Shown: piece after piece, positions 1-64,000 of the stretch
Position numbering within the stretch: position 1 is the stretch's first letter
How the letters are laid out: every line of letters begins with the position of its first letter
Source: Phycisphaerae bacterium RAS1
GTDB taxonomy: Bacteria > Planctomycetota > Phycisphaerae > UBA1845 > Fen-1342
Assembly (NCBI GenBank): GCA_007859745.1
Contig: SMLU01000001.1
Location: 1,488,001-1,552,000, forward strand
Length of the DNA: 64,000 bases
Direction of reading: 5' to 3'
Program-made: the position numbers and the translations under genes
The notes under the pieces: generated by a model
The model's input: the letters and a program-made list of their open reading frames with translations, nothing else
Database searches by the model: none
Told to the model about the DNA's origin: nothing

Positions 1-1
1 C

Positions 2-1351
2 CTGGTGTTTCAGTACGTCCCGGCGCCGCACGCGATCTACGAGGGGTTCGCGAAGCTCGAACCCGGATGCTTCCTGCGAATTCCAGCCGGACGGCCTGTC
101 GACGTGACATCCACGCGCTACTTTGAGCTCCGCCCTGACCAGCCTGGGCGATTCACGGGTTCGCGCGAGGATGCCAAACAGCGGCTCGGCACGCTCTTGC
201 GCGACGCGGTGGCGCGGCGGCTCATTTCCGATGTGCCGCTGGGGGCGTTTCTCTCGGGCGGCGTGGATTCATCGATCGTCGTCGGCCTGATGCGGAGGTT
301 GGGCGTTTCGCCGCTGCGGACGTATTCGATTGGTTTTGCCGATCCGCGCTATGATGAATCCGCCGCCGCCCGGCGCGTGGCGCGCCATTTTCAGACCGAG
401 CATCACGAGCGCATGGTGACTCCGGATATTCACAAGCTTCTTCCGCAGCTTGCGTGGCATTTTGACGAGCCTTTTGCCGACTCGTCGGCCATTCCGACCT
501 ATTACGTCTCGCGCTGGGCGCGCGAGGGCGTCACGGTCGCGCTCACCGGCGACGGCGGCGACGAGGCGTTCGCCGGTTACGATCGCTACCGCGCGGCGGC
601 GCTGGCCGCCCGGTTCAACGCTGTGCCGCGGGTGCTGCGGCGCGTCATTCGCGGGCTGGCGTCGGCCGTTCCGCATCGCCGGCCGAAGTCGTTTGGAAAC
701 CGGCTCTACCGCTTCGCCGCACAGCTCGCCGTCAACGGGGCGCAGCGCTACCTGGGTTGGATCAACATCTTCCCGCTGGAATTGCTGGCGGCGCTTTACC
801 GCGCGGAGTTCCGTGAGCGGCTGGATTTCGACGAGCCGCTGCGCTGGCTTTCGCAGCGCTTCGAGGCGATCGACGGCGGCGACGCTGAGCGGGCGAATTT
901 CGCCGACGTACACAGTTACCTTCCGTTCGACCTGCTGACCAAGGTGGACCGAGCCTCAATGGCGCGCAGCCTGGAGTGTCGCTGCCCTCTGCTTGATCCG
1001 CAGATCATGCGCTTCGCCTGGTCGCTCCCCTACGAGTGGCGGCTTGGCCCGCGCGGCGGCAAGAGCATCCTGAAGGAGTGGGCGGCCGACCTGCTGCCGC
1101 CGGAGATTCCGCGGCGGCCCAAGATGGGTTTTGGCGTGCCGGTCGGCGACTGGTTTCGCGGCGAGCTGCAGGAAGAGCTGCGGCAGAATCTGCTGGCGCC
1201 GGACTCGCTTTGTCGCCGGTTGTTCGATCCGCCGCGGCTGGCGGCGATGGTCGAATCGCACATTTCCGGACGCGCAAATTACGAGCACCCGCTTTGGGCC
1301 TTGCTGATGCTGGAGCACTGGGGTCGGCAGTGGGGCGCTCATTTGCCGTAG
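2..1351 (+). CDS. asnB: Asparagine synthetase (glutamine-hydrolysing), 5'-truncated by window edge
   Basis: This is the synthetase half of a class B asparagine synthetase, which adenylates aspartate with ATP and amidates it with ammonia from glutamine. The frame is already open at the first base, so the GTG at position 5 is probably not the real start, and the N-terminal glutaminase domain lies outside the window. Counting from that GTG, the pyrophosphatase loop SGGVDSS is at residues 84-90 and a TGDGGDEAFAGY segment starts at residue 181; the C-terminal LLDPQIMRFAWSLP stretch also fits the family. Paralogues in polysaccharide clusters amidate sugars instead of aspartate, so the substrate is not certain. 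The next gene, 94 bases downstream, encodes an unrelated FliN-like protein. Confidence 0.9.
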   Translation: MVFQYVPAPHAIYEGFAKLEPGCFLRIPAGRPVDVTSTRYFELRPDQPGRFTGSREDAKQRLGTLLRDAVARRLISDVPLGAFLSGGVDSSIVVGLMRRLGVSPLRTYSIGFADPRYDESAAARRVARHFQTEHHERMVTPDIHKLLPQLAWHFDEPFADSSAIPTYYVSRWAREGVTVALTGDGGDEAFAGYDRYRAAALAARFNAVPRVLRRVIRGLASAVPHRRPKSFGNRLYRFAAQLAVNGAQRYLGWINIFPLELLAALYRAEFRERLDFDEPLRWLSQRFEAIDGGDAERANFADVHSYLPFDLLTKVDRASMARSLECRCPLLDPQIMRFAWSLPYEWRLGPRGGKSILKEWAADLLPPEIPRRPKMGFGVPVGDWFRGELQEELRQNLLAPDSLCRRLFDPPRLAAMVESHISGRANYEHPLWALLMLEHWGRQWGAHLP

Positions 1352-1445
1352 CGCGGGCCGCGTGCTGGTGCTGAGTGCGGACTTTTGCGGCCGGCGCTGA
1401 TCGCCCGATAGTCTGGGTGGGGCTGTGTACTGATCGGGAATCGCG

Positions 1446-1889
1446 ATGTTCGTTGACCAGGCCGCGATTGATGAGCTGCTCGCTCAGGCCGCCGCCGGCG
1501 TGGGACCGGCTGCGGTCGCCGAAGCGGGGCCGGCGCGACCGCTTGAGCGGCCAAGCGCCGCTCCGGCAGCTGCGAGCGCCCGCTCCGCGCGGATGGCCGA
1601 CCCCGGTAGATCAACGACAGAACATCCTGGGAACCTGGCCCGAATTCTCCGCATCCGCGTGCCGCTGATCGCGGAACTGGCCCGGCGGAAGATCGCCATT
1701 TCGACCATCCGCGCCATGACCAACGGGTCGATCCTGGAGTTTGAGCGGGCGGTGGAAGCGCCGGTGGGCCTGTTGATCAACAACCACGCCATCGGTGAGG
1801 GGGTTGTGGTGCGCGTGGGGGAGGTATTTGGCTTGCGGATTGCGCAGATCGGCGGCGCGCGGCAGCGGATCAAGTCGATGGGGTGCTAG
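1446..1889 (+). CDS. FliN/SpoA-domain protein (flagellar switch or type III secretion C-ring)
   Basis: The 147-residue product has a low-complexity Ala/Pro-rich N-terminus (about residues 1-65) and a C-terminal SpoA domain (about 65-145). The domain shows the usual features: an ILRIRVPLIAELARRKIAIS-type first strand, a hydrophobic VGLLINNHAIGEGVVV strand pair and a closing FGLRIAQI segment. SpoA domains build the cytoplasmic C-ring of flagella (FliN, FliM) and of type III secretion systems (SctQ), where they help set rotation or sorting. No other motility gene is visible, so flagellar use is inferred from the domain only. A paired hairpin repeat begins about 30 bases after the stop. Confidence 0.75.
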   Translation: MFVDQAAIDELLAQAAAGVGPAAVAEAGPARPLERPSAAPAAASARSARMADPGRSTTEHPGNLARILRIRVPLIAELARRKIAISTIRAMTNGSILEFERAVEAPVGLLINNHAIGEGVVVRVGEVFGLRIAQIGGARQRIKSMGC

Positions 1890-1918
1890 CGCGCGCGAGA
1901 TGATGCGCCGATCCATCC

Positions 1919-2018
1919 GAGCCCGCCGCGCCCAGCGGCGGGGTGACCTCCGCGGCGCGTGCGGCGCCGATCGCGAACGACCGTCACCCCGCCGCTTGGC
2001 GCGGCGGGTTCTGAAAGA
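1919..2018. repeat. Family A paired-hairpin repeat, copy 1
   Basis: Two GC-rich palindromes in inverted orientation, each with a CCCGCCGC / GCGGCGGG-type stem, separated by about 35 bases. The left one reads into GGGGTGAC and the right one starts CGTCACCCC and ends GGCGGGTTCTGAAAG. The same design recurs near 24.7, 32.5, 39.5 and 51.8 kb. The IS element lies about 50 bases to the right. Confidence 0.85.
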
Positions 2019-2067
2019 CGGCCCGGCGTCGTCGTCCGCCACGGACTTTGGCCACGCCCGCGCTCGG

Positions 2068-3482
2068 GGGTCGGCATCAACTTAGTGGGTAAAAGACAAA
2101 GGCCCTGTCCTCGGTTTCAATGGCGTGGAGTTTGAGCGAGCCATTGGCCAAGGAGGGCCAAACGTGGATCTTACCAGCGTTGCCGAGCAGGTGTTGGCGT
2201 TTTGCGGGGAGGATGGGGCGATTCTGTCGGACGATCTGACGCAGGTGGAAACGGCGGTTCTGGAGGCGGTTCGGCGGATCGGGGCAAGAGCGGTCGAGCT
2301 TCATTTGGGGCGGCAGAAGCTGGGGTATGAGGGAACCAGCCGGGTGTGCGGGTGCGGCGGGGCGCAGCGGTTTGTGGATCAGCGGCCCAAGCTGATTGCG
2401 ACGCAGATGGGTCAGATCGGGATTCGGCGTGCGTACTACCGCTGCCGGTCTTGCGGCCGGTCGGCGTTGCCGTACGACGAGCGGGTGGGGTTGGGGGCGG
2501 GGGCCGAGAGCGTCGGTCTGGCGAAGGCGGCGGCGCTCTTGGGGATTGAGAACACGTTTGCCAGCGCCGCGTCCACGTTGTACGCGCTGACCGGTCAGCG
2601 GCTGAGCGAAGCGACGATTGAGCGGCTGACGGAGCGGGTGGGCGGGGTGGCGGCGCAGCAGGAGCAGCAGCGGGCCGCGGCCATGGCGGAGTGGAAAGCG
2701 CCGCCGGCGGAGGCGTCGCCGGAGACGTTCTATGTGACCGTGGACGGCGTGCAGGTGCACCAGGCGGACGGCTGGCACGAAGCCAAGTGCGTGGCGTGCT
2801 ATTGGGATCAGCCCGGCCAGCCCGCCGGCGTGGATCGCGAAGTGCGCTACGGGGTGCGGTTTGAAGGCGCGGCGGCGTTCGTGTCGTTTGTCTGGGAATT
2901 GGCCTGTCGCTGCGGCCTGGAGCGGGCCCGGCGCGTGGTGCTGCTGGGCGACGGGGCGCGGTGGATCTGGGAGCACATCGGCGGGTTGTTGAAAGAGGCG
3001 GTCTGCATCGTGGACTGGTATCACGCGATGGAGCACGTGTGGACCTGCGGGCGGGCCCTGGGGGGCGAGCAAACGCCGGAAACGGCGAGCTGGGTGAAAT
3101 CGATCGAAACGCTGCTGTGGGACGGGCAGGTGCGCGCGATTCTCGACCAGTTGAAGGCCGAGCGCTGCGGCACGCGCGCCAAGAACAAGCGGGCGGCGTT
3201 ACAAGCCCTGATCACCTACATCGAGAACCAGGACGATCGATTGGCCTATGACCGCTTCCGAGAGATGGGCCTGGACATCGGCTCGGGCCGGGTCGAAGCG
3301 GCCTGCAAGCACGTGGTCGCCCTGCGGATGAAACGCTGCGGAATGCGCTGGTCCAAGGCCGGATCCCAAAACGTCCTCTCGCTCCGCGTCGCCCACCTCA
3401 ACAGCGACTGGGAGCGCGTCTGGAACACGCGACCGTTAGCCAGGGTCGCCTGAAAACTACCCACTAAGTTGATGCCGACCCC
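2068..3482 (+). mobile_element. Complete ISKra4-type insertion sequence
   Basis: The element is bounded by 24-25-base perfect inverted repeats: GGGGTCGGCATCAACTTAG and on through 2091 at the left, and its complement from 3458 to 3482 at the right. A direct repeat gcgctcgg flanks both sides (2060-2067 and 3483-3490). Because the ends share G/C runs, the true target duplication could be 7, 8 or 9 bases. Inside is one intact transposase gene filling almost the whole element. Intact ends, an intact gene and a perfect duplication point to a recent insertion into intergenic DNA between a family A repeat and the tRNA-His gene. Confidence 0.9.
2125..3453 (+). CDS. ISKra4-family transposase
   Basis: The 442-residue product catalyses cut-and-paste or copy movement of the surrounding element. 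Its N-terminal third carries a cysteine cluster (CGCGG around residue 75 and YRCRSCG around residue 111) that looks like a zinc-binding DNA-recognition region, followed by a DDE catalytic core. Likely acidic residues are D207 in VTVDGVQVH, D276 in LLGDGARWIW and E391 in GSGRVEAA. The best start is GTG at 2125; the nearby ATG at 2120 is out of frame. No frameshift or stop interrupts it, and it sits 57 bases inside the left end and 29 bases inside the right end of the IS, so the element may still be active. Confidence 0.9.
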   Translation: MEFERAIGQGGPNVDLTSVAEQVLAFCGEDGAILSDDLTQVETAVLEAVRRIGARAVELHLGRQKLGYEGTSRVCGCGGAQRFVDQRPKLIATQMGQIGIRRAYYRCRSCGRSALPYDERVGLGAGAESVGLAKAAALLGIENTFASAASTLYALTGQRLSEATIERLTERVGGVAAQQEQQRAAAMAEWKAPPAEASPETFYVTVDGVQVHQADGWHEAKCVACYWDQPGQPAGVDREVRYGVRFEGAAAFVSFVWELACRCGLERARRVVLLGDGARWIWEHIGGLLKEAVCIVDWYHAMEHVWTCGRALGGEQTPETASWVKSIETLLWDGQVRAILDQLKAERCGTRAKNKRAALQALITYIENQDDRLAYDRFREMGLDIGSGRVEAACKHVVALRMKRCGMRWSKAGSQNVLSLRVAHLNSDWERVWNTRPLARVA

Positions 3483-3601
3483 GCGCTCGGCCATCGGCGA
3501 CGGGCGGATTGAAGTCGCTGCCGTCGCGGTTAGAATGACGGGTCGCGAAGCGTGGTGCTGGCGGCCGAAATCGTCCGCTCGTCGCCGCCCGTCGCCGCTA
3601 C

Positions 3602-3676
3602 GGTGAGCGTAGCTCAGTTGGCCAGAGCACAAGGTTGTGGTCCTTGGGGTCGCGGGTTCGAGCCCCGTCGCTCACC
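3602..3676 (+). tRNA. tRNA-His(GTG)
   Basis: A full cloverleaf can be folded: acceptor stem GTGAGCG (3603-3609) with CGCTCAC (3669-3675), D-arm GCTC...GAGC, anticodon stem CAAGG/CCTTG with loop TTGTGGT (anticodon GTG), and T-arm GCGGG-TTCGAGC-CCCGT (pairing allows one G-T). The gene encodes the extra G-1 (3602) that pairs with C73 (3676), the hallmark of histidine tRNA. CCA is not encoded; the sequence continues CTTCA. A heptad array begins immediately downstream. Confidence 0.95.
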
Positions 3677-3678
3677 CT

Positions 3679-3759
3679 TCAAGTGTCGAGTTCAGAGTTC
3701 AAAGTTCAGAGTTCTGCGTCCTGCGTGTTCACTCTGAACTCTGAACGTTGAACTTCGGA
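3679..3759. repeat. Heptad array 1 (two complementary arms)
   Basis: The left arm is about four copies of a 7-base unit close to GTTCAGA (3685-3716). The right arm (3731-3757) carries the complementary unit TCTGAAC. A short GCGTCCTGCG spacer lies between, so the whole can fold into one long imperfect hairpin. It fills the gap between tRNA-His and the M3 peptidase gene. Related arrays occur at 26.9, 42.5, 54.5 and 58.5 kb. Confidence 0.85.
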
Positions 3760-3808
3760 ATTCGCACTGCGATCTTCGAACACAGCACCGCTTTTCCGGG
3801 AGTATTCC

Positions 3809-5857
3809 ATGAACCGCCACGCCGCCCCCGCCCGGCTTTGCTGCCTGGGCTGCTGGATCGCTCTTACCCTCGCCATGGGAGTCGCCTCGATGAGCCTTGC
3901 CGATGTCCCCGCCGATTCGCCCGCCGCCGACGCGCTCAAGAAGGCCGAAGCCGCGGTGGCGGCGATCGTCGCCGTGCCCGATGGGAAGCGCAACTTCGAC
4001 AACACCGTCGGGGCCTATGACGACATGGTCGTCCGCCTTCAGACCGACACCGGCTTCCTGACGTTCATGCAGCACGTCAGCGGCGACGCCGACGAGCGTC
4101 TCCGCAGCCAGACCGCCGAAGAGCACATCACCAACTGGCTGATCGAACTCGGCAAGCGAGAAGACTTGTACAAGGCGATCAAGGCCTACGCCGCGACCAA
4201 TCCCAAGCTCGAAGGCGAGCAGAAGCGGCTGCTCGAGTTCACGCTGCGCGACTACCGCCGGGCAGGCATGGACCTGCCGCCTGAAAAGCGCGAGGCGTTG
4301 AAGAAGATCGAGATGGAGATCAACCGGCTGGGGATCGATTTCCAGAAGAACATTCGCGACGACGAGACGCGCGTGCCGCTGTCTCTGGCCGAACTCAAGG
4401 GTACGCCGCAGGACGTAATCGACGGCCTGCCGCGCTCCGGCGACATGTACCTGGCCGGGCTGGACTATCCCACGCTGCTGCCGATCATGGACTTCTGCGA
4501 GGTCGAAACGACGCGGCACAAGATGTGGCTGGCGAACCACCGCAAGGGCGGCAAGAAAAACGTCGGCGTGCTGGAGCAGATCCTGAAGTTGCGGGCGCAG
4601 GCGGCGGCGCTATTGGGCTACAAGACGGTGGTGGACTACGAAACCGAAACGCGGATGACGAAGAACGCCGAGACTGTGAAGAAGTTCTATGAGCAGGTTC
4701 GGCCGCTGGTGCGCAAGAAGTCGCAGCAGGATTACGATGAGTTCGTCGCGGTGAAGCGCCGCGTGACCGGCAACCCCGAGGCGAAGCTCAATCCGTGGGA
4801 CCAGGCGTATTACGAAAACGTGCTCAAGAAGGAGAAGTACGCCGTCGATGCGCAGAAGATCCAGGAGTTCTTCCCACTGGATCGCGTCGTCGATGGTCTC
4901 TTCGGCATCACGCAATCGCTCTACGGCATTGAGTACGTCGACGTGACCAAGGACGCCGGCTCGAAGGGGCTGCCGCTGTGGCATCCGGACGTGCGCGTCT
5001 TCGAAGTGCTCGACAAGGCCAGCAAGAAACAGATCGGTACGTTCTGGATCGACCTGTTCCCGCGCGACAATAAGTTCAGCCACGCCGCCCAGTGGAGCCT
5101 GGCCGCGCGCAAGCGCTGGGCGGACGGCAGCGTGCAGAAGCCGCTGGCGGCGCTGGTGTGCAATTTCACCAAGCCGACCAAGGAGAAGCCTTCGCTGCTG
5201 ACGCACGAGGAGGTCGAGACGTTTTTCCATGAGTTCGGCCACTGCCTGCACTCGATCCTGACCGAAGCAGACTACGGGACGTTCGCCGGCACGGCCTGTG
5301 CCCGCGACTTCGTCGAGGCCCCGTCGCAGATGTTCGAGAACTGGGTCTGGGATGCCGACGTGCTGGCGACGTTCGCGCGGCATTACAAGAGCGGCGAGCC
5401 GTTCCCGAAGGATCTGCTGGCGGCGATGGTCAAAACGCGCACATTGGGCAAGGGCCTCTGGGCCGAGCGGCAACTCTACTATGGCCTGCTCGACCTCACG
5501 TATCACCTTTCCGACGGAACAATCAACACGACAGAGACGGCGCAGAAACTCTACGGAGACGTGCTGCTCTACGAGGGCCAGCCGGAAACATATCTGCAGG
5601 CCGGTTTCGGGCATCTGATCGGCTACCAGTCGGCGTATTACGGCTACATGTGGTCGCTGGTCTATGCGCAGGATATGTTTCAGCGGTTTGCGGAATTGGG
5701 AATGCTCAGCCCGGAAGCGGGGCAGTATTACCGCAAGAAAATTCTCGCCCGCGGCGGGACGATGGATGACATGGAGATGGTGAAGGACTATCTGGGCCGC
5801 GAGCCGAAGATGGAGGCGTTCATTTCGTATCTGGGCTTGCCGGCGGGGAAGAACTAA
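3809..5857 (+). CDS. M3-family zinc metallopeptidase (oligopeptidase), exported
   Basis: The 682-residue product is a thimet-oligopeptidase-like peptidase that cuts short peptides. The zinc site is intact: H474-E475-F-G-H478 in the EVETFFHEFGHCLHS segment, with the third ligand E503 in DFVEAPSQMFENW exactly 25 residues on, the family spacing. A hydrophobic N-terminal segment (about residues 9-30, ending near SLADVPA) looks like a signal peptide, so it probably acts outside the cytoplasm; most bacterial M3 enzymes are cytoplasmic or lipid-anchored. The length matches oligopeptidase A/Dcp-type proteins. ATG at 3809 is preceded by the GGGAG of CCGGGAGTATTCC, a plausible ribosome binding site. 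Confidence 0.92.
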   Translation: MNRHAAPARLCCLGCWIALTLAMGVASMSLADVPADSPAADALKKAEAAVAAIVAVPDGKRNFDNTVGAYDDMVVRLQTDTGFLTFMQHVSGDADERLRSQTAEEHITNWLIELGKREDLYKAIKAYAATNPKLEGEQKRLLEFTLRDYRRAGMDLPPEKREALKKIEMEINRLGIDFQKNIRDDETRVPLSLAELKGTPQDVIDGLPRSGDMYLAGLDYPTLLPIMDFCEVETTRHKMWLANHRKGGKKNVGVLEQILKLRAQAAALLGYKTVVDYETETRMTKNAETVKKFYEQVRPLVRKKSQQDYDEFVAVKRRVTGNPEAKLNPWDQAYYENVLKKEKYAVDAQKIQEFFPLDRVVDGLFGITQSLYGIEYVDVTKDAGSKGLPLWHPDVRVFEVLDKASKKQIGTFWIDLFPRDNKFSHAAQWSLAARKRWADGSVQKPLAALVCNFTKPTKEKPSLLTHEEVETFFHEFGHCLHSILTEADYGTFAGTACARDFVEAPSQMFENWVWDADVLATFARHYKSGEPFPKDLLAAMVKTRTLGKGLWAERQLYYGLLDLTYHLSDGTINTTETAQKLYGDVLLYEGQPETYLQAGFGHLIGYQSAYYGYMWSLVYAQDMFQRFAELGMLSPEAGQYYRKKILARGGTMDDMEMVKDYLGREPKMEAFISYLGLPAGKN

Positions 5858-5874
5858 CGGCGACGGTAGCAACG

Positions 5875-5955
5875 GTAGGGTCCGCTGTGCGGACCAATTG
5901 TCTCGCGCGAAATGACCGTGCGGCGCCGTGAATTGGTCCGCACAGCGGACCCTAC
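5875..5955. repeat. 25-base perfect inverted repeat, GTAGGGTCCGC type
   Basis: The arm GTAGGGTCCGCTGTGCGG plus CCAATT (5875-5899) is repeated exactly as its complement at 5931-5955, with a 31-base spacer. No T-run follows, so it does not look like a classical intrinsic terminator. It lies between the convergent M3 peptidase and GAF-domain genes. Confidence 0.85.
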
Positions 5956-5960
5956 AACCC

Positions 5961-6428
5961 CTACAATCCCGCCGCCGCCAGCACCGCCCTCAATCCCTGA
6001 ACGTCGCGCTCGTCGAACGCCCCCACCTCGTGGCTGTCCACGTCCAGCACGCCCCAGCATCGGCCGCGCTCATCAAACACCGGGATGACGACTTCCGAGC
6101 GGTCGCGCGGATCGCACGCAATGTAATTCGCCCCCAGCTCGGCCACGTCGCGCACCACCAGCGGCTGTCGCGAAAGAAACGCCTTGCCGCACGCGCCATG
6201 CAATCCGATCGGAGAGCAGGCCGGCTTGTCGCGCCGCGGGCCAAGCGTCAGTTCGTCGGCGCCTTCGTGAAGGTAAAAGCCGACCCAGGAGACGCCCTTG
6301 TCGTGCAGCGCGTCCCAGAGCGCGTCGACGACCGCCTGCATCCGCGACGCGCGATCGCCAGAAGTGGTGAGGCGGGCGGCGATGTCGGCGTAGGGGCGGG
6401 ACGATGCCGAGCGGGATGTTGCGTCCAT
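5961..6428 (-). CDS. msrC: Free methionine-(R)-sulfoxide reductase (GAF domain)
   Basis: The 155-residue product is almost all one GAF domain. It keeps the three cysteines expected of free-methionine-(R)-sulfoxide reductase: C71 in KPACSPIG, C80 in HGACGKAF and C105 in YIACDP, matching the spacing in E. coli MsrC (YebR). The enzyme reduces free methionine-R-sulfoxide using a thiol relay and thioredoxin-type donors in the cytoplasm. ATG at 6428 is preferred because the longer open frame upstream only reads through a repeat cluster. It is convergent with the M3 peptidase and shares direction with the upstream GTPase gene, separated from it by the family D/C repeats. Confidence 0.88.
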   Translation of the reverse strand: MDATSRSASSRPYADIAARLTTSGDRASRMQAVVDALWDALHDKGVSWVGFYLHEGADELTLGPRRDKPACSPIGLHGACGKAFLSRQPLVVRDVAELGANYIACDPRDRSEVVIPVFDERGRCWGVLDVDSHEVGAFDERDVQGLRAVLAAAGL

Positions 6429-6464
6429 GCGTGATTGCCTGCGTCGCGAGTCTTCCGGCATTCC

Positions 6465-6594
6465 ACGGCCGGCACGGGGGCCGGCCGCTACCACCGACGG
6501 CCGGGACGGGCGAGACGCCCGTCCCACCCAGTCTCTTCTCACACTCGCCGGCCGCTACCACCGACGGCCGGCACAGGGGCCGGCCGCTACCGGT
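6465..6594. repeat. Composite repeat cluster (families D and C)
   Basis: Two copies of a GGCCGGCAC...GGCCGGCCGCTACC palindrome (about 6467-6498 and 6547-6592) surround a family C hairpin (GGGACGGGCGAGACGCCCG, 6503-6530). The right copy runs into the 3' end of the CpgS-like gene: its GGTAGCGGCC provides that gene's TAG stop on the minus strand (6587-6589). Confidence 0.85.
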
Positions 6595-7903
6595 TTGGGA
6601 GAATACTCTCGATCGCCGCTCGCAGCCCGCCCGGCTTCTGCTCGCGCAGCTCATATCCGATTCGCACCGCCGGCTTGTTGATCTTCAGAATTCGCCCCAG
6701 GTCGATCGGCGTGCCGATCAGCACCACATCCGCCTCGGCCGCATTGATCGTCTGCTCCAATTCGCCGATCTGCCGGCCGCCGTAGCCCATGGCGGGCAGG
6801 ACGTCCGACAGGTGCCCGTACTTCGCGAACGTGCCCTTGATCGATCCGACCGCGTACGGCCGCGGATCGACGATCCTGGCCGCGCCGAACTGCTCCGCCG
6901 CAATATGCCCCGCGCCGTAGCGCATCTCGCCATGCGTCAACGTCGGGCCGTCCTCAATTACAATCACCCGCTTCCCGCGAATCAGCTCCGGCTGCGACGC
7001 CGTGACCGGAGAAGCCACCAGCATCACCTCCGCCCGCGGGTTCAGGTTCGTGATGTTGTCGCGCACCGCCGCGATGTCCGCCGGATGCGCCGTATCGCAC
7101 TTGTTGATGACGACCACATCCGCCATCCGCACATTGGTCTCGCCGGGGTAATAGCGCGACTCATGTCCCGGCCGATGCGGATCAGCCACCGTGATGTGCA
7201 GGTTCGGCCGGAAGAACGGCAGGTCGTTGTTTCCGCCGTCCCACAGGATCACATCCGCCTCGGCCTCCGCCGCGGCGAGAATCTTCGCGTAGTCGACGCC
7301 GGCGAAGATCACGTTGCCGGCGGCGACGTGCGGTTCATACTCCTCGCGCTCCTCGATGGTGCACTCGTGCCGGTCCATGTCTTCCAAGGTTGCGAAGCGC
7401 TGACAAATCTGCTTGGACAGGTCGCCGTAGGGCATCGGGTGCCGCACCGCGGCCACCTTCAGGCCCAGCTCCTTGAGAATCCGCACGACGGCGCGCGACG
7501 TCTGGCTCTTGCCGCAGCCGGTTCGCACGGCGCACACGGCGATCACCGGCTTGCTGCTGCTCAGCATTGTGGCCTTGTGGCCGAGCATGATGAAATCCGC
7601 CCCGGCGGCGTTCACCAGGGCCGCCTTGTGCATGACCTCCTGGTGCGGCAGGTCGGAATAGGCCATCGCGGCCAGGTCGACGCTGTGCCGCGCGATCAAC
7701 TCGGCCAACTCAGACTCGGCGTGGATTGAAATGCCGTCGGGGTAGCGCGGGCCGGCCAGGATCGGGGGATACACGCGCCCGGCGATATCGGGAATCTGCG
7801 CGGCCGTGAAGGCGACCACGCGGCAGTCCCCGCGCTGCCGCCAGTACGCGTTGAAGTCGTGAAAGTCGCGCCCCGCGGCGCCGATAATGATCACGTTCTG
7901 CAT
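6587..7903 (-). CDS. Cyclic 2,3-diphosphoglycerate synthetase-like GTPase (COG2403 type)
   Basis: The 438-residue product resembles CpgS-like proteins. It has an N-terminal MQNVIIIGAAGRDFHDFN Rossmann-like segment, a P-loop VRTGCGKSQTS at residues 126-136 and a nucleotide-binding ILWDGGNNDLPFF segment. Archaeal CpgS makes cyclic 2,3-diphosphoglycerate with ATP; many bacterial homologues have no tested substrate, so only the family is claimed. ATG at 7903 is favoured over the upstream frame since it begins exactly at the conserved MxNVIIIGAAG start. The stop codon TAG falls within a dispersed repeat. The gene diverges from the transporter at 8209. Confidence 0.78.
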   Translation of the reverse strand: MQNVIIIGAAGRDFHDFNAYWRQRGDCRVVAFTAAQIPDIAGRVYPPILAGPRYPDGISIHAESELAELIARHSVDLAAMAYSDLPHQEVMHKAALVNAAGADFIMLGHKATMLSSSKPVIAVCAVRTGCGKSQTSRAVVRILKELGLKVAAVRHPMPYGDLSKQICQRFATLEDMDRHECTIEEREEYEPHVAAGNVIFAGVDYAKILAAAEAEADVILWDGGNNDLPFFRPNLHITVADPHRPGHESRYYPGETNVRMADVVVINKCDTAHPADIAAVRDNITNLNPRAEVMLVASPVTASQPELIRGKRVIVIEDGPTLTHGEMRYGAGHIAAEQFGAARIVDPRPYAVGSIKGTFAKYGHLSDVLPAMGYGGRQIGELEQTINAAEADVVLIGTPIDLGRILKINKPAVRIGYELREQKPGGLRAAIESILPNR

Positions 7904-8096
7904 GGAACACCTGTTGGGGGTCATCCGAACCGCGAGCGCAAGCGACCGGCTCGGGTCAGCCCGGAGCGTCCGGGAATCGCGGCCCGTCGCTTCCGCTTGG
8001 GGTTCGAAGTATGTTTCGGCTATTCTCGGATCGCTGGACAGATTAGGCAACGTGAGAAGCAGGAAGTCAGCAGGATGGCATCACGCACTCCGTTTC

Positions 8097-8149
8097 GGGG
8101 AGCATCGGCGTCTCGCCGGTGCGCACCGGCGGGCCGCCGATGCTCCCCA
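8097..8149. repeat. Family J hairpin repeat, copy 1
   Basis: GGGGAGCATCGGCGTCTCGC faces GGGCCGCCGATGCTCCCC across a short CACCGG-rich loop. A half copy of the same sequence lies at 53591-53630. It sits in the divergent gap between the CpgS-like gene and the POT transporter gene. Confidence 0.75.
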
Positions 8150-8208
8150 CGAGAAAGCGCTGCGTGACGGAACAGTACGCCCTCTAAGGGTGAACCGCGG
8201 GAGTACGC

Positions 8209-9747
8209 ATGGCTGCACCTCTGAACACCAACAGCCCGACGTCCGGCACTTCAACCGCCACGGGGCCGTCCGGCCTGTCTTCGTTTGACGCGCGCTTCTG
8301 GATCTGCAACACGATCGAGATGTGGGAGCGGCTGGCGTACTACACGCTGCGGCCGGTGGCGCCCATCTACATCATGCAGGCCACGGAGCCGGGCGGGCTG
8401 CATCTCACGGCGGCGCACAAGGGCTCTATCTATCTCTGGTGGGCCGTTTTCCAGTCGATTTTCCCGATCGTCACCGGCGGATTCGCGGATCGCTATGGCT
8501 ACAAGAACATGCTGGCCCTCTCGATTGTGCTGAACATCATCGGCTACGTCCTGATGGGGCTCTACCCGACGTACGAGGGGTTCTTCGCAGGTGTGCTGGT
8601 GATGGCGTTCGGGACGGCTTTCTTCAAGCCGTCGATCCAGGCGACGCTGTCAGCCAATCTCACAAAATCGAATTCATCGCTGGGATGGGGCGTGTTCTAC
8701 TGGGTGGTCAACGTCGGTTCGACCATCGGTCATTACATCTCGCCCGTGCTGCTGGGCAACCCGCACACCGCCCAGGGCTGGCAGACGCTGTTCTTCGCGT
8801 GCGCGGGCTTCACCGCGATGAACTTCATTCTGCTCTTTTTCGTGGTCGAGCCGCCTTCGGGGGCGTCGAAGACGGAAAGCCCGTTCGCATTGCTCGGCCG
8901 GACGCTCACCAATATCGTCGAACCCCGGCTGCTGGCGTGGATTCTGATCATGTCCTGCTTCTGGATGATGATGTACCAGTTGTGGGACACGCAGCCGAAC
9001 TTCATTGAAGACTGGGTGGACAGCTCGGCCATCGCGGCCTACCTGCCGCAGGACAGCCACTACGTCGAAGTCGGCGACCGCGGGCTGAAGCGCGTGCCGC
9101 AGCAGATTCTCATTTCGCTTAACGCGCTGATGATCGTGTTTCTGGTCGTTCCGGTCTCCGCCCTGGCGGGGCGCATGCGCACCCTCAGCGCGATGTTCTG
9201 GGGCATGCTGGGTGCGACGGCCGGCGTGCTGGTGGCGGGACTGACCGGCAACGGCTGGATTCTGCTGGCCGGCGTCATGCTCTTTTCTCTGGGCGAGATG
9301 CTCACCGGGCCCAAGAAGAGCGAGTACCTGTCGCTGATCGCCCCGGCCGGCAAGCGCGGCCTGTACCTGGGCTACGTCAACATCCCGACCGGCCTGGGCC
9401 AGGGAATCGGCAACAAGATCTCCGCCTACGTCTACGACAACTTCGGCGAGAAGGCGCGCCTGGCCCAAAAATACCTGCTCGAGCACACGCCTCTGGGCGA
9501 AGGGAAGAACTGGGACGGCGATGTCGGCAAACTGGACGCCACACTAGGTGTTTCGCGGACCGAGGCCTTCGCCAAGCTCCAGGAAGTGCTCGGCAAGAAC
9601 GGCGTCGAAGTCACCCAGCTTCTCTGGGACACCTACGACCCGCATCTGCACGTCTGGCTGCCCTTCGCCGCGATCGGCGTCGTCGCGGCGGTCGCCTTGT
9701 ACATCTACGGGAAAATGGCGCAGCGCTGGGCGGATATGAACGCCTGA
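8209..9747 (+). CDS. Proton-dependent oligopeptide (POT/PTR2) type MFS transporter
   Basis: The 512-residue product is a polytopic membrane protein with many hydrophobic segments spread over its length. The N-terminal EMWERLAYY (residues 37-45) fits the ExxER-F/L-x-YY signature of the proton-coupled peptide transporter family on helix 1, and GGFADRYGYKNM fits the MFS loop 2-3 motif. Such proteins import di- and tripeptides with protons, though planctomycete members are diverse and the substrate is not proven. A long extramembrane stretch around residues 440-480 carries the only strongly polar region. Its start lies 60 bases after a family J hairpin; a stem-loop 94 bases past the stop could terminate transcripts from both sides. 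Confidence 0.85.
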   Translation: MAAPLNTNSPTSGTSTATGPSGLSSFDARFWICNTIEMWERLAYYTLRPVAPIYIMQATEPGGLHLTAAHKGSIYLWWAVFQSIFPIVTGGFADRYGYKNMLALSIVLNIIGYVLMGLYPTYEGFFAGVLVMAFGTAFFKPSIQATLSANLTKSNSSLGWGVFYWVVNVGSTIGHYISPVLLGNPHTAQGWQTLFFACAGFTAMNFILLFFVVEPPSGASKTESPFALLGRTLTNIVEPRLLAWILIMSCFWMMMYQLWDTQPNFIEDWVDSSAIAAYLPQDSHYVEVGDRGLKRVPQQILISLNALMIVFLVVPVSALAGRMRTLSAMFWGMLGATAGVLVAGLTGNGWILLAGVMLFSLGEMLTGPKKSEYLSLIAPAGKRGLYLGYVNIPTGLGQGIGNKISAYVYDNFGEKARLAQKYLLEHTPLGEGKNWDGDVGKLDATLGVSRTEAFAKLQEVLGKNGVEVTQLLWDTYDPHLHVWLPFAAIGVVAAVALYIYGKMAQRWADMNA

Positions 9748-9770
9748 ATAACCCAGAGCCACTTCTTCAT

Positions 9771-9832
9771 CCGAGCCGCGCGCGTCAGCAAGCGGTTCTT
9801 AAGCTCCCGCTTCCTCACGGTCGCGGCTCGGA
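9771..9832. repeat. Family B paired repeat, copy 1
   Basis: CCGAGCCGCG...GTCAGCAAGCGGTTCTT faces CTCCCGCTTCCTCACGG...CGCGGCTCGG. The same sequences recur near 36.9 and 58.0 kb (complete) and near 51.1 and 53.6 kb (halves). Confidence 0.8.
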
Positions 9833-9836
9833 ACGC

Positions 9837-9879
9837 AAAAGACACACCGTCGGGAGCCGGTGGCTTCCGACGGCGTGTC
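9837..9879 (-). terminator. Intrinsic terminator of the TadG/VWA gene
   Basis: An 18-base stem (9841-9858 with 9862-9879, 16 of 18 positions perfect and one more a G-T pair) with a 3-base loop is followed on the minus strand by TTTT (9840-9837). It lies 32 bases past the stop of the minus-strand gene; the stem could also act on the convergent transporter transcript, which lacks a T-run. Confidence 0.75.
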
Positions 9880-9911
9880 TGATTGCCGCGCGATGCGGTC
9901 TTGTCTTCGCG

Positions 9912-11708
9912 TTATTCGATCAACGCGACCGGCCGGCGGCCGCCCAGCGTGCGGAAAATAAGCTGCAACTGATCGGCATATTCCTCGGGCGTGCCCTCGG
10001 CGTGGAAGTGCTGCCCGCCGGTCGTGGTGGCGATGGTCGCCATCAGGTCCACGTCCGCGTCGCCGCCGACGCTGACGGTATAGATCGTGATGTGGTTGTC
10101 GGCGCAGACTTGCGCCTCTTCGATGCACCAGTTGTTGATGGTGTCGCTGCCGCCGCTGACGAATCCGCCATTCTCGTCGATATTGGGTTTTCCGTCCGAC
10201 ATCAGCACCATGATTTTCCTGGCGGCGCTGCGGCCGCGCGACGAGAGCAGCTCGGCCCGGCCGGCGACAATGCCGCCGCCGATGTTGGTGGTGCTGTCGT
10301 AATGCCCGGCCTGTCGTCCATAGAGGCGGTCGGGAACATTCTGCAGCACGTCGGTCAGGTCGACTTCATGACGGGCAGTCGTGGCAAAGATCTCCAGGCC
10401 GATATGATCCATGCTCTCCAACCCGGCGATGACGTCCTTCATCGCCTGGACGGCGTCTTTAACCGCCTGCAGCGGCTGCTCGGGCGTCTGCCAGAGCACG
10501 TCGGTGCGGCTGTAAGCCGCCTGTTGCTCGAGCAGGAAGTTGGTGAACGTCTTCAGGCCGACGCGGTAGCGGACGCTGTTGTTCGTGTAGTACGCGGCGC
10601 TGGAGGTGCTGGCGGTGTAGTCGATGAAATTGGCCCAGGTCCAGGTGTGCCGCCAGGAGGGGTAGCTGGTCCAGACCATCTCGCTGTCTTCAACGTAGTT
10701 GTCGCCGTCGCCGCCGGAGGTGCCGCCGGGGCGGCCGCTGCGCCAGGACGCGAGCCCGACGATGACGGCGGCCCGGTTGCGCCAGTTGTTGGAATAGCCG
10801 TTGTCATACGAGGCCGCGTTCATCAGGCGGCTGATCTCGTCCGCCGTACATCCGCGACTTTGGAGCGAGGTTGTCGCCGCGGCGACGGTGCAGTTCGCCT
10901 TCTTGGGGATGTACCAGAGGCCCGCATCGGTGCTGGGCGTGTAGGATTCGGGGACGATCGGGCTGCCCCAAGTCGACATCACGCCGATGGTGGGGCCGCT
11001 GTCGCCGGCGTACTCGGTGTCGGCCTCGGCGCCGGGAACGTAGGGACGCGCGGGGGCCGGGCCGTTGAGGGCCGCCCAGCAATCGCGCAGGTTGATCTGC
11101 ATTCCGGGCCGCACTTCGCCGGTGTCGCCGGTGTACTGTTTGTAGTGCTGCAGCTCGCTGTCGTCGTTCATGGAGCCGGACAGATCGATCACCACGGAGA
11201 TGTCGCGCGGAATCAGGACGGCGGTCGCGCGGGCCCACATGTCCTTCTGTGACACGCCGAAGATGTTGCCGAACATCATGGGCAGCGGGCCGCCCTCCGA
11301 GCCTTCCGTCCGGCGCATGCGGATGCGGACGGCGTTGAAGTTCTCCGACGAAGGACTGAAGCCGAAGCGGTTGGTCCCGGCGTCATAGGTGGCCTGGCCA
11401 AACTCGACGTCGCTGTTCATGTCGAGGCCGGTGTAGTGGCCGGCCACGCGGTTCATGCGGGCGAACTCGTCCGCCACCGTGCGGGCCAGCTCAGTCGGCG
11501 AATTGACGCCGTCGCCGGCCAGGCGCGCCGCGGCGGCGAGCGCGGCGGAGTCGACCGCCGCCTGCATCTCGGCCTTGGCCGTGTAGAGGGTGCCGACGTC
11601 GACCGCCAGCGCGCCCATGCCGAAGATCACGGTCGACATGACCGCCACTTGAACCACGACTCCGCCGCGCCGCGTCCGGCGTCGGGCGGCCATGCGATAG
11701 CGCTTCAT
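9912..11708 (-). CDS. TadG-like pilus-assembly protein with von Willebrand A domain
   Basis: The 598-residue product begins with a basic stretch and one membrane segment (about residues 15-38), then the TadE/G-like region LYTAKAEMQAAVDSAALAAA (41-60) typical of Flp-pilus-associated proteins. A VWA domain follows, starting at VIDLSGSM (173-180) with an intact DxSxS metal site and a later VLMSDGKPNID segment. TadG-type proteins are membrane-anchored and face outward; they are thought to help anchor the Tad pilus. The gene lies downstream of cpaB-cpaC on the same strand but is separated by a terminator, so it is likely transcribed on its own. ATG at 11708 is chosen because it opens onto the positive-inside membrane anchor. 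Confidence 0.85.
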   Translation of the reverse strand: MKRYRMAARRRTRRGGVVVQVAVMSTVIFGMGALAVDVGTLYTAKAEMQAAVDSAALAAAARLAGDGVNSPTELARTVADEFARMNRVAGHYTGLDMNSDVEFGQATYDAGTNRFGFSPSSENFNAVRIRMRRTEGSEGGPLPMMFGNIFGVSQKDMWARATAVLIPRDISVVIDLSGSMNDDSELQHYKQYTGDTGEVRPGMQINLRDCWAALNGPAPARPYVPGAEADTEYAGDSGPTIGVMSTWGSPIVPESYTPSTDAGLWYIPKKANCTVAAATTSLQSRGCTADEISRLMNAASYDNGYSNNWRNRAAVIVGLASWRSGRPGGTSGGDGDNYVEDSEMVWTSYPSWRHTWTWANFIDYTASTSSAAYYTNNSVRYRVGLKTFTNFLLEQQAAYSRTDVLWQTPEQPLQAVKDAVQAMKDVIAGLESMDHIGLEIFATTARHEVDLTDVLQNVPDRLYGRQAGHYDSTTNIGGGIVAGRAELLSSRGRSAARKIMVLMSDGKPNIDENGGFVSGGSDTINNWCIEEAQVCADNHITIYTVSVGGDADVDLMATIATTTGGQHFHAEGTPEEYADQLQLIFRTLGGRRPVALIE

Positions 11709-11877
11709 CTCACGCCTCCAGGTGTAACGGGCCGTTCGCCCTTCTCGCCCGTTCCGACGGGCCCGAGCCGCGGAGGCTGAGGATGCTCCGCTGGGTAGAA
11801 CATACGAAATGTTCGCCGGCGGTGACGGGATTTTTGCGCTTTTTGACGAGGAAAATAGCGGTGCGCTTCGGCGTCTC

Positions 11878-11925
11878 AAAAAAACTGGCACGCCGCCGAC
11901 GGCGACAGACCGAGCAGCGGCGTGC
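11878..11925 (-). terminator. Intrinsic terminator after cpaC
   Basis: A perfect 9-base stem, GCACGCCGC (11888-11896) with GCGGCGTGC (11917-11925), followed on the minus strand by CAG and T7 (11884-11878). It sits 31 bases past the cpaC stop and separates cpaBC from the TadG-like gene. Confidence 0.8.
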
Positions 11926-11956
11926 GCAGATGTCGGCGACGATGCGTTTCGTGGCC

Positions 11957-13507
11957 CTACAAACCTTCCTCACTTCCGGCCAATCCAACCGGTCCGCGCA
12001 GGCCGGCCGCCTGCCCCGCGGGGTTCGGACGCACCGGCCACGTGCCGGCCGGCCGCGTTCGCGGCGACGGCGGCTCATCCTTGTTCTCACCCTGAATCTG
12101 GCCAAGGCCGAAGAGCTCCCAGTCGTTGGGTACGATGTAGTCCGCGCCGGGAACGTAGGCCACCTGGTCCGGATTGAGCGGCTCGACCAGTTCCGGCGTC
12201 ACCAGCACGACCAGCTCGGACTCGTCTGACTGATACTCAACGGAGCTGAAGAGCGCGCCTAGAACGGGAATATCACCCAATGCCGGAACTTTGCGACTGA
12301 CCGCTCGCGAGCGCTCGCTCAGCAGGCCGCCGATCGCGAACGTCTGGCCGGCGCCGAGCTCGACGACGGTTTCGACGCGCCGCTGAGTCAGGCCGGGGAC
12401 GACGAAGCCCTGAAGCGTGACGGCCGTTGAGAAATCCGGCTCGCTCACCTCGGGGGCGACGCGCAGCCGAATCAGGTTTTCGCTCATGACCGCGGGGGTG
12501 AAGCGCAGCCGCACGCCGAACTCGCGGTACTCAATCGTGATCGACAAGTTCTGACCGCCCCGCGGGACGGGAATCGGGAACTCGCCGCCGGCCAGGAACG
12601 ATGCTTCCTGGCCGCTGATGGCGACCAGGTTCGGCTCGGCCAGCACGCGCAGCAGGGAGTTCTCGCGCAGCGCCCGAATGAAGAGCTGCATCTGCATGCG
12701 CGGGAAGCCGAGGCTGAGCGTGGGGTTGGGTGTGAGCGGCAGGCCGTTCTGGTCCGTGACGAATGGAATGTCGTTGAGGAAGTTGGCGCTGCCGGCGGCG
12801 CCGATGTTCACCGGGTTGATGCCGTCGAGCTGGTTTACGCCGAAGACGTCTCGCAGGTTGCTGCCTCCCATCCAACCGTTGAAGCCGAGCTGGCGCGTGG
12901 CGCTGCGGTTCACTTCGGCGACGGTGCAGCGCAGCAGCACCTGCTGCACGCCGGCGACGCGCATGTGATTGATGATCTGCTGCGAGTAGATGCCGGCGAT
13001 TTCCATGATCTTCTGGGCCGATTCGGCGTCGGGCACGTTGCCCGTGAGGACGACGCGGTCGAGAACGGCGGCGGCGCTGACGCGGGCGCGCGGCACGGCC
13101 TGTCGCAGGCTGGCCTGCAAGCGCTCGAGATCGAGATCAACGGCGATGTCGAAGATGCGCTGGTCGTCGCCGTCCAGCCAGGCGATGAGCTGGGTGGTGC
13201 CGAAAGACTTGCCGCTGACCAGCACCTGCTTGGGTGAAGTAGCGGAAACGGTGGCGATTTCAGCGTTGGCGACACGCACTTCCTTGAGCGGGGCGCTGAA
13301 CTCGACCAGCACACCCTTGTTCACCGGCACGTTGATCAGCCGGCCGCTGCGCGGAATCTCGGTCACCTTGATTTCGAGCGCCGGTCTTTCGGCCGCCTGG
13401 CCCAGCGTCCGCGGGGAAAGCAGGGCGCCGAGGGCGGCGGCGGCGACCAGCAGCGTCGTCCGCAGGTTGCTGGGCGCGGCAGAAGCGGTCGTGTCCTTGT
13501 TACTCAT
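11957..13507 (-). CDS. cpaC: Flp/Tad pilus secretin (CpaC/RcpA family)
   Basis: The 516-residue product is the outer-membrane secretin of a Flp/Tad-type pilus or type II secretion-like machine. After an N-terminal hydrophobic leader (about residues 15-37) comes the VPVNKGVLVEFSAPLKEVRV domain seen at the start of CpaC, a BON-like segment (LTGNVPDAESAQKIMEIAG) and the secretin core. The core has FLAGGEFPIPVPRG and a closing DIPVLGALFSS segment. The tail is Pro/Arg-rich. Its ATG overlaps the cpaB stop by four bases (ATGA), so the two are translationally coupled. A good terminator follows. Confidence 0.9.
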   Translation of the reverse strand: MSNKDTTASAAPSNLRTTLLVAAAALGALLSPRTLGQAAERPALEIKVTEIPRSGRLINVPVNKGVLVEFSAPLKEVRVANAEIATVSATSPKQVLVSGKSFGTTQLIAWLDGDDQRIFDIAVDLDLERLQASLRQAVPRARVSAAAVLDRVVLTGNVPDAESAQKIMEIAGIYSQQIINHMRVAGVQQVLLRCTVAEVNRSATRQLGFNGWMGGSNLRDVFGVNQLDGINPVNIGAAGSANFLNDIPFVTDQNGLPLTPNPTLSLGFPRMQMQLFIRALRENSLLRVLAEPNLVAISGQEASFLAGGEFPIPVPRGGQNLSITIEYREFGVRLRFTPAVMSENLIRLRVAPEVSEPDFSTAVTLQGFVVPGLTQRRVETVVELGAGQTFAIGGLLSERSRAVSRKVPALGDIPVLGALFSSVEYQSDESELVVLVTPELVEPLNPDQVAYVPGADYIVPNDWELFGLGQIQGENKDEPPSPRTRPAGTWPVRPNPAGQAAGLRGPVGLAGSEEGL

Positions 13508-14619
13508 TCCGGAGACTCCTCAGTCGTCGGATTGGCGGGTTCTTCTTCTGCGGGCGGCGGCGGGGCCGGCGCGCCGGGGTACGTGCCGGGGGTGCTGTCG
13601 GGAGGCGGCATGGGTTGTATGCCGCCCTCGCCGATCTGTTGCCGCGAGTTCGGCCCGGCCCAGCGCAGGATCTCCTTCGCGGCGCCGTTCCACACGACCA
13701 CTTCCCACACGCTCGACGGCCCTTGCGAGCCGGCCGGCGGAGCGGCGCCAGGTTGCGTTCCCGCGGCGGCCGGCGCGAACAGGTTTTTCACCATCGCGCC
13801 CAGGAATCCTTTGCGCAGGTCGACCGGTTCACGCTTGCCGGCGGCGCGCGTGTCCTCGCCGTCCTCGTCCTCGTCCTCCTCGGCTCCCCCGCGGCGCCCC
13901 AGCACCTGCGATTCGCTGATGTTGGACGGCTTGGCCAGGTTGTTGGCGTCCTCGGCGTTGCGCATGCTCAGCTTGATCTTGCCGCGCTGTTCGGCCAAGT
14001 GCAGCGTCGGCACCTTGTCGGGCGGGACAAAGAGCGTGACGGCACGGGCCGCCTTCGGCGCCGACGATGACTTGCCGCTTTTTTCTTCGTCATTGGTCGA
14101 CATGGCGATCTGCGCGCCCACCGCGCCGACTTCGATGTTCTCGATCAGCGTGCGGGCCACCGTCTCCTGCCGGCCGTTACGGTTGACGTTGAAGTACCCG
14201 ACCACGTCGACGCGGCAGCCGGGCCAGAGGTGGTTGTCCACGCCGGAGCTTTCATCGATCTTGACCGCCACGCCGCGGAAGCCCGGCGGAACCAGCAGTC
14301 CCGGCGGCGTGCCCTCGGGTGAGAGCATGGCCTCGAGAATGGGAAGCCCCCCGGGCGCCGTGATTTTCGGCACGCGGCCGAGGGCTTTCTTCTTGTCGGT
14401 GATCGCGCCCGCGGGCACGGCGGTAGCCGGGAAAGCGATCGCCTTGAGCATGTTTTCATCGATCTGCTCGCCGCGCGGGATATCCGTCGCGGCGGCCCAG
14501 ATCTTCACCATGGCGGTCTGCCCGGCTTTGGCCTTTCCGATGGTGTCGAAGGTCATCTTCAGGGCGAAGCCGCCGACGCACAGGCCGGCGACAAGCGGAA
14601 TGATCGCTCGCTTGTTCAT
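13504..14619 (-). CDS. cpaB: Flp pilus assembly protein CpaB (RcpC)
   Basis: The 371-residue product has an N-terminal membrane segment (about residues 6-22) and the CpaB/RcpC signature: a SAF-like domain reading ATDIPRGEQIDENMLKAIAF followed by the PPGFRGVAVKIDESSGVDN segment and WPGCRVDVVGYF. CpaB proteins sit in the periplasm and are proposed to work with the CpaC secretin in pilus assembly. The C-terminal third is low-complexity Pro/Ala/Glu-rich. ATG at 14619 begins at the basic-then-hydrophobic anchor; the longer upstream frame lacks domain sense. It is the first gene of the cpaB-cpaC operon and diverges from the PilT-type ATPase gene. Confidence 0.9.
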   Translation of the reverse strand: MNKRAIIPLVAGLCVGGFALKMTFDTIGKAKAGQTAMVKIWAAATDIPRGEQIDENMLKAIAFPATAVPAGAITDKKKALGRVPKITAPGGLPILEAMLSPEGTPPGLLVPPGFRGVAVKIDESSGVDNHLWPGCRVDVVGYFNVNRNGRQETVARTLIENIEVGAVGAQIAMSTNDEEKSGKSSSAPKAARAVTLFVPPDKVPTLHLAEQRGKIKLSMRNAEDANNLAKPSNISESQVLGRRGGAEEDEDEDGEDTRAAGKREPVDLRKGFLGAMVKNLFAPAAAGTQPGAAPPAGSQGPSSVWEVVVWNGAAKEILRWAGPNSRQQIGEGGIQPMPPPDSTPGTYPGAPAPPPPAEEEPANPTTEESPE

Positions 14620-15068
14620 GAGCTGCTTTCCTCGAAAGTCGGCGCGGATGCCGCGCGCAGTGCAATCGAATGGACGACGCGTCCTCGCGCATCCAGCCGG
14701 CGCGGCGGCGCAGCGCCGTCCGTCGGCGCCCTCCATGGCCCTCTGGCAGGCGCGCCGGGCTCCGCCGGGCGCGGTCCGTTCGGGCGGCCGGCCGGCCGCG
14801 CGATCGGTGGGTGTCGCCGCCGGCCGATCCCGTCCGCCGGTGGGCGGGGACGGTTTTGCGGTCCTTGCGGCGTCTGTTATCGAATCGGTCGGGCGCGGGC
14901 CGGGGCTGAGCAGCCCGGCCGAATCCCGCGCTTCCTTGCGCTTATTTCAGTATGGCAAATGGTGCGCGATGCGGCCGGGCGAATATGGGCGGCGGATAAC
15001 ACCGCTGTTCGCTCCGCGGCGACGCGGATAGCATCTCCACTCAAGCTTCTCTGGGCAGGAGAGCAAGC
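14620..15068. other. Divergent intergenic region between cpaB and the PilT-type gene
   Basis: This 449-base, very GC-rich gap must hold the promoters for cpaB (leftward) and the ATPase gene (rightward). I found no convincing sigma-70 pair, no RNA gene and no member of the main repeat families in it. Short frames here lack recognisable domains. Confidence 0.5.
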
Positions 15069-16202
15069 GTGGATAAAAAGCGATCCATCGAAGAAAAGCT
15101 GTACGCCGTCAGCGAGGGAAAGAAGTACGGCGTGCGCGATCTGCTGGCGTCCTTCTTCCGGCATGGGGCGTCGCGCGTCACCGATCTTCACCTGAAAGTC
15201 GGGCTGGCGCCGACCTACCGCGTGGATGGCAAGCTGAAAGTGACCAGCGCGACGCCGCTCGATCCCGAAACGCTGATGCTGCTGCTCGAATGCGTGCTGG
15301 ACGAGGCCGAGTTGAAGACGTTCGAGGAGCGTCGCTCGGTGGACAGCTCGTTCGTCGTCGAAGGCATGCAGTTCCGCATCAACTGCTTTCACGACCGCAA
15401 GGGGCCGGCGCTGGCCTTGCGGGCGCTCGACTTGAAGACGCCCACGATCGAGGACATCGGCTTCCCCAACCGCGTCTGGGAGGATATCGTCAACCTGCAG
15501 CAGGGGCTCGTGCTCGTCACCGGCTCGACCGGCGCGGGAAAAAGCACCACCATCGCGGCCATGGTCAATCACATCGCGCAGACGCGTCCGCTGCACATCA
15601 TCACGCTCGAAGACCCAATCGAATACTTGTTCGAGAGCGAGACCGCCATGATCTCGCAGCGGGCGATCGGCCGCGACGTGCTCAGCTACGCCCGCGGACT
15701 GCGCGACTGCCTGCGCGAAGACCCGGATGTGATCTTCGTCGGCGAGATGACCGACCAGGAATCGGCCACTTGGACGCTCACCGCCGCGGAAACCGGGCAC
15801 CTGGTCTTCTCCGGCCTGCACACGCGCGACGCGGCCGGCACGGTGACGCGCCTGCTCGACATGTACCCGCCCACGCGGCACGAGGAAGTCGCCAACCAGC
15901 TTTCGCACGGGCTGCGCTACATCCTGGCGCAGAAACTCCTGCCGCGCTCCGACAAGCCGGGCCGCGTGGTGGCGATGGAAATCCTGAACAACACGTTCGC
16001 CGTGGCGAACCTGCTGCGGCAGATCAAGCCGGACCAGATTTACTCGCTGATGCAGACGCAGGTCGCGGACGTTCCGGGTCAGCGCATGCGGACGATCGAG
16101 CATTCGCTGGCGGAACTGGTGCGCAAAGGCATGTTGTCGCCGCACGAGGCGGAGCGCGCGGCCAACCACGCGGCGACGTTTGCGGATGCGATGATGATGT
16201 GA
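15069..16202 (+). CDS. PilT/PilU-type pilus retraction ATPase
   Basis: The 377-residue product belongs to the GspE/PilT secretion ATPase superfamily. It has Walker A TGSTGAGKST (residues 151-160), the Asp box LEDPIEYLFESE, a Walker B region DPDVIFVGEM and the His box TGHLVFSGLHT. The VTDLHLKVG N-terminal segment and overall length fit PilT/PilU rather than CpaF or PilB, so pilus retraction is the likely role. It is divergent from cpaB-cpaC; Tad systems normally use CpaF, which is absent here, so a functional link is only suggested by position. GTG at 15069, preceded by GGAGAGCAAGC, is taken as the start. A family E repeat follows the stop. Confidence 0.88.
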   Translation: MDKKRSIEEKLYAVSEGKKYGVRDLLASFFRHGASRVTDLHLKVGLAPTYRVDGKLKVTSATPLDPETLMLLLECVLDEAELKTFEERRSVDSSFVVEGMQFRINCFHDRKGPALALRALDLKTPTIEDIGFPNRVWEDIVNLQQGLVLVTGSTGAGKSTTIAAMVNHIAQTRPLHIITLEDPIEYLFESETAMISQRAIGRDVLSYARGLRDCLREDPDVIFVGEMTDQESATWTLTAAETGHLVFSGLHTRDAAGTVTRLLDMYPPTRHEEVANQLSHGLRYILAQKLLPRSDKPGRVVAMEILNNTFAVANLLRQIKPDQIYSLMQTQVADVPGQRMRTIEHSLAELVRKGMLSPHEAERAANHAATFADAMMM

Positions 16203-16214
16203 AGAAGTCGCATT

Positions 16215-16292
16215 GGGGGACCGGCCTCCGGCAGCCTCCGGCCGGTCTTTGCCTCCTCGACGAGAACGAGACCGGCCAGAGGCCGGTCCCCC
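16215..16292. repeat. Family E inverted repeat
   Basis: GGGGGACCGGCCTCCGGC at the left faces GGCCAGAGGCCGGTCCCCC at the right around a CTTTGCCTCCTCGACGAGAA spacer, with an additional internal CCGGC palindrome. It begins 12 bases after the PilT-type gene. Confidence 0.75.
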
Positions 16293-16392
16293 AGACGGAC
16301 GAACCACCCTCAGCCCAGTCTGCGTGACCGGCTTTCGCCCATGCGAGCGGTGTCCGTGGGTATAATCGTGAGGACCGCCAACGGAGCGACAA

Positions 16393-16629
16393 GTGAAGCA
16401 GCGCATCGCCATCGACCCCGCGATCTGCCACGGGCAGGCGTGCATCCGCGGCACGCGCATTCCAGTGCATCAGATCGTCCGCATGCTGGCCAGCGGCGAC
16501 ACGATCGATGATCTACTGGTGGATTACCCCACGCTGACGCGCGACGACATCCTTGCAGCGCTGGACTACGCCGCTTCGCTGGCGGAAGAGGAAGTCTCGC
16601 CGCTGGAGCCCAGCGGACAGGCGACGTGA
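16393..16629 (+). CDS. DUF433 antitoxin-like protein
   Basis: The 78-residue product has the DUF433 layout: IAIDPAICHGQACIRGTRIP, then VHQIVRMLASGDTIDDLLVDYP and LTRDDILAALDYAA. DUF433 proteins are winged-helix-like and are commonly the antitoxin partner of PIN-like DUF5615 proteins. The downstream gene is exactly such a partner and overlaps it by three to four bases, supporting a two-gene toxin-antitoxin-like module. ATG at 16381-like upstream codons are absent in this frame; the annotated start gives the full domain. Function is inferred from family and gene pairing. Confidence 0.88.
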   Translation: MKQRIAIDPAICHGQACIRGTRIPVHQIVRMLASGDTIDDLLVDYPTLTRDDILAALDYAASLAEEEVSPLEPSGQAT

Positions 16630-16988
16630 AGATCGTCGTCGACGAGAATATCCCAATCCATACGGCTGATGCGCTTCGGGCGCTGGGGCATGACGTACTC
16701 GATGTTCGCGGCACGCCCGACGCCGGCATCAGCGACCAGGAACTGTGGGGTCACGCGCAGCGCGCCGGGGCGCTGCGAATCACTACGGACAAGGGCTTCG
16801 CCCGCCGATGGCAGGAACCGCACCACGGCGTCGTGGTCGTTCGCCTGCGGCGACCCAACCGGGCCAGAATCCACGAGCGCGTACTGCGCGCGATGCGCGA
16901 GTTCGCGGAACAGCAGTGGCCGGGAACACTGGTTGTGATGCGCGACCGAGCGCAGAGCGTTCGGCGCTCGCGACGGCGCGGGGCGTAA
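16626..16988 (+). CDS. DUF5615 PIN-like putative toxin nuclease
   Basis: The 120-residue product starts with KIVVDENIPIHTADALRALGHDV, the classic first strand and helix of Mut7-C/DUF5615 PIN-like proteins, with acidic residues D6 and E7 and a later TTDKGFARRW segment holding another acidic position. Such proteins are predicted RNases paired with DUF433. The GTG start at 16626 overlaps the stop of the DUF433 gene (GTGA), so translation is coupled. The C-terminus is Arg-rich. No toxic activity is shown by the sequence itself. Confidence 0.85.
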   Translation: MKIVVDENIPIHTADALRALGHDVLDVRGTPDAGISDQELWGHAQRAGALRITTDKGFARRWQEPHHGVVVVRLRRPNRARIHERVLRAMREFAEQQWPGTLVVMRDRAQSVRRSRRRGA

Positions 16989-17101
16989 TCCAAACCCGGA
17001 ACGGCTGCTCCGCGCCGGCGGGTGACATGACGTGGCATGGGCAGGCTGTCGCGCCGGAACGCCTTGTCCTCACGGCGGCTCGGATGGGGAACGTCGGTCG
17101 A

Positions 17102-17136
17102 TCACCGCGCTCGCTTGCGCTTCGCGTTCTGACCGG
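17102..17136. repeat. Family G repeat forming the 3' end of top6B
   Basis: CGCTCGCTTGCGCTTCGCG followed by TTCTGACCGG is the same sequence as at 56413-56441 and, inverted, 56391-56417. Here it encodes the last nine residues of topoisomerase VI B. Confidence 0.8.
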
Positions 17137-19141
17137 GGCCGCGCTCGCGGCCCGACGCTGGTGGCGGCTCGGCCGCGTCAAACAACTCGGCCGACCCGGC
17201 GACCGCCTCGTTCTCCTTGACAATCACCGTGCTTTCGTCCGCGACAAGCTCATCGTCCGCATCCGCCGCTTTCTCGATCGGCTTGCCGTCTTCGTCCAGC
17301 TCGACATCCGCCTCCGCCGTCCGCTCGCGGGCGATTGCCTGAAGCTCCTTCATCAGCCGCTCTTTCGCCGCCCCGCTGATCGCAAAGAGCGCCTCGGACA
17401 CGTCTTCGATGTAGCGCTCAAAAATGCTCCGCCGCTCGCCCTCGAGCCGCTGGCGGCGGCGCTTGCGGACGTAGGCGGCCAGCTTGCGGCCGCACTCCTG
17501 GATCGAGAGCTTCATTTCCTTGCGGATTTCGTCGTAGTCGGCGATGGCTTCCTTGCTCTCACTGGTAAACGGCACCCAGACGCTGGCCATGTGCACCATC
17601 ACCACCAGCGGCGCGACCGGCAGCGAACCGCCCGGCTGCGAAACGCCGTAGTTGCGCCAGTCCACGTCCAGCACGCTCTTGAACGCGGCGCAGCCGGACT
17701 GCTGGTAGAGCAGCGGGACGCGGTTCGCAAAGCGGATCACGCGCGCCGGCTCGTCGGCCGGGAGCTGTCCGCCGAAGGCCAGGCCCACTTCGATCTGGAA
17801 GGGGTTGCCGCGGTAGACGGCCGGGTCGCGCGTCGTCGCGGTGTAGAACTCGGCCTTCAGTTCCTTGGTCAGGCCGTTGAGCAGGGCGCGGACGCCGATG
17901 GGCGCCAGGCAATCCGTCGGCGGGGCCATGATCCTGACCGACTGCATGCTCTGGTAGAGCCGCTCCGCCTCCTGCGGCTCGAGCGCGGCGGGCTTGGCGC
18001 TGTGCGACAGCTTGGCCGTATCGCAGATCTCATGCGCCACCTTGGTCGAGACGCGGCAGAACGCGTACTGCAGAAAGCTGCTGAGCGTTCGGATGTTGGC
18101 GGAGGCGCCCTTGTTTCCTTGATCTCTCGATCCCTTGATCCCTGCTTCTTTCAGCATCTTCATCAGCACGCCCAGCTCGATCCCGTGCGGGTGCGGCTGG
18201 ATTTCGCACGTCTCGGCGGGCAGGTCGCCGCTGGCGCGGGGGAAGTCGCGAACCACCGGGGCAGGCGGGGCGTCGGCGTTGCCGGCCAGCAGCAGGCGAT
18301 AGACAAAACGCGCGTGCGGGTTGGCGATGGCGGTCTGCTCGATGTACTCATCCACCGACTGGCGGCCCTTGGCGTAGCTGGCGACCAGCTCGATGCGGAC
18401 CTCGGTGCCGCGCTCCCACTCGACGTCCTGCTCTTCGTCGACGACCACGTCCGGTCGGTTCTTGGTGGTGTCGATCGCGATCTGGAAGTGATGGGCCGGT
18501 TTCCTGTCGCTGATACGCGAGGTGATGTGGATCGGCTTGCCAGTGGTCAACAGGCCGTACATGCCGGCGGCGGAGATGCCGATGCCCTGTTGGCCGCGAG
18601 ACATCTTCAACCGATGAAATTTCGAGCCGTACAACAGCTTGCCGAAGATGTTGGGAATCTGGGCCTTGACGATGCCGGGGCCGTTGTCGCGGACGGTGAC
18701 TCGAAAGCGCTCTTCCGCGAGTTGCTCGATGCCGATGTGAATCTCGGGCAGGATGCCGGCCTCTTCGCAGGCGTCGAGGCTGTTATCCACGGCCTCCTTC
18801 ACCGTCGTCAGCAGGCTCTTGCGCTTGTTGTCGAACCCCAGCAGGTGCCGATTCTTGGCGAAAAACTCAGAGACGGAGATATCACGCTGCTTGGCCGCCA
18901 TCGACTCGGCCGTCGCGTTGGTGCGCTTCCGCGGCTGGCCGTTGGACTTGGGGGCGCGCTCCGCGGCGTCCGGCTCCGCCGGCGCTGGCGCCGGCGGCGA
19001 GGTGACAGCCGCGGTAGCAGGCGGCGAGTCCGGTCGCGCCGGCTTCGGCTGCGGCTCGGCGTCCGGCGCGTCGAAGAGCCCCGGCGCATCATCGCGTTTC
19101 TTCTTCTTCCCGCCGGTCTGCTTCAGCCCTGACGATGCCAT
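17102..19141 (-). CDS. top6B: DNA topoisomerase VI subunit B
   Basis: The 679-residue product is the ATPase subunit of a type IIB topoisomerase. After an 80-residue Pro/Ala/Lys-rich extension comes the GHKL fold: KEAVDNSLDAC (N box, about 115-125), RDNGPGI (151-157) and SRGQQGIGISAAGMYG (181-196), then a transducer region. Subunit A, which carries the DNA-cutting tyrosine, is not in the window. Two oddities are visible. Residues about 330-345 (GIKGSRDQGNKGA) are encoded by an array of 8-base units, and the last residues (QNAKRKRAR) and stop are encoded by a family G dispersed repeat. ATG at 19141 is chosen since the longer frame runs over the divergent YhbY-like gene. Confidence 0.9.
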   Translation of the reverse strand: MASSGLKQTGGKKKKRDDAPGLFDAPDAEPQPKPARPDSPPATAAVTSPPAPAPAEPDAAERAPKSNGQPRKRTNATAESMAAKQRDISVSEFFAKNRHLLGFDNKRKSLLTTVKEAVDNSLDACEEAGILPEIHIGIEQLAEERFRVTVRDNGPGIVKAQIPNIFGKLLYGSKFHRLKMSRGQQGIGISAAGMYGLLTTGKPIHITSRISDRKPAHHFQIAIDTTKNRPDVVVDEEQDVEWERGTEVRIELVASYAKGRQSVDEYIEQTAIANPHARFVYRLLLAGNADAPPAPVVRDFPRASGDLPAETCEIQPHPHGIELGVLMKMLKEAGIKGSRDQGNKGASANIRTLSSFLQYAFCRVSTKVAHEICDTAKLSHSAKPAALEPQEAERLYQSMQSVRIMAPPTDCLAPIGVRALLNGLTKELKAEFYTATTRDPAVYRGNPFQIEVGLAFGGQLPADEPARVIRFANRVPLLYQQSGCAAFKSVLDVDWRNYGVSQPGGSLPVAPLVVMVHMASVWVPFTSESKEAIADYDEIRKEMKLSIQECGRKLAAYVRKRRRQRLEGERRSIFERYIEDVSEALFAISGAAKERLMKELQAIARERTAEADVELDEDGKPIEKAADADDELVADESTVIVKENEAVAGSAELFDAAEPPPASGRERGPGQNAKRKRAR
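18109..18150. repeat. 8-base-unit array inside top6B
   Basis: On the coding strand the units read GGGATCAA, GGGATCGA, GAGATCAA, GGAAACAA. The array is read in frame as GIKGSRDQGNKG. The same units occur in the urocanase gene at 59123-59160. Confidence 0.8.
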
Positions 19142-19192
19142 CCGTGGCTCCCACGTGCGAACACGCCGATTCTCCGGCAATGGTAGCGGGCG

Positions 19193-19507
19193 ATGCGGCG
19201 GTGTACAGTCTTGCCCGTGCCGCTCAGCAGCGCCCAGCGCCGTGAACTCCTGAAACAGAGCCATCATCTGAAGGCCGCCGCGACGTTTTCCGCCGAGTCG
19301 CTCGGCGCCGGCGCCGTCGATCACGTGCGGCAGATGCTGATTCGGCACGAGACCGTCAAGGTCCGCATCAACGCAGACTCGGGCGAGGAGTGCGACGCCG
19401 CGGCGGCGGACCTGGCTGCGGGGGTGCCGTGTGAGCTGGTCGGGCGGATCGGGCGGGTAGTGATTCTGCATCGAGCGGCTTCGGATTCGGGCGGCGAGTC
19501 GTCATAA
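19193..19507 (+). CDS. YhbY/CRM-type RNA-binding protein
   Basis: The 104-residue product fits the CRS1-YhbY fold found in pre-50S-associated YhbY: LSSAQRRELLKQSHHLKAA at the start, then LGAGAVDHVRQMLIRHETVKVRI and a closing ELVGRIGRVVILHR strand. The usual GxxG RNA-contact loop is less clear, with AESLGAGA in its place. Bacterial YhbY proteins associate with ribosome precursors. Start choice is uncertain: ATG at 19193 or GTG at 19217, the latter beginning just before the domain. The gene is divergent from top6B with about 50 bases between starts. Confidence 0.75.
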   Translation: MRRCTVLPVPLSSAQRRELLKQSHHLKAAATFSAESLGAGAVDHVRQMLIRHETVKVRINADSGEECDAAAADLAAGVPCELVGRIGRVVILHRAASDSGGESS

Positions 19508-19578
19508 TACGAGCTGGGCGTAGCTTGAATGCGCCACGGGTCGGCCCGCGGCCGCCGTGGCTCTTTGGAGGGTTGACG

Positions 19579-20655
19579 ATGAAGCGCTCTGCCATTCAGT
19601 TGATAGTGGCCGCCGCCACACTGGCCGCCAGCGCCGCGGCCCAGGACGATCGTGAGCCGTCGCTGGATGATTTCCGCCTGGTCGTGCCGAGCGAGGTGTC
19701 GGCGAAGGTCATTCCCATGTGGCCGGCCGAGATCAACCGCGGGGGGGCGACGGCGTACACGAACAACGTCATGCTGACCGGCTACTGGCCGCCGACCAAC
19801 GAGATGCTGCGACAGTTCAGCCGCGACCCGGCGCACAATCCCGGCGGCTGGGTGGGGCACAACTGGCGCGGGCTGGGCTACGACGTCTACGCGTATTTCC
19901 CGGAGTTTCCGCAGGGCGTCGGCCGCGGCGAAGGCGACTTCGAGGTGGACTACCAGGACACGTCCAACGACTGGTGGATCATCACCGCCCAGGTGCGCCC
20001 GGTCGCCATCATTACGTTCAGCCGGGCGAACACGACCAACGGCTGGGAGCTGGAGGGCGGCAACCGCACCTACGTTTCATCGCAGTGGACGGCGGATTAC
20101 CTGACGCCCTTGCGCCCGACCCCCGAGCTGCCGATCATGCAGCTCGAGCCGCCGCTGACGGAGCGCTACTCGACGCTGCCCATCCAGCAGATCATCACGA
20201 ACGTGACGAACTCGGGCGCTGCCGTGATGCCGTTTTCCACCGTGATTGACGACGGGCGGTTTCTCTCGAATTTCATCGGCTATCACGGCTGCTGGTACCG
20301 CGTGTTGCACGAGTCGCTCGGCGACGCCGACGGCTGCGCGTCATCCGGCCATATTCACGTCGGCATGAACACGAATCTGGCGGCGGCGGTGCTGGCGACC
20401 GAAGTCACGGTCGAGACGCTCATCGGGCACGTCGACGGGCTGGTCGGGGCGCAGGTCCGCGTCGGCGACCTGAACTGCGACGGCAACGTCGACGTGCTGG
20501 ACATCAACCCGTTCATTCAGGCGCTGGCCGACCCGGCGGCGTACGCGGCCGAACACCCCGGTTGTCACATCGACATGGCCGACATCAACGGCGACCTGGC
20601 GGTGGACATCATCGATATCAACGGGTTCATCGCGCTGCTCGAATCGGGCGGGTGA
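19579..20655 (+). CDS. Exported protein: pyroglutamyl-peptidase-like domain plus dockerin-like repeats
   Basis: The 358-residue product has a signal peptide (residues 1-21, cut near ASAAA-QDD), a middle domain and a C-terminal pair of calcium-binding-like dockerin segments (GDLNCDGNVDVLDINPF at about 297-312 and ADINGDLAVDIIDINGF at 334-350). The middle domain resembles C15 pyroglutamyl peptidases: an opening MLTGYWPP strand, DGRFLSNFIGYHGCWY (225-240) and GHIHVG (257-262). In C15 enzymes the equivalent of S230 is the catalytic cysteine and the later histidine is catalytic, so here Cys is replaced by Ser. It may be inactive or use serine; this fold match is my inference. GGAGG precedes ATG at 19579. 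Only one base separates it from the next gene. Confidence 0.6.
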   Translation: MKRSAIQLIVAAATLAASAAAQDDREPSLDDFRLVVPSEVSAKVIPMWPAEINRGGATAYTNNVMLTGYWPPTNEMLRQFSRDPAHNPGGWVGHNWRGLGYDVYAYFPEFPQGVGRGEGDFEVDYQDTSNDWWIITAQVRPVAIITFSRANTTNGWELEGGNRTYVSSQWTADYLTPLRPTPELPIMQLEPPLTERYSTLPIQQIITNVTNSGAAVMPFSTVIDDGRFLSNFIGYHGCWYRVLHESLGDADGCASSGHIHVGMNTNLAAAVLATEVTVETLIGHVDGLVGAQVRVGDLNCDGNVDVLDINPFIQALADPAAYAAEHPGCHIDMADINGDLAVDIIDINGFIALLESGG

Positions 20656-20656
20656 C

Positions 20657-21397
20657 GTGAGGCTGTTTGTCTTCCGTGATCCGCCGCTCGACGGGCCGAC
20701 CAACATGGCCCGCGACGAGCATCTGCTCTATGCCGACGACCTGCGTCCGGCCGCGCTGCGAGTCTACTTCTGGGCTCCGCCGACGCTCAGCCTGGGCTAC
20801 TTTCAGCGCTCCGAGGCGGTCGCGGCGCTGCCGGAGGACGTTCGCGACCTGGCGGTCGTGCGGCGGGCGACGGGCGGCGGGGCCATCCTGCATGATCGCG
20901 AGATCACGTATTGCCTGGCGGCGGACGACTCGATCGATCTGGCTCGCAAGGCGCCGCCCGAGCTCTATCGAGCGGTGCACGCCTGCTGGCAGCGCGTGCT
21001 CGCCGCCGACGGGCACGAAAGCGCGCTGGCCCCGGAGGATTTCCCGCTGCCGACGCCGCGGACCGGGCCGTTCTTCTGTTTTGAAAAGCCGGGGCGGACC
21101 GACCTTATTGTGGCGGATCAGAAGAAGCTGCTGGGCAGCGCCCAGCGCCGCATCCCCGGGCGCGTGCTGCAGCACGGCTCGCTGATGCTCGCGCAGCGTT
21201 TCGCCTCGCATCCCGGCGCGGCGCTGGGCGATCCGCCGCCCGACCGGATCGAGCGCTGGATTGACGCGTTCATCGAGGAGATATCGGCGACGCTCGAATT
21301 GTCTCCGACGCCTCTGGACTGGTCGCCGCAGCGGCTGGAGGACGTCGCGAATCGGCGGCAGCGCTATGCGTCCGACGAATGGCTGCACTTGCGGTAA
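20657..21397 (+). CDS. Lipoate-protein ligase / octanoyltransferase family (LplA/LipM-like)
   Basis: The 246-residue product has the biotin/lipoate A/B ligase fold signatures: RRATGGGAILHD (about residues 73-84), an ITYCL strand and the QKKLLGSAQRR segment carrying the conserved lysine region that contacts the acyl group. These enzymes attach or transfer octanoyl or lipoyl groups to the lysine of 2-oxoacid dehydrogenase E2 or GcvH proteins. A second domain typical of long LplA is missing, so LipM-type octanoyltransferase or a short ligase are both possible. GTG at 20657 starts one base after the preceding stop region, suggesting cotranscription with the dockerin gene. Confidence 0.85.
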   Translation: MRLFVFRDPPLDGPTNMARDEHLLYADDLRPAALRVYFWAPPTLSLGYFQRSEAVAALPEDVRDLAVVRRATGGGAILHDREITYCLAADDSIDLARKAPPELYRAVHACWQRVLAADGHESALAPEDFPLPTPRTGPFFCFEKPGRTDLIVADQKKLLGSAQRRIPGRVLQHGSLMLAQRFASHPGAALGDPPPDRIERWIDAFIEEISATLELSPTPLDWSPQRLEDVANRRQRYASDEWLHLR

Positions 21398-21469
21398 GCC
21401 GCGCCGGCGCGGACCATGCCGTTCACGCGGCGAAGCGCGCCACTTGCCGGCGCGGGCCGTGACAGGGCC

Positions 21470-22081
21470 ATGCACGAGACGGAAGCCAAGTATCGCCTTG
21501 ATGATCCGGGCAGCCTCCGTCGCAGACTGGCGGAGCTGGCCGCGCGTCCGCTGTCCTGGGTGGCGGAGCGCAATGAGCTGTTCGACACGGACGCCGGCCG
21601 GCTGCGCGCCGCCGGCTGCGGTTTGCGGCTGCGCATCGCGCGGCCGCTCGACAGCGTTGGCGAGCAGGTCGCGACGCTTACGTTCAAGGGTCCGCGCCAG
21701 CCGGCGCCGGATGCGGCCGCTCTGAAGCGCCGTGAGGAGATTGAGTTCCTTGTCTCCGACCCCGACGCCGCCCGGACGCTGCTGCGGCGTCTCGGTTTTG
21801 CCCCGACGATCATCTATGAGAAGCGCCGCGAGTCCTGGTTGTTGCGCGGCTGCTGTATCACCCTCGACGAGCTCCCCCGCTGCGGCTGGTTCGTCGAAAT
21901 CGAAGCGCCGCACACAACGGAAGCAGAATCCGGGAGCGGCGCGTCCGCCATCGCCGCAGCCGCGGCGGGACTGGGCCTTGGGCCCGCGTCCGCTCTCGCC
22001 GAAACGTACGTCGACATGGCGGCGGCGCGTGGAGATCCGAATGTGATCGGGGGATTCCGCGAACTGCTCTGGCCGTCGTAG
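21470..22081 (+). CDS. CYTH-domain phosphatase (class IV adenylate cyclase-like)
   Basis: The 203-residue product starts METEAKY-like (M-H-E-T-E-A-K-Y), giving the ExExK triphosphate-binding motif of CYTH proteins at residues 3-7. It continues with basic and acidic strand residues (GLRLRIAR, TLTFKGPR, KRREEIEF, YEKRRESW, EIEAP) expected of the tunnel fold. Family members are class IV adenylate cyclases, thiamine triphosphatases or inorganic triphosphatases. The sequence does not tell them apart, and no cya context is present. ATG at 21470 is selected because the motif directly follows it. It ends 41 bases before the convergent metallo-beta-lactamase-fold gene. Confidence 0.82.
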   Translation: MHETEAKYRLDDPGSLRRRLAELAARPLSWVAERNELFDTDAGRLRAAGCGLRLRIARPLDSVGEQVATLTFKGPRQPAPDAAALKRREEIEFLVSDPDAARTLLRRLGFAPTIIYEKRRESWLLRGCCITLDELPRCGWFVEIEAPHTTEAESGSGASAIAAAAAGLGLGPASALAETYVDMAAARGDPNVIGGFRELLWPS

Positions 22082-22122
22082 TGTCCGGCCGCAAGGCGCA
22101 CTCGCTCTTCCTCGGCCGCCGC

Positions 22123-22857
22123 TTACCGCCTGGCGGGCGTCCCGAGTGTTTCCTTCATCACCCCGTCCAGCTCAATCAGCGCCCGGGCGCAGTCGCCGGC
22201 GAACGAACTGCCGTGCATGGTTGCCAGCGTCGTGGGTTTCAGCGCCGAGAGACCCTCGAGCAGCGGGCGCGTCTTCGCCGTGTAGGGCATGTAGTCCATC
22301 AGCGGCCCGGCCTGGAACTCCATGATCGACTGCCGCGTGCGGCCGAGGATGTCCGACTCCGTCAGCGGTTCGACATCGCCGTTATGTGTGAAGAGATCGG
22401 AACAGAGCAACACGCGCTGCGTCTCCTCAAATAGGGCGCCCGCGTCCCAGCCGTGCGGCAGGTGCGGCGTCGGGCGGTAGCGAAAACGGAAGCGGCCGGT
22501 GCTGAAGGTCTCGTCGGCGCCAAGCGCCCGCGGCGGCCGGTCTGCGAAATCGGCGAGATTCACGAGCGCCCCGACCACTCCCGAGATTGCCTGCGCGCTG
22601 GGCGCCACGCTCAGCCAGTCATTGAGCGCGCCGCATTCATCCACCTCGAAGTGGCTGAAGCCGATCCAGCGCAGCTTCGCCGGGTCGATCAGCCGCCTGG
22701 CTGCGTCGAGCACTTCCGGAAACATCCGCCGCATCCCCGTGTGGTACAGCAACGGCTCGTCGTCGAGCAGAAGGAAGTGGTTGAACTGTAGATTGAACTC
22801 GCGCTGATAGATGCTGATACGATGAACGCCGGGGGCGATTTCGGTGATCCCGGGCAC
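22123..22857 (-). CDS. Metallo-beta-lactamase-fold protein, flavodiiron/ODP-like
   Basis: The 244-residue product keeps the diiron version of the metal site: SHFEVDECG (about residues 78-86, the H-x-E-x-D motif of rubredoxin-oxygen oxidoreductase-type proteins), [10 protein letters not shown] (about 132-141), CSDLFT (about 153-158) and a final MHGSS. Proteins of this set bind two irons and act as oxygen or nitric oxide reductases or as oxygen sensors (ODP). The flavodoxin domain of full flavodiiron proteins is absent, so an ODP-like sensor or partner role is plausible but inferred. It stands alone; upstream on the same strand is a small membrane protein gene. Confidence 0.8.
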
Positions 22858-22896
22858 GGGGGTCCTTTCCGAGTGCCGCGGGCGATTTCCCCCTCG

Positions 22897-23265
22897 TCAC
22901 GTCGCCTTGGGCATCATCGCGTACTTGGTGAAGTAGAAGAAAACTCCCGCCGACAGGGCCAGCGTGAGCACCGCCGCGTTGAGAAAGAAACCGGTCCACG
23001 ACAGTTGCGGCTGCTTGTTTCGCTTCTGGCCGGCGCCATTCAGGCCGAGGAAGAAGCCCGCGGCGCCGGCGGCCAGCGACAGGAGCAGGCAGCCGCCGAT
23101 CGCGGGCAGGCGTTTGCTCTTGGGGTCGTAGACGACCGCGAACAGATCCCGGTCGAACGCGCTGACAATGAAGTACGCGCCGCACACCGCGAAGAGCGCG
23201 CCGGCGATCGCCAGGCCGACGCTCGCACGCGCCTGTCCCTCGTACGATTTCAGATTCAAGGCCAC
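22897..23265 (-). CDS. Small membrane protein of unknown function
   Basis: The predicted 122-residue product has three to four hydrophobic segments (VGLAIAGALFAVCGAYFIVS, a LLLSLAAGAAGFFLGL stretch, and LNAAVLTLALSAGVFFYF), with a charged loop in the middle (VVYDPKSKRLPA) and a polar loop rich in Lys/Gln. I do not recognise a named family. The GTG at 23265 (MALNLKSYEGQARA) is the most sensible start, since the longer frame upstream reads through a palindromic repeat. It ends 39 bases before the metallo-beta-lactamase-fold gene on the same strand. Confidence 0.65.
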   Translation of the reverse strand: MALNLKSYEGQARASVGLAIAGALFAVCGAYFIVSAFDRDLFAVVYDPKSKRLPAIGGCLLLSLAAGAAGFFLGLNGAGQKRNKQPQLSWTGFFLNAAVLTLALSAGVFFYFTKYAMMPKAT

Positions 23266-23473
23266 CGTCAACCCCTTCCGCTGCGCCGTCCGACCGCGCC
23301 ACGACTCGCCGTTCGTGGACGCCTGACCGCACCGGCAACCTCCGGGCGGTCCCCATTCTATCGATAAGTTCGGGCGAGGCCAGCAGTACCGACACACTTT
23401 CGTTGGGGCCGCACGCCCGACTTTATTAGACGATTGGGGACTGACGGGCCATGGGCCATATGGTGCGACGGGC

Positions 23474-23534
23474 GCCGTGCCGACGGCCTTTTCGTCGGCT
23501 TGCCCACGCAACCGCCACGGGCTTGGCACCCAAA
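23474..23534. repeat. Family F palindromic repeat, copy 1
   Basis: An inner stem (CCGACGGCCTTTTCGTCGG) lies inside an outer imperfect pair (GGGCGCCGTGCC with GGCTTGGCACCC side). A better preserved copy is at 47991-48092. It lies in the 354-base gap upstream of the sdpR-like gene; apart from the candidate operator at its right end I see nothing else there. Confidence 0.7.
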
Positions 23535-23589
23535 CACAACCAGCGCGCCGCGACAATTCTCGACAGCAGACAAGCCGTTATGTGCTATA

Positions 23590-23607
23590 TTTCAATTGTT
23601 GTTGAAA
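23590..23607. promoter_or_regulatory. Candidate operator for the ArsR-type regulator
   Basis: TTTCAA-TTGTTG-TTGAAA is a perfect 6-6-6 palindrome in an AT-rich patch 12 bases upstream of the regulator's ATG. ArsR-family repressors, including SdpR, bind such palindromes at their own promoters. Binding is inferred. Confidence 0.55.
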
Positions 23608-23619
23608 CATTGAAGAGCC

Positions 23620-23940
23620 ATGTTGGGAATGAACCGGTCATTCAAAGCGCTCGCCGACCCGACCCGCCGGGCCATTCTGGCGACCTTGCGCACCGGCCCG
23701 GCCAACGCCGGCGAGCTGGGAGAGCGGCTGAGCGTTGCACCCAGCGCCCTTTCGTTCCACCTGCGCGTGCTCAAAGAGGCCGACCTCGTGAGCGACGAGC
23801 GGCAGGGGCAGTTCATCCGCTATCGGCTGAACTCCTCCGTCGTTGATGACCTGCTGCGTTTCGTCCTGGAAACGTTTGGAAGCGGCGCCGACGGCGGCGG
23901 GAATGGCGACGCCCGATCTACCGGCAAGGAGCGACCATGA
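23620..23940 (+). CDS. sdpR: ArsR-family autorepressor (SdpR-like)
   Basis: The 106-residue product is a winged-helix ArsR-type regulator: FKALADPTRRAILATLRTGP, then GELGERLSVAPSALSFHLRVL (recognition helix) and an RQGQFIRYRLN wing. It lacks the paired cysteines of metal sensors. Its stop overlaps the ATG of an SdpI-family gene (ATGA), the same arrangement as Bacillus sdpRI, where SdpR represses the pair until the membrane protein SdpI sequesters it. No SdpC toxin gene is nearby. Start may be ATG 23620 or the ATG nine bases on; a palindromic operator candidate lies just upstream. Confidence 0.85.
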   Translation: MLGMNRSFKALADPTRRAILATLRTGPANAGELGERLSVAPSALSFHLRVLKEADLVSDERQGQFIRYRLNSSVVDDLLRFVLETFGSGADGGGNGDARSTGKERP

Positions 23941-24611
23941 TTCCGCGGATTCACGTGTACGCAGCGTTCGGCCTGGTGCTGGCGGCGCTTCTCGTCGCCG
24001 CCATCTTCTACCCCGCGCTGCCCGACCCGGCGCCGATTCACTGGAACCTGAGCGGGCAGATCGACGGGTACGGTCCGCGCTGGGTCGCGGCGTTTCTCGG
24101 GCCGATGATCGGCGCGGGCGTCGTCGCGCTCATGCTGGCGCTGCCGCTGCTCGGACCGATGCGCTCCAACTTTGAACGCTTCCGCGAGACCTACGGGCGC
24201 ATCTGCGTACTGATCGCCGGGATGATCGCCGCGCTCAGCCTGGTCACGCTGCTGGCGGCCGCCGGCTACAAGTTTCAGCTCGGGGCGAACCTGTGCATCG
24301 TCCTGGGGGTGATGTTCGCGCTGATCGGAAACTGGCTCAGCAAGATCAGGCGGAATTTCTACGTCGGCATCCGTACGCCCTGGACGCTGGCGAACGATGA
24401 CGTGTGGGAGCGCACGCATCGCGTCGGCGGGCGGCTGTTCGTGCTGCACGGCCTGGTCTGCGTCGTCACCGGCTTTTTCGCCGGCGACCTGGCCTGCTTC
24501 ATCGTGATGTTCAGCGGCCTGGGCGCGGTCTCACTCTGGAGCGTCGTGTATTCGCTGGTTCTGTACCGGCGGCTGGGGAGCGTGGATCACCTCTCGCCGC
24601 GGGCCGATTGA
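23937..24611 (+). CDS. sdpI: SdpI-family membrane immunity/signalling protein
   Basis: The 224-residue product begins with a DUF1648-type membrane segment and the LPDPAPIHWNLSGQIDGYG motif common to SdpI-family proteins, followed by about five more hydrophobic helices and the KIRRNFYVGIRTPWTLAND segment that marks the SdpI domain. In Bacillus subtilis SdpI gives immunity to the SdpC killing peptide and sequesters SdpR. Here only the sdpR-sdpI pair is seen, so a role in sensing membrane stress or a foreign peptide is possible but unproven. Translation is coupled to sdpR by a four-base overlap. Confidence 0.88.
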   Translation: MIPRIHVYAAFGLVLAALLVAAIFYPALPDPAPIHWNLSGQIDGYGPRWVAAFLGPMIGAGVVALMLALPLLGPMRSNFERFRETYGRICVLIAGMIAALSLVTLLAAAGYKFQLGANLCIVLGVMFALIGNWLSKIRRNFYVGIRTPWTLANDDVWERTHRVGGRLFVLHGLVCVVTGFFAGDLACFIVMFSGLGAVSLWSVVYSLVLYRRLGSVDHLSPRAD

Positions 24612-24680
24612 TCCGCGGCCGGGCGCGAGTGCGGGGCGACATTCCTGGGCAGGCGCCGGCCGGCGTCGTCGACAGGGCCG

Positions 24681-24785
24681 TCTTTCCGAACCCGCCGCGC
24701 CAAGCGGCGGGTTGACGATCTCAATTGGGCGGCGCCATACCCGCCGGGGACGTCACCCCGCCGCTTGGCGCGGCGGGTTCGGACG
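24681..24785. repeat. Family A paired-hairpin repeat, copy 2
   Basis: TCTTTCCGAACCCGCCGC starts the left hairpin; the right, inverted hairpin runs CGTCACCCCGCCGCTTGG to GGCGGGTTCGG. The spacer is about 30 bases. It fills the 283-base gap between sdpI and the VWA gene. Confidence 0.88.
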
Positions 24786-24894
24786 GAGGGACGCGCCGGC
24801 GCGCCGCGGAGAGCCGTGACGTACGCGCCCCGCGCTGCCGAGCTACAATGCTCCGGTGGCAGCCCGCGCGATCGGGCTGCCCGGGGCTGGCTGC

Positions 24895-26922
24895 ATGAGC
24901 TTTCTGAACCTGTGGGCCTTTGCGATCGCCGGCGCGGTCATTCCCACGCTTCTCATCCTCTACTTCCTGAAGCTCCGTCGCCGGGAGGAGGTCGTCCCCT
25001 CCACGCTCCTGTGGAAAAAGGCCATACAGGACCTTCAGGTCAACGCGCCTTTTCAGAAGCTGCGCAAGAACCTGCTGCTTTTCCTGCAACTGCTCATCCT
25101 GTCGGCGGCCATCACGGCCCTGGCGCGGCCGATCGTCCAGACGAATGAGTCGCAGGACGAGCGCGTCGTCCTGCTGATAGACCGCTCGGCCTCGATGAAT
25201 ACGCGCGAAGGCGACCACACGCGCTTCGAGCTGGCCCGAGAACAGGCCATCCGCCGCGTGAAGACGTACAACCGCCGCAGCAGCGGGTGGTTCTCGTTTG
25301 TCGGCGGCCAGGCGCCGACGAAGGTGATGGTGATCGCGTTCGCCGACCGCGCCCGCGTGGTGGCGCCGTTCACTGTGAACACGAACGAGCTGGTGGAGCT
25401 GATCCGCGGCGTCGAGCCCAGCGACGCACGCACCAATCTGCGCGAGGCGCTGGAGCTGGCTGAGGCCTACATGCTCCCGCCCTCAATGACCACCGACAAA
25501 ACCCCCGTCGCCACCGAGGCCCCCGCCCGACTGCTGATGTTCTCCGACGGCTGTGTGCCGGGCATGAACGAGCTGGTGCTTCGCGGCGGAACGATGGAAT
25601 GGGTGCGCATCGGCGACGCGACCGACAACGTCGGCATCACGGCGCTGCGCACCCAGCGAAGCTACGAGGAGCCGGAATTGCTCGACGTGTTTCTTCAGGT
25701 CGAGAATTTCGGGGCGACGCCGGTGCAGACCGACGTCTCGATCCACATCAATGGGCAGCTCAGCCAGGGCCGCGTGCGAACGGTTTCGCTCGGGCCGGCG
25801 GCGCCGCGGCGCGACGTTGGCGCTGAAACGCGACCCGAACCAGGTGCGGATGCCGGACAGGGCGCCAGCCGCACCATCAGTTTCGAGCTCACGGTGGACG
25901 AGGCGGCGGTGCTCGAGGCGCGGCTCTCGCGGACTGACGCGCTGGCGGTGGATAATTCCGCCTGGGCGGTCATCCCGCCGCCGCGGAAGCTGAAGGTGCT
26001 GGTCGCGTCCGCCGGCAATCCGTTCATCGAAAGCGTGCTGGCGGGCCTGCCGCTCGAAAAGCGCGTTTTCGTCCGCCCGGACGAATATGAGAAGATGCCC
26101 GCCGCCGAGCTGGAGGCGGACGGCCGCGCGGTCTACGACCTCATTGTTCTCGACAAGCACTCAACGGCGCGCCTGCCCGCCGGAAACTATCTCTTTCTCG
26201 GAGCCGCCCCGCAAATTTCCGGCGTGCAGCTCGGCGAGGAGTTCGGCCCGCATCCGCTCATCTGGTGGGATGAGACGCACGCGGTTTTGCGGCACGTCTT
26301 GCTCGATTACGTCGTCGTGTTCAAGAGTCGCGTGCTCACCGCGCCGCCGGAATCACAAGTTCTGGTCGAAGGTCCGCGCGGGCCGGTGATGGTGCGCTAC
26401 GCCAACGAAGGCCGCCACTTCCTCATCTGCAGCGCCGCCGTCGAAAACACCAACTGGTGGCGAAAACGCAGCTTCGGCGTTTTCATGCACAACGCCACCC
26501 GCTACCTCGGCAGCGGCGGCGCGGAGGAGAGCCAGTCCGGCGTGCACCCCGGCGACACGCTCATGCTGACCGTCCCGGCCGGGACGCAGGAAGCCAAGCT
26601 CATCCGGCCGGATGCCGCCACGCCGCGCGTGCGGGTCGACGCGGACGGCGGCATGCGCTACAGCGACACGGAGCGGGTCGGGGTCTATCGGGTCGAGCCG
26701 GGCGTGAGCGGCCGCGACCGGGCCGCCGTGAATATCGAGGATCGCCGCGAGAGCGACATCGTCCCGCCCGGCGGCGTCCTGAAGCTCGGCGGCGGCGTGC
26801 AGGTGGCGCAGGCGCAGCAGATCCGCACGTCCACGCCGGAGGTGTGGCGATGGTTCATCGGCCTGGCGCTGGCGGTGGTGCTGCTGGAGTGGTACATATA
26901 CAATCGCCGTGTGATGATCTAG
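24895..26922 (+). CDS. BatA-like membrane protein with von Willebrand A domain
   Basis: The 675-residue product starts with the BatA-type membrane region: LNLWAFAIAGAVIPTLLILY, then KLRRREEVVPSTLLWKKAIQD and a second membrane helix near 60-80. A VWA domain follows with the metal-ion site LLIDRSASMNTR (DxSxS, about residues 97-108) and a TNLREALELAE segment (metal-site threonine). The C-terminal half is a large extracytoplasmic region ending in one membrane helix (about 650-668). Related proteins occur beside MoxR ATPases in planctomycetes and may act in envelope stress or protease complexes; no MoxR gene is visible here. ATG at 24895 starts exactly at the membrane helix. Confidence 0.82.
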   Translation: MSFLNLWAFAIAGAVIPTLLILYFLKLRRREEVVPSTLLWKKAIQDLQVNAPFQKLRKNLLLFLQLLILSAAITALARPIVQTNESQDERVVLLIDRSASMNTREGDHTRFELAREQAIRRVKTYNRRSSGWFSFVGGQAPTKVMVIAFADRARVVAPFTVNTNELVELIRGVEPSDARTNLREALELAEAYMLPPSMTTDKTPVATEAPARLLMFSDGCVPGMNELVLRGGTMEWVRIGDATDNVGITALRTQRSYEEPELLDVFLQVENFGATPVQTDVSIHINGQLSQGRVRTVSLGPAAPRRDVGAETRPEPGADAGQGASRTISFELTVDEAAVLEARLSRTDALAVDNSAWAVIPPPRKLKVLVASAGNPFIESVLAGLPLEKRVFVRPDEYEKMPAAELEADGRAVYDLIVLDKHSTARLPAGNYLFLGAAPQISGVQLGEEFGPHPLIWWDETHAVLRHVLLDYVVVFKSRVLTAPPESQVLVEGPRGPVMVRYANEGRHFLICSAAVENTNWWRKRSFGVFMHNATRYLGSGGAEESQSGVHPGDTLMLTVPAGTQEAKLIRPDAATPRVRVDADGGMRYSDTERVGVYRVEPGVSGRDRAAVNIEDRRESDIVPPGGVLKLGGGVQVAQAQQIRTSTPEVWRWFIGLALAVVLLEWYIYNRRVMI

Positions 26923-27014
26923 GTTCAGAGTAGCGAGTTCAGAGTAGCGAGTTGCAGATGAACTCCGAACTCCGAACTCTGAACTCTGAACTTTGAACTT
27001 CGAACATTGAACTC
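26922..27014. repeat. Heptad array 2 (two complementary arms, mixed units)
   Basis: The left arm alternates two 7-base units, GTTCAGA and GTAGCGA. The right arm has eight units near AACTCTG (complement of CAGAGTT). The array fills the whole gap between the stop of the VWA gene (ending 26922) and the ATG at 27018. GTAGCGA is the unit of array 3 at 54.5 kb. Confidence 0.88.
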
Positions 27015-27017
27015 CCC

Positions 27018-27266
27018 ATGACGATCCGTGACTGCAAGCCCGGCCAGAAAGTCCGCATCACACAGGTCATCGACCGCCGTGAGGGCAACTGGCAGAGCGA
27101 AATCGTCGGCACCATCGAGTGGCTTCGTCAGCAGAAGACGGGAAGCTGGTTCACTCACAGCAAGGATGACAAGCTCTGGCTTTACCGCGTGCGGCTGAAG
27201 AAGGATGACGGCGAGTTGACCACGCTCACCGTCGATCCGTTGATGCGCGTGGACGTCCTGAACTGA
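27018..27266 (+). CDS. Small conserved-looking protein of unknown function
   Basis: The 82-residue product opens MTIRDCKPGQKVRITQVIDR and has an IEWLRQQKTGSWFTHSKDDK segment with a final TVDPLMRVDVLN strand. The pattern suggests a small beta-barrel, SH3-like, cytoplasmic protein. I recall similar short proteins in planctomycetes without a known function, but I can name no family. The gene begins four bases after a heptad array and ends 42 bases before the desulfhydrase gene on the same strand. Confidence 0.7.
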   Translation: MTIRDCKPGQKVRITQVIDRREGNWQSEIVGTIEWLRQQKTGSWFTHSKDDKLWLYRVRLKKDDGELTTLTVDPLMRVDVLN

Positions 27267-27308
27267 ACTGCATATCCGCCGTGCCGCGTCGCGCGTTAAA
27301 CTGCCGGC

Positions 27309-28310
27309 ATGATTCGCCCCCATCGCGTCAGCCTGGCCGCGTTGCCGTCTCCTCTGGTGCGGCTCGAGCGGCTCGGCCGCAGTCTCGGGTGCTCCAATCT
27401 CTGGCTGAAGCGCGACGATCTCACCGGCCTGGAGCTGTCAGGCAACAAGGTCCGCAAGCTGGAGTTCGTCGCCGCCGACGCCCTCGCGTCCGGCTGCGAC
27501 ACACTGGTGACCGAAGGCACGAGCCAATCCAATCACTGCCGCGCGACGGCCGCCGCGTGTGCAAAGCTCGGGCTATATTGCGAGTTGCTGCTTCGTCCGC
27601 TGCCGCCGGCGACGCCGCAAGGCAATCACTTGCTGGACGCGCTCTTTGGCGCGCGGACGCGTGGCTTCACGCGCGAACAGCTCAGCGCCGATCGCGAGGC
27701 GATCGTCGCGCACGTGCTGACCGAGCTGCGGGCCGCCGGGCACACGCCGCGCTGGACGCCCATGGGCGCCTCCGAGCCGTTGGGATGCTGGGGCTACATC
27801 GACGCCGCGGCGGAGCTGGAGGTGCAGCGCCGTGAAGCGGGAGTCGGCGAGTGGGACATTGTTCTGGCGGTGTCGTCGGGCGGGACGTACGCCGGCATGC
27901 TGCTCGGGGCGCTGTTGAACAAGCTCGACCCGCGGCGGCTCTGGGCCGTGCCGGTGAGCGACGATATCGAATATCACCGCCGCGAAGTCGGCCAACTGTG
28001 CCGTGCCGCGATCGCGAAATACGAGTTGCCGGTCGCTTTCGACGAGCGCATGATGCAGTTCGTGGACGGCTACGTCGGCGACGGCTACGCGATTCCGTAC
28101 GCGGCGGAGATCGAGGCGATTCGCCTGCTGGCGCGCAGCGAAGGCGTCGTGCTCGATCCGGTGTACACGGGCAAGGCGTTCTGCGCGCTGCTCGACGGCG
28201 TGCGCGGCGGGCGTTTCGGGAGAGATCGCCCGGTCGTGTTCATTCACACCGGGGGCATCTTCTCCGATTTCGCCTGGCCGCAACTGCTGGCGGGAGAGGG
28301 TGCATCATGA
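27309..28310 (+). CDS. PLP-dependent D-cysteine desulfhydrase / ACC deaminase family
   Basis: The 333-residue product belongs to the fold-type II PLP enzymes. The SGNKVRKLEF segment (residues 43-52) contains the lysine that binds PLP, TEGTSQSNHCRATAAA (about 65-80) binds the substrate carboxylate, and AVSSGGTYAGML (about 190-201) holds the phosphate. Relatives are D-cysteine desulfhydrase (D-cysteine to pyruvate, sulfide and ammonia) and 1-aminocyclopropane-1-carboxylate deaminase. The residues that separate the two activities cannot be settled by eye. The stop overlaps the start of a small lipoprotein-like gene (ATGA). Confidence 0.85.
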   Translation: MIRPHRVSLAALPSPLVRLERLGRSLGCSNLWLKRDDLTGLELSGNKVRKLEFVAADALASGCDTLVTEGTSQSNHCRATAAACAKLGLYCELLLRPLPPATPQGNHLLDALFGARTRGFTREQLSADREAIVAHVLTELRAAGHTPRWTPMGASEPLGCWGYIDAAAELEVQRREAGVGEWDIVLAVSSGGTYAGMLLGALLNKLDPRRLWAVPVSDDIEYHRREVGQLCRAAIAKYELPVAFDERMMQFVDGYVGDGYAIPYAAEIEAIRLLARSEGVVLDPVYTGKAFCALLDGVRGGRFGRDRPVVFIHTGGIFSDFAWPQLLAGEGAS

Positions 28311-28552
28311 TGACCCAGGTCAGACGATCCCAGTGGCTTCGCGGCACGGTCGTGCTGACGGGGCTGCTGCCGCTGGGGATGGGCGCCTGTCCGCGTTTTC
28401 AGAACAGCGTGATCGACAGCCTGACGACGGCGTCCGTCACACTGGTCACACAGGACGACCCCGACGCCGCCGGCGAGCAGGCCCGCGACGGTGTCCTCGC
28501 GGCGATTGTCGAATCGCTCTTCAACCGCTGGCGCGCGGACGAAGAGCCTTGA
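28307..28552 (+). CDS. Small lipoprotein-like protein
   Basis: The 81-residue product has a basic start (MMTQVRRSQWLRG), a hydrophobic stretch and a possible lipobox LGMGAC with the cysteine near residue 28, then a polar tail ending in NRWRADEEP. It overlaps the stop of the desulfhydrase gene by four bases, so it is probably translationally coupled to it, and lies 58 bases before the amine oxidase gene. I do not recognise a family. Several longer frames overlap this position, but this is the one consistent with coupling and with a membrane leader. Confidence 0.6.
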   Translation: MMTQVRRSQWLRGTVVLTGLLPLGMGACPRFQNSVIDSLTTASVTLVTQDDPDAAGEQARDGVLAAIVESLFNRWRADEEP

Positions 28553-28610
28553 ACGGCGCGTCGGCGGCGCATCGACGGCACATCGACCCGAACACGCGGA
28601 GCAGAGACGA

Positions 28611-30185
28611 ATGTCCCGAACACCGCTGATGCAGATTCTGCGGCGCGTCATCCGCGCAGCCACGGCCCGGCCCACGAACGAGACGCACGCCGCACCCGCG
28701 CGTCGCGCGAGCACGTCCCTGTCGCGCCGGCGGTTCCTGCGGCAGGCGTCGGCCACCGCCGCGGCGGTCGCGGCCGGCGTTTCGATCAGCGGGTGCGCCG
28801 CCGGCGGGCGGCGAAAAGGCGCTCTCACACCGCGCGTGGCGATCGTTGGCGGCGGTCTGGCGGGATTGAACGCCGCCTCGCACCTGAATCGCGCCGGAAT
28901 CCGCGCGACGATCTACGAAGCCGCCGCCCGCACCGGCGGGCGCATTTTCTCCGGCAGGAACCTGCTGGCCGACGGTCTGGTCACCGAGATCGGGGCGGAG
29001 TTCATTGACAGTACGCACGCCGACCTGCTGGGTCTGGCGGAGCGTTTCAACCTGCCTCGGATCGATGTCGCGGCGCCGCAAGAGGCCGGCTTTCACGAGG
29101 CTTTCTACTTCGACAACCGGCTGGTCAGCGAAGCCGAGCTGGTCGAGGCGTTTCGCCCGTTCGCGCCGCGCATCGCGGCCGACGCCGCTGCGCTGGGCGA
29201 GACGATCGACTACCTGCACGACGGCAATGCCGGCCCGCTCGATCGGCTGTCCCTGGCGGAGTATTTGGAAAAGCTGGGGGTGACCGGGCCGCTGCGGAAG
29301 CTGCTTGATGTGGCGTACGTCACGGAGTACGGGCTGGACGCCGCCGAGCAGTCGTCGCTGAATCTCGTGGCGATGATCGGCACCGACCTCGCCGCCGGCC
29401 GCCTGCAGCTCTATGGCGACAGCGACGAGCGCTACAAGATTCGCGGGGGAAACCAGCAGGTCGTGGATGCGCTGGCGGGCGAGCTGAGCGGGCAGATCGA
29501 GCTGGGACACCACTTGAAGCGCCTGGCGAGCGCCGCGGAGGGTTACCGGCTGAGTTTCGACCGCGCCGGCGGCGGGACTGTCGAAGTCGACGCCGACATC
29601 GTCGTGCTGACGATTCCATTCACTCTCCTGCGGCGCGTTGAGCTTCGCGTCGATCTGCCGCCGGTGAAGAAAAAGGCCATCGCCGAGCTGGGTTACGGCA
29701 AGGGGTTGAAACTGATGGCGGGCTTTTCGCGGCGCGTGTGGCGCGAGACGCACTACAACGGCGACCTTTTCAGCGACGAACCGTTTCAACTCGCGTGGGA
29801 CAGCAGCCGTCTGCAGGACGGAGCGGCGGGCACGATGACGCTGTTTTCCGGCGGCCAGGCGAGCGACGCGGCGGCGGCGGGCAAGCCGGCCGAACAACTG
29901 TCGCGGCTGCTGCCGGGTGTGGAGAAGGCGTTTGCCGGCCTGACGGCGGCGTACAACGGACGCGTGGAGCGCTTCGCGTGGCTGCATCATCCGTTGACGC
30001 TGGGGAGCTACGCCTGCTACCGGCCGGGGCAGTGGACCAGCATCGGCGGTGCGGAGGGCGCGGCCGTGGGCAACCTGCTGTTTGCCGGTGAGCATTGCAG
30101 TCGCGACTTTCAGGGATTTATGAACGGGGCGGCGGAGACGGGGCGGAAGGCGGCGGAGGAGATCGCGGCGCGCGTGCGGGCGTAG
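28611..30185 (+). CDS. Tat-exported flavin amine oxidase
   Basis: The 524-residue product is a flavin-containing amine oxidase of the monoamine oxidase type. It has a twin-arginine signal (SRRRFLRQ, residues 38-45, then an Ala-rich hydrophobic stretch) with a cysteine at 62 (ISGCAAGG) that could be lipidated. The FAD-binding AIVGGGLAGLNAASHL is at about 77-92, an EAAARTGGRIFS segment follows and a C-terminal LLFAGEHCSRDFQGFMNGA closes the FAD site. It should oxidise an amine outside the cytoplasm, yielding peroxide; the substrate is unknown. ATG at 28611 is preferred because the Tat signal follows. Confidence 0.9.
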   Translation: MSRTPLMQILRRVIRAATARPTNETHAAPARRASTSLSRRRFLRQASATAAAVAAGVSISGCAAGGRRKGALTPRVAIVGGGLAGLNAASHLNRAGIRATIYEAAARTGGRIFSGRNLLADGLVTEIGAEFIDSTHADLLGLAERFNLPRIDVAAPQEAGFHEAFYFDNRLVSEAELVEAFRPFAPRIAADAAALGETIDYLHDGNAGPLDRLSLAEYLEKLGVTGPLRKLLDVAYVTEYGLDAAEQSSLNLVAMIGTDLAAGRLQLYGDSDERYKIRGGNQQVVDALAGELSGQIELGHHLKRLASAAEGYRLSFDRAGGGTVEVDADIVVLTIPFTLLRRVELRVDLPPVKKKAIAELGYGKGLKLMAGFSRRVWRETHYNGDLFSDEPFQLAWDSSRLQDGAAGTMTLFSGGQASDAAAAGKPAEQLSRLLPGVEKAFAGLTAAYNGRVERFAWLHHPLTLGSYACYRPGQWTSIGGAEGAAVGNLLFAGEHCSRDFQGFMNGAAETGRKAAEEIAARVRA

Positions 30186-30288
30186 CGTCCTCGGCGACCG
30201 CTTCGTCTTCGCTTCGATGTTCGTAGTGTTCCAGCACGCGTCGAACACGCTCTTCATCCCAGCCGTCGGGAACTTGTGGGGGCTTCAT
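30118..30288 (-). CDS. Short protein, WDEERVRRVLEHYE type, convergent overlap
   Basis: The 56-residue product starts MKPPQVPDGWDEERVRRVLE and continues EHYEHRSEDEAVAEDAT before a Pro/Arg-rich tail. The first 35 residues match a short conserved pattern I recall from many bacteria, often near toxin-antitoxin-like genes. The tail is antisense to the last 68 bases of the amine oxidase gene and looks like chance reading, so the gene may be degraded at its 3' end. Nothing else occupies 30186-30311. Confidence 0.5.
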   Translation of the reverse strand: MKPPQVPDGWDEERVRRVLEHYEHRSEDEAVAEDATPARAPRSPPPPSAPSPPPRS

Positions 30289-30311
30289 CGTGCTCTCCGT
30301 CGCGCCCGTCG

Positions 30312-31445
<1,134 letters not shown>

Positions 31446-31483
31446 GGCGACTCCTTTCGCGCGCGACGTCCTGGCCGCGGCGA

Positions 31484-32422
31484 TTACGCCGCCGGCGACA
31501 GGCGATACAGCACTTCGAGCGACCAGGTCACGTGGTCGGCCGGCACGCTCTCACGCGCTCCGTCTCCCAGCCGTCCCAGTTGCAGCGCCCCGGTTTCATC
31601 TGCGCCCAGCCACATGCGGCAGCGAATGTCCGGCTGATCGACGGAAGAACAGAGAGCCGGCCGCCCCACCCGCGCCGGCGCCGTCGGGCAGACCAGCGCC
31701 GCGTCGCCGGGCTCAAACATCGGCGACATGTCCGACGTGTCCAGCCAGACGCCGAATACACCGGGAAACGTCTCCGCCAATTGCGGCTGGTCCAGGAACT
31801 CGGCCGTGTCGTCCGCGCCCGAGAGTTCGCCCAGAACGTCCGCGGTCGCTGCGGAAGCCTCCGCGTCCACGCGGCGCAGCTCCAGAAGCCGCGCATGTCG
31901 CGTTACGCGCAGCTTCGCGGCGTCCGCCGGATCGAGCGAAACCAATGCGGCTTGTTCAGGGGCGCGCGCGGCCAATCCCAGGCTCGACACGGCCCGCGGA
32001 CCCAGCAATGGGATGAGGCTTCGCGGCGGCGGCAGGGGGCCGCGCGAAGCGCCGGGCGCGGGGCCGCGCTGCAGCAAACTCACGAACGCCTCGATCGGCG
32101 AGGACAGCTCGGGCCGTGAGTCGAGCAGGGCCGCGATATCGGCCAGCAGCGTCTGGTGGCGCCCGCGGGCGCCGCTGATGACGACCGTGCCGCGCGCGGC
32201 GACGCCGGTGAGCAACCACTGGAGGTCTTCGCCGGTGGCTTCGCAGATTCGGATGATAAGGTCGCCGGGCGGGACGTGGCCGCGCTCGAGCTTGTCATAG
32301 TCGTCGGCGGTCAGTTGGAGGCGGCGGGCGAAGTCGGCCTTTCCGCGCGGGCCGAAATGGCGGCGGCGCAGCTCGCGCAGGCGCTGGGCAAAGGACTCAG
32401 TCGTGGACGACATGCGTGCCAT
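31484..32422 (-). CDS. XRE-family transcriptional regulator
   Basis: The 312-residue product starts with an XRE-type helix-turn-helix: FAQRLRELRRRHFGPRGKAD, FARRLQLTADDYDKLERGHV and a following RICEATGEDLQWLLTG (residues 10-70). The rest is a long Ala/Pro-rich linker and a C-terminal part with DMSPMFEPGDAALVC, which recalls the S24/LexA-like sensor domain of phage repressors, though a Ser/Lys catalytic pair is not evident. It could be a repressor with a ligand or partner-binding domain. Starts at 32422 and 32413 are both possible. It is alone, between corA and a family A repeat. Confidence 0.7.
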   Translation of the reverse strand: MARMSSTTESFAQRLRELRRRHFGPRGKADFARRLQLTADDYDKLERGHVPPGDLIIRICEATGEDLQWLLTGVAARGTVVISGARGRHQTLLADIAALLDSRPELSSPIEAFVSLLQRGPAPGASRGPLPPPRSLIPLLGPRAVSSLGLAARAPEQAALVSLDPADAAKLRVTRHARLLELRRVDAEASAATADVLGELSGADDTAEFLDQPQLAETFPGVFGVWLDTSDMSPMFEPGDAALVCPTAPARVGRPALCSSVDQPDIRCRMWLGADETGALQLGRLGDGARESVPADHVTWSLEVLYRLSPAA

Positions 32423-32520
32423 CTCCGGCCAAGCAGATGATACCCGAATCGGGGAGCGCGGGCGTCCCACGCGCGCCGCGCGTACACGGATGGCGCCCGT
32501 TTTCCCGGGCGGGCGGCTTT

Positions 32521-32645
32521 TCTTTCCGAACCCGCCGCGTCAAGCGGCGGGTTGAGGTGCGCGCGGCGCTCGGCGTCAATCTACGACGAGCCGCCGCGAA
32601 AGCGCCCGGACGTCACCCTCGCCGCTTGGCGCGGCGGGTTCAGAC
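32521..32645. repeat. Family A paired-hairpin repeat, copy 3
   Basis: TCTTTCCGAACCCGCCGC begins the left hairpin and CGTCACCCTCGCCGCTTGG the right; the right arm ends GGCGGGTTCAGACG. Spacer about 57 bases. It lies in the divergent gap between the XRE regulator and the BFN-domain gene. Confidence 0.87.
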
Positions 32646-32764
32646 GCGCCGGAGCGGGCTTGCCCGGATTTCTGGGCACACCCCAAGAGCGAGGCGAGCG
32701 GCGTTTGCTTGACACTCCCCAGATGGATGGATACCGTCGCGCAGTCAAGCGGAGTATCGCGCGG

Positions 32765-33160
32765 ATGGACGTTCGCATGGACTTGGCGCAGATTGTGATC
32801 TCGGAGACGCGAGATCCGCAGATCATCGTCCTGCGCGAGCGCAACGGGAGCCGCTGCCTGAAGATCGTCATCGGCCTGTCGGAAGTGCTGGCGATCGACC
32901 GTCGCATCAAGCAGGTGCAGCTTGCCCGGCCCATGACGCACGATCTGCTGGGCAATGTCATCGAGGCGCTCTCGGGCCAGCTTGAGAAGATCGTGATCAA
33001 CGACCTTCAGGACCACACATTCTTCGCCAAGCTGGTGATTCGCCGCAACGGCGAGTTGATCGACGTGGACAGCCGTCCGTCGGACGCGATCGCCTTGGGC
33101 GTGGGCGTGGACGCGCCGATCTATGTGGCGGATCACGTGCTGCGCGAGGCGGCGGACTAG
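32765..33160 (+). CDS. Bifunctional nuclease (BFN/DUF151) domain protein
   Basis: The 131-residue product is one BFN domain: MDLAQIVISETRDPQIIVLR, IVIGLSEVLAIDRRIKQVQL, ARPMTHDLLGNVIEALSGQL, the EKIVINDLQDHTFFAKLVI core and VDSRPSDAIALGV. Plant and archaeal relatives show DNase and RNase activity, and many bacteria encode one small copy. ATG at 32765 is favoured as it begins at the conserved domain start, but an upstream ATG at 32723 is possible. The stop TAG overlaps the GTG start of the next gene by one base. Confidence 0.88.
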   Translation: MDVRMDLAQIVISETRDPQIIVLRERNGSRCLKIVIGLSEVLAIDRRIKQVQLARPMTHDLLGNVIEALSGQLEKIVINDLQDHTFFAKLVIRRNGELIDVDSRPSDAIALGVGVDAPIYVADHVLREAAD

Positions 33161-34026
33161 TGTCGCGCGGCCTGGCGGCTGGAACCTGTGCGGCCCGCGC
33201 GGCCCTGGTGCTGCTGGCGGCCGCGGCGATCGGACCGCTGAGCGGCTGCGCGTGGCTCTCTTACGTCGGCACCGACGACCGCGGCGTCGCGCTGGGCAAG
33301 ACCTTCTACATCGGCGGGGCGGGCTATCTCGGCAATGTCGGCGACATCGACGTCCCCAAGGGACTGCGGCGCGGCGGCTGGCGCGGGGCGATCGAGGTGA
33401 TCGGCTGGCAGAGCGTCATCGGCGGGGCGCTGCGCGACCAGCTCGACCGCGAGCGGAACCTGGAACAGGCGCAGCGCGTCGCGCGGCGCATCCTGAACTA
33501 CGTCGAGCGGTATCCCGGCCGGCCGGTAAACCTGATCGCCTTGTCCGCGGGCACGGGCATCGCCACCTGGGCGCTGGAGTCTTTGCCCGAGCACGTGCGC
33601 GTGCAGAACGTGGTCTTTTTCGGCAGCAGCCTGTCGCGCCGCTATGACCTGCGCGAGGCGCTGACGCGCGTGGACGGCAAGCTGTACAACTTCCACTCGT
33701 CGCGGGATCCCGTGTTGAAGGTGGGCGTTCCGCTGGCGGGGTCGGTGGACCGCGAATTCGCCACCGCCGCCGGCCTGAACGGCTTCGCACCGCCCTCTGG
33801 AACCGACGCGCGCGGTCTGCGGGTGTACGGGGATAAACTGCGGAACATGCCGTACCGCTCGGAATACGCGCGCAGCGGCTATCACGGGCTTCACACGGAT
33901 GCGACGCACGCGCGATTCGTGCGGAAGTACGTGGCGCCGCTGATCGCGCGGGTCTGGAGGCAACCGGCAGCCTCGGACGGGCCGCAGCCCGCCTCGCAGC
34001 CGGCCAGCGCGCCGCGCGCCGATTGA
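33160..34026 (+). CDS. Lipoprotein with alpha/beta-hydrolase-like fold
   Basis: The 288-residue product has a lipoprotein signal (ALVLLAAAAIGPLSGC, cysteine near residue 30). A likely nucleophile elbow follows, VNLIALSAGTGIATWALE (ALSAG with the serine around residue 131), then a VVFFGSSLS strand, NFHSSRDPVLKVG and a late HGLHTDATH segment that could supply the histidine. This pattern fits an exported alpha/beta-hydrolase or lipase-like protein, although the substrate is unknown and the elbow deviates from GxSxG at the first position. It is translationally coupled to the BFN-domain gene. Confidence 0.6.
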   Translation: MSRGLAAGTCAARAALVLLAAAAIGPLSGCAWLSYVGTDDRGVALGKTFYIGGAGYLGNVGDIDVPKGLRRGGWRGAIEVIGWQSVIGGALRDQLDRERNLEQAQRVARRILNYVERYPGRPVNLIALSAGTGIATWALESLPEHVRVQNVVFFGSSLSRRYDLREALTRVDGKLYNFHSSRDPVLKVGVPLAGSVDREFATAAGLNGFAPPSGTDARGLRVYGDKLRNMPYRSEYARSGYHGLHTDATHARFVRKYVAPLIARVWRQPAASDGPQPASQPASAPRAD

Positions 34027-34140
34027 CACAAATCGACAAGGACCGATTCGACTCGCGCCCGGGCGAATGCTCTAATGGAAGTGGGAGTTGTTCGCGGAAA
34101 TCCGCGGGATTTCGCGCGGCTGGTTCCGGAGGTAGTCACC

Positions 34141-35835
34141 ATGCGCCCGTCCGCGCTGGTTCTCAACATCGCGGTTCTGATCGCGGCGCCGCCCGCCGCC
34201 GTCGCCGGCGACCCGCTGCGGCTCATTCCCGACGAATCGGGCATCGTCGTCGTCTGCCCGAACCTCGACGATCTGCAACAGCACGTTCGCAGCCTGGGCA
34301 AGGCGCTGGACGTGGACGACCTGGCCGACTGGCAGGTCTCGGAGATGTTCGACGACATCGACCTGTTCGACTCCACCACCGGGCTGGACCAGAACGGCGC
34401 CCTCCTCATCGCCATTTCCCCCGACTTTCAGCCGCTGGTCATCTGCGGGCTGAAGGAGCCGGACGCCTGGAAGGCGGCCGTCAAGGCGCGGGGCGACTCG
34501 GGCGTGCTGGAGCTGCGCGCCTCCGGCGGCGATCACTACGCCTGCATCCGCGACGGGTTCGTGGCGGTGGCGGCGGACGAGGAACTGATCGAGGCGGTGC
34601 TTTCGACCAAGGGTGTGCTGGCGGAGCGCGTCCGCGCCCAGGCCGAGAAGTTCCGCTCCAAACGCTCGGTCTACGTGTACATCGAACTGCCGGCGCTGCG
34701 GGTCGCCATCGGCCAGGGGATTGAGCTGCTCTTGGGCTTCATGCAAGCCGGCATGCAGATGGCGGCTTCCGGCCCCGACGCCGAGGCGGGGCTTCAGTTC
34801 TGGCGCTACGTGTTCAACCTGCTTCGCGACATTGTTGCGGAAAGCGAGTCCTATGCCGCGGCGCTGCGCCTCGGCGAGGAGGGCGTGCAGTTCGAGGAGC
34901 GCGTGGTCTTTCGCAAGGATGGGAAGTTCGCCGCGTATCTGGGTCGGCTCAAGCCGGCCGAGGCGCCGCTGCTGCGCGGGTTGCACGACACCGGCCCGCT
35001 CGCGGTGGTCGGCGCCGAGTGGACGATTGACGGCAAGTGCGACAGCGCCCTCTCCTCCTTCATGCGCGAGATGCTCTCGGCCGAGTCGATGCGCAAGCGC
35101 GTCGGCGAGAAGTTCGACGAAGCCGTGCGCATGATGTGCGATCTGTACAACCACATGAGCGGCTACAGCAGCAGCTTCGAGATGACCGCCGATCATCGGC
35201 TGCGCATTCAGGGCTATTACTACTCAGCCGACCCGGCGGAAACCTTCGCCCGCCTGAAGCGCTGCTTCGAGATCAGTCCGGAGCTGATGGCCGCGCAAAG
35301 CGCCGCCGTCTCCTGCAAGGTGCAGACCGGCGTCGAGACCGTCGCCGGCCGCGAGTGCCTGCGCTACGACGTGGAGTTCGCGACCGACGACGAGGCGGTG
35401 CGGCGCGTGCTGGAGACGTTCTACGGCTCCAAGATGCGAATTTACGTCTGTCAGACCGACCTGGGCGTTTACGAGGTCATGGCCGATCCTGAGTCCGCCC
35501 GCGCGGCGTTGACCGCGGCGCTGACGAAAGAAGCCAAGCCGCTGGCCGCGAGCCCGCGCGTGACCGAAGCGCTGGCGCGCCACACGCCGCGGCCGCAACT
35601 GATATTCATGGCGGACGCGGTGCGAATCACGGACTTCGGGCTGAAGATCGCCGGGAAGCTCGGAATCCCCGCGCCGGCGATCAAGTGGCCCGACGCTCCC
35701 CAGCCGTACGTGTCGTATGCAGGCTATCTGGAGCCGGCGGCCTATCGCGGAGAGCTCGTCATTCCGATCCAGCCGCTGCAGACCATTCGCAAGGCGATCA
35801 AGTCGATCGAGAAGCCTGGAGCGGAGAAATACTGA
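34141..35835 (+). CDS. Exported protein of unknown function (DUF3352-like)
   Basis: The 564-residue product has a signal peptide (RPSALVLNIAVLIAAPPAAVAG, cut near residue 23) and then no membrane segment. It is acidic, with repeated alpha/beta elements such as ADWQVSEMFDDIDLFD, YACIRDGFVAVAADEELIEAVL and VYEVMADPESARAALTAAL that recall the DUF3352-type repeat. I do not recognise a catalytic site. ATG at 34141 was chosen because the signal sequence begins there; the longer frame adds an unconvincing leader. A family C repeat follows the stop. Confidence 0.65.
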   Translation: MRPSALVLNIAVLIAAPPAAVAGDPLRLIPDESGIVVVCPNLDDLQQHVRSLGKALDVDDLADWQVSEMFDDIDLFDSTTGLDQNGALLIAISPDFQPLVICGLKEPDAWKAAVKARGDSGVLELRASGGDHYACIRDGFVAVAADEELIEAVLSTKGVLAERVRAQAEKFRSKRSVYVYIELPALRVAIGQGIELLLGFMQAGMQMAASGPDAEAGLQFWRYVFNLLRDIVAESESYAAALRLGEEGVQFEERVVFRKDGKFAAYLGRLKPAEAPLLRGLHDTGPLAVVGAEWTIDGKCDSALSSFMREMLSAESMRKRVGEKFDEAVRMMCDLYNHMSGYSSSFEMTADHRLRIQGYYYSADPAETFARLKRCFEISPELMAAQSAAVSCKVQTGVETVAGRECLRYDVEFATDDEAVRRVLETFYGSKMRIYVCQTDLGVYEVMADPESARAALTAALTKEAKPLAASPRVTEALARHTPRPQLIFMADAVRITDFGLKIAGKLGIPAPAIKWPDAPQPYVSYAGYLEPAAYRGELVIPIQPLQTIRKAIKSIEKPGAEKY

Positions 35836-35848
35836 GGCTCCGTCTTCC

Positions 35849-35916
35849 CGGGTGGAATGGGCATCTTGCCCGTTCCCAAAGACCGCAGAGACGGGCGAGA
35901 CGCCCGTCCCACCCAA
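35849..35916. repeat. Family C paired-hairpin repeat, copy 1
   Basis: GGGTGGAATGGGCATCTTG ... CCCGTTCCC, then GACGGGCGAGACGCCCGTC and CCACCC. Two hairpins flanked by GGGTGG / CCACCC. Copy 2 is at 44523-44588, and a half copy at 6503-6530. Confidence 0.85.
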
Positions 35917-36028
35917 ATGTTCAAGACCTCTCCCGCCCGCACCGGCCATTCCCGCACCGCGAGACAAAGGCCGGCTCTCCCCGTCAGTCCCGTTGAATCG
36001 AACTTCGTGAATCGCTACCGTTGAGCAA

Positions 36029-36892
36029 ATGGGCCACAAGCGTTGTCGCCGTGGGTTTACGCTGATCGAGCTGCTGGTGGTGATCGCAATCATCGCCGCA
36101 CTGATCGCCGTCTTTGTGCCGGTGCTCTCCCGTGCGCGGGCGCAGGGGCGGCTGACGATCTGCGAAACCAACGCCCGACAGCTTGCCGGCGCGTTCCTGA
36201 TGTACGCCGGGGAGCACGCCGACCTGCTTCCCGGCAGCTCGTGGGATTACATCGGCCCGCGGACCGGCGCCACCTATCAGAACAGCACGCCGCTGTGCTG
36301 GCTCGGCTCGCTGGACGGCATGGGAGACATCGACCACATGCCGCAGCGCGGCGTGATCTACCGCTACCTGGGCCAACAGGACCGTGTCTACAAGTGTCCG
36401 GATGACAAGTTGGACCGGACGCTGTTCACGACCGGCGGCCCGGTGCGCAAGCCGGAATACAGCTATACCGCTCCGGCGCTCCTGACCGGCGCCCCCATCT
36501 CACTGCTGAAGGCCACGCGCTGGCCGGCGCAGTTCTTTCATGCATGGTCCACCAACAGTCACTGGAATCGCACGACGAACTACTCGATGCCGTGGCTGAT
36601 CATCGAGGAGGATCCCACCAACAGCCTGGCCACGACGACGGACAGCGCCTGGTCCAATCTCGACCGCGTAGCTGACCGGCACCAGGGCCGCGGCGTCATC
36701 GGGCACGTCGACGGCAGCGCGAACCCGCGCAAGTTCCAGCGCAGCCCGCTGCCGATGAACGCGTGGGCGGTCTACTACGAGCTCAGCGACGGGCGCATTT
36801 TCGCGACCGGGCACTGGGGGCGGACGACCAACCGGCGCACGTCCGTTGAGTATGGCTGGCTGCGGATCGCGCGGCAGCAGGTCGTTCGATAG
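36029..36892 (+). CDS. Type II pseudopilin-like exported protein
   Basis: The 287-residue product opens with GFTLIELLVVIAIIAALIAV (residues 9-28), a class III prepilin leader and methylation motif. The continuing helix and the CETNARQLAGAFLMYAGEH segment are common in the very large pseudopilin-like families of planctomycetes. A later GHVDGSANPRKF stretch resembles the H-x-DG-like C-terminal signature of those proteins. They are cleaved and methylated by a prepilin peptidase and sit in the envelope; the roles of the many copies are unknown. ATG at 36029 is the only sensible start. Confidence 0.85.
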   Translation: MGHKRCRRGFTLIELLVVIAIIAALIAVFVPVLSRARAQGRLTICETNARQLAGAFLMYAGEHADLLPGSSWDYIGPRTGATYQNSTPLCWLGSLDGMGDIDHMPQRGVIYRYLGQQDRVYKCPDDKLDRTLFTTGGPVRKPEYSYTAPALLTGAPISLLKATRWPAQFFHAWSTNSHWNRTTNYSMPWLIIEEDPTNSLATTTDSAWSNLDRVADRHQGRGVIGHVDGSANPRKFQRSPLPMNAWAVYYELSDGRIFATGHWGRTTNRRTSVEYGWLRIARQQVVR

Positions 36893-36927
36893 TCACGCCG
36901 GCAGGAAAATCTACCCCCAAGCTTCTA

Positions 36928-36990
36928 CCGAGCCGCGACCGTGAGGGAGCGGAGGCTCAAGAACCGCTTGCTTACGCGCGCGGCTCGGAT
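36928..36990. repeat. Family B paired repeat, copy 2
   Basis: CCGAGCCGCGACCGTGAGGG at the left and CCGCTTGCTTACGCGCG plus CGGCTCGG at the right. It fills the gap between the convergent pseudopilin-like and DUF4340 genes. Confidence 0.85.
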
Positions 36991-37019
36991 CGAAACGGCG
37001 GATTCGGGTTGGTTAGTTT

Positions 37020-39443
37020 CTACTCGTCGTCCGGCGGCGGGGGCGTGAATGGCGGCATTCCGCCCGGCGGCATACCGCTTTGCGGCGGCGCGCCCGGCTT
37101 GGGTTGATCCGCCTGAAGGTAGTAATCCAGATTGTTCAGCAGTTTCTTGCACGTCTCGGCAGGAAGCCTGAACACGCGCGCCTCCTCGACCCAGGCGGCG
37201 ATTCGCGGGTCCGTCTCGCCCGTCTCGGGGGCGAGCTTGAGCGTCGCGGCTTTTCCGTCCTTGAGGCGGATCGTGAGCGTGGCCGCCGGAGTCGCGAGCG
37301 GGCCGGTCGCCACGTCGCCGCCGCGGAAGCTGATGTAGTTCTCTACCCGAAGCTGGGCGGCCGCCTCGACGAGTTCCTTGATCTTGGGCTGCTGCGGCTT
37401 GACGTATGGATCGGGCACGAACGTCCAGTTTTCGCCGTCGCGGGCGAACTCCACGCCCCCGGCCGCCAGGCTGACGGCAATGGCGGCGACGTCGTCGGCC
37501 TTGAACGCGAACAGCTTGCGCTCCAGCAGCTCGCTGGTGAGCAGCTTGAAGACGGTCTCATCCAGCTCGTAAACGTACGGCTGGTCGTTGCGCTTGCAGT
37601 AGGCCACGCCATCCTTGCGGCCCACGCTGAGCGAGCGCTCCGCGACCTGCATTTCCGGCGGGCCGGCGGGCTGCGACGTCTGCGTCGCCGGCGGCGGCGT
37701 CACCGGCGTTTCCACGGCGAACTTCGCGGTCACGACCGGGGCGTCGAGGCCGTAGGCCGCGTCGTCTCCCTTCGCGACCACGCGCCGAGCGTAGAGCCGA
37801 GCCAGGTTGCTCGCGACCATGATGATGCTCGGCACGTCGCCGGGCATGTCTGCCGGCGCCGTCAGTTTCCAGGCGCCGTCGAAGCGCTCAGCCGCGAACG
37901 TCGTCCCCTCGCGCGTCAGCTCGAATCGGCGAACCTGGTTCTCGCTCGCGTCAAAGACCGACCGCGCCCGCAGCGACAGCGGCGTCACCGCCAGGCGCTG
38001 CGCCTGCGCGGCGCTGACGACGATGACGCTCGGCTGCCCCTCGCGCTGCACATACGCGTTCTTGCCGCTCTTGGTCACGTCGCCGATTTTCAGCGTCACC
38101 GGCTCGACCGCGCCGGCGGCGCTGACGCGCACGATCGCACGCGGCTTTTCGAGGCCGCACTCGGCGAGCTTCGCGTCATCCATGTAGTCGATGGCGCGAA
38201 TGTCCTCGAACGTCTGCAGGAGGTCCGTCACGGCCGGGATTTCCAGCGCGGTCAGATCGTCGCTGCCCACCCACACGCCGTTTTGCTTTTCAATCGTCGC
38301 GGTCGAGCCGTCGGCCGTCAGTTCGAGCCGGGTGGCGGCGGCGGCCTGGATGCGCGTGATGGCCGGGTCGCGCCATTCGGACATCTTCGGCGTCAGCTTC
38401 GCGACCTCGGTCTGCCGGATGCTGACCACCGACGGCTGATCGCCGAGCTTGGCGTAGCGCTTCTCCGACTTGCTCATGTCCGCGAAGCCGCCGACGGCGA
38501 TCGAGTGCGTCGCCGTGAGCGTCTCGAACTGCGGCTCGGCGGGCTGCGACGCGGCGGGCTGCGACGCGGCGGCGTCTTCGGGCTTGGCGGGTAGCTGCTT
38601 CCTGGTTTCGGTCGTCAGAGTCGCGCTCAGGAACGGCTCGGCCAGGCCGTAAGTCGCCAGCGATTTCGGATTGTCCTCGACAAACTCGTCGGCCCGGAGC
38701 AGCGCCAGCGCGCTCACCACCGTGTTGAGTTTGTCCTTGGCGCCGTAGGCCTTGAGCGGGGCGTTGACGACCCACTCCTTGTCGGCCCCGCGAGAGAAGT
38801 CGTACGTCCGGCCTTCGTGCTGAATGACGATCCGCGTCACGTCGTCCTGCTTGAGCGACAGCAGCTTCTTCGCACGATAGGCGCTCGCTTCCTTCTTGAT
38901 CTGCGGCATGATCTCGCGATTGGCAACCAGCACGTTCATCTGCCCGCCGAGACGCACATACGTGTCGCTGCTCATCGCCGCCTTCTTGCCGATTTCGACC
39001 ACATACTGCTTGCCCGCCTTGTCCAGCAGCGTCACGGTCGCCTGCGGCGGCTCCAGTCCGGCGTCGGCGAGCGAGACCGCGTCCTTGCCGCCCGGCTCGA
39101 AGCTGGATCGAGACTGCAGCGTCGTGATCGTCGTGGCGATGCCGCTGACCTGGAAGCTCTCGGTCGCCGCCGCGATCGGCTCGAGCATGCGCCAGTCTTC
39201 CATCTGGTCGGGCGTGTCCTTCTTGGCGCTGCGCTCGAAAACCTGCCGCGGCTTGCCGGCCAGCTCGACCTGAATGCGGACGATGTCCTTCTCTTCCGGG
39301 CGCGGGTCGAGCACATATTTCAGCTCGGCCGCGGGCTTCTCCGGCTCCTTCGCGATCTCGGGCTTATGCGCCGGAGAGAAGAGCCAGAACGCCCCCAGCC
39401 CGAGCACGAGAATCAGCATCACCAGCGTCGTCTTGAAATTCAT
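37020..39443 (-). CDS. DUF4340-domain membrane-anchored protein
   Basis: The 807-residue product has one N-terminal membrane segment (about residues 5-23) followed by several DUF4340-type repeats, each with a beta-rich KxYVVEIGKK- or TLKIGD-like core and a short YVQREG or VYELDE strand. It ends with a Pro-rich tail. DUF4340 proteins are found beside Gld-like ABC transporter genes, where they probably face the periplasm. Here it is the last gene of the gldA-gldF-gldG-like operon on the same strand, separated from gldG by a family A repeat. Function is unknown. Confidence 0.82.
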   Translation of the reverse strand: MNFKTTLVMLILVLGLGAFWLFSPAHKPEIAKEPEKPAAELKYVLDPRPEEKDIVRIQVELAGKPRQVFERSAKKDTPDQMEDWRMLEPIAAATESFQVSGIATTITTLQSRSSFEPGGKDAVSLADAGLEPPQATVTLLDKAGKQYVVEIGKKAAMSSDTYVRLGGQMNVLVANREIMPQIKKEASAYRAKKLLSLKQDDVTRIVIQHEGRTYDFSRGADKEWVVNAPLKAYGAKDKLNTVVSALALLRADEFVEDNPKSLATYGLAEPFLSATLTTETRKQLPAKPEDAAASQPAASQPAEPQFETLTATHSIAVGGFADMSKSEKRYAKLGDQPSVVSIRQTEVAKLTPKMSEWRDPAITRIQAAAATRLELTADGSTATIEKQNGVWVGSDDLTALEIPAVTDLLQTFEDIRAIDYMDDAKLAECGLEKPRAIVRVSAAGAVEPVTLKIGDVTKSGKNAYVQREGQPSVIVVSAAQAQRLAVTPLSLRARSVFDASENQVRRFELTREGTTFAAERFDGAWKLTAPADMPGDVPSIIMVASNLARLYARRVVAKGDDAAYGLDAPVVTAKFAVETPVTPPPATQTSQPAGPPEMQVAERSLSVGRKDGVAYCKRNDQPYVYELDETVFKLLTSELLERKLFAFKADDVAAIAVSLAAGGVEFARDGENWTFVPDPYVKPQQPKIKELVEAAAQLRVENYISFRGGDVATGPLATPAATLTIRLKDGKAATLKLAPETGETDPRIAAWVEEARVFRLPAETCKKLLNNLDYYLQADQPKPGAPPQSGMPPGGMPPFTPPPPDDE

Positions 39444-39494
39444 GGCTTAGCTACCTCCGGTCGCGTCAGATTTCAGTTTGCCGGCGGACAGTCC

Positions 39495-39597
39495 GTCCGA
39501 CCCCGCCGCGCCAAGCGGCGGGTCGACGTCCCCCGCCCTTGCGCCCCTGCACGCCGCCGAACATCGACCCGCCGCTTGGCGCGGCGGGTTCTGAAAA
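39495..39597. repeat. Family A paired-hairpin repeat, copy 4
   Basis: CCGACCCCGCCGCGCCAAGC starts the left hairpin, and CATCGACCCGCCGCTTGGC with GGCGGGTTCTGAAAAG forms the right one. It lies between the GldG-like and DUF4340 genes, inside one apparent operon. Confidence 0.87.
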
Positions 39598-39633
39598 GCT
39601 CACCGCGCTTCGATTCATCGCCGGGTGCACCTG

Positions 39634-41805
39634 CTACCTCCGCCGAAACAGCCATACCACGCCGCCCACGAGCAGCGCCAGCCCCGGCAGGCCGCCGACG
39701 AAAACAAAGCGGCAGGCCGTCAGCGCCGGACCTTCCTTGAGTTTGTCGAGCCGCGGGAACTCGGCCTTGCGCGGGCCGACGGCGATGCGGTCGGCGTCGC
39801 CCGTGAGCCAGTTGATCGTGTTGAGAAAAAGATCGGTGTTGGCGGGGAACAGGCGGAACATGGCGATGCCGCTGGACGTGGGCTGCATGCCCATGGCCTG
39901 TGTGATCTGGTCAGCCGCGAACGTCTCACTCGCAATCACGACCAGCTTCTGACCGCCTTCATTCGTCGCCGCGAGAGCGACCGGGAACGGCGCCCGCAGG
40001 TCGGTCGGGGCCGGCAACGTGCCGCGCTGCTTCTGAAGATCGTCGCGAATGCGGTTGATGTCGTCGAAGGCCCAGATGTCCTCCGAGTTCTTCACCTCAA
40101 TGATCGGCTCGACCTTCACTCCTTTGGGCGCCGCGTCGCCGGTGACGATGCCCAGCGGGCAGACGGTTTGCAGCGCGCCCGGCAGCGCCTGCAGCGGCTT
40201 GCCGATCGGATGGTCCGTGAACTTCAGATGATCCGTGTCGATGGTGCCGTCGCGGCTCTGCGGAACTTTCAGCGATGCATTCTCCGGCGAAACCGTGAAA
40301 CGGAACGCCAGGAAATTCGACTTCACCTCGATGCCCCAGGTGCTCTTGAGGTAATCGCTGAATTCATACGTCGAACTCGACGGCCCGAACGGCATCGACG
40401 GCGGCTGCCAGCCGGCGACGAAGAACACCATCCCCGACGCGCCCACCGCGTTCAGGATCGCCTGCTTGGCCTCGGGCGACATGCCGGGCGGCGCCGGACG
40501 CCGCGGGTCCTGCTGCTGCGGCGGCTCGGGCGGAAAGACGACGTACACAATGCGTTTGGCGTCCTTGATCTCCGGCGGCGTCTGGCTGGCCGCGGCATCC
40601 CACTCCTCGACCTCGAAGTTGGCCTTGGTCAGCTCCTCGTTCAGCCCCTGGTACGGCGCGCGGGGCATCTGTCGCATCATCGGGTTGAAGTTGGAAAAGT
40701 CGGGCCGAAGCATGGGCTGCCCGCCGCAGCGCACGAAGATGACGCCGGTCTTCTCCTTTTGCGTGAGCTGAAGGACGGCCGACGAGACCGCCTGTTCGCC
40801 CGCGAAGTCGCGATCGTCGTCGCTGCCGGCCGCCATCTCGTCGGTGCGGAAGGGAAAAACATCCTGAAAGCTCAGAATGCGCGCGTCGGACTCGGACTCG
40901 ACCAGGATCGGCGGCGCCTGGGACCAGCGGCTCAGCCCCTCGTACGTCTCCTCCAGCTTGACGGCTTTCAGGTCCTTGATCGCCGTCGTCAGCGCGGTGA
41001 GCTGCGTCACGATCGGCTGATAGCGGGCCGCAGCCTCATCGAAAAACGCGGCCACCTCCGCGGGCAAACCGCTGATCTGCTTGCCGTCGCCCTTGAGCCA
41101 GTCGGCCGCTTCCTGCAGCATCGGCGTGATCGCGGTGACGTGCGTGCGGACGCGCTCGATCGCCCGGCCGTAGCGCGGCACTTCGTTCTGCGTCAGCTCC
41201 TGAATATCCGCCTTGACGTCGCCGCAGTCGCGCGCGATGCGCTTCAGATTGCTGGCGATCACCACGAACGCCCGGTTCGTGTTCAGCGCCTCGCTCTTCT
41301 GGGCGATTTCGAACATCTTGTCGTAGTCGCCGCCGGCGGCGGAAGCGAGCTGGTCATTGAGTGGCGGGAAATTGGTCAGCGCTTCCTGGTGCGGCTTGGC
41401 CTCGTCCTTGAAGGCGGATTTCTCCTGCAAGCGCTTCAGCAGGGCCGGCACCTCGGCTTGGTTCTTCATCGGGTCGATGACCTTGGCCGTCAGCTTCGAG
41501 CCCGCCGCGGACTCATACAACGTGAGCAGGTCGCGCACCTGGTCCTGCCGCTTCTGAGCTTTCTTGTCGTACTCGCTCAGCACGGTGTAGATCGCCGTGA
41601 CGCGCAGGTCTTCCTTGAGGTTCTTCAGCAGGTTGACCGTCCGCGGGCTGAGGCTGTTGACGCCGCTGCTGGTCAGATCGACCTGCCCGCCGACGCGCGT
41701 CGAGGCGTAGATCATGCCCGCCAGCAGTCCGGCCGCGATCACGATCTGCAGCGCGACGTTCAGGCCGTAGACGACGCGCCTTTGGGTTGTGTCCATTACC
41801 GCCAT
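39634..41805 (-). CDS. GldG-like ABC-type auxiliary membrane protein
   Basis: The 723-residue product has a membrane segment at each end (about residues 13-33 and 699-718) and a long extracytoplasmic part. The LTSSGVNSLSPRTVNLLKNLKEDLRVTAIY region after the first helix, and the YESAAGSKLTAKVIDPMKNQ segment, fit the GldG / DUF7088-type family. In Flavobacterium GldG works with GldA and GldF in an ABC transporter needed for gliding. The planctomycete clusters are not proven gliding genes, so only the family is claimed. Its start overlaps the end of gldF by ten bases, showing translational coupling. Confidence 0.85.
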   Translation of the reverse strand: MAVMDTTQRRVVYGLNVALQIVIAAGLLAGMIYASTRVGGQVDLTSSGVNSLSPRTVNLLKNLKEDLRVTAIYTVLSEYDKKAQKRQDQVRDLLTLYESAAGSKLTAKVIDPMKNQAEVPALLKRLQEKSAFKDEAKPHQEALTNFPPLNDQLASAAGGDYDKMFEIAQKSEALNTNRAFVVIASNLKRIARDCGDVKADIQELTQNEVPRYGRAIERVRTHVTAITPMLQEAADWLKGDGKQISGLPAEVAAFFDEAAARYQPIVTQLTALTTAIKDLKAVKLEETYEGLSRWSQAPPILVESESDARILSFQDVFPFRTDEMAAGSDDDRDFAGEQAVSSAVLQLTQKEKTGVIFVRCGGQPMLRPDFSNFNPMMRQMPRAPYQGLNEELTKANFEVEEWDAAASQTPPEIKDAKRIVYVVFPPEPPQQQDPRRPAPPGMSPEAKQAILNAVGASGMVFFVAGWQPPSMPFGPSSSTYEFSDYLKSTWGIEVKSNFLAFRFTVSPENASLKVPQSRDGTIDTDHLKFTDHPIGKPLQALPGALQTVCPLGIVTGDAAPKGVKVEPIIEVKNSEDIWAFDDINRIRDDLQKQRGTLPAPTDLRAPFPVALAATNEGGQKLVVIASETFAADQITQAMGMQPTSSGIAMFRLFPANTDLFLNTINWLTGDADRIAVGPRKAEFPRLDKLKEGPALTACRFVFVGGLPGLALLVGGVVWLFRRR

Positions 41806-42524
41806 CGCCGGGACTCCACGACTTTAATTGCGGCAAACAGGAAGAACGCCGCCGACCCGAGAAAGAACACCACGCCGTCCGTGGTGACCAGGCCGCGGCT
41901 GAACTGCTCGAAGCGGCCCATCACGTTGACCTGTTGCAACACCGCCCGCATCCAGCCCTCGACCTGCCCCACGATGTAAAACGCGAACCAGGCAAAGAGC
42001 ATGAGCGGGACGGCCCCCAGAATCCACGCCACGATCTGGTTCTTTGTCAGGCTGCTGGCGAAAATCGCGAACGCGGTGAACGACGCGCCCATCAGCAGCA
42101 GGCCGACGTAGGCTGACAGTGACGCGCCCCAATCCGGGTTGCCGAACATCTGCATCATGACGAGGTAAACGACCGTGCCCGCGAGCATGATGACGAAGAA
42201 GGCGTACGACGCGAGGTATTTTCCGATGACGAACTGGCTGTCGGAGACCGGCGCGGTCATCAGCGCCTCAATCGTGCCGCTGCGGTATTCCTCGGCGATC
42301 GCCCGCATCGCGATGGCCGGGATGATGAAAGTCAGCACAAACGGCGTCCAGTAGAAGACCGCCCGCAGCGTGGCCGGCTTGCCCGGCTCGAAGCTCTGCG
42401 TGGCCCACACCAGGACGCCCGTGATCAGCAGGTATCCGGCGATGGCGATGTATCCGATGGGCGAGCAGAAGAGTGAGAGCAGCTCGCGTTGCATGATCGC
42501 GACGACGTTCCTCATATCACGCAC
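41796..42524 (-). CDS. GldF-like ABC-2 type permease
   Basis: The 242-residue product is an ABC-2 permease with about six hydrophobic helices. ELLSLFCSPIGYIAIAGYLL, AMRAIAEEYRSGTIEALMTAPVSDSQ and the FVIGKYLASYAFF segment are the signature of GldF/NosY-like permeases, the second one being the coupling helix region. With the ATPase encoded upstream and the GldG-like protein downstream it should form one exporter complex in the inner membrane. Substrate unknown. ATG at 42524 or 42515 could start it. A heptad array separates it from the ATPase gene. Confidence 0.88.
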   Translation of the reverse strand: MRDMRNVVAIMQRELLSLFCSPIGYIAIAGYLLITGVLVWATQSFEPGKPATLRAVFYWTPFVLTFIIPAIAMRAIAEEYRSGTIEALMTAPVSDSQFVIGKYLASYAFFVIMLAGTVVYLVMMQMFGNPDWGASLSAYVGLLLMGASFTAFAIFASSLTKNQIVAWILGAVPLMLFAWFAFYIVGQVEGWMRAVLQQVNVMGRFEQFSRGLVTTDGVVFFLGSAAFFLFAAIKVVESRRWR

Positions 42525-42539
42525 TCCACGCGGTCAGGG

Positions 42540-42637
42540 GGAATGTCGAATGTCGAATGCAGAATTTCGAAGGAAAAAACACCGGACGCGCCGCATGCGC
42601 GAGGGGCCGATACAGAATTCGACATTCGACATTTCGG
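42540..42637. repeat. Heptad array 4 (two complementary arms)
   Basis: The left arm has units GAATGTC, GAATGTC, GAATGCA, GAATTTC; the right arm has GAATTC, GACATTC, GACATTT (complement of the left). A roughly 45-base spacer lies between. It sits in the gap between the stop of the ATPase gene (42644) and the start of the permease gene (42524), inside one operon. Confidence 0.85.
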
Positions 42638-42643
42638 CATGCG

Positions 42644-43573
42644 CTATTCCCTCGTGCCTGCCACGATCTTGACGAAGAAGTCTTCGAGCGACGCCACGTC
42701 GCGCCGCAGCTCGCGGATCGGCCAGCCCTTTTCGGTCGAGAACTTGTAGATCGCCTCGCGCAGGTCGCCCTTCGCGCCGACCGTGGCCCGCGTCCAGCCG
42801 TCATGCTGTTCGGCCGACACGTCGCCGACGCCGTTCAGTGAGCGCAGTCCGGATTCGATGTCCTTCTGCGGGCCGCGCAGCTCGACGATCAACCGGCTTT
42901 CGCCGCTGACACGCTCGCGCAGCTCATCCGGCGTGCCGGAGGCGACGATCTTGCCGCGATTGATGATGATGATCCGCTGGCACGTGGCCTGCACCTCGGG
43001 CAGGATGTGACTGGAGAGCATGACGGTGTGCTCTTTGGCCAATTCACGGATCAGCGAGCGGGTTTCGCGAATCTGCGTCGGGTCCAGCCCCACGGTCGGC
43101 TCGTCGAGAATCAGCACCTTCGGATTGTGCAGCAGCGCATCGGCCAGCCCGACGCGCTGCCGCATGCCCTTGGAAAGCTGCCCGATCGGCCGGTCGACAA
43201 ACTCGCCCAGCCAGCAGCGCTCCGTCACCCGCGCGATTGCCCGCTGCCGTGCGTCGCGGTCCAGCCCGCGTATCTTCCCGCGGAACGTCAGGTACTCGCG
43301 CACGCGCATCTCGGCGTAAAGCGGAACCGATTCCGGCAGATACCCCACAACTTCGCGCACCTTCATTGACTGCGAAAAAACGTCGAACCCCGCGATGGTC
43401 GCCGACCCGCCGCTGGCCGGGTGAAAGCAGGTGAGAATCCGCAGCGTGGTCGTCTTTCCCGCCCCGTTTGGGCCAAGAAAACCGACAATCTCGCCTTCGC
43501 TGACCGTGAGCGAAATATTGTCGACGGCCAGCCGGCCGCTGTAGCTCTTGCTCAGGTTCCTGACTTCAATCAC
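42644..43573 (-). CDS. GldA-like ABC transporter ATPase
   Basis: The 309-residue product is an ABC ATPase with Walker A GPNGAGKTT (about 34-42), the Q-loop region YLPESVPLYAEM, signature QLSKGMRQRVG (about 135-145), Walker B VLILDEPTVGLDP and H-loop SSHILPEV. The C-terminal 80 residues form the accessory domain common to GldA-like and NatA-like ATPases. It heads the operon with the GldF-like permease, GldG-like protein and DUF4340 protein. GTG at 43573 begins the conserved IEVRNLSKSY segment and is the preferred start; an upstream ORF extension overlaps the divergent HD-domain gene and is rejected. Confidence 0.9.
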   Translation of the reverse strand: MIEVRNLSKSYSGRLAVDNISLTVSEGEIVGFLGPNGAGKTTTLRILTCFHPASGGSATIAGFDVFSQSMKVREVVGYLPESVPLYAEMRVREYLTFRGKIRGLDRDARQRAIARVTERCWLGEFVDRPIGQLSKGMRQRVGLADALLHNPKVLILDEPTVGLDPTQIRETRSLIRELAKEHTVMLSSHILPEVQATCQRIIIINRGKIVASGTPDELRERVSGESRLIVELRGPQKDIESGLRSLNGVGDVSAEQHDGWTRATVGAKGDLREAIYKFSTEKGWPIRELRRDVASLEDFFVKIVAGTRE

Positions 43574-43924
43574 GCCTGTTCCTCCGCGTGTAGAAGCACG
43601 ATGACGATTCGGGCGTCGCGTACCCGTCAAGAACCGGTTCGCGTCCCTCACCGCCGAGTGGGTAGATGGCCTGCATCTTCTTGTATGCGCTGCTGGACAT
43701 CGCGCCGCAGTTCGCTCAGTCTTGGCCGCCGGCTGCTGGCCGCCGGGAGTTCCAGCGGCCTTCGCCGGGGCGCGAAGCAGCCGTGCGACCGCCGGCCGAT
43801 CGCCGTAAATTCTTCCAGCGCCCGGTGTTAACGCCCGCGGATGGCGCGCTTTCGCTCCGCCCCGCAGGGGCGACGATGTTAGTTGGACCGTCCCGCATGT
43901 CAAGGGTATGAGGAGGACGCCTGC
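43574..43924. other. Divergent intergenic region (GldA-like / HD-domain genes)
   Basis: This 351-base gap separates two divergent genes. It has GC-rich stretches and a slightly AT-richer patch near 43870-43890 (ACGATGTTAGTTGGACC) that could hold a promoter, but I cannot name a clear -35/-10 pair. No known repeat family member is present. Confidence 0.45.
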
Positions 43925-44485
43925 ATGACGCGCAATGAGGCCTTTGTGCTGCTGCACGAATACGTGAAAAGCGATTCGCTTCGCAAGCACATGCTCGCCG
44001 TCGAAGCCGCCATGCGGCACTACGCCGGCCTCCTGGGCGGCGACGTCGAACAGTGGGGACTGGCCGGACTGCTGCACGACTTCGATTACGAGCGCTGGCC
44101 GACGCCGCCGGACCACACGCGGCAGGGGGCCCCGATCCTGCGGGCGGCGGGCGTGGATGAGGAGGTGGTCGGCGCGATCCTGTCCCATGCGGACTGGAAT
44201 CTGGACGAGTTCCCGCGCGACCGGCCGATTCGCAAGGCGCTCTTTGCGGTCGATGAACTGTGCGGCTTCGTCACGGCCTGCGCGCTCGTCCGCCCCGGCC
44301 GGCTGGAGGGGCTTGAGCCGGCGAGCGTGAAGAAGAAGATGAAGACGGCCGCCTTCGCGGCGGCGGTGAAGCGCGAGGACATCCACAGCGGCGCGGAGCT
44401 GCTCGGGTTGCCGCTGGATGATCACATCCGGAATTGCGTGACGGCGATGCAAACGGTGGCGGACGAACTGGGCCTGAAGACGTAG
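43925..44485 (+). CDS. HD-domain phosphohydrolase
   Basis: The 186-residue product carries the HD metal-binding domain: the first histidine in SLRKHMLAVEAAMRHYA (about 20-36), LLHDFDYERWP with the H-D pair (about 56-57) and a later ILSHADWNL histidine (about 93). These fit the HDIG-like family of small phosphohydrolases acting on nucleotides or signalling molecules. The true substrate is unknown. ATG at 43925 (MTRNEAFVLL) begins the domain. A family C repeat starts 38 bases after the stop. Confidence 0.82.
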   Translation: MTRNEAFVLLHEYVKSDSLRKHMLAVEAAMRHYAGLLGGDVEQWGLAGLLHDFDYERWPTPPDHTRQGAPILRAAGVDEEVVGAILSHADWNLDEFPRDRPIRKALFAVDELCGFVTACALVRPGRLEGLEPASVKKKMKTAAFAAAVKREDIHSGAELLGLPLDDHIRNCVTAMQTVADELGLKT

Positions 44486-44522
44486 CGGCTCGCGTGGCCC
44501 CCCTGAGCCTTTGAACTTTTTC

Positions 44523-44588
44523 GGGTGGAACGGGCATCTTGCCCGTTCCTGAGATCGCAGGGACGGGCGAGACGCCCGTCCCACCCAG
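44523..44588. repeat. Family C paired-hairpin repeat, copy 2
   Basis: GGGTGGAACGGGCATCTTGC with CCCGTTCC, then GGGACGGGCGAGACGCCCGT and CCCACCC. It lies between the HD-domain gene and the truncated acetyltransferase copy. Confidence 0.87.
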
Positions 44589-44605
44589 ATGTCCACATTC
44601 TCCGC

Positions 44606-44956
44606 TTAACCCAGCACCAGCCGGGCCTCCTCGCACGCAGGGAATCGATCCGTCGCCTTCACCCACTCGTACCCGGCAATCCTGAAGCCGCACTTTTCCA
44701 GTACGCGGATCGACACGGCGTTGCTGCGGGCAGCTCGCGCGTGCAGCGGCCGCAGCGCAACCGCATCGAGCAGCAGCCTGAGAGCGCGCGTCGCAATGCC
44801 CTTGCCCCAGTGCTCCTTCGCGATCCAATAGCCGACGGAATCCAGCCCCTCCAGCTTGAAGCACGAGATGTTGCCCACGAGCTGATCATCCAGCAGGATG
44901 ACCCGCGCGACGACGCTCGCGTCCCTGAGAATCTCCTCCCAATGCAATCGAAACGG
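44606..44956 (-). pseudogene. 5'-truncated copy of the GNAT acetyltransferase gene
   Basis: Bases 44611-44956 match 48205-48550 at 345 of 346 positions by direct reading (only 44715 A versus 48309 G). The copy keeps the acetyl-CoA site (KEHWGKGIATRAL) and C-terminus but loses the first 50 or so residues of the gene. The frame runs further into unrelated DNA to 45076, so a chimeric protein could be read, but its N-terminus has no GNAT features. A small stem-loop (CACGGAC ... GTCCGTG, 44975-45004) with a preceding GGTGGCACG direct repeat lies just past the break. Confidence 0.85.
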
Positions 44957-44974
44957 ACAGGTGGCACGAGGTGG

Positions 44975-45004
44975 CACGGACAAGCGGTACACCGCTAGTC
45001 CGTG
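44975..45004. repeat. REP-like hairpin at the truncation point
   Basis: CACGGAC (44975-44981) pairs with GTCCGTG (44998-45004), with an inner AGCGG/CCGCT stem. It is preceded by GGTGGCACGAGGTGGCACGG. The GGTGGCA lead resembles the lead of the REP hairpins near the RAYT gene at 62.3 kb. Confidence 0.6.
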
Positions 45005-45091
45005 TCCCCGTTGCGCCCCTGGCGAGCGCGAGACTGCGCCGACTTCCGACGGTTCAGCGGATGGCAGGTCTGCCAAGCCCGATCTACAGCC

Positions 45092-45991
45092 CTAATTCAA
45101 ATCACCAAAGACGGCGGTCGCGTTCCCCCCGAGGCGAATCTGTCCGCCGCTGAAGTCGATCCCGTTCCAAGCACCAACGCCTGCCTGGTCGCCAAACTTC
45201 AACTCGCCGTCGGAAACCTCGAATCCGATGTAGCTGCTCACGTGAAAGCCATAGCGTGTGAATTCCATCAAACCCCCCTGCACGTAGAATTTCCCTTCGA
45301 TCGTCGTGTAGGCATAGTGAGTGATCGCGGTGCCAAAACGGATCGTGCCATCAGACACGGTTGCTGCTGGCTCGCCGCTCAGCAGAATGTAGGAAAACTC
45401 GGTAGGAGTGGACAGTGTTCCGAACAGCATCGTGTCGTCGGCGCAATCGACGACGAAGAACCCGTCGCGCAGGTTGAGATACTCTGTGAACTGGATGCTG
45501 CCCCGGACCGTAACCGTGCCGAAGTCTACCACGCGCGTCGAGACGTCCGTCCCAGTGACTTCGGCCGGGCCGAGGTTGTCCGCGACGCTGGCTTGAATGC
45601 TGCCGTCGCCGCTGAACGTCAGCGTTCCGCTGACGAGCAGGCGCGGCATGACGCTGGATGGTTTTTCCATTTCGATTTTGCCGGAGAGCGAGATCGCTGG
45701 CTGGGTGGAGCCGTAGCTCACCAGCGTCAGGTCGCGCCCGCTGACGCGGACGACGGCGCCACTGGCGATTGTGAGCGTCGTGATGGCCTCATTCTGCGAA
45801 CTCACAATACAGGTCTTGCCGGTGGGGATCGTGGCGGTATCGCCGGTACCGGGGCGGCCATTGGGCGTCCAGTTGCCGTTCACGCTCCAAGTTCCGGAGT
45901 TCCCACTTTGGGGTTGAAACGTGTAGTCCGTCGCCGTGGCCAGATCGACCGCGGCCAACAGAATGAGAGCGATTGACAGTTTCGATTTCAT
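45092..45991 (-). CDS. Exported beta-rich repeat protein
   Basis: The 299-residue product has a signal peptide (SKLSIALILLAAVDLATATD, cut near residue 21) and then a beta-strand-rich sequence with recurring short Gly/Thr/Ser turns, e.g. GNSGTWSVNGNWTPNGRPGTGDTATI. The latter is typical of secreted planctomycete repeat proteins with a beta-helix or autotransporter-like passenger fold. No enzyme motif is visible. It is the first of three exported-protein genes on the minus strand that share lower GC than the surroundings and lie between the two acetyltransferase copies. No membrane anchor or dockerin is seen. Confidence 0.7.
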   Translation of the reverse strand: MKSKLSIALILLAAVDLATATDYTFQPQSGNSGTWSVNGNWTPNGRPGTGDTATIPTGKTCIVSSQNEAITTLTIASGAVVRVSGRDLTLVSYGSTQPAISLSGKIEMEKPSSVMPRLLVSGTLTFSGDGSIQASVADNLGPAEVTGTDVSTRVVDFGTVTVRGSIQFTEYLNLRDGFFVVDCADDTMLFGTLSTPTEFSYILLSGEPAATVSDGTIRFGTAITHYAYTTIEGKFYVQGGLMEFTRYGFHVSSYIGFEVSDGELKFGDQAGVGAWNGIDFSGGQIRLGGNATAVFGDLN

Positions 45992-46102
45992 GGCAATATC
46001 TCCTCTGGGCGCGCACGATGGCGCGCAGATGGTGTCTTGTATTTCCGCACGCTTGTCCTGCTCGTACAGGGACCTGCGCGGAACGCACAGGGACCGTGCG
46101 CC

Positions 46103-47296
46103 TCACATCGGCGGCACGCCCGCGAGCAGGGCCACGAACGGATTGATGTCCAATACGTCAACGGCACCGTCGGCATTGATGTCCGCCAGCGCGGGATCGC
46201 ATTCGGGTAACGCTGTCTTGTACGCCGCCTCGTTGCTCACCGCGAGTACGAAGGCGTTGATGTCCAGTATGTTCACCGCGTGGTCACAATTGAGATCGCC
46301 CGTCGGGAAACTCGCCAGAAGTCCGATGCCGACCTCGAACGGCGTTCCCGAGTGCCACACGACTTCGCCGCGGTCGTTCGCGCGTCCGTCGAAATTCCAA
46401 TGAGCGTCCGAGGTCAGCTCCCAGATCTCGCCATTGGTGTAGCGGCACACCTGCCAGGTGTGCGAGCCTTCATGCCATCGATTGAACACAATGTGGCCGC
46501 CATTGCGGCTCATGTAGAGGCCGCTGCCCCACGACGTGATCAGGGACAATGACCCACCGCGCCAAAGAACAATCTGATCGTCCAGCCCCTCATACCAGGC
46601 GATGTCGCCGCCGTTGTTGATGTCCGGGCGCTGCGGCTCAAAGCGGTTCTGGGTGACCTGCGACAGCACGCCGGCGTTGTAACGCATTACATCGGATGTC
46701 CAGGGCGACACGCAGTCGTTGTAGCGCACCCAGACGATCTCGTCGAGATCGTTGATCCGGGCGCCCTGATTCGAATACCCTGGCTGACTGATCTTGCTGG
46801 CAACTGTGCCGTCGTAAAAGTACACGTCAGCCGTGCTGCCGGCGCAGCCGGCGCCCAGCCAGCGCGACCACACGATGTGATCATCTGCGTTGACCCTTGC
46901 CTCGAAGTTCCAGAACGTATCATCCGTCAGGTACGTCAACTGCCCGTTCTTCAACATCGCGATCTGGAGCGGGCCGTCTGGCCCCGTGCCGCGAGACCAT
47001 ACAATCGTGCCGGCATCGTTGATGTCAGCGAACTCGTCTCGCACGTTGTCGTTTGTGAGGCGAGTGAGTTGCCCCCGCTCGTAGTCGTAGAGGTACAGCT
47101 CGGCCGTGTCACCATTGTACGGGTCACTGCGGACCGTGAAAACAATCTGACCATTGTTGTTGATCGCGGGATATCGCGACTGACCGGACGGCGCCGGGAC
47201 GTCGCTTCGGAAAAACCCCGGCGGCATATCGCCTGCACGCATCGCGGTTGGCGCCAGCAGGAACAAGAACGGAAGCGCAAGCAATGGTGCTTTCAT
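46103..47296 (-). CDS. Exported TolB-like beta-propeller with dockerin repeats
   Basis: The 397-residue product has a signal peptide (LLALPFLFLLAPTAMRA, cut near residue 21), about six short beta-propeller-like repeats reading AxIND-x-G-x-IVW-like (AINNNGQIVF, DINDAGTIVWSR, RVNADDHIVWSRW, RINDLDEIVWVRY, DINNGGDIAWYEG, RANDRGEVVWHSG), and a C-terminal pair of dockerin-like segments (GDLNCDHAVNILDINAF and ADINADGAVDVLDINPF). The repeated [D/A]-I-N-x-x-G-x-I-x-W blades suggest a TolB-like propeller. Role is unknown; the dockerin could attach it to a cell-surface partner. The gene lies between two other exported-protein genes. Confidence 0.75.
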   Translation of the reverse strand: MKAPLLALPFLFLLAPTAMRAGDMPPGFFRSDVPAPSGQSRYPAINNNGQIVFTVRSDPYNGDTAELYLYDYERGQLTRLTNDNVRDEFADINDAGTIVWSRGTGPDGPLQIAMLKNGQLTYLTDDTFWNFEARVNADDHIVWSRWLGAGCAGSTADVYFYDGTVASKISQPGYSNQGARINDLDEIVWVRYNDCVSPWTSDVMRYNAGVLSQVTQNRFEPQRPDINNGGDIAWYEGLDDQIVLWRGGSLSLITSWGSGLYMSRNGGHIVFNRWHEGSHTWQVCRYTNGEIWELTSDAHWNFDGRANDRGEVVWHSGTPFEVGIGLLASFPTGDLNCDHAVNILDINAFVLAVSNEAAYKTALPECDPALADINADGAVDVLDINPFVALLAGVPPM

Positions 47297-47315
47297 CGAT
47301 GCACCTCGCCGGCCG

Positions 47316-47684
47316 CTAGTTGGTCTGAATTCGCCCGTCGGCCATCGTAATCAAGATTTCGTTGCTCGTGGGCGTATAAAGGTAGAACGTCTGCACCGTC
47401 ACGGTTTCCGGCCCGCTACCCGTCCCGGTAAAGTTGGTGCTGGTCTGAACTTCGATCCTCTGGATCGTGTGCGTCGCGAGCGTGCAGGTGAATGTCGTGT
47501 CCGTGTCGCCGAAGCGCGCCACGTCCGTCGCCTGTGACGGATAGCACTCCGGCGGCGAGCCGACGTACTTCCAGTTGCAACCATCCCAGTTGTTGTTCTC
47601 CCCCGGGCTGAACGAGAATGACGTGCCCCAGCACGTCGCCGCCGTCATGGCGACCAGGACGGCCATAAGCCCTCTGCGTTTCAT
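47316..47684 (-). CDS. Small exported protein of unknown function
   Basis: The 122-residue product has a signal peptide (RRGLMAVLVAMTAATCWG, cut near residue 20), and then a short beta-rich domain with four cysteines (NWDGCNWKYVGSPPECYPS, TFTCTLATH), likely forming disulfides outside the cell. The SFSPGENNNWDGCNW start resembles the TWSVNGNWTPNG opening of the exported repeat protein at 45092-45991, so the two may share a fold. It is 19 bases upstream of the propeller gene on the same strand, probably cotranscribed. Confidence 0.65.
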   Translation of the reverse strand: MKRRGLMAVLVAMTAATCWGTSFSFSPGENNNWDGCNWKYVGSPPECYPSQATDVARFGDTDTTFTCTLATHTIQRIEVQTSTNFTGTGSGPETVTVQTFYLYTPTSNEILITMADGRIQTN

Positions 47685-48199
47685 GGCTTACACTCCCCGG
47701 AAATGTCCGCCCGCACCCGGCGGCTACGTTGCCGCCCTCCCCGGTACAGCCCCTAACAGCGCTGTGCCTTCCACATTGTAGTCTACCTGCGCTTCCCCCC
47801 CTGGCAAACAAGGAACCAGATTTTTTCGGAATTCGCCAAGACGCGCCGTGCGGATGCGCTCATCGCACGGCCCTCATCCCACGCCCGCACTCGGCTCTCA
47901 CGAGCGCGGCGGCAAACAGGCCGCGGGGCATTCCGGCGGCCGCGCTCGCTTGCGCCCCTTGTGCGCGTTCCAAGCGCGAAACGCGAAGTTGGGTACTGGT
48001 CAAGTTTGCTGGTGGGTGCCATGCCGACGGCCTTCGCGTCGGCATGCCCACGCAAAAGCCGTGGGCATGGCACCCGAACTTGACCAGTACCCGAAGTTGG
48101 CAAGCCGAACACGAACAAGCCGTCGCGACCAGCGTTTTCCAGCGCCGAGGCGCCGTCGGCGCGGCGGCTTGACCGCGCCGCCCAACCGGGCAGCGCCTG
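47685..48199. other. Gap holding the nested cruciform (family F copy 2)
   Basis: This 515-base region has no convincing gene. It holds a degenerate family G-like stretch (CGCTCGCTTGCGCCCC, 47943-47958) and the palindrome described separately. Several open frames here are short and lack domain features. Confidence 0.6.
47991..48092. repeat. Family F nested palindrome, copy 2
   Basis: Three nested stems: outer GGGTACTGGTCAAGTT (47991-48006) with its exact complement at 48077-48092; middle GGGTGCCATGCC (48014-48025) with GGCATGGCACCC (48064-48075); inner GCCGACG-GCCTTCG-CGTCGGC. A copy of the middle and inner parts is at 23474-23534. Confidence 0.88.
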
Positions 48200-48700
48200 C
48201 TAATCCAGCACCAGCCGGGCCTCCTCGCACGCAGGGAATCGATCCGTCGCCTTCACCCACTCGTACCCGGCAATCCTGAAGCCGCACTTTTCCAGTACGC
48301 GGATCGACGCGGCGTTGCTGCGGGCAGCTCGCGCGTGCAGCGGCCGCAGCGCAACCGCATCGAGCAGCAGCCTGAGAGCGCGCGTCGCAATGCCCTTGCC
48401 CCAGTGCTCCTTCGCGATCCAATAGCCGACGGAATCCAGCCCCTCCAGCTTGAAGCACGAGATGTTGCCCACGAGCTGATCATCCAGCAGGATGACCCGC
48501 GCGACGACGCTCGCGTCCCTGAGAATCTCCTCCCAATGCAATCGAAACGGCTCGGCCTCGCGCGGGTTCGCGATCGCCATGCGGTTGGAGTCGGGGTCGA
48601 GCTGGAATTGGAACAGCGCCGGGATATCGCGCGACTCGACGGCGCGCAGGACAACTCTCTCGGCGCCGGACCCTGAGTCACTCACAACCGGCTCGCTCAC
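48200..48700 (-). CDS. GNAT-family N-acetyltransferase (RimJ/RimL-like), intact copy
   Basis: The 166-residue product is a complete GNAT protein: a VVLRAVESRDIPALFQFQLD start, a VGYWIAKEHWGKGIATRAL segment with the acetyl-CoA-binding loop (about residues 92-110), and the SIRVLEKCGFRIAGYEW C-terminal motif typical of RimJ/RimL-type enzymes that acetylate amino groups of small molecules or proteins. Its 3' 346 bases are duplicated at 44611-44956. The two loci bracket a 3.2-kb block with three exported-protein genes. It ends the strand 12 bases after the TPR protein gene's stop region on the same strand. Confidence 0.85.
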   Translation of the reverse strand: MSEPVVSDSGSGAERVVLRAVESRDIPALFQFQLDPDSNRMAIANPREAEPFRLHWEEILRDASVVARVILLDDQLVGNISCFKLEGLDSVGYWIAKEHWGKGIATRALRLLLDAVALRPLHARAARSNAASIRVLEKCGFRIAGYEWVKATDRFPACEEARLVLD

Positions 48701-48712
48701 GCGCCATCGGGG

Positions 48713-51034
48713 TCATTCCCGCGGCGCGGGTTGAGAGGCCGCGGCGCGCTGCGCCTCAATATAGCTGCCGGCCAGTTCGCGGACGAGCTCGTCCTCGTCG
48801 CCGGCCGCCATCTCCGCCAGCACCTCGGCGAACGAGGCGCCCTGCCGCACCATGAGCCGCACGGCCATCATTCGCACCAGCCAGTGCGAGTGATCGAGGC
48901 AGCCGTTGACGGCGGCCAGCATGGCGGCGTCGAGGCCGACGTTCTGCATCGCATCCAGCGTGCGGACGCGGTTTTCCCACGAGTCGCTCGACAGGCCCGC
49001 GAGCAGCGCTTTGCGGATCGCGTCTGCGGCGACCGCGCGCGGCTTGTAGTTGAGCCGGCCGAGGGCCGCGTTCTGCGCTTCGCCGAGCATCTCGGCCAGG
49101 ATTTCGACCGCGCGAAATCGCTGCACGTCGGAGTCGCCGCCGAGCGCCGCGAAGAGCGCGTTGAGCGCCTGCGGGCTGGTTCCGACGGGCACGCGATTGA
49201 AGTAGAGCGCCGGCAGGGTCTGGCCGCCGGGCGCCGGCTTCCATTGCCCGTCCGGCCCGCGCATGGGATCCAGCGTGGCCGAGAGGACGACGCGCTGCGC
49301 ATGCTGCGGCGTCATGCGCATGATCTTGCGGATCGGGCCGACGTCGATCGTCTGCCGGGTGCGCACGCTCCCGCCGGGCGGCACCACGCGGGCGCGGTCG
49401 AGCGTGACCGTGAGGAGATTTGGAAAATCGCGCTTCTTGTCGCCTTCGACCTGAAAGGAGAGCAGGAAGACCGGGTTGACCATGCCGTCCGGGCCGAGCG
49501 TGATCGGGAAGCGGGCCCGGTTCGTCAGGATGAATTCCGCGCGCCACGGATCGCCCGGCTCGACGCTGCGGTCCTCCAGCCTGATGGAGGCTTCGAGGAA
49601 GCGCGCCGGTTCGCGATGAAACGCGAGCGCCTCGCGGTCGAAACCGCTCAACACGTCGCGCATCTCCGCGGTCAGCATGCCGGCCGGCTGCGTGGCGCTG
49701 GCGGGCAGCCCGGTCTCGCGGAACAGATCGCGCGCCGGCCCGACCAGCGGGAATCGTTCGCACGTCTCCACGACGCGAATCGCGCCCGGCTCGTCGCCTG
49801 CGTCTTTCAGCAGCCGGGCCACCTTGTAGGCCGCGTAGGGATCGAGCTCGGCGATGGGCGTGAGCGTGGCGCGGGCGGCGTCGAACTGGCCGTTCATCTC
49901 CTGCGCCCATCCGTGCACGCGCGTGGCGAAGATGTCGCCGGCGGCCCGGGCCGCCGCGGACTCGGCCAGGCTCAGGGCGCGCTGCGGCTGCGGGTCGACC
50001 ATGCAGTAGAACCAGGCGGCCTGGGCCACCTCATCGACCGCGAAGTCCATGGGCTCGCGGATGGATGCGAATCGCTTGCCCAACTGCTCCGCCACGACGC
50101 CGGCTTCGGTCGTTCGGCCGCGCTGGGTGAACAGCCAGTGCAGCAGCAGGCCCGCCTGGGCCGCGAGGTTTGGAAAGCGGTCAATGACCTGTTTGGCCAG
50201 GTCAATGGCGCGATCCGGCTGCTGCCGCGCGACGGCGTTGCGCGCCTGCTGCAGCAGGTATTCGCCCGGGAGCAGCGCGCTTGGATCCGACAGCCGAAAC
50301 ACCTCCGTGGCGTGCGTGTAGAACTTGTCGGCCTCATCGGGCAGACCGTAGTCGTCAAGCAGGATGCCGATTTCCCACGCCACGTCCACTGCCATCGGAT
50401 TCAGTTGCAGCAGCCGCAATCCCGCCCGCAGGCGCAGCGCCGGCGGCGTGGTGGCATCGAGCGCCTCGACCGCGACGGCGGCGGCGTCCGGATTGAAGGG
50501 GTCGAGTCCCAGCACACGATCCAGTTGCATCCGCGCCTGGGCGCGGTCCATCGCGTAAACCGCCAGCCGGGCGATGTGAAGCTGGATCAGCGCCTGCATC
50601 TGCGGCGGGCGCGCGGCTGCTTCGGACAGGCCGTCGAGCCAGTCCTTACGGTCCTCGAGCGTCTGGCGCGTGGCCAGTCCGGCATCGAGCCAGCGCCCGA
50701 ACGCGCCGACATTCGTGACGTCGAGTTTTACGAGTTTCTGAAGCGCGTCGGCGGCCTGGACGTTGTCCCGCTCGAGCATGGCGAGTTCGTAGAGCCAGAC
50801 GTAGGGATCGGGCAGACGGGAATCGACGCGCGTCGCCGCCCGCAGCAGCGCGCGGACTTGCATGACGTCCGCCGGTGTCTGCTGGCCGCCGCGCGTCAGG
50901 GCGTGGTCGCGCGCCAGGTGGACGAGAAGCTCGGCGGTGGTGAGCGGGGCAGGCCGGTCGGCCGCGATGGCGCCGGCGCCGAGGAGCAATCCGAAGACCC
51001 CCGCTGACAGCAGGCGCCGTTGCCAGGCTTTCAC
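48713..51034 (-). CDS. Exported TPR/HEAT-repeat protein
   Basis: The 773-residue product has a hydrophobic leader (LLSAGVFGLLLGAGAIA, about residues 7-23), a long run of TPR-like helices (for example PYVWLYELAMLERDNVQAAD and KFYTHATEVFRLSDPS), and a C-terminal part with HEAT-like helical pairs (IRKALLAGLSSDSWENRVRTLDAMQNVGLD). It should be a periplasmic or cell-surface scaffold protein; no catalytic site is visible. GTG at 51034 is chosen because AGGAGGATCCT directly precedes it, a textbook ribosome binding site. It is cotranscribed with, or reads toward, the acetyltransferase gene. Confidence 0.72.
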   Translation of the reverse strand: MKAWQRRLLSAGVFGLLLGAGAIAADRPAPLTTAELLVHLARDHALTRGGQQTPADVMQVRALLRAATRVDSRLPDPYVWLYELAMLERDNVQAADALQKLVKLDVTNVGAFGRWLDAGLATRQTLEDRKDWLDGLSEAAARPPQMQALIQLHIARLAVYAMDRAQARMQLDRVLGLDPFNPDAAAVAVEALDATTPPALRLRAGLRLLQLNPMAVDVAWEIGILLDDYGLPDEADKFYTHATEVFRLSDPSALLPGEYLLQQARNAVARQQPDRAIDLAKQVIDRFPNLAAQAGLLLHWLFTQRGRTTEAGVVAEQLGKRFASIREPMDFAVDEVAQAAWFYCMVDPQPQRALSLAESAAARAAGDIFATRVHGWAQEMNGQFDAARATLTPIAELDPYAAYKVARLLKDAGDEPGAIRVVETCERFPLVGPARDLFRETGLPASATQPAGMLTAEMRDVLSGFDREALAFHREPARFLEASIRLEDRSVEPGDPWRAEFILTNRARFPITLGPDGMVNPVFLLSFQVEGDKKRDFPNLLTVTLDRARVVPPGGSVRTRQTIDVGPIRKIMRMTPQHAQRVVLSATLDPMRGPDGQWKPAPGGQTLPALYFNRVPVGTSPQALNALFAALGGDSDVQRFRAVEILAEMLGEAQNAALGRLNYKPRAVAADAIRKALLAGLSSDSWENRVRTLDAMQNVGLDAAMLAAVNGCLDHSHWLVRMMAVRLMVRQGASFAEVLAEMAAGDEDELVRELAGSYIEAQRAAASQPAPRE

Positions 51035-51097
51035 AGGATCCTCCTGTCTGGTTGCCGCCGCTTCCGTGCGGCCGATGCACGCCCGATTCCGCGCCGC

Positions 51098-51155
51098 GAC
51101 CGCCAGGAAGCGGTCTGCAGACAACCGTTCCCTCACGGTCGCGGCTCGGTTCGAA
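51098..51155. repeat. Family B half copies
   Basis: GCGCCGCGACCGCCAGGAAG (51090-51109 region) and CCGTTCCCTCACGGTCGCGG (51127-51146) are degraded family B arms facing each other upstream of the TPR protein gene. Confidence 0.65.
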
Positions 51156-51183
51156 CCACGCGCAGCAGCTCAGGGACGCTGCT

Positions 51184-51285
51184 CTAGGCCTTGCGGGCCG
51201 CGGTCCGCCGCGCCTTGCTGCGCGCCTTCATGCGGCGGCGCTTCTTGCGATGCTTGGCGGCGGCGGCTTTACCCTTCTTGTTCAT
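51184..51285 (-). CDS. Tiny very basic protein
   Basis: A 33-residue product, too short for most gene finders: M-N-K-K-G-K then AAAAKHRKKRRRMKARSK and ARRTAARKA. More than half the residues are Lys or Arg. On the coding strand CAGGAGC lies seven bases before the ATG, a good ribosome binding site. Its RKKRRRMK core recalls the very small basic COX24/AURKAIP1-type or ribosome-associated proteins. It may bind RNA or DNA; family identity is not certain. It sits between the TPR protein gene and clpS, on the same strand. Confidence 0.65.
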   Translation of the reverse strand: MNKKGKAAAAKHRKKRRRMKARSKARRTAARKA

Positions 51286-51306
51286 CGACGGGCTCCTGCG
51301 ATGGAC

Positions 51307-51639
51307 TCAAGTCGTTGCGGGTTCGATGACGGCTCGCATCGAGCCGCGCGATTTCTCGATCCGCCAATCCGGGCCATACGCGAGAATCTGATCGCGCTTG
51401 AATTCGGCCTGCTCGAGCACGAGCGTGGCGACGATGACGCGGCCGGCGCGGTCCACTTCGCACGCCATACGATAAGCGCTGGCATGATCATGCTGGAAGA
51501 GCTTGCAGAGCATCTCGATCACGTAGTCATAGGTGTGGTCATTGTCGTCCAGCAGCACGACGTGCCACAGCGGCGCGGTTCGCGGCGTGCTGACCGGCGC
51601 CGGCGTGAGCACGGGCGTTTCGGGCTGAACTTCGGCCAT
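51307..51639 (-). CDS. clpS: ClpS adaptor protein
   Basis: The 110-residue product is ClpS, which delivers N-degron proteins to the ClpAP protease. After a Pro-rich, flexible N-terminus comes the conserved fold: LWHVVLLDDNDHTYDYVIEM (about residues 24-43), HASAYRMACEVDRAGRVIV and VLEQAEFKRDQI. DDNDHTYDYV holds the acidic residues of the N-degron pocket. No clpA is in the window. ATG at 51639 starts the natural N-terminus; the longer frame runs through family A repeats. Confidence 0.9.
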   Translation of the reverse strand: MAEVQPETPVLTPAPVSTPRTAPLWHVVLLDDNDHTYDYVIEMLCKLFQHDHASAYRMACEVDRAGRVIVATLVLEQAEFKRDQILAYGPDWRIEKSRGSMRAVIEPATT

Positions 51640-51764
51640 CGCAAACTCCGCGGATCGAGCTGTCCCGCGATTGTATCGGCACAGCGGGCCGGGAGACGAG
51701 CCGCCCGAGGCGGCGGCGGACGCCGCGGGCCGGGCGCGTTGCGTTCCGTCGTGCGTTCCGCGTG

Positions 51765-51912
51765 GCCGAACCCGCCGCGCCAAGCGGCGGGTTGACGATC
51801 GTGGGCGGGCGGCGACTCACAGGCTGGGGACGTCACCCCGCCGCTTGGCGCGGCGGGTTCGGAAAGATCGGCACGTCACCCCGCCGCTTGGCGCGGCGGG
51901 TTCGGAAAGATC
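51765..51912. repeat. Family A repeat with three hairpins, copy 5
   Basis: One left-type hairpin (CCGAACCCGCCGCGCCAAGC, from 51767) is followed by two right-type hairpins (CGTCACCCCGCCGCTTGG at 51830 and again at 51874), each ending GGCGGGTTCGGAAAGATCGG. The extra right hairpin looks like a tandem duplication. It lies in the divergent gap between clpS and ribBA; no FMN riboswitch is visible there. Confidence 0.9.
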
Positions 51913-52009
51913 GGCCCGCCGCAAGGCCGCCGCGCCTGCCCAAATCTGTGGTCACACGCTGCACCCACCGCCCGTCGCACGTTCGCGGAAACCGGCTAGA
52001 ATCAGGCCT

Positions 52010-53266
52010 ATGAGCATCAACCAGTCCCCGCCTTTCAGCCCGATTCCGGAAATCCTCGACGAACTTCGATCCGGGCGGATGATCGTCCTGGTCGACGATG
52101 AAGATCGTGAGAACGAGGGCGACTTGGTCTGCCCGGCCGAGCACGTCTCGTCGGACAAGGTCAATTTTATGCTGCGTCACGCGCGCGGCACGCTGTGCGT
52201 CTCGCTGACGCGCTCCCGCTGCGAGCAGCTTCAGCTTCAGCCCCAGGTGCCGGTCAACACCACGCGCTACGGCACGGCCTTTACCGTCACGATCGACGCC
52301 GCGCCGCACCTGGGCGTCGGCACGGGCGTCTCGGCCCGCGATCGATCCACCACCATCGCCCGCACCGTCGCCGAAGAGGCGCAGCCGTCCGATTTCGTTC
52401 GCCCGGGGCACATCAACCCGCTCATCGCGCGTGACGGCGGCGTGCTCGTGCGCGCCGGACAGACCGAAGGCTCGGTTGATCTTTGCCGGCTGGCCGGGCT
52501 GATGCCGGCCGCGGCCATCATTGAAATTCTCAACGACGACGGCAGCATGGCGCGCGTGCCGCAGCTCTCCGAGTTCTGCCGCACGCACGGCCTCAAAATG
52601 TGCACCATCGCCGACCTGATCGAACACCGCATGCAGCGCGAGCGGCTGATCGAGCGGGTTGAGGCGGTCACGATTCACAACGTCTACGGCGCCTGGAAGC
52701 TCGTCGCGTTCCGATCCGCAGCCGATCAGGGCATTCACGTGGCGCTGTGCATGGGCGAGATCGGCGACAGCGACACGGCCGGCCATGTGATCCCCAGCGA
52801 CGCTCCGGCGCTGGTGCGGGTTCACTCGGAATGCCTCACCGGCGACGTCTTCGGCTCGTTGCGCTGTGAGTGCGGCCAGCAGTTGGACCAGGCCATGGCG
52901 GCGATTGCGGCGGCGGGCCGCGGCGTGATCGTGTATCTGCGCCAGGAGGGCCGCGGCATCGGGCTGATCAACAAGCTGCACGCGTATCGACTTCAGGACG
53001 CCGGCCTGGACACGGTTGAGGCGAACGAGGCGCTCGGGCTGCCGCCGGACCGGCGCGACTATGGCGTGGGGGCGCAGATTATTCGCGACCTGGGGATATC
53101 GAAGGTGCGAATCTTGACAAACAACCCGAAGAAGACCAGCCGGCTCGAGGTTTATGGTCTGGAAGTGGTCGAGCAGCTTCCGTTGGAGGTGGCGCCGAAC
53201 GAGCACAATCGGCGCTACCTGGAGGCCAAGAAGGCGAAGCTGGGGCACGACTTACGCCAGGTGTGA
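52010..53266 (+). CDS. ribBA: Bifunctional riboflavin enzyme: DHBP synthase / GTP cyclohydrolase II
   Basis: The 418-residue product has an N-terminal DHBP synthase domain (about 1-205; [20 protein letters not shown] and [13 protein letters not shown]) that makes 3,4-dihydroxy-2-butanone 4-phosphate from ribulose 5-phosphate. A C-terminal GTP cyclohydrolase II domain (about 210-410) follows, with zinc cysteines C275, C286 and C288 in [17 protein letters not shown] and the RQEGRGIGL motif. Both opening steps of riboflavin synthesis are therefore present. It stands alone; a strong terminator lies about 250 bases downstream. Confidence 0.93.
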
Positions 53267-53563
53267 GCGCCGTCCGTCGCGTAGCGCCAAGCTGTTTTTG
53301 TCACCGCCTCCTAAGGCCTCTAATTCGCGTCACTTACATGCGCCGTCGAGATTATTCTCGCTCCTGGCGGCTCCGGCCGCGCTAGCGCGCGTCCCATACC
53401 TGTATAGCCGGTCGCGCAGAAGCGGCGCGATCGCACGATTGTGAATTTCATTACCGGTAGCTGGGTTCCGGGTGCTCGCACCGGTCAAAAGGCCTCCCTC
53501 CTCCGCCTCTGGGAAGCACCGGGTGCGGGCTCTCTGAGTTCCGCACCCGGTCGCGTTTTTTTT
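53267..53563 (+). ncRNA. Candidate 3' UTR or small RNA ending in a strong terminator
   Basis: Between the ribBA stop and the terminator lie about 250 bases without a convincing frame but with local palindromes (ACCGG...CCGGT at 53454-53486 and GCGCGCTAGCGCG-like segments at 53378-53390). It could simply be a long 3' UTR. I compared it by eye with SRP RNA, RNase P, tmRNA and 6S RNA and saw no decisive motif, so no name is given. Confidence 0.3.
53518..53563 (+). terminator. Strong intrinsic terminator
   Basis: An 11-base perfect stem, ACCGGGTGCGG (53518-53528) with CCGCACCCGGT (53541-53551), a 12-base loop, then CGCG and eight Ts (53556-53563). Confidence 0.9.
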
Positions 53564-53590
53564 CCTGCGAATCCCACGAAGTTGCGTCGC

Positions 53591-53664
53591 GGACGCGCAC
53601 ACCGGCGAGACGCCGATGCTCCCCAGTGCTTTTTTTCCGAGCCGCGACCGTGAGGGAGCGGTGC
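53591..53664. repeat. Adjacent half copies of families J and B
   Basis: CACCGGCGAGACGCCGATGC with TCCCC (53601-53625) is family J; CCGAGCCGCGACCGTGAGGG (53637-53656) is the left arm of family B. They lie in the 583-base gap upstream of the sigma factor gene. Confidence 0.7.
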
Positions 53665-53849
53665 CATGAGGAGGCAGCTCTCCCGCGCGCACTCGCGTCG
53701 GCGCTTCTCCTGGTGAATAATCCGCCGCCTCGTCCGTCGCTTTGTTCAGCGCCCGCGATCGTCGTCGGGCGCTTGAGACCCGAGTCCGGCGCGGCGGTTT
53801 TCTCCCCCAACCTGCCCGCCCCGGGCGTGTCATAGACGCAGGTGTACGC

Positions 53850-54455
53850 GTGGAAGCACCGAGTTCGACCGGCGGCGTCGGTTACGACGCGCAGCTTGTT
53901 CGAAAAGCCGTCGCCGGAAAGAGCGGTGCGTTTGACGAGCTGGTCGAGCGTTACCAGCGTCGCGCTACGGCGGTCGCCTACCGCCTTCTGGGGAATCTGC
54001 ACGATTCCCTGGAGGTGTGTCAGGACGCGTTTGTGCGGGCGTACCGCAACATCGACACGCTGGAAGACCCGGAGCGTTTCGGCCCATGGCTCTTGCGAAT
54101 CGTCACCAACCTCTCGCTGAACTACCGCCGGGCCCGCAAGAGCGGGGCGCGGAAGATTTCGCTGGAGGACTGCATCATCGGCGACGAGGGTTCGACCACG
54201 ACGCTGGCGGGCGACTCGCCCGCCTCCGAGGACCGTCCGGGCGCGCGGCTGGCGGCGGCGGAGCTGTCGGCCAAGATGCAGGCGGCGATCAGCGAGCTGC
54301 CCGAGCAGCAGCAACTGGCGCTGGTCCTCTTTTCGATCGAGAACATGCCGCAAAAGGACGTCGCGTCGATCATGGGCGTGAGCGTCGAGGCGGTGAAGTG
54401 GCACGTTTTTCAGGCGCGCAAGAAGCTGAAGGAACGGCTGGCGGATTATCTTTGA
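53850..54455 (+). CDS. ECF-family RNA polymerase sigma factor
   Basis: The 201-residue product has ECF sigma regions 2 and 4. Region 2 reads FDELVERYQRRATAVAYRLL, DSLEVCQDAFVRAYRNID and FGPWLLRIVTNLSLNYRRA (about residues 20-92). Region 4 reads ISELPEQQQLALVLFSIENM, QKDVASIMGVSVEAVKWHVF and QARKKLKERLADYL (about 145-201). The linker is acidic and Ser/Thr/Ala-rich. It directs RNA polymerase to specific promoters and is likely held by the anti-sigma-like protein encoded next. GTG at 53850 is chosen as the nearest start to region 2. A heptad array begins one base after the stop. Confidence 0.9.
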   Translation: MEAPSSTGGVGYDAQLVRKAVAGKSGAFDELVERYQRRATAVAYRLLGNLHDSLEVCQDAFVRAYRNIDTLEDPERFGPWLLRIVTNLSLNYRRARKSGARKISLEDCIIGDEGSTTTLAGDSPASEDRPGARLAAAELSAKMQAAISELPEQQQLALVLFSIENMPQKDVASIMGVSVEAVKWHVFQARKKLKERLADYL

Positions 54456-54562
54456 ATAGCGAGCGTCGAGTAGCGAGTAGCGAGTTACAGAGCGCGCGCG
54501 CCCGGCGGGCGCGAAACCGGCGCGCCTTTGACTCGCTACTCGCTACTCGCTACTCGCTACTT
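54454..54562. repeat. Heptad array 3 (two complementary arms)
   Basis: Left arm: GCGAGCG, TCGAGTA, GCGAGTA, GCGAGTT (unit CGAGTAG). Right arm: four clean copies of CTACTCG (54533-54560), the complement. A GC-rich spacer (GCGCGCGCGCCCGGCGGGCG and on) lies between. It fills the gap between the sigma stop and the anti-sigma start, leaving 14 bases before that ATG. Confidence 0.92.
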
Positions 54563-54576
54563 CCCGGGCGCACGTC

Positions 54577-55257
54577 ATGACGCACGAGGCCTTCGAAAAA
54601 CTCCTCAGCGCCTGGCTCGACGAGCCGAGCGACGAGTGGCGCGCCCAGATTGACGCGGCCGCCGGCGGCGACGGGGAGCTGGCGCGAGCCCGCGAAGCCT
54701 GGCTGCGGCTCGATGCGCTGCTGCGGCAACCGCGCGAACTGGAGCGCGTGAACTGGAGCGCGTTCCAGCGCGTCGTCTGCGAGTCGCTCGCCGTCGAGGC
54801 CGGGCAGACCGACGAACGGAGACTGGATCGCGCCCTGGGCAGCTTGCCGGACATCGTTCCGATCATCGACTGGGATCGGCTGAAACATCGCATCGGCGAT
54901 TCCGTCTCGGCCAGCATGGTCGCCGACCCGCCGCCGGCGCGGACAATCCGCATGCCGTGGCAGCGCCGCGCCGCGATCGGCGCGATGCTGGCGGCGGCCG
55001 CCGTACTGGCGGTCTTTGCGTTCATTCCGCGTGCGGCGACTCCGTTACCGCTGGGCGGCGCGGGAATCGCGCGGCTGCTGGTGTCGCCGGCGGCTGTCGC
55101 AGCGGTGGGCGCGTCGCGCGTGGAGATCACGCTTGCGCGGCTCGACGACGCGCCGCCGGCCCCCGCCGACCGCGACGAGGAAATCTTCCTGATGATCGAT
55201 CCGGCCGACTCGGCCCCCGCGCTGGCGGCGTCGAGCGACCGCGTCGGGTTCTTTTGA
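54577..55257 (+). CDS. Membrane anti-sigma-factor-like protein
   Basis: The 226-residue product has an N-terminal helical domain (EAFEKLLSAWLDEPSDEWRA, about 4-23), a basic stretch and one membrane helix (AAIGAMLAAAAVLAVFAFIP, about 131-150), then an extracytoplasmic tail. Position right after an ECF sigma gene, a small cytoplasmic helical part and a single membrane helix fit an anti-sigma factor that binds the sigma until an external signal arrives. No classical zinc-binding HxxxCxxC motif is seen, so it is not a ZAS-type protein. It ends nine bases before the STN-domain gene. Confidence 0.7.
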   Translation: MTHEAFEKLLSAWLDEPSDEWRAQIDAAAGGDGELARAREAWLRLDALLRQPRELERVNWSAFQRVVCESLAVEAGQTDERRLDRALGSLPDIVPIIDWDRLKHRIGDSVSASMVADPPPARTIRMPWQRRAAIGAMLAAAAVLAVFAFIPRAATPLPLGGAGIARLLVSPAAVAAVGASRVEITLARLDDAPPAPADRDEEIFLMIDPADSAPALAASSDRVGFF

Positions 55258-55266
55258 GGCGTCATC

Positions 55267-56340
55267 ATGCATCATCGCATTCAAAGCGGCGGAATTCGCT
55301 GGCTGGCCCTGCTCATGCTCGTGCTGGCGGCGCGGGCCCGGGCGCAGGGCGCAGCGGGCATCGTCGAGGAGGCCCTCGACCAGGTCGTCACCCAGCGCAT
55401 CGAGATACCCGAGCAGCCGCTGGCGCAGGCCGCGGCGGCGCTGGAACAGAAAACCGGGCTGAGGCTGGCGTTCGACAAGTCGGCCTTTGAGATGATGCCC
55501 TACCGCGACCGCACGCGGGTCAGCATTGTGATCGAGAACTGCCGCGTGCGCGACGCGCTGCAGTCGCTCTTCGACGGGCTCGGGCTGGAGATGGCGGTCG
55601 AAGGCGATCAGATTAACGTGCGCCCCGGCCCGGCGCTGCGGCGGCTGGGGCGGGCGTTGACGATTGAGGAGGCGCAGCTTCTGGGGGCGCTGGCCCGTGG
55701 GCGCTGGTCCGCCCTGGATCACGCCAAGCTCCCGATCTCCGCCGCGCTCGACGCCGAAAAACAGCAGGAACTGGACCGCCAGCTCGCGCAGGCCGCAGGA
55801 CTGAACGCGGTCCGCGAGCTGGATGCGGCGACCGCGGCCGCCCGGCTGAGCTGGACCGTCGAAGGCGGCCGGCTGAGTTTCATCACACGCAAGCAGGACA
55901 TCGAGCAGCGCCTGGAACGCAAGCTCAGCATGGTCTACCAGCGCGTCACGTTGGACGAGCTTCTGGTCGACCTGGGCCGGCGAATCGACGTGACGTTTGT
56001 CTTCGCGCCCGGCGCCCTGCGAGCCGTCAATGCTGAGAATCGCAAGATGGACCTGATCCAGCGCGAGTCCACCGTCCGGCAGACGCTCGAGCGCATCTGC
56101 GGAAACACCGGGCTGCGGTATGGCATCGAGGACGACGGCGTGCACATTCAGGCGCCGCCGGGTGCGGCGCCTTCGACTGGCGGCGCGCGGCGCGTGATCG
56201 CCATCCTGCGCGTGCCGGTCGGCGACGACGGCACGTCCGTGGAGTTTCCGATCTACGACGACGAGCTTCCGCCGGACGTGCTCAAGCTGCGCGAGAAGAA
56301 GCTTCCGGAAGTGATCGAGGAGCTCCGCAAGCGCGGGTAG
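55267..56340 (+). CDS. Secreted protein with two STN-like secretin/TonB domains
   Basis: The 357-residue product has a signal peptide (WLALLMLVLAARARAQ, cut near residue 27) and two STN-like regions. The first is IEIPEQPLAQAAAALEQKTG (about 39-58) through ISLR-type strands to GLEMAVEGDQINVRPG. The second is VTLDELLVDLGRRIDVTFVF (about 222-241) through TVRQTLERICGNTGLRYGIE. STN domains normally sit at the N-terminus of secretins or FecA-type TonB receptors and pass signals to anti-sigma factors; here the domain is free, without a barrel, and follows a sigma/anti-sigma pair. That suggests a periplasmic signal input, but this is inferred. Confidence 0.72.
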   Translation: MHHRIQSGGIRWLALLMLVLAARARAQGAAGIVEEALDQVVTQRIEIPEQPLAQAAAALEQKTGLRLAFDKSAFEMMPYRDRTRVSIVIENCRVRDALQSLFDGLGLEMAVEGDQINVRPGPALRRLGRALTIEEAQLLGALARGRWSALDHAKLPISAALDAEKQQELDRQLAQAAGLNAVRELDAATAAARLSWTVEGGRLSFITRKQDIEQRLERKLSMVYQRVTLDELLVDLGRRIDVTFVFAPGALRAVNAENRKMDLIQRESTVRQTLERICGNTGLRYGIEDDGVHIQAPPGAAPSTGGARRVIAILRVPVGDDGTSVEFPIYDDELPPDVLKLREKKLPEVIEELRKRG

Positions 56341-56344
56341 CCTC

Positions 56345-56441
56345 GGAACGCGAAGCGCCAGCGAGCGCCCGGTCAGAACGCGAAGCGCAAGCGAGCGCCC
56401 GTTGCGATGGGCGCTCGCTTGCGCTTCGCGTTCTGACCGGT
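56345..56441. repeat. Family G paired repeat
   Basis: GAACGCGAAGCGCCAGCGAG (56346-56365), GTCAGAACGCGAAGCGCAAG (56382-56401) and the inverted CGCTCGCTTGCGCTTCGCGT (56412-56431). The GGTCAGAACGCG...GCGAGCGC unit is identical to the end of top6B. It starts four bases after the STN gene's stop. Confidence 0.85.
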
Positions 56442-56524
56442 GAGACTGGTGAAACCGGGGACGCCTGCATTTCTCCGGCCGGGGGCATCCCTCTATAATC
56501 AGCGAATCACACTGGGAGACTCCG

Positions 56525-57679
56525 ATGAGCGTCAGCGCCTCCACCGAAGATCTCAAGATCGACTGGTCCATCCAGGAAGACGCCGGTCGGCTGGCCGCGT
56601 TCGAGGCGCGCGTCGCCGAGGGCGAGCTGGTCGAGCCGGATGACTGGATGCCGCACAACTACCGCGTCGGCATGCTCAAGATGGCCGAGCATCACGCCAA
56701 CAGCGAGATCGTCGGGGCGCTGCCGGAGGGCGAGTGGATCACGCGGGCGCCGTCGCTGCGGCGGAAGCTGGCGCTGATCGCGAAGGTGCAGGACGAGGTG
56801 GGACACGGCCAGATGCTCTACCGAGTTAGCCAGGACCTCGGCAAGCCGCGCGACGCGATGCTGCGCGACCTGATCACCGGCAAGACCAAGTATCACAACG
56901 TCTTCAACTATCCCGCGCCGACCTGGGGCGACGTGGCCATGATCCAGTGGTTGGTCGACGGGGCGGCGATCATGAACCAGAAAACGCTGGCCGACGGCAG
57001 CTACGGCCCGTACGTCCGCACGATGATGCGGATCAACATGGAAGAGGCGTTTCATTTCAAGAGCGGTGAGGACATGGTGCTGACGCTGATGGGCGGCACG
57101 GCGCGACAGATGAAAATGGCCCAGGAGGCCTTCGACCGCTGGTGGAACCCCTGCCTGATGTTCTTCGGCCCGCCCGACAAGGACAGCAGCAAGACCGCGC
57201 CGTTCATGAAATGGCGGATCAAGACGGCGACCAACGACGAGCTGCGGCAGAAGTTCGTCGACCGCTTCGCCCCGGCGGCGCTCGACCTCGGCTTGGTCAT
57301 CAAAACCTACAAGCGCGACTGTAGCCCGGCCGCCCCCGGCCGGGTGGGGAGTGCGGGCGTCCCGCCCGTCGCCTGTAGCCCGGCCGCCCCCGGCCGGTCC
57401 TCCGATACTGTCGGTGCCTGCCCCTCCGACGGCCGCGTCATTCGCAATCCCGACGGCTCGCCGATCTGGGTCAAGGATGAGAAACTCGCCCTCGATCCGA
57501 AAACCGGCCACTGGACTTTCAGCCAGCCCGACTGGGAAGAGTTCCACCAGGTCATCCGCGGCAACGGCCCGCTCAACAAGCAGCGCGTGGCGTTGCGGCG
57601 CTTCAGCTATGAGCAGGGCGAATGGGTCCGCCGGGCGGTGCTGGGGCAGCGTGCGGGGCTGCCGCCGAGTCGGAATTGA
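56525..57679 (+). CDS. paaA: Phenylacetyl-CoA epoxidase catalytic-subunit-like protein (PaaA) with repeat insertion
   Basis: The 384-residue product matches PaaA, the diiron oxygenase subunit that epoxidises phenylacetyl-CoA: DDWMPHNYRVGMLKMAEHHA, the first ligand region SEIVGALPEG, VQDEVGHGQMLYR with the E-x-x-H pair, EEAFHFKSGEDM with the second E-x-x-H pair and RWWNPCLMFFGPPDKDSSK. PaaA is usually about 310-330 residues. Residues about 265-310 are extra and are partly encoded by two copies of a 24-base dispersed repeat (57320-57343 and 57374-57397). The other epoxidase subunits (PaaB, PaaC, PaaE) and the pathway ligase PaaK are not in the window. Confidence 0.85.
   Translation: MSVSASTEDLKIDWSIQEDAGRLAAFEARVAEGELVEPDDWMPHNYRVGMLKMAEHHANSEIVGALPEGEWITRAPSLRRKLALIAKVQDEVGHGQMLYRVSQDLGKPRDAMLRDLITGKTKYHNVFNYPAPTWGDVAMIQWLVDGAAIMNQKTLADGSYGPYVRTMMRINMEEAFHFKSGEDMVLTLMGGTARQMKMAQEAFDRWWNPCLMFFGPPDKDSSKTAPFMKWRIKTATNDELRQKFVDRFAPAALDLGLVIKTYKRDCSPAAPGRVGSAGVPPVACSPAAPGRSSDTVGACPSDGRVIRNPDGSPIWVKDEKLALDPKTGHWTFSQPDWEEFHQVIRGNGPLNKQRVALRRFSYEQGEWVRRAVLGQRAGLPPSRN
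57320..57397. repeat. Family I repeat pair inside paaA
   Basis: TGTAGCCCGGCCGCCCCCGG plus CCGG appears at 57320-57343 and again at 57374-57397, with a GGGTGGGGAGTGCGGGCGTC spacer-like stretch between. Each copy is itself palindromic. Read in frame they give CSPAAPGR twice, unlike anything expected in PaaA. Confidence 0.85.
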
Positions 57680-57691
57680 GGAGCGAGCCGA

Positions 57692-57928
57692 ATGACGATT
57701 GAGAAGCTCCGAGGTGTTGTGCAATCCAAGCCGTTTCGGCCGTTCTACCTTTGCCTCGCGGACGGCCGGCAGATCCGCGTGCCCAGCCCGGAGTATATCT
57801 TCGTGCAGCCCGAGGCGCAGCGGACGATCTACGTCGCCGGCTCGGGAGAGGAAGGGCACTGGATCGACTTGCTGCTTGTAACGTCGGTCACTTACACCAA
57901 TGGCCGAAGCCGGCGGAGCCGTGGCTGA
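57692..57928 (+). CDS. Small protein of unknown function
   Basis: The 78-residue product reads MTIEKLRGVVQSKPFRPFYL, a PSPEYIFVQPEAQRTIYVAG segment and a final VTYTNGRSRRSRG. It looks like a small beta-barrel protein; I recall comparable short proteins in planctomycetes, with no known role. GAGGAGCGAGCCGA precedes the ATG, a good ribosome binding site. It begins 12 bases after paaA on the same strand, so it is likely cotranscribed. Confidence 0.68.
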   Translation: MTIEKLRGVVQSKPFRPFYLCLADGRQIRVPSPEYIFVQPEAQRTIYVAGSGEEGHWIDLLLVTSVTYTNGRSRRSRG

Positions 57929-57952
57929 CTCTTGCGATATCCCGATACTCCT

Positions 57953-58016
57953 TCCGAGCCGCGACCGTGAGGGAGCGCAGCCTGAAGAACCGCTTGCTTA
58001 CGCGCGCGGCTCGGAT
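57953..58016. repeat. Family B paired repeat, copy 3
   Basis: TTCCGAGCCGCGACCGTGAG at the left and GAACCGCTTGCTTACGCGCG with CGGCTCGG at the right. Nearly identical to the copy at 36928-36990. Confidence 0.85.
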
Positions 58017-58058
58017 TGAGACCTCGGTTTTGCGATAGCCTCTTTGCAGGGTATTCCG

Positions 58059-58328
58059 ATGAGTGCGGAACATCGGGAGACGCGAGTGTATGAAAGAAGT
58101 CGAATGGCCGAGATAGACCTCGGCGTCGCTTCGCTCACGTGCCGCCTGCGCCCAGAAACCGTTGACGCCAACTTCGCACGTCTACATTCCGGTTTGAGCT
58201 TCTGGTCGCTGGGCGAGCGAATCGAGATTAGCCTCCAGGACTTCGACGGCGGGCTGCTGATCGACATCTGCAGCGGCTGCATCATGTTTCAGATCGAGGA
58301 TTGGGGCAAGAACCGGCGCAATGGCTAA
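58059..58328 (+). CDS. Hypothetical protein
   Basis: About 89 residues: MSAEHRETRVYERSRMAEID, then VASLTCRLRPETVDANFARL and IEISLQDFDGGLLIDICSGC with a final WGKNRRNG. A four-residue ICSG-C repeat near the end could bind a metal. A start at 58104 (MAEIDLGVAS) is also possible and gives a cleaner domain-like protein. I recognise no family. Confidence 0.5.
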   Translation: MSAEHRETRVYERSRMAEIDLGVASLTCRLRPETVDANFARLHSGLSFWSLGERIEISLQDFDGGLLIDICSGCIMFQIEDWGKNRRNG

Positions 58329-58349
58329 TCGACCCCCGACGAAAACCGC

Positions 58350-58481
58350 ATGACCTTCTTCCGCCTCGAAAACGGCCGCTACGTCGAAGCCCCCGCCACG
58401 CCGGAGCATTACGAAAGCGCCATCGTCCCCGGCCTGCGGCTCGAACTGGCCCCGATCCGCGCCGCGTTCAGCGCCCTGTAG
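58350..58481 (+). pseudogene. Remnant of a Uma2-family gene
   Basis: A 43-residue frame reads MTFFRLENGRYVEAPATPEH and then YESAIVPGLRLELAPIRAAF, a strong match in pattern to the C-terminal end of Uma2-type PD-(D/E)XK proteins (YRLLEDGRYVEVP ... SEVVPGLWLDV). The rest of the gene is missing, so this looks like a stranded C-terminal fragment. It is 21 bases after the preceding gene and 30 bases before a heptad array. Confidence 0.55.
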
Positions 58482-58510
58482 CCCACCGGGCGCCGTGACT
58501 GGCGGCGGGC

Positions 58511-58624
58511 GAAGTCAGAAGTCAGAATTAAGAAGTCAGAAGTATAGACCGTGCCTCCGCACACCATTCGCCGACGGGTGCCTCTCTTCACTTCTGACTT
58601 CTGACTTCAAACTTCTGACCTCTT
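58511..58624. repeat. Heptad array 5 (two complementary arms)
   Basis: Left arm: GAAGTCA, GAAGTCA, GAATTAA, GAAGTCA, GAAGTAT (58511-58545). Right arm: TCACTTC, TGACTTC, TGACTTC, AAACTTC, TGACCTC (complement of the left). About 45 bases separate the arms. It lies between the Uma2 remnant and hutU. Confidence 0.9.
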
Positions 58625-58640
58625 CGCCGGAGTCGCACCA

Positions 58641-60575
58641 ATGTCCGCAACCTCCCCCCCCCCCTTCATCCGCGCCCCGCGCGGCTCGCAGCTCTCCTGC
58701 AAAGGCTGGCTGCAGGAAGCCGCCCTGCGCATGCTCATGAACAACCTCGACCCGGACGTGGCCGAAAAGCCTGACGAGCTGATCGTCTACGGCGGCATCG
58801 GCAAGGCCGCCCGTTCGTGGCCCGACTTCGAGCGCATCGTCGCCACGCTGCGGCGTCTCGAAAACGACGAAACGATGCTGGTGCAGAGCGGCCGGGCGGT
58901 GGGCGTGATCAAGACGCACACCGACGCCCCGCGCGTGCTCATCAGCAACAGCATGTTGGTACCGAAATGGGCGACGTGGGACGAATTTCGCCGGCTCGAA
59001 GCGCTGGGCCTGATCATGTACGGCCAGATGACGGCCGGCTCGTGGATTTACATCGGGACGCAGGGGATCTTGCAGGGGACGTATGAGACGTTTGCGGCGC
59101 TGGCGAAACGCCATTTCGGCGAAGGGATTGAGGGATCGAGGGATCGAGGGATCAAGAGCAGGCAGCAGGGAACGGGGAACAGGGAACAGAAGGACGGCGG
59201 TCCCGCGGGTGCCGGGACGCTGCGCGGCAAGCTGGTCGTTACAGGTGGCCTCGGGGGGATGGGCGGGGCGCAGCCGCTGGCGGCGACGTCTAACGACGGG
59301 ACGTTTCTGGCCGCCGATGTTGATCGTTCGCGGATCGAGAAACGTCTGAAGACGTGCTACCTGGACAAGATGACGGAGAGTCTCGATGAGGCGATCGCGC
59401 TGGCGGTCGCCGCTCGCGATCGGCAACAAGCCGTTAGCATCGGCTGGGTCGGCAATGTCGTCGATCTGCTGCGCGAGCTGATCCGCCGCGACATCACGCC
59501 GGACGTGCTGACCGATCAGACTTCGGCGCATGATCCGCTCACCGGATACGTGCCGAACGGCGTCAGGGAACAGGGAACAGGCAGCAGGGATCAGAGGGCC
59601 TGGGGCGCGGGGCGCGGGGCGCAGGGCACGGGGGGCGGGCGGGACGCCGACCGTGGGACAGTCCGGCCGCTTACCTACGAGCAGGCGCTTCGGCTCCGCG
59701 AGGAGAATCCGGATCGCTACGTTCGCGAGAGCTATCGCACGATGGCCGAGCACGTGGCGTGCATGCTGGAGCTGCAACGCCGCGGGGCGATCACGTTTGA
59801 CTACGGCAACAACCTCCGCGGCCACGCGAAGGAAGCGATTGAGCGAGGATACGTGACCGTTGACCATCTGAACTCGCTACTCGCTACTCGCTACTCTGAA
59901 CTTGATGCGTTCCGCATTCCCGGCTTCGTGCCCGAGTACATCCGCCCGCTCTTCTGTGAAGGCTCCGGGCCGTTCCGCTGGGCGGCCCTCTCCGGCGAAC
60001 CCGCGGATATCGCCGTCACCGACCGGGCCGTGCTTGAGACGTTCCCGGAAGAGGAGCACCTTTGCCGCTGGATTCGCATGGCGGGCGAGAAGGTCGCGTT
60101 TCAGGGGCTGCCGGCGCGGATTTGCTGGCTCAAGTATGGCCAGCGGGCGAAGATGGGGCTGATCTTCAACCGCCTCGTGCGAGAAAAGAAAGTCGCCGCC
60201 CCGATCGTCATCGGCCGCGACCATCTGGATTGCGGCTCGGTCGCGTCGCCCAACCGCGAGACAGAGGCGATGAAAGACGGCTCGGACGCCATCGCGGACT
60301 GGCCGATCCTGAACGCGCTCATCAACACCGCCTGCGGCGCAAGCTGGGTCAGCGTCCACCACGGCGGCGGCGTCGGAATCGGCTACAGCATTCACGCCGG
60401 CCAGGTGATCGTCTGCGACGGCACGGCTGAGGCGGACCGGCGCTTGCAGCGCGTGCTGACGGCCGACCCGGCGATGGGCGTCATTCGCCACGCCGACGCC
60501 GGCTACGAGTTGGCCCAGCGGGTCGCCCACGACAAAGGCGTCGACTTGGGTGGCATGGGTCACGGTACTCCGTGA
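58641..60575 (+). CDS. hutU: Urocanate hydratase with three in-frame repeat insertions
   Basis: The 644-residue product converts urocanate to imidazolonepropionate in histidine degradation, using NAD+ as a tightly held cofactor. Family landmarks are intact: [19 protein letters not shown] (about 202-220), [52 protein letters not shown] and [20 protein letters not shown]. Usual length is about 550-560 residues. The excess comes from three stretches: residues about 161-192, 308-343 and 402-422, each encoded by arrays of 7- or 8-base units. The last residues GGMGHGTP and the stop are encoded by a REP hairpin. No other hut genes are in the window. Confidence 0.93.
59123..59194. repeat. Repeat-unit array 6 in hutU
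   Basis: 8-base units GGGATTGA, GGGATCGA, GGGATCGA, GGGATCAA, then GAGCA, GGCAGCA and 7-base GGGAACA units. Only G-rich arms occur; no complementary arm is present. Read in frame as [20 protein letters not shown]. Confidence 0.9.
59563..59640. repeat. Repeat-unit array 7 in hutU
   Basis: GGGAACA, GGGAACA, GGCAGCA, GGGATCA, GAGGGCC, then several GGGGCGC units and CAGGGCA. It shares GGGAACA and GGCAGCA units with the array at 59123. Again single-armed and read in frame. Confidence 0.88.
59868..59905. repeat. Repeat-unit array 8 in hutU (mixed units)
   Basis: GAACTCG, then CTACTCG, CTACTCG, CTACTCT and GAACTTG: it joins the right-arm unit of array 3 (CTACTCG) to that of arrays 1 and 2 (CTCTGAA). 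Read in frame as [12 protein letters not shown]. Confidence 0.88.
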
Positions 60576-60582
60576 CCCGTGC
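60549..60582. repeat. REP hairpin (family H) at the 3' end of hutU
   Basis: GGTGGCATGGGTCACGGTAC faces GTACCGTGACCC as CACGGTACTCCGTGACCCGT. It is the inverse of the REPs flanking the RAYT gene at 62.2-63.0 kb and supplies the last codons and stop of hutU (60573-60575). Confidence 0.9.
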
Positions 60583-60750
60583 TGGGCGGCGGCAGGTGTT
60601 TGTGGGAGCATGAACCGGACCCCGCGGTGGTGGCATGGGCACGACTCCGCCGTATCGAAACGCCACCCCGCCAAGGGGCGATGGTGCGTTCGCGTCGCAG
60701 CAGAGCGTATCGAGCACGGCGCGACGGCCACGCACGCCACGCGGCTGCGC

Positions 60751-60990
60751 TCAACGCGTCCTACAAGGCTTGATTTCCACGTATTTGGCGAGATTAACGC
60801 CATTGTTGATCTCGGTCACATATGATTCGCAGATTCCAGCCGCCACGGCAATGTCCCGGCACGATAGGTCGCTGTCGCGAATTTGGCGGGCGTATTTGAT
60901 GCCGAATAAGTGGATCATCGTCTTTTTCTCACCGTGCAGCGCATCGCCGTACATCGTGCGGAGTTTGGAAGCGAGTTCGGCAACCGTCAT
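60751..60990 (-). CDS. Small HTH-like protein
   Basis: The 79-residue product reads MTVAELASKLRTMYGDALHG, EKKTMIHLFGIKYARQIRDS, DLSCRDIAVAAGICESYVTE and INNGVNLAKYVEIKP. The pattern, including the KxxxIHLFGIKYA and AGxxESYxxEIxxGxxLAxYV segments, resembles an HTH-like domain that I recall as an N-terminal module of some restriction-type proteins. Here it is free-standing. GAAGGACAAATC precedes the ATG. It is 281 bases downstream of the second HTH gene on the same strand, in a lower-GC patch, so transfer is likely. Confidence 0.6.
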   Translation of the reverse strand: MTVAELASKLRTMYGDALHGEKKTMIHLFGIKYARQIRDSDLSCRDIAVAAGICESYVTEINNGVNLAKYVEIKPCRTR

Positions 60991-61271
60991 GATTTGTCCT
61001 TCCTGCCCTGGTTGGCGAATGCGATCTCTCAATGGGTGGCATGCTCCCGGGTTGCATGCTCACGGCCTTTGGCGAGCGTGTTGACTTCAAGAGCAAGCGT
61101 CGTCGTTCCAAGAACATGTCGACCAGGCGCTGCGGCCATACCGCGACACCGCTTTTCACGGCGCCATGATACCGAACCCGTCGCCGACGACTGAGGACAC
61201 TGCTCGCAGAGCAGCGGCACGCAAACCTTGACTCGTTTCCGACGCTGCTCTGACAGTGCCACTCCGCCCTG
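60991..61271. other. Gap between the two HTH-island genes
   Basis: 281 bases without a convincing gene or repeat. On the minus strand, which both neighbours use, no clear terminator is seen, so both may share one transcript. Confidence 0.4.
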
Positions 61272-61937
61272 TTACGCGATCCATCCTTTGTACCTCGCCC
61301 GAATGATCGCGTGGCGCAGCATCGCATCGCGCTCGTCCTCGCGCGCGAGTATCGCGATGCACTGAAATGCGTTCGGCCCTACAATTTCGTCGCCGAAGAC
61401 GCACGTTCGAAACCCCCGGTACTCGGGCGGCAGATCTGAAGCCGTCCGAATGTGTTTGTTGTCCGGTCCCTTGATCACGCTCGCGACATGTTTCGTGTCG
61501 GCGAAGTCGTTTGTCCCGACAAACTCGACTGCCGGAACGATCTTGGGAGCTCTGCCCATGAACACGACAATCCGACGCCGAGGCTGACCGAAGCACTTGC
61601 GGAGTGCGTAACCGATCGAAAACCGGCGCGTTCCCGATGCCAGCTTGACGTCGATCTGCGCCGCGCTTGTGCATTTCTCGCGGTTTCCATTCGGCCAGAT
61701 GTAGGCGAAGTCCGCGCATGCCGCCCAGTTCCCAGCGATCGCGTCCGTGTGGGAATCTCCGACGCCGACGTTCGGAGACACCATTGCGTCAAGTTCGTGC
61801 TTCGGCACGCGCCATTGTGTACCCATTTTCAACCCTCGCAATCGCCCAGAATTCAGCTCCGTCAACACATCGGACACGTCAAGCTTGAGCCACGCCGCGA
61901 TTTCGTCGGGAGTGAGCATCGTGGGAAGGTCGTTCAC
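61272..61937 (-). CDS. Excisionase-type HTH protein fused to an unrecognised domain
   Basis: The 221-residue product has an N-terminal excisionase/MerR-like HTH (TMLTPDEIAAWLKLDVSDVL, then GRLRGLKMGTQWRVPKHELD; residues 6-52). A C-terminal domain of about 150 residues follows with FAYIWPNGNREKCTSAAQID, RRRIVVFMGRAPKIVPAVEF and HVASVIKGPDNKHIRTASDL. That domain is not one I recognise; its alpha/beta look with Asp/Lys positions could fit a nuclease-like or nucleotide-binding fold, but no motif is decisive. GTG at 61937 is preceded by AGGAGAACAAGC and a near-consensus promoter. Confidence 0.62.
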   Translation of the reverse strand: MNDLPTMLTPDEIAAWLKLDVSDVLTELNSGRLRGLKMGTQWRVPKHELDAMVSPNVGVGDSHTDAIAGNWAACADFAYIWPNGNREKCTSAAQIDVKLASGTRRFSIGYALRKCFGQPRRRIVVFMGRAPKIVPAVEFVGTNDFADTKHVASVIKGPDNKHIRTASDLPPEYRGFRTCVFGDEIVGPNAFQCIAILAREDERDAMLRHAIIRARYKGWIA

Positions 61938-61958
61938 GCTTGTTCTCCTATTGCAGGG

Positions 61959-61987
61959 ACTATAAATGACACAAATGACTATGTCAA
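61959..61987 (-). promoter_or_regulatory. Near-consensus sigma-70 promoter with repeats between its boxes
   Basis: On the minus strand TTGACA (61987-61982), a 17-base spacer and TATAGT (61964-61959) lie 22 bases upstream of the GTG start. The spacer region has two AAATGAC direct repeats (61965-61971 and 61973-61979 on the plus strand) that could be an operator. The whole patch 61950-62060 is strongly AT-rich compared with the rest of the window. Confidence 0.75.
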
Positions 61988-62192
61988 GTTATCTAAGTAA
62001 TATAAAGCAAATATACGGTCTTATAATATGTAGGCTGGGAAAACCCTAGGCCGGTACTTTCAACACCGCTAGTTCGGCCCCGTCGGAATCGTCAGACGCT
62101 TAAAGCAAACGTGGTGAGCGTTTTGTTGTGACGCGGGGGTGCCATGGGTGCCATGGAAGCCATGAGGGGCCATGCCGAGGTCAACCATGTCG

Positions 62193-62285
62193 AGCGAGCA
62201 CGGGTCACGGAGTACCGTGACCCATGCCACCCACGCCACCTCATGCCACCCACCGTACTCCGTGACCCGTGCTCGCTCGACGTGA
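62193..62285. repeat. Inverted pair of REP hairpins (family H)
   Basis: GTCGAGCGAGCACGGGTCAC with GGAGTACCGTGACCC (62190-62224) is repeated in inverted form as GTACTCCGTGACCCGTGCTC and GCTCGAC (62255-62281). GCCACCC-type leads lie between. It is 45 bases beyond the end of the RAYT gene. Confidence 0.88.
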
Positions 62286-62329
62286 TTGACTTACGAACGT
62301 CCCGCCTTCCGCACCTTGCCCTTGATCAC

Positions 62330-62923
62330 TCATCGCCGTCGACGCGTAATCGTACCGGGCGTCGGCGTCGGAGGCGGGCCGTCCATTTCGAGGATTGTCG
62401 GGCGGACGCCGGCGTACCAGCGGGCGCTCGACCATTCCCAGTCTTCGGGGATTCGACACAGGCCGCGGCGGACGGGGTTGGCGTGGATGTAGTCGATCGC
62501 GGCCCAGACGGCGTCTTCGCGCAAGAGATTGCGGTCGTATCCGCCGCCGGCCTGCCAGAAGTGGTGCTCGACGCGGCCGTCGGGCCAGGTGACGCGCAGG
62601 CGCTCGAGCCATTCGGGGTGGTACTCGCGGATGTGCGCGATGGCGCGACGCGACACGGCGAGCTTGACGGCCTTGCGGACGGCGCCGATATCGACGTCGG
62701 CGGAGGTGGGCCACAGCAACAAGTGCACATGCTCGGGCATGATGACGTAGGCCCAGAGTTCCAGCGGGAATCGGCGGCGGGCCATTTGGAGGGCGTTGAG
62801 AAACCACTGACGGGTGCGGTCGGCCCTGAGGAATGGGTAGCGGCGATAGCAACAAAACGTCAGCTCGTGGGCGTGGCCGGGCTCGTTCCATGTGCGGCGC
62901 GTCTTGAATTTTCGCCAAGGCAT
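62330..62923 (-). CDS. REP-associated tyrosine transposase (RAYT, Y1 HUH family)
   Basis: The 197-residue product matches RAYT/TnpA-REP proteins: an N-terminal ELTFCCYRRYPFLRADRTRQ segment, the HUH motif as MPEHVHLLLWP (about residues 62-72), a catalytic-tyrosine-helix region (ALQMARRRFPLELWAYVIMP upstream; AIAHIREYHPEWLERLRV downstream) and the YIHANPVRRGLCRIPEDWEW tail. RAYTs nick single-stranded DNA at REP hairpins. REP hairpins of one family flank the gene (62193-62285 and 62958-62999) and one lies at the end of hutU, so this gene is the likely mobiliser of family H. ATG at 62923 begins the usual MPWRKFKTRRTW start. Confidence 0.92.
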   Translation of the reverse strand: MPWRKFKTRRTWNEPGHAHELTFCCYRRYPFLRADRTRQWFLNALQMARRRFPLELWAYVIMPEHVHLLLWPTSADVDIGAVRKAVKLAVSRRAIAHIREYHPEWLERLRVTWPDGRVEHHFWQAGGGYDRNLLREDAVWAAIDYIHANPVRRGLCRIPEDWEWSSARWYAGVRPTILEMDGPPPTPTPGTITRRRR

Positions 62924-62957
62924 GATCGGAGAGTGTAGCGGGCGGGGATGCAGGGTG

Positions 62958-62999
62958 CGAAGCACGGGTCACGGAGTACCGTGACCCATGCCACCCGCC
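62958..62999. repeat. REP hairpin (family H) upstream of the RAYT gene
   Basis: GCACGGGTCACGGAGTACCG with TGACCCATGCCACCCGCCC. It lies 35 bases upstream of the RAYT start, in the gap to the divergent lipoprotein gene. Confidence 0.9.
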
Positions 63000-63100
63000 C
63001 GTCACCTGCGCTCATCGGCGGCGGGTGTTTGTCACCAGCCCGGGATCGCGCGGCGCGCCGGTAGTCGTTCGGACCGCCAGCCGCTAAAATATGATTCAGA

Positions 63101-64000
63101 ATGAAGTTAGCAGATCACTGCGACGCTGAAAACCGGCTTCGCTCGCTGGCGTCGCGCGAGTGGCTGGTTATCGCGATGCTCGCCGCGGCGTCGGCGGCCG
63201 GTGGATGTCAGGCGCCGTCCGGGCCGGCCGGGGGCAATGGCGCCCAGCCTCACGGCGCACAAGCGTCCCCGGCTTCGCTCCCGCAGGCATCGAAATCGCA
63301 CGAAGCGCTCGCCAAATTCGGCGGCGCCAGCGCGGTGGTGAGCGTGTTCTGCTTCGCCGCGCCGCGCTCGCAGCGCGACGGCCTGGCGCGCATCTGGAGC
63401 TACCTCCGCGAAGACTGGCTCGACGCGGAGACGGCCGCCCGCCTGCGGCGAAACGGCATCCGCACCGCCCTGGGCCGCGAAGACTACTGGGACGCCGTCC
63501 GGCAGATTCTCGACGGCATCGAAGACCGCCGCGTTTTTCAGCACGACGCGGTGCGGCTTCCGCCGAACTATCCGCTGGCGCTGGAGCTGGACAGCGGACC
63601 GCGCGACCAGACGCTCTTCTACGTCGCCGATGACGGCGTTCTGACCGGCGAAACCTGGGGCGAGAGCCGCAATGTGCTGCGGCTCGATTACCTGCTCGAT
63701 TTGCAGCGGCCGGGCGCGATCATCCTTGAAGTGGTCCCCGAGGTGCGCCGCCGGCAGGACGGCACGCGCTTTGTCCGGACCGACACGGGCGTTATGCTCG
63801 TGCCCAGGTACGACGGCCGGGCGTTTGCGGCGGCGTCCTTCGCGGCGCGGCTTGAGCCGGGCGACTTTCTGGTCGTCGCGCCCAGCGAGCAGTCCGACGT
63901 GTACGGCATCGTCGGCGGTGCGTTCCTGACCGAGGCGGTAGACGGCGAGCCGTTCGACTCGCTGGTGTTCGTTCGTACAGACTTGTCCGATGTCATCCGG
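63101..64000 (+). CDS. Lipoprotein of unknown function, 3'-truncated by window edge
   Basis: The frame from ATG 63101 stays open for 300 codons to the last base, so the C-terminus is missing. The visible product has a leader WLVIAMLAAASAAGGC with a lipobox cysteine at residue 36, then a Pro/Ala/Ser-rich linker and a folded part (ASAVVSVFCFAAPRSQRDGL through LEPGDFLVVAPSEQSDVYGI). It should be anchored to a membrane and face outward. I recognise no family. It is divergent from the RAYT gene, with one REP hairpin in the gap. Confidence 0.65.
   Translation, partial: MKLADHCDAENRLRSLASREWLVIAMLAAASAAGGCQAPSGPAGGNGAQPHGAQASPASLPQASKSHEALAKFGGASAVVSVFCFAAPRSQRDGLARIWSYLREDWLDAETAARLRRNGIRTALGREDYWDAVRQILDGIEDRRVFQHDAVRLPPNYPLALELDSGPRDQTLFYVADDGVLTGETWGESRNVLRLDYLLDLQRPGAIILEVVPEVRRRQDGTRFVRTDTGVMLVPRYDGRAFAAASFAARLEPGDFLVVAPSEQSDVYGIVGGAFLTEAVDGEPFDSLVFVRTDLSDVIR

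Follow-up and report, generated by a model that had tools for sequence, protein, structure and literature searches.

Integration of DNA that relies on a single homologous anchor together with an illegitimate joint has been documented chiefly in laboratory crosses. In Escherichia coli, incoming DNA homologous at one end was described to yield mostly duplications via single crossing-over of the re-circularised molecule; duplication of the lacZ end was detected by PCR in 56 of 60 clones, and in the experiments reported there the 14 sequenced duplications measured 109-950 bp, to be compared with 137-346 bp for the segments bracketing the gene cassettes considered here, while three of the four clones ascribed to homology-facilitated illegitimate recombination (HFIR) were without homology at the joint (PMC3240628). 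HFIR has been discussed as a contributor to strain diversity (PMC2884548), and a process akin to it was suggested for the insertion of a Type VI effector-immunity module in Vibrio cholerae (PMC5361080). Transformation merodiploids of Streptococcus pneumoniae represent one more related case, in which imported DNA pairing at an alternative site gives rise to duplications (PMC3784515).

The locus described below would, on the reading preferred here, share with the single crossover of a re-circularised fragment and with HFIR the combination of one homologous anchor within a gene and one illegitimate joint, and the recombination as such is of a known kind. The footprint is that of single-crossover (Campbell-type) integration, with direct repeats of a homologous segment flanking the insert and one gene copy complete. 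Each of the described systems nevertheless differs from it in some respect. The E. coli duplications were obtained with laboratory constructs (PMC3240628). HFIR usually results in insertion-coupled deletion rather than in duplication, whereas a duplication is what is seen here, at a place having no reference locus against which a further deletion could be read. The V. cholerae module, as presented in that report, likewise has a homologous upstream anchor and an old 3′ end displaced downstream, but it displaces an effector or its domain, whereas here the host gene (hereafter gene X) has no relation to the inserted cassette and is preserved intact (PMC5361080). Pneumococcal duplications span about 100-900 kb and need chromosomal repeats, unlike the cassette brackets (PMC3784515).

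Within the 64-kb stretch of DNA that was analysed (the window), segments 44611-44956 and 48205-48550, offset by 3594, differ at one base of 346 (44715, A/G, nonsynonymous), just as the initial annotation had stated, and BLAST extends the repeat to 44607-44956 and 48201-48550 with 2 mismatches in 350. This pair is the sole long non-repetitive direct repeat of the window. Its right copy (48201-48550, minus strand) is the 3′ part of gene X, a complete open reading frame at 48200-48700 of the minus strand coding for a GNAT-family N-acetyltransferase of 166 aa (Pfam PF13302, Acetyltransf_3, E 3e-22), relatives of which occur in 22 of 60 other genomes at E<=0.001 with a best identity of 59%. The left copy (44607-44956, minus strand) is an orphan 3′ end deprived of the start and of the first about 50 codons and possessing the aligned stop codon (TAA versus TAG), so that the earlier description of a whole right copy and a left one lacking the gene start is borne out. 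The upstream neighbour of gene X encodes a TPR/HEAT protein (48713-51136, minus strand; Pfam), and downstream of the orphan lies a convergent HD-domain gene (43883-44485, plus strand; Pfam). An assembly artefact is unlikely, since the copies differ, their flanks are unique, the locus is situated in the interior of a 3.4-Mb contig and a like layout is found at other loci. Conserved synteny gave no empty site, because in relatives the TPR and HD neighbours are placed on separate contigs or far apart, and neither was met at the 19 loci, of 2.2-3.5 kb apiece, that carry relatives of the GNAT gene and come from other genera.

Three genes sharing the minus strand with gene X separate the two copies: P3 (47316-47684, 122 aa), P2 (46103-47296, 397 aa) and P1 (45092-45991, 299 aa), preceded by a leader (47692-47829, minus strand) which comparison of copies shows to be common to other representatives and to form the upstream end of the conserved unit. 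With GC contents of 0.604, 0.606 and 0.599, respectively, against 0.662 in the window, they agree with the initial annotation of three lower-GC genes for exported proteins (about 60% versus 66%); all three products appear signal-peptide-like and putatively exported, as judged by eye from their hydrophobic N-termini. P3, the first gene of the cassette, is an open reading frame for a short G8-like protein having no Pfam match; its paralogues adjoin other copies of P2, and its likeness to P1 was judged by eye. The AlphaFold model of P2 (mean pLDDT 90.2) displays a confident beta-propeller, to which CylK, TolB and designed propellers are the nearest solved folds, and a small helical dockerin-like C-terminal end; the latter scores 22.1 bits with Dockerin type I (PF00404), just under the Pfam gathering score of 22.9, and its profile matches solved dockerins at E 0.004-0.02. 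P1 contains a G8 domain at residues 41-91 (PF10162, 23.7 bits, above the gathering score of 22.9) in a beta-rich AlphaFold model (pLDDT 81.1), for which the fold search against solved structures returned no match better than E 0.004. The function of the cassette is probably cell-surface or extracellular binding. By its dockerin-like end and G8 domain it resembles known exported proteins with Dockerin type I or G8 domains, and differs from them in being a dispersed paralogous P3-P2-P1 unit, which we did not find in the open-access literature.

The block belongs to a family of three-gene, exported-protein cassettes, copies of which are dispersed. The search for the same three genes elsewhere, proposed in the initial annotation, revealed 13 full-length copies of P2 in the window's genome, mostly with P1- and P3-like neighbours, and further copies in relatives. 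At tblastn E<=1e-4, P1-like genes adjoin 12 of the 13 (the exception being locus L142) and P3-like genes 11, with no P3 match at L135 and L137, despite an open reading frame in the P3 position at L137. At a threshold of E<=1e-8, matches to P2, many of them confined to the dockerin, occur in 36 of the 61 genomes, and P1-like genes in 10 of 61 at E<=1e-4. A propeller-profile scan covering 84,980 species yielded 33 confirmed loci, 31 of which belong to records titled Phycisphaerae, Phycisphaerales, Planctomycetota or (one) just "bacterium", the other two, with weak scores, coming from one Deltaproteobacteria and one Nitrospirae MAG. The copy most like that of the window (P3 70%, P1 63%) is located at L131, where 114 bp separate the upstream side of the cassette from the end of contig C1 (L131:14405-14519), as if the assembly broke at the repeat; several copies in genome G011 are also found at contig ends. 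Tandem P2-P1 arrays in G011 and tandem P2-like genes in MAG OFTM258 (L151, L145, L148, L189) suggest that the cassette may also multiply in place.

Brackets of the kind seen in the window were sought at 44 cassette loci, of which 3 have no sequence on one side and several others short flanks only. A gene-derived bracket was found at four of the 41 cassettes with flanks and was absent from the remaining 37. The four share one layout, a complete gene X followed by the same-strand cassette and then by the orphan 3′ end of X, and are formed on unrelated genes in three genomes, X being intact in each of them: the acetyltransferase gene of the window, a DUF3419/BtaA-like gene (L137), recO (L157) and an open frame (L189). 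At L137 (G000:C1:80000-95000) the cassette is enclosed between 5552-5856 and 8867-9171 (305 bp, 2 mismatches), and the right copy sits in a complete gene (8855-10213) that we take, from its sequence, to be DUF3419/BtaA-like, NCBIfam providing no name for it; its relatives occur in 24 of 60 other genomes. L157, from another genus of the family (G014), contains complete recO (named by eye), the cassette and an orphan of 138 bp with 6 mismatches, fused behind the apparent start of a metallo-hydrolase gene (by eye). At L189 (OFTM258) an open frame, which domain search assigned to no family, is followed by two P2-like propellers and by a P1-like start that continues, in frame, into a copy of the terminal 35 codons of this open frame; the duplication spans 137 bp with 90.5% identity. 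The fused product (L189:11287-11751), differing from its source, the neighbouring gene, by synonymous changes only, is possibly a live fusion gene. No cassette standing behind the GNAT, BtaA, recO or OFTM258 frame without an orphan was met in 66 loci scanned, a number that counts L177, the public record of the L157 contig. A fifth cassette (L140) is bracketed in another manner, by a reciprocal-best pair of REP-like repeats that are 94% alike, the next best match genome-wide being 84%.

Several further pairs were considered and set aside. REP pairs at L133 and L138 have better matches elsewhere and were not accepted as insertion-made duplications; the 57-bp pair at L147 falls within G8-like coding sequence and is a paralogue match, and the L191 pair belongs to a repeat family (both by eye). 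The background of direct repeats was sampled in 34 stretches of the window's genome (662 kb) for low-copy pairs 0.3-9 kb apart, and just a few others were encountered: 63 bp at L207, 69 bp at L212, L214, and 81 bp at L208. The L214 pair lies within one repetitive protein, L208 in a repeat-rich region, and L210 is repetitive. At L207:8881-10298, the 63-bp repeat (97%) flanks a Fic/DUF4172 gene, with CRISPR-like repeats and a gene of helicase type next to it, and is another insertion-like footprint without the cassette. At L212:16549-19129, a 69-bp piece of gene 18438-19181 is repeated beyond an exported-protein gene rich in NT repeats; the layout is not the same, as the copy within the intact gene does not adjoin the insert. 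Random placement, based on 20 random stretches and the L207, L212 and L214 pairs, produced a bracket in 14 of 200,000 trials, whereas 2 of the 12 cassettes that could be tested in the window's genome (L131, at a contig end, being left out) have a gene-derived bracket, by criteria that were set after the cases had been seen.

We give about an even chance to the explanation that the cassette entered as DNA of a close relative by means of one RecA-type crossover and one illegitimate joint. The source would be a close relative in which the cassette closely follows the stop codon of its version of the acetyltransferase gene, and the incoming piece would consist of the last ~350 bp of this gene together with the cassette. 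A single crossover within the shared ~350-bp segment and one illegitimate joint, formed either by closing of the fragment into a circle or by direct joining at a few matching bases, would leave an intact gene X upstream and the cassette behind it, with the 3′ end that had belonged to the resident gene stranded downstream as an orphan. Short matches at the inner joints (GCGTGC in BtaA, CCGT in GNAT) were picked by eye, without a chance test.

Entry of this kind would account for the position of the outer ends of the duplications, which lie within 5 bp of the stop codon for GNAT, 12 bp short of the last base of the stop codon for BtaA, at the stop codon itself for recO and about 30 bp past it in OFTM258. 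With a source in which the cassette follows X, homology ends where the cassette begins, and source and resident would diverge at or near the stop codon; simple duplication of a target by insertion could place the outer end anywhere past the stop. The copies in OFTM258 and at recO moreover look like alleles. The five coding differences in OFTM258 are without exception synonymous (probability 0.005 for random transitions), and after the stop codon just 16 of 30 bases match; at recO it is the orphan that shows the residues usual among relatives (GN..A), the complete copy reading VK..E at this place. Owing to these stop-codon ends, synonymous-only differences and relative-like residues, two alleles from different strains fit better than one local copying event. 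The proposal of the initial annotation, an insertion that duplicated part of its target, is in this respect retained in part: the footprint is insertion-like, includes a duplicated piece and recurs at other loci, but simple target-site duplication poorly explains the stop-codon ends (four of four), the OFTM258 differences and the recO orphan. Some observations speak against alleles. Five of the six recO differences are nonsynonymous and clustered near the joint, and that at 44715 of the GNAT copies is nonsynonymous too; the OFTM258 orphan is in frame with the P1-like piece, and selection on the fusion could also give synonymous-only change. Nor did the other genomes searched, all from different genera, include a cassette-free sister or a donor having X and the cassette but no orphan.

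At L137 and in the window, repeats abut the orphan on both sides, which points instead to events driven by hairpins. A replication fork halted by REP-like hairpins next to the cassette might allow the new strand to slip back about 3.5 kb and to copy a few hundred bases of the 3′ end of gene X, a local error that needs no foreign DNA and that we regard as possible though unlikely. What keeps it alive is the set of palindromes adjoining the orphans. In the window, repeat search and folding identified a REP-like palindromic repeat beside the outer end of the acetyltransferase orphan (44503-44606, the conserved part ending at 44597), another abutting its inner end (44957-45010, with family copies elsewhere in the genome), and a dispersed one between gene X and the cassette (47986-48092). 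The BtaA orphan is confined between a REP-like repeat (5473-5551) and an inverted repeat of 10 bp, read by eye, which spans the joint; folded alone, the fragment L137:5857-5890, without one arm of this inverted repeat, adopted no structure. Such adjacency is weak evidence, since REP-like repeats are common in this genome. Other dispersed palindromic members were noted in the window at 51766-51942, 24646-24800, 32521-32646, 39480-39596 and 1891-2025, and for one palindromic family a first look gave 508 candidate sites genome-wide. Complete BtaA terminates with VNGKG, like VNGKA of the G011 relative, while the orphan terminates with VNP, and its outer end may therefore have arisen anew; these ends fit the allelic and the local-copy view alike. 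Slippage leaves unexplained why copying stopped at or near the stop codon of X in four cases, as well as the synonymous-only differences in OFTM258 and the relative-like residues of the recO orphan.

It is improbable that the cassette is cargo of an unrecognised mobile element which inserts near gene ends and generates target duplications of 120-350 bp. Recurrence at four gene ends in three genomes, together with the bracketing REP pair at L140 and the dispersed, lineage-limited distribution of copies, would suit such an element. Yet the insert yielded no transposase, integrase or conserved terminal sequence: Pfam domains of these enzymes were absent from the three genes of the block and from seven overlapping open reading frames, and neither terminal inverted repeats nor insert ends common to the copies, as expected of a DNA transposon or insertion sequence, were found. 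Nor does it resemble an integrative element at gene 3′ ends, lacking an integrase domain and having repeats of 137-350 bp that derive from different genes. Duplication lengths vary, 37 of 41 cassettes have no gene-derived bracket, and the downstream end of the recO insert resembles (by eye) the start of another gene, meaning that the insert end is not fixed. Tandem duplication of the 3′ part of X with the cassette and subsequent loss of the second cassette, for which the tandem P2-P1 arrays of G011 and P2 pairs of OFTM258 might speak, is highly improbable, as it needs four independent deletions starting at or near the stop codon of X and leaving no cassette remnant.

Our searches of the open-access literature met no published account of the cassette family or of its recurrent footprint. 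Entry from a relative may be extended to a recombinase-free way of spreading, which we consider doubtful, where a cassette lodged after the stop codon of a gene leaves together with the 3′ end of that gene and, through a single crossover, enters it again in related cells. If this were true, every entry would keep the host gene intact, and the cassette could loop out once more between its repeats; from the direct repeats one would expect the block to be lost and the gene to be restored exactly. The arrangement of a whole gene, a cassette and an orphan gene end provides a simple signature for other genomes, and its presence at four genes in three uncultured planctomycete genomes would show how large families of exported proteins can be shared without transposases.

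Follow-up and report, generated by a model that had tools for sequence, protein, structure and literature searches.

Tandem arrays of short words lie between the genes of several distantly related bacteria, and four described systems come closest to the arrays considered here. Xanthomonas carries arrays of GGGAATC, which occur as 70 convergent pairs in one genome and 75 in another, and Nostoc carries arrays of GGGGA(C/T)T (Rehm et al. 2015, PMC4692102). The arrays are about 90% intergenic, with few between divergent genes. Up to 50 nt from stop codons the purine strand coincides with the coding strand, and near starts with the non-coding strand; each genome uses one G-rich word, for which quadruplexes have been proposed (PMC4692102). 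The TAACTGA repeats of the Beggiatoaceae are found as 169 direct arrays and 1 inverted array, mostly just upstream of start codons (MacGregor 2015, PMC4679880). REPINs are extragenic inverted doublets of REP sequences with a less conserved spacer and a predicted hairpin (PLoS Genet 2011, PMC3116915), and in the Nostoc trnL(UAA) intron complementary 7-nt repeats ensure pairing of the P6b stem (PMC4476775). The Xanthomonas convergent pairs (PMC4692102) and the P6b pairing (PMC4476775) contradict the original prediction in its premise that known heptads are tandem and never paired. The literature, searched for the repeats as literal strings and for planctomycete heptanucleotides, yielded no report.

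The stretch analysed here, referred to as the window, comprises 64,000 nt of the 5.5 Mb genome of Phycisphaerae bacterium RAS1 (C1:1488001-1552000). All five predicted two-armed arrays are present at the expected positions, and each consists of a purine-rich left (R) arm and a complementary pyrimidine-rich right (Y) arm. All coordinates given for the arms are on the + strand of the window. Element 1 lies behind a tRNA-His gene, with the word GAGTTCA in its R arm (3687..3716) and TGAACTC in its Y arm (3730..3764). The R arm of element 2 (26923..26955) mixes the words GTTCAGA and GTAGCGA and begins directly 3′ of the TAG stop (ending at 26922) of a BatA/VWA gene, while its Y arm of TGAACTC (26959..27013) ends 4 nt 5′ of the next start codon. 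Element 3 separates an ABC ATPase and an ABC permease gene, both encoded on the minus strand, and on the + strand reads GAATGTC in the R arm (42540..42560) and GACATTC in the Y arm (42616..42634). Element 4 directly adjoins the stop codon (TGA) of a gene for an ECF-type sigma factor, with an R arm of GAGTAGC (54456..54486), a loop of unique GC-rich sequence (54487..54529) and a Y arm of GCTACTC (54530..54562) that leaves 14 nt to the ATG of the next gene. Element 5 pairs GAAGTCA (58510..58544) with TGACTTC (58588..58623), 17 nt before the start of a urocanase gene; the preceding called ORF ends 181 nt upstream. A spacing of 1–14 nt to neighbouring genes thus applies to two of the five arrays and not to those at 3.68 and 58.5 kb. 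Folded as RNA, elements 1 to 5 give z-scores of −5.4, −4.4, −4.5, −9.0 and −6.5, respectively, and for each array none of 200 dinucleotide shuffles folds as well, which bears out the predicted complementarity of the arms and their capacity to form hairpins. Among known RNA families, a tRNA is the sole match in the window and none matches the arrays.

To place the five arrays in their genomic context, 1.6 Mb (29% of the genome) was read, which yielded 42 two-armed elements, or about 26 per Mb, using a word list drawn from the same genome that was scanned. The first 0.8 Mb contains 34 period-7 runs and 23 period-8 runs, as compared with none of either in a Markov copy. At least ten words are in use. 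Heptads include GAGTAGC, GAAGTCA, GAATGTC, GAGTTCA, GGTGACA and CAGGGAA, and the octads CACGGAGA, CACAGAGG and GGGATCAA build the same two-armed structure, so that the heptad proposed as the unit describes the five window arrays but not the genome as a whole. Individual arms have a polarity of their own: arms of CACGGAG usually hold three units between conserved ends (AACAACCACGG... or AATTGAACCACGG... to ...GAGAA), and by eye G(T)TGAAGA is a common arm ending for both GAAGTCA and GAGTAGC. The suggestion of a distinct element class is upheld by this abundance, by a strongly intergenic position at gene ends and by two matched arms; its members consist of two arms, each a tandem run of words of 7 or 8 nt, that converge in a fixed order, R then Y, around a unique loop. 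The word arrays resemble a dispersed repeat of wide occurrence more than an RNA device with an essential role. Inverted repeats with a score of at least 20 number 288 in the 1.6 Mb; an order-2 Markov copy has 0, and a relative has 2 in 380 kb. Most of the non-periodic ones among the 288 are REP-type palindromes, not word arrays. A perfect 43-bp tandem duplication at 51830-51930 of the window has a REP-like palindrome inside (CGCCGCTTGGCGCGGCGG).

The order of the arms is nearly invariant. With known words the purine arm precedes the pyrimidine arm in a ratio of 44:1, and the ratio is 32:2 when no words are assumed. A relative, G010, shows 9:0 with words that are mostly octads such as GGGTCCGA. 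Across the 392 genomes compared within the phylum, a purine-first GAAGTCA hairpin occurs in two, RAS1 and one other, and a pyrimidine-first hairpin in none. At 119 (GAAGTCA)3 loci from many phyla, a complementary arm lies on the 3′ side in 10 and on the 5′ side in 0. Both arms carry the same word in 36 of the 42 pairs, where 15% (about 6) would be expected, and the purine-then-pyrimidine order is kept in 10 of the 10 elements whose two words differ. Arms within an element match no better than arms of different elements that share a word (p = 0.62), which speaks against one arm having been copied from its partner as a mirror image. The 39 loops that were compared mutually and with the 1.6 Mb are unique except for one tandem-duplicated pair; their matches in the 1.6 Mb are no more frequent than those of random segments (8/39 vs 9/39), and on this ground copying of whole elements is rejected. 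The duplicated pair, two adjacent CACGGAGA elements with near-identical loops at C1:2457148-2457517, is the sole whole-element duplication seen. Six Okeania loci (L078, L087, L102, L104, L126 and L137) carry a recurrent single-arm element, TTAAC-(GAAGTCA)n-GAAGTTATTTTTGTAACGGGG, whose ends are conserved and in which the word GAAGTCA is dispersed in yet another form. In one relative (G059) the backwards control word AGACTGA matches 11 times, and its lineage seems to use the reversed word. The same short words with the same strand polarity are met in distant bacteria without a known carrier or enzyme.

The elements are strongly concentrated outside genes, with 35 of 42 being intergenic where 15% of the DNA is (P = 2e-22); the even scatter over coding and intergenic DNA that would have spoken against a distinct class is not seen. 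The intergenic elements occupy 27 tandem, 6 convergent and 2 divergent gaps, so that the proposed placement between co-directional genes describes the majority and not the convergent and divergent cases. Divergent gaps are avoided (2/35; P = 7e-4 by length, 0.014 by gap number). Lone arms sit at a predicted gene edge in 41 of 49 cases (P = 2e-6), 31 of them at a stop, with medians of 6 nt from stops and 37 nt at start edges, the genes having been called by a simple codon-usage caller whose start positions are approximate. Behind stops, the purine strand is the sense strand. The seven two-armed elements called as lying inside genes may partly reflect gene-calling errors.

Confinement to intergenic gaps holds for most two-armed elements and not for one-armed stretches, which also occur inside genes. 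The urocanase gene (Pfam match; 58641-60575 of the window) is lengthened by in-frame word arrays at three sites on the + strand. Site 1 (59123..59189) holds a stop-free GGGATCGA array of period 8 followed by CAGGGAA of period 7, site 2 (59563..59642) holds CAGGGAA and GGGGCGC arrays, and site 3 (59871..59897) holds an ACTCGCT array in its stop-free orientation. In other genera, sites 1 and 2 are occupied by GGCACGAA octads, REP-like hairpins, nothing or, at site 2, CAGGGAA. Where (GAAGTCA)3 arrays lie in genes, the purine strand is in sense in 29 of 29 cases across phyla. No other orientation is open to these arrays, since the opposite strand reads TGA whichever frame is used, and for the same reason genes cannot retain such words as two-armed elements. 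For annotation, the consequence is that word arrays lengthen proteins, as in urocanase, and create strong hairpins inside operons.

Orthologous gaps, compared in relatives that are different genera, point to insertion. The gap behind the sigma gene that holds element 4 measures 13, 26, 31, 44 and 72 nt in relatives, and in one relative the gene after the sigma factor starts near or overlaps its stop. In three further genera the sigma-gene spacer is long (136, 161 and 223 nt) and contains other words; by eye, the spacers of G016 and G010 are purine-then-pyrimidine hairpins of other words, and that of G007 contains a pyrimidine word arm adjoining REP-like hairpins. Different words at one gap could be the outcome of replacement or of separate insertions. 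The gap behind the ABC ATPase gene ranges from −4 to 95 nt in 11 genera, as compared with 128 nt in RAS1, and none of the eleven has a two-armed element there; G006 has a lone GAGTAGC array directly 3′ of the ABC ATPase stop. Element 3 retains flanks of some 9 nt behind the stop and some 25 nt ahead of the start. Since these flanks sum to the spacer of a typical relative, the element can be read as having been inserted cleanly, apparently as some 95 nt within a gap of roughly 30 nt.

We consider the arrays to be a dispersed non-coding repeat that is rewritten from lineage to lineage and tolerated behind genes, its transcribed hairpin being a by-product, and assign this reading a probability of about 0.5. 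What is observed at its base is the apparent clean insertion, the intergenic placement behind stops, the matching of words and the relatives' use of other words in a shared gap. We infer that a word array would be seeded at a tolerated gap, that it would grow and be homogenised by slippage within each arm, and that its words would be replaced by others over time. Selection would purge copies that fall in promoters or disrupt coding frames; the survivors behind stop codons would be two-armed, and those inside proteins one-armed and free of stops. With two arms, the intercistronic transcript would inevitably fold into a stable hairpin, whose influence on mRNA ends, if any, is probably incidental rather than what the elements exist for. 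Neutral tolerance alone fails to explain the absolute polarity, since a hairpin in Y-then-R order would be equally stable, and it does not explain why the purines lie in the sense strand just behind stops. The octad arms, with their fixed length and conserved ends, look like the copying of a defined sequence. The polarity, the shared word of the two arms and the occurrence of other words in one gap are simple facts open to test, and every account of bacterial heptamer repeats has to accommodate them.

The alternative that survives best, which we nevertheless regard as unlikely, is an RNA hairpin at 3′ ends or between cistrons that terminates or insulates transcription in both directions, or shields the upstream cistron from 3′ exonucleases. 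The position behind stops in tandem and convergent gaps, the avoidance of divergent gaps and the stability of the folds relative to shuffled sequence all agree with it, as do outer T-tracts on both sides of octad elements (13/24 flanks versus a 3% background of random intergenic windows, P = 4e-14). These T-tracts belong to the CAC(A/G)GAG octads, for which a terminator function is possible from their sequence, and they may indicate that part of the class is functional. The heptad elements, however, have no T-tract excess (3/51, P = 0.2), so that a classical terminator is rejected for them; the octad loops are often 80–100 nt, long for an intrinsic terminator; many arms are lone; the arms of one element are not specially matched to each other; and most orthologous operon spacers lack any element. 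The pyrimidine-arm words all contain a YC dinucleotide, and candidate Rho-loading sites in these arms would be masked by pairing with the purine arm. The proposal of an RNA device between cistrons is accordingly weakened.

The polarity would also fit elements that arose as repair scars, in which the two 3′ ends left by a spacer break gain the same purine-rich word and then join, in the manner of a head-to-head telomere fusion. Such a scar predicts the purine-then-pyrimidine order even where the words differ, as well as matched words and unique loops; lone arms are expected if one end alone was extended, and the same order is seen in other phyla. This candidate model needs an additional assumption for the conserved inner and outer arm ends, and the spacer flanks are retained without apparent loss; we hold it to be improbable. 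Slightly more doubtful still is mobility of the REPIN type, driven by a REP-associated tyrosine transposase (RAYT). The elements are indeed extragenic inverted doublets with variable spacers, lone arms often adjoin REPs, and the genome is very rich in REP palindromes and has 20 Y1_Tnp loci, the most among 61 genomes. Around those 20 loci, however, word arrays occur at 0.062 per kb versus 0.09 per kb genome-wide, and this lack of enrichment led us to reject a REPIN/RAYT origin; the arms are tandem words in variable number and not one palindromic 16-mer, the spacers have no set length, and paired arms are no purer than lone arms (0.838 vs 0.828, p = 0.82). The window itself has a match to a Y1_Tnp (RAYT-like) transposase on the minus strand (62615-62863), near inverted repeats at 62137-62290. 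Least probable of all, and very unlikely in our estimate, is that the polarity records strand-polar synthesis, for example by a templated polymerase that would add lineage-specific words of 7 or 8 nt to both 3′ ends of a lesion across bacterial phyla, leaving interstitial telomere-like repeats.

Read as a tolerated, lineage-rewritten repeat, the RAS1 elements can be set against the known systems. The Nostoc trnL(UAA) P6b repeats are confined to one group I intron locus, whereas the RAS1 arrays are dispersed between genes. REPINs share with them the extragenic inverted doublet with hairpin potential, but are built from a palindromic 16-mer with a fixed spacer and a RAYT link, in place of which RAS1 has tandem words. 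The cyanobacterial STRR heptamers and the TAACTGA repeats are likewise intergenic tandem 7-nt words found across distant phyla without a known carrier, and stop codons in one orientation likewise restrict their sites; almost all of them are direct arrays, mostly before starts, whereas the RAS1 arrays lie behind stops. The Xanthomonas type is the nearest, with 7-nt purine-rich words, convergent same-word pairs (in RAS1, 44:1 in order and 36/42 with the same word) and placement at gene edges (in RAS1, 41/49 lone arms at a predicted edge, at a median of 6 nt from stops). It differs in its G-rich word GGGANTN, for which quadruplex formation is proposed, whereas most RAS1 words (GAAGTCA, GAGTAGC, GAGTTCA and GAATGTC) have no G-runs, and RAS1 has at least ten words, periods of 7 and 8, matched two-armed forms and nesting with REPs. 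Heptamer arrays that pair convergently and take the same position at gene edges were therefore known in outline from Xanthomonas. New in RAS1 are the use of many words with periods of 7 and 8, a polarity that does not depend on the word, and the fact that relatives hold other words in a shared gap.

Follow-up and report, generated by a model that had tools for sequence, protein, structure and literature searches.

Two small helix-turn-helix (HTH) genes, here called A and B, lie close together in the window (the whole 64,000-nucleotide stretch of Phycisphaerae bacterium RAS1 that was analysed) and raise the question of whether they act as one unit and, if so, whether that unit serves defence, a mobile element or a toxin–antitoxin pair (Table 1). 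A preliminary description had noted an island of lower GC, suggested to be recently acquired, with both HTH genes on one strand and a REP-associated tyrosine transposase (RAYT) beside it, and these features hold, with a corrected start for gene B, which is likely to be the ATG at 60990 with its AGGA-type ribosome site and not the TTG at 61032. Both genes are on the minus strand, 281 bp apart, and their GC content is 0.599 (A) and 0.532 (B) versus 0.66 in the window and 0.66–0.67 in the flanking genes for urocanase, PaaA and the RAYT; the GC3 values are 0.73 and 0.67, respectively, versus 0.83–0.90 in the surroundings. Together with this low GC, recent acquisition is supported by rarity among relatives: gene B was found in one of the 27 genomes of its taxonomic family and HTH_73 (PF24718), the protein family of B, in one of 294 genomes of the phylum, its own in both cases, and the C-terminal domain of A was found in none of the other 391 of the 392 phylum genomes searched, where four other matches concerned the HTH only.

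The neighbours of the island are urocanase, PaaA, the RAYT and one protein without a Pfam match. Near-perfect REP palindromes of 22 bp, of which there are three in the whole window, enclose the island and, beyond it, the RAYT, and the segment around the left one (60547–60583) is an exact 37-nt inverted copy of 62197–62233. The 11-bp tag CATGCCACCCA of the A–B gap is also found bordering REP palindromes. Between 56.5 and 64 kb no defence gene was identified and no integrase was seen. In the urocanase loci of 14 relatives (L081–L094), which are short stretches, no counterpart of the gene at 63101 turned up. Moreover, the urocanase gene contains in-frame short tandem-repeat tracts with the units AGGGATCG, CAGGGAA and GGGGCGC (urocanase/PaaA stretches 56525–57679 and 58641–60575), around which relatives align as separate pieces, and a similar-looking low-complexity insert was seen by eye near the end of PaaA.

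Table 1. Features of the two-gene island and its borders, as positions in the window.
Feature	Position	Strand	Remarks
REP palindrome, left border of island	60557–60578		GGGTCACGGAGTACCGTGACCC
Gene B	60754–60990	-	79 aa; free-standing small HTH_73 (PF24718) protein; 95.1 bits, cut-off 27
A–B gap	60991–61271		281 bp
11-bp tag CATGCCACCCA	61033–61043	-	one copy, in A–B gap
Gene A	61272–61937	-	221 aa; GTG start; HTH_17 + domain X
Promoter TTGACA-17-TATAGT	61959–61987	-	near-consensus sigma-70; exact match
Tandem repeats GTCATTTGT GTCATTTAT	61962–61979	-	two units of 9 bp, spacer into −10; candidate operator
REP palindrome, right border of island	62202–62223		
RAYT	62330–62965	-	ordinary neighbour; NF047646, 90.7 bits, cut-off 80
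REP palindrome, third copy	62966–62987		beyond RAYT

The protein of gene B matches HTH_73 ("HTH-like domain") end to end, over positions 1–71 of the 71 in the model, and its closest relatives belong to Phycisphaerales metagenome-assembled genomes (59% in L013 and 53% in L015 and L016). A profile of 30 HTH_73 sequences (A2) matches two chains of PDB entry 9R2Z, with E-values of 1.9e-6 and 1e-5, which is RptR, the RMS-proximal transcriptional regulator of EPEC (PMC12255303). The AlphaFold model of gene B made from A2 (pLDDT 93.8) is superimposed by VIA on 9R2Z with a Z of 9.7 and an rmsd of 1.8 over 74 residues at 22% identity, the runner-up entry having a Z of 4.5, and Foldseek gives a TM of 0.74 and an E of 1.5e-3 for the same structure. 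Gene B keeps the recognition-helix Glu (E60), which is present in 28 of the 30 A2 rows, but has Asn (N63) where 26 of the 30 aligned rows and RptR have Lys, a residue shared with only one other row and a difference from the HTH_73 family at large. Since the Glu is kept but Asn replaces Lys, gene B is, as judged from sequence and model, an HTH_73 protein that has the fold of RptR but falls outside RptR proper; by its fold, it would dimerise, bind DNA and repress.

According to PMC12255303, RptR represses an island of type I restriction and DarTG2 genes and binds direct repeats of 9 bp overlapping the −10 element, and its recognition-helix residues Glu58 and Lys61 are invariant in 87 homologues. 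The same paper gives at least two TAGCTA-type palindromes for 54 of 80 RptR-type promoters and adjacent type I restriction–modification genes for 54 of 117 homologues; thus, both features are common in RptR but not strictly defining. Gene B is alike in size (79 aa), fold, profile-level similarity and the conserved recognition-helix Thr-Glu, and the promoter of gene A has tandem repeats of 9 bp that reach into the −10 element, as the RptR targets do in that account. However, B is only 22% identical and has the Lys-to-Asn exchange, the island has GTCATTTGT/GTCATTTAT repeats in place of TAGCTA palindromes, B comes second in the gene order instead of first, and no type I restriction genes adjoin it.

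The family to which gene B belongs is widespread. HTH_73 loci, 37 in number (33 genome contigs and 3 viral contigs from a profile-guided scan, and one Thalassospira plasmid), occur in Planctomycetota, Pseudomonadota, Bacteroidota, Bacillota, Chloroflexota, Acidobacteriota and viral contigs, as judged from record titles, and no mention of PF24718 or HTH_73 was found in the literature searched. In at least 8 of the 37, restriction genes or an HNH nuclease fusion are part of the locus, adjacent to it or close by, a count that comes from Pfam searches on 30 proteins from 23 loci: an R.HinP1I–methylase fusion (L020), HsdS (L033), EcoRII-C (L040), a BsuBI/PstI enzyme (L034), an HTH_73 doublet fused to HNH (L022), and HsdS relatives 3–5 kb from HTH_73 (L029–L031). 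The doublet agrees with the first impression that B was of a type known from restriction proteins. Many of the remaining loci have unrelated neighbours, HTH_73 often being a lone gene, and the surroundings are housekeeping-like in L013, L032 and L038 (by Pfam) and in L039 (by eye). Upstream 9-bp repeats reached P ≤ 0.02 in only 2 of the 28 loci tested, 9 of the 37 having been excluded beforehand as duplicates or for fused or odd starts, and are thus not general for HTH_73.

Several HTH_73 loci have features of their own. Two TAGCTA sites, the recognition palindrome of RptR, lie just upstream of a viral-contig HTH_73 gene (L048:1540–1600), and another viral contig encodes a 475-aa protein in which HTH_73 is embedded with no further Pfam match (L047:5617–7044). 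In three Bacteroidota loci (L034:49–629, L038:5579–6219, L039:5654–6222), HTH_73 directly follows a protein of 113–136 aa that is related to the C-terminal part of a BsuBI/PstI restriction enzyme, and the two could possibly be a conserved mini-pair. On an Acinetobacter baumannii plasmid, a distant HTH_73/RptR-like gene lies in convergent orientation to the genes of an HpaII restriction endonuclease and a cytosine methyltransferase (L070:3001–5485). The same HTH_73 protein (103 aa including the upstream reading) is found unchanged in three gut Clostridia genomes (L026, L027 and L028, at 5929–6240), either by recent transfer or as a shared contaminant, and the gene of a Methylococcaceae metagenome-assembled genome (L023:6001–6222) has one in-frame stop codon and is a probable pseudogene. 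In Hydrogenovibrio, an HTH_73 gene with a damaged start region is followed by an integron attC-like sequence, as seen by eye (L035:6001–6300).

Gene A had been described as an excisionase-type HTH fused to a domain that could not be placed, and so it proves to be. Its HTH_17 match covers residues 7–53 (28 bits, cut-off 27) and it also matches the TIGR01764 excisionase family (29.2 bits, cut-off 28.8), so that it is like these families in the first 50 residues and differs in having a second domain, X, at about residues 75–218. A match to MAD1 (NF047737, methylation-associated defence system) has an E of 0.0048 and 17.1 bits, below the cut-off of 80, and the HTH_17, TIGR01764 and MAD1 models all cover only about 50 residues of the protein. 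Residues 55–221 (approximately 165 residues) have no match in Pfam, PADLOC, PHROGs or the PDB sequences. The AlphaFold model of gene A alone (pLDDT 36.9) is unusable.

Single-sequence searches of 398 Pseudomonadota and 247 Acidobacteriota genomes gave no convincing relative of the C-terminal part of A; matches in 8 of the former (E 0.010–0.044) were judged to be noise after realignment and those in 5 of the latter (E 0.006–0.008) are weak. Exact-peptide scans of viral and genome contigs, which reach close relatives only, returned nothing for A. Further candidates were set aside: an own-genome match (L002, E 0.156) in a stretch among overlapping frames, a Bacteroidales match (L053) treated as chance, a Rhizobium GajA match (E 0.01) that falls on the TOPRIM of GajA and is likewise treated as chance, weak matches from Pararhizobium and phages (E 0.7–8), and G1343/L079 (E 0.007), which has two stops. 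Among 251 Chloroflexota genomes, four matches had an E of at most 0.01 and three were convincing (3.5e-14, 2.9e-11 and 9.0e-6), and an X profile run against 151 relatives of one of the matching genomes recovered that genome and two new ones (2.6e-37 and 5.0e-36). The phyla in these searches are named after the titles of the loci on which each search was centred. The X relatives are five, all in Chloroflexota (L095, L096, L097, L103 and L104), and one of them, L103:2468–3145, is a full-length HTH_17–X ortholog with 35% identity to A over 222 aligned columns and an HTH_17 match of 36.5 bits. Ten residues are invariant in the six aligned members (W81, P82, R113, R120, R122, F139, S153, P170, Y173 and A210), including three arginines and a WP motif. 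Because of these relatives, and of the full-length ortholog among them, X is, on the alignments, a real and previously undescribed family, joined to an HTH in members from two phyla. A profile of the six members (A4) was also compared with the PDB, the best match being eIF1 at an E of 0.93.

The surroundings of the X relatives bear on what the domain might do. In L095, a stand-alone X has as its neighbour an AAA protein that matches IetA with 70 bits; in L097, X comes after genes matching AAA_15/OLD-like models; and in L103, a gene of 787 aa with a weak HATPase_c_3 match (L103:87–2450) lies 18 bp from the HTH_17–X ortholog, on its downstream side. In L104, X is a lone gene with neighbours that, by eye, resemble housekeeping genes, and in L096 it is inside a longer frame at the contig end. 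The L103 ATPase, a member of an unnamed GHKL-like family of about 790 aa present in bacteria and archaea, has relatives on seven plasmids (L105–L111), with SIR2/DUF262, DUF4007, dcm or DndB neighbours in four of the seven records, and finds no match in the PADLOC library. In the genome of gene A, no remnants of a GHKL gene were found in 60401–62400 (best E 1.3), and the L103 protein had no match in a search run without a positive control. The L103 pair is alike in outline to CapS/CapK and further regulators that control an adjoining immune operon, in which, as described in PMC13373217, a DNA-binding protein also stands beside a GHKL-type ATPase/kinase; compared by description, CapS is STAS–wHTH and CapK is HTH–STAS–GHKL, whereas gene A is HTH_17–X. 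WonAB (PMC12137116) was considered as another parallel with a GHKL partner and is unrelated in outline.

Since gene A matches TIGR01764 and HTH_17, has direct repeats in its promoter and has an X relative (L095) in a locus with an integrase, it could be an Xis, an excisionase-like factor binding direct repeats, and take part in the control of a decayed integrative element. However, A is a 221-aa protein whose second domain is conserved, the excisionase-like HTH_17 of L095 is a separate gene of 63 aa beside a stand-alone X, and no integrase was seen in 56.5–64 kb, so this explanation appears very improbable. Scarcely probable at all is a toxin–antitoxin or restriction pair in which A would be the toxin or nuclease and B its repressor or antitoxin, despite the small two-gene layout, the strong promoter with repeats and the fact that RptR controls a DarTG-bearing island (PMC12255303). 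The sole nuclease-like motif of X, a PD-(D/E)xK reading found by eye (D77, D97-x-K99), was dropped because D97 is not kept in L103, L104, L096, L097 or L095; moreover, the gap between the genes is 281 bp and their pairing is not conserved (see below).

Before gene A, the promoter whose −10 element ends 21 nt ahead of the GTG is the sole exact match to TTGACA-17-TATAGT in 64 kb, and with up to two mismatches the pattern has two matches in the window versus 0.18 expected. The repeats agree at 8 of 9 positions with a period of 9, and, with up to two mismatches allowed, GTCATTT-GT-GTCATTT occurs nowhere else in the 64 kb (0.06 expected). A period-9 repeat of this quality has a P of 0.0035 in the 60-bp promoter (0.0055 for any period from 7 to 12) and of 0.0145 in the 123-bp upstream stretch (0.0345 for any period). 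An inverted repeat, TGAC-ATA-GTCA, overlaps the −35 element as seen by eye, and the 123 bp upstream of A hold one TAGATA and no TAGCTA. The preliminary description had this promoter, with direct repeats in its spacer, heading both genes; promoter and repeats are as it stated, but they precede A only. A single promoter for the island is deduced rather than seen, because B lies 281 bp further on and the gap (60991–61271) has no promoter-like site above 7/12. By analogy with RptR, B would be the better candidate to bind the repeats, yet A would be the better one because its L103 ortholog, which has a promoter matching at 11/12 (TTGACA-18-TATACT), also has an upstream 9-bp repeat (8/9, P 0.039) on a 4.7-kb contig without HTH_73.

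The pairing of A with B, which had been put forward as a possible toxin–antitoxin-like arrangement, fails to recur elsewhere. At none of the 37 HTH_73 loci does the domain of A occur within 5 kb, as far as the sequence extends (best E 0.6), and it has no convincing match in 34 HTH_73-bearing genomes or records, where the best of six matches at E ≤ 1 (7.2e-5) concerns the HTH only, and HTH_73 is absent from all five X loci, which are 4.7–13 kb long. Since X is missing at the HTH_73 loci and HTH_73 at the X loci, the pair appears, from these searches, to be unique to this genome so far. Two unrelated single-gene cassettes may thus have landed independently at a REP/RAYT hotspot, B as an orphan HTH_73 repressor and A as a regulator that is decayed or an orphan, and the two would share no function. 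The tag CATGCCACCCA at REP borders and in the gap allows separate arrivals, REP palindromes stand on either side, and HTH_73 is often alone among unrelated genes, once before an attC-like sequence (L035, by eye). However, A and B share strand and low GC, B lacks a promoter-like site of its own above 7/12, and the operator-like repeats in the promoter of A would suit a regulator with the RptR fold. Independent arrival is the main and a serious rival, to be held tentatively and at less than even confidence.

The best explanation, which has about an even chance of being correct, is that the island is a laterally acquired regulatory or accessory fragment of a defence island, with B as a repressor of RptR fold, A as an HTH–X adaptor or sensor of an ATPase, and the repeats as operator. 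A piece of a defence island is probably to be preferred to a toxin pair because B is RptR-like and the relatives of the A domain adjoin defence-type ATPases; the earlier suggestion of a defence module thus has indirect support from the fold of B and these neighbours, but not in its toxin–antitoxin form. In such a fragment, B, whose family and fold are observed, would act as a small DNA-binding repressor, and A would join an excisionase/MerR-type DNA-binding domain to X, most likely an adaptor or sensor, guided by DNA, that serves an ATPase effector of the GHKL, IetA-like AAA+ or OLD-like AAA_15 type, none of which is beside gene A in this genome. Both genes would probably be driven by the single strong promoter ahead of A, and either B, in the manner of RptR, or A might bind the 9-bp repeats over the spacer and −10 element and keep transcription low until relieved. 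Against this explanation are the unpaired occurrence of A and B elsewhere and their distance of 281 bp, the missing Lys in B, the lack of TAGCTA sites, repeats that are not general, the lack of an identified defence gene in 56.5–64 kb, the housekeeping-like surroundings of several HTH_73 and X genes, the repeat upstream of the L103 ortholog on a contig without HTH_73 (which would point to A and not B as the binder) and the lack of a PADLOC match for the L103 ATPase. On this evidence, the island is neither a housekeeping feature nor a toxin pair.

A bolder reading, unlikely as it stands, is that A and B would form a compact and undescribed anti-phage module, an HTH–X sensor or adaptor under an RptR-fold repressor with its own 9-bp operator code, that X would be a recurrent partner, so far without a name, that provides specificity or activation to defence ATPases of the GHKL, IetA-like and OLD-like kinds across several phyla, and that HTH_73 would be a pan-bacterial superfamily of repressors for many defence systems, with RptR as one branch. 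What is new here is that HTH_73 has the RptR fold and that the C-terminal domain of gene A is a real family. Domain X thereby comes to light as a recurrent neighbour of defence-type ATPases, with HTH fusions known from two phyla. Moreover, an anonymous Pfam family, HTH_73, is now linked to RptR, an experimentally studied repressor, and a testable regulatory role is therefore predicted for small HTH_73 proteins beside restriction systems.
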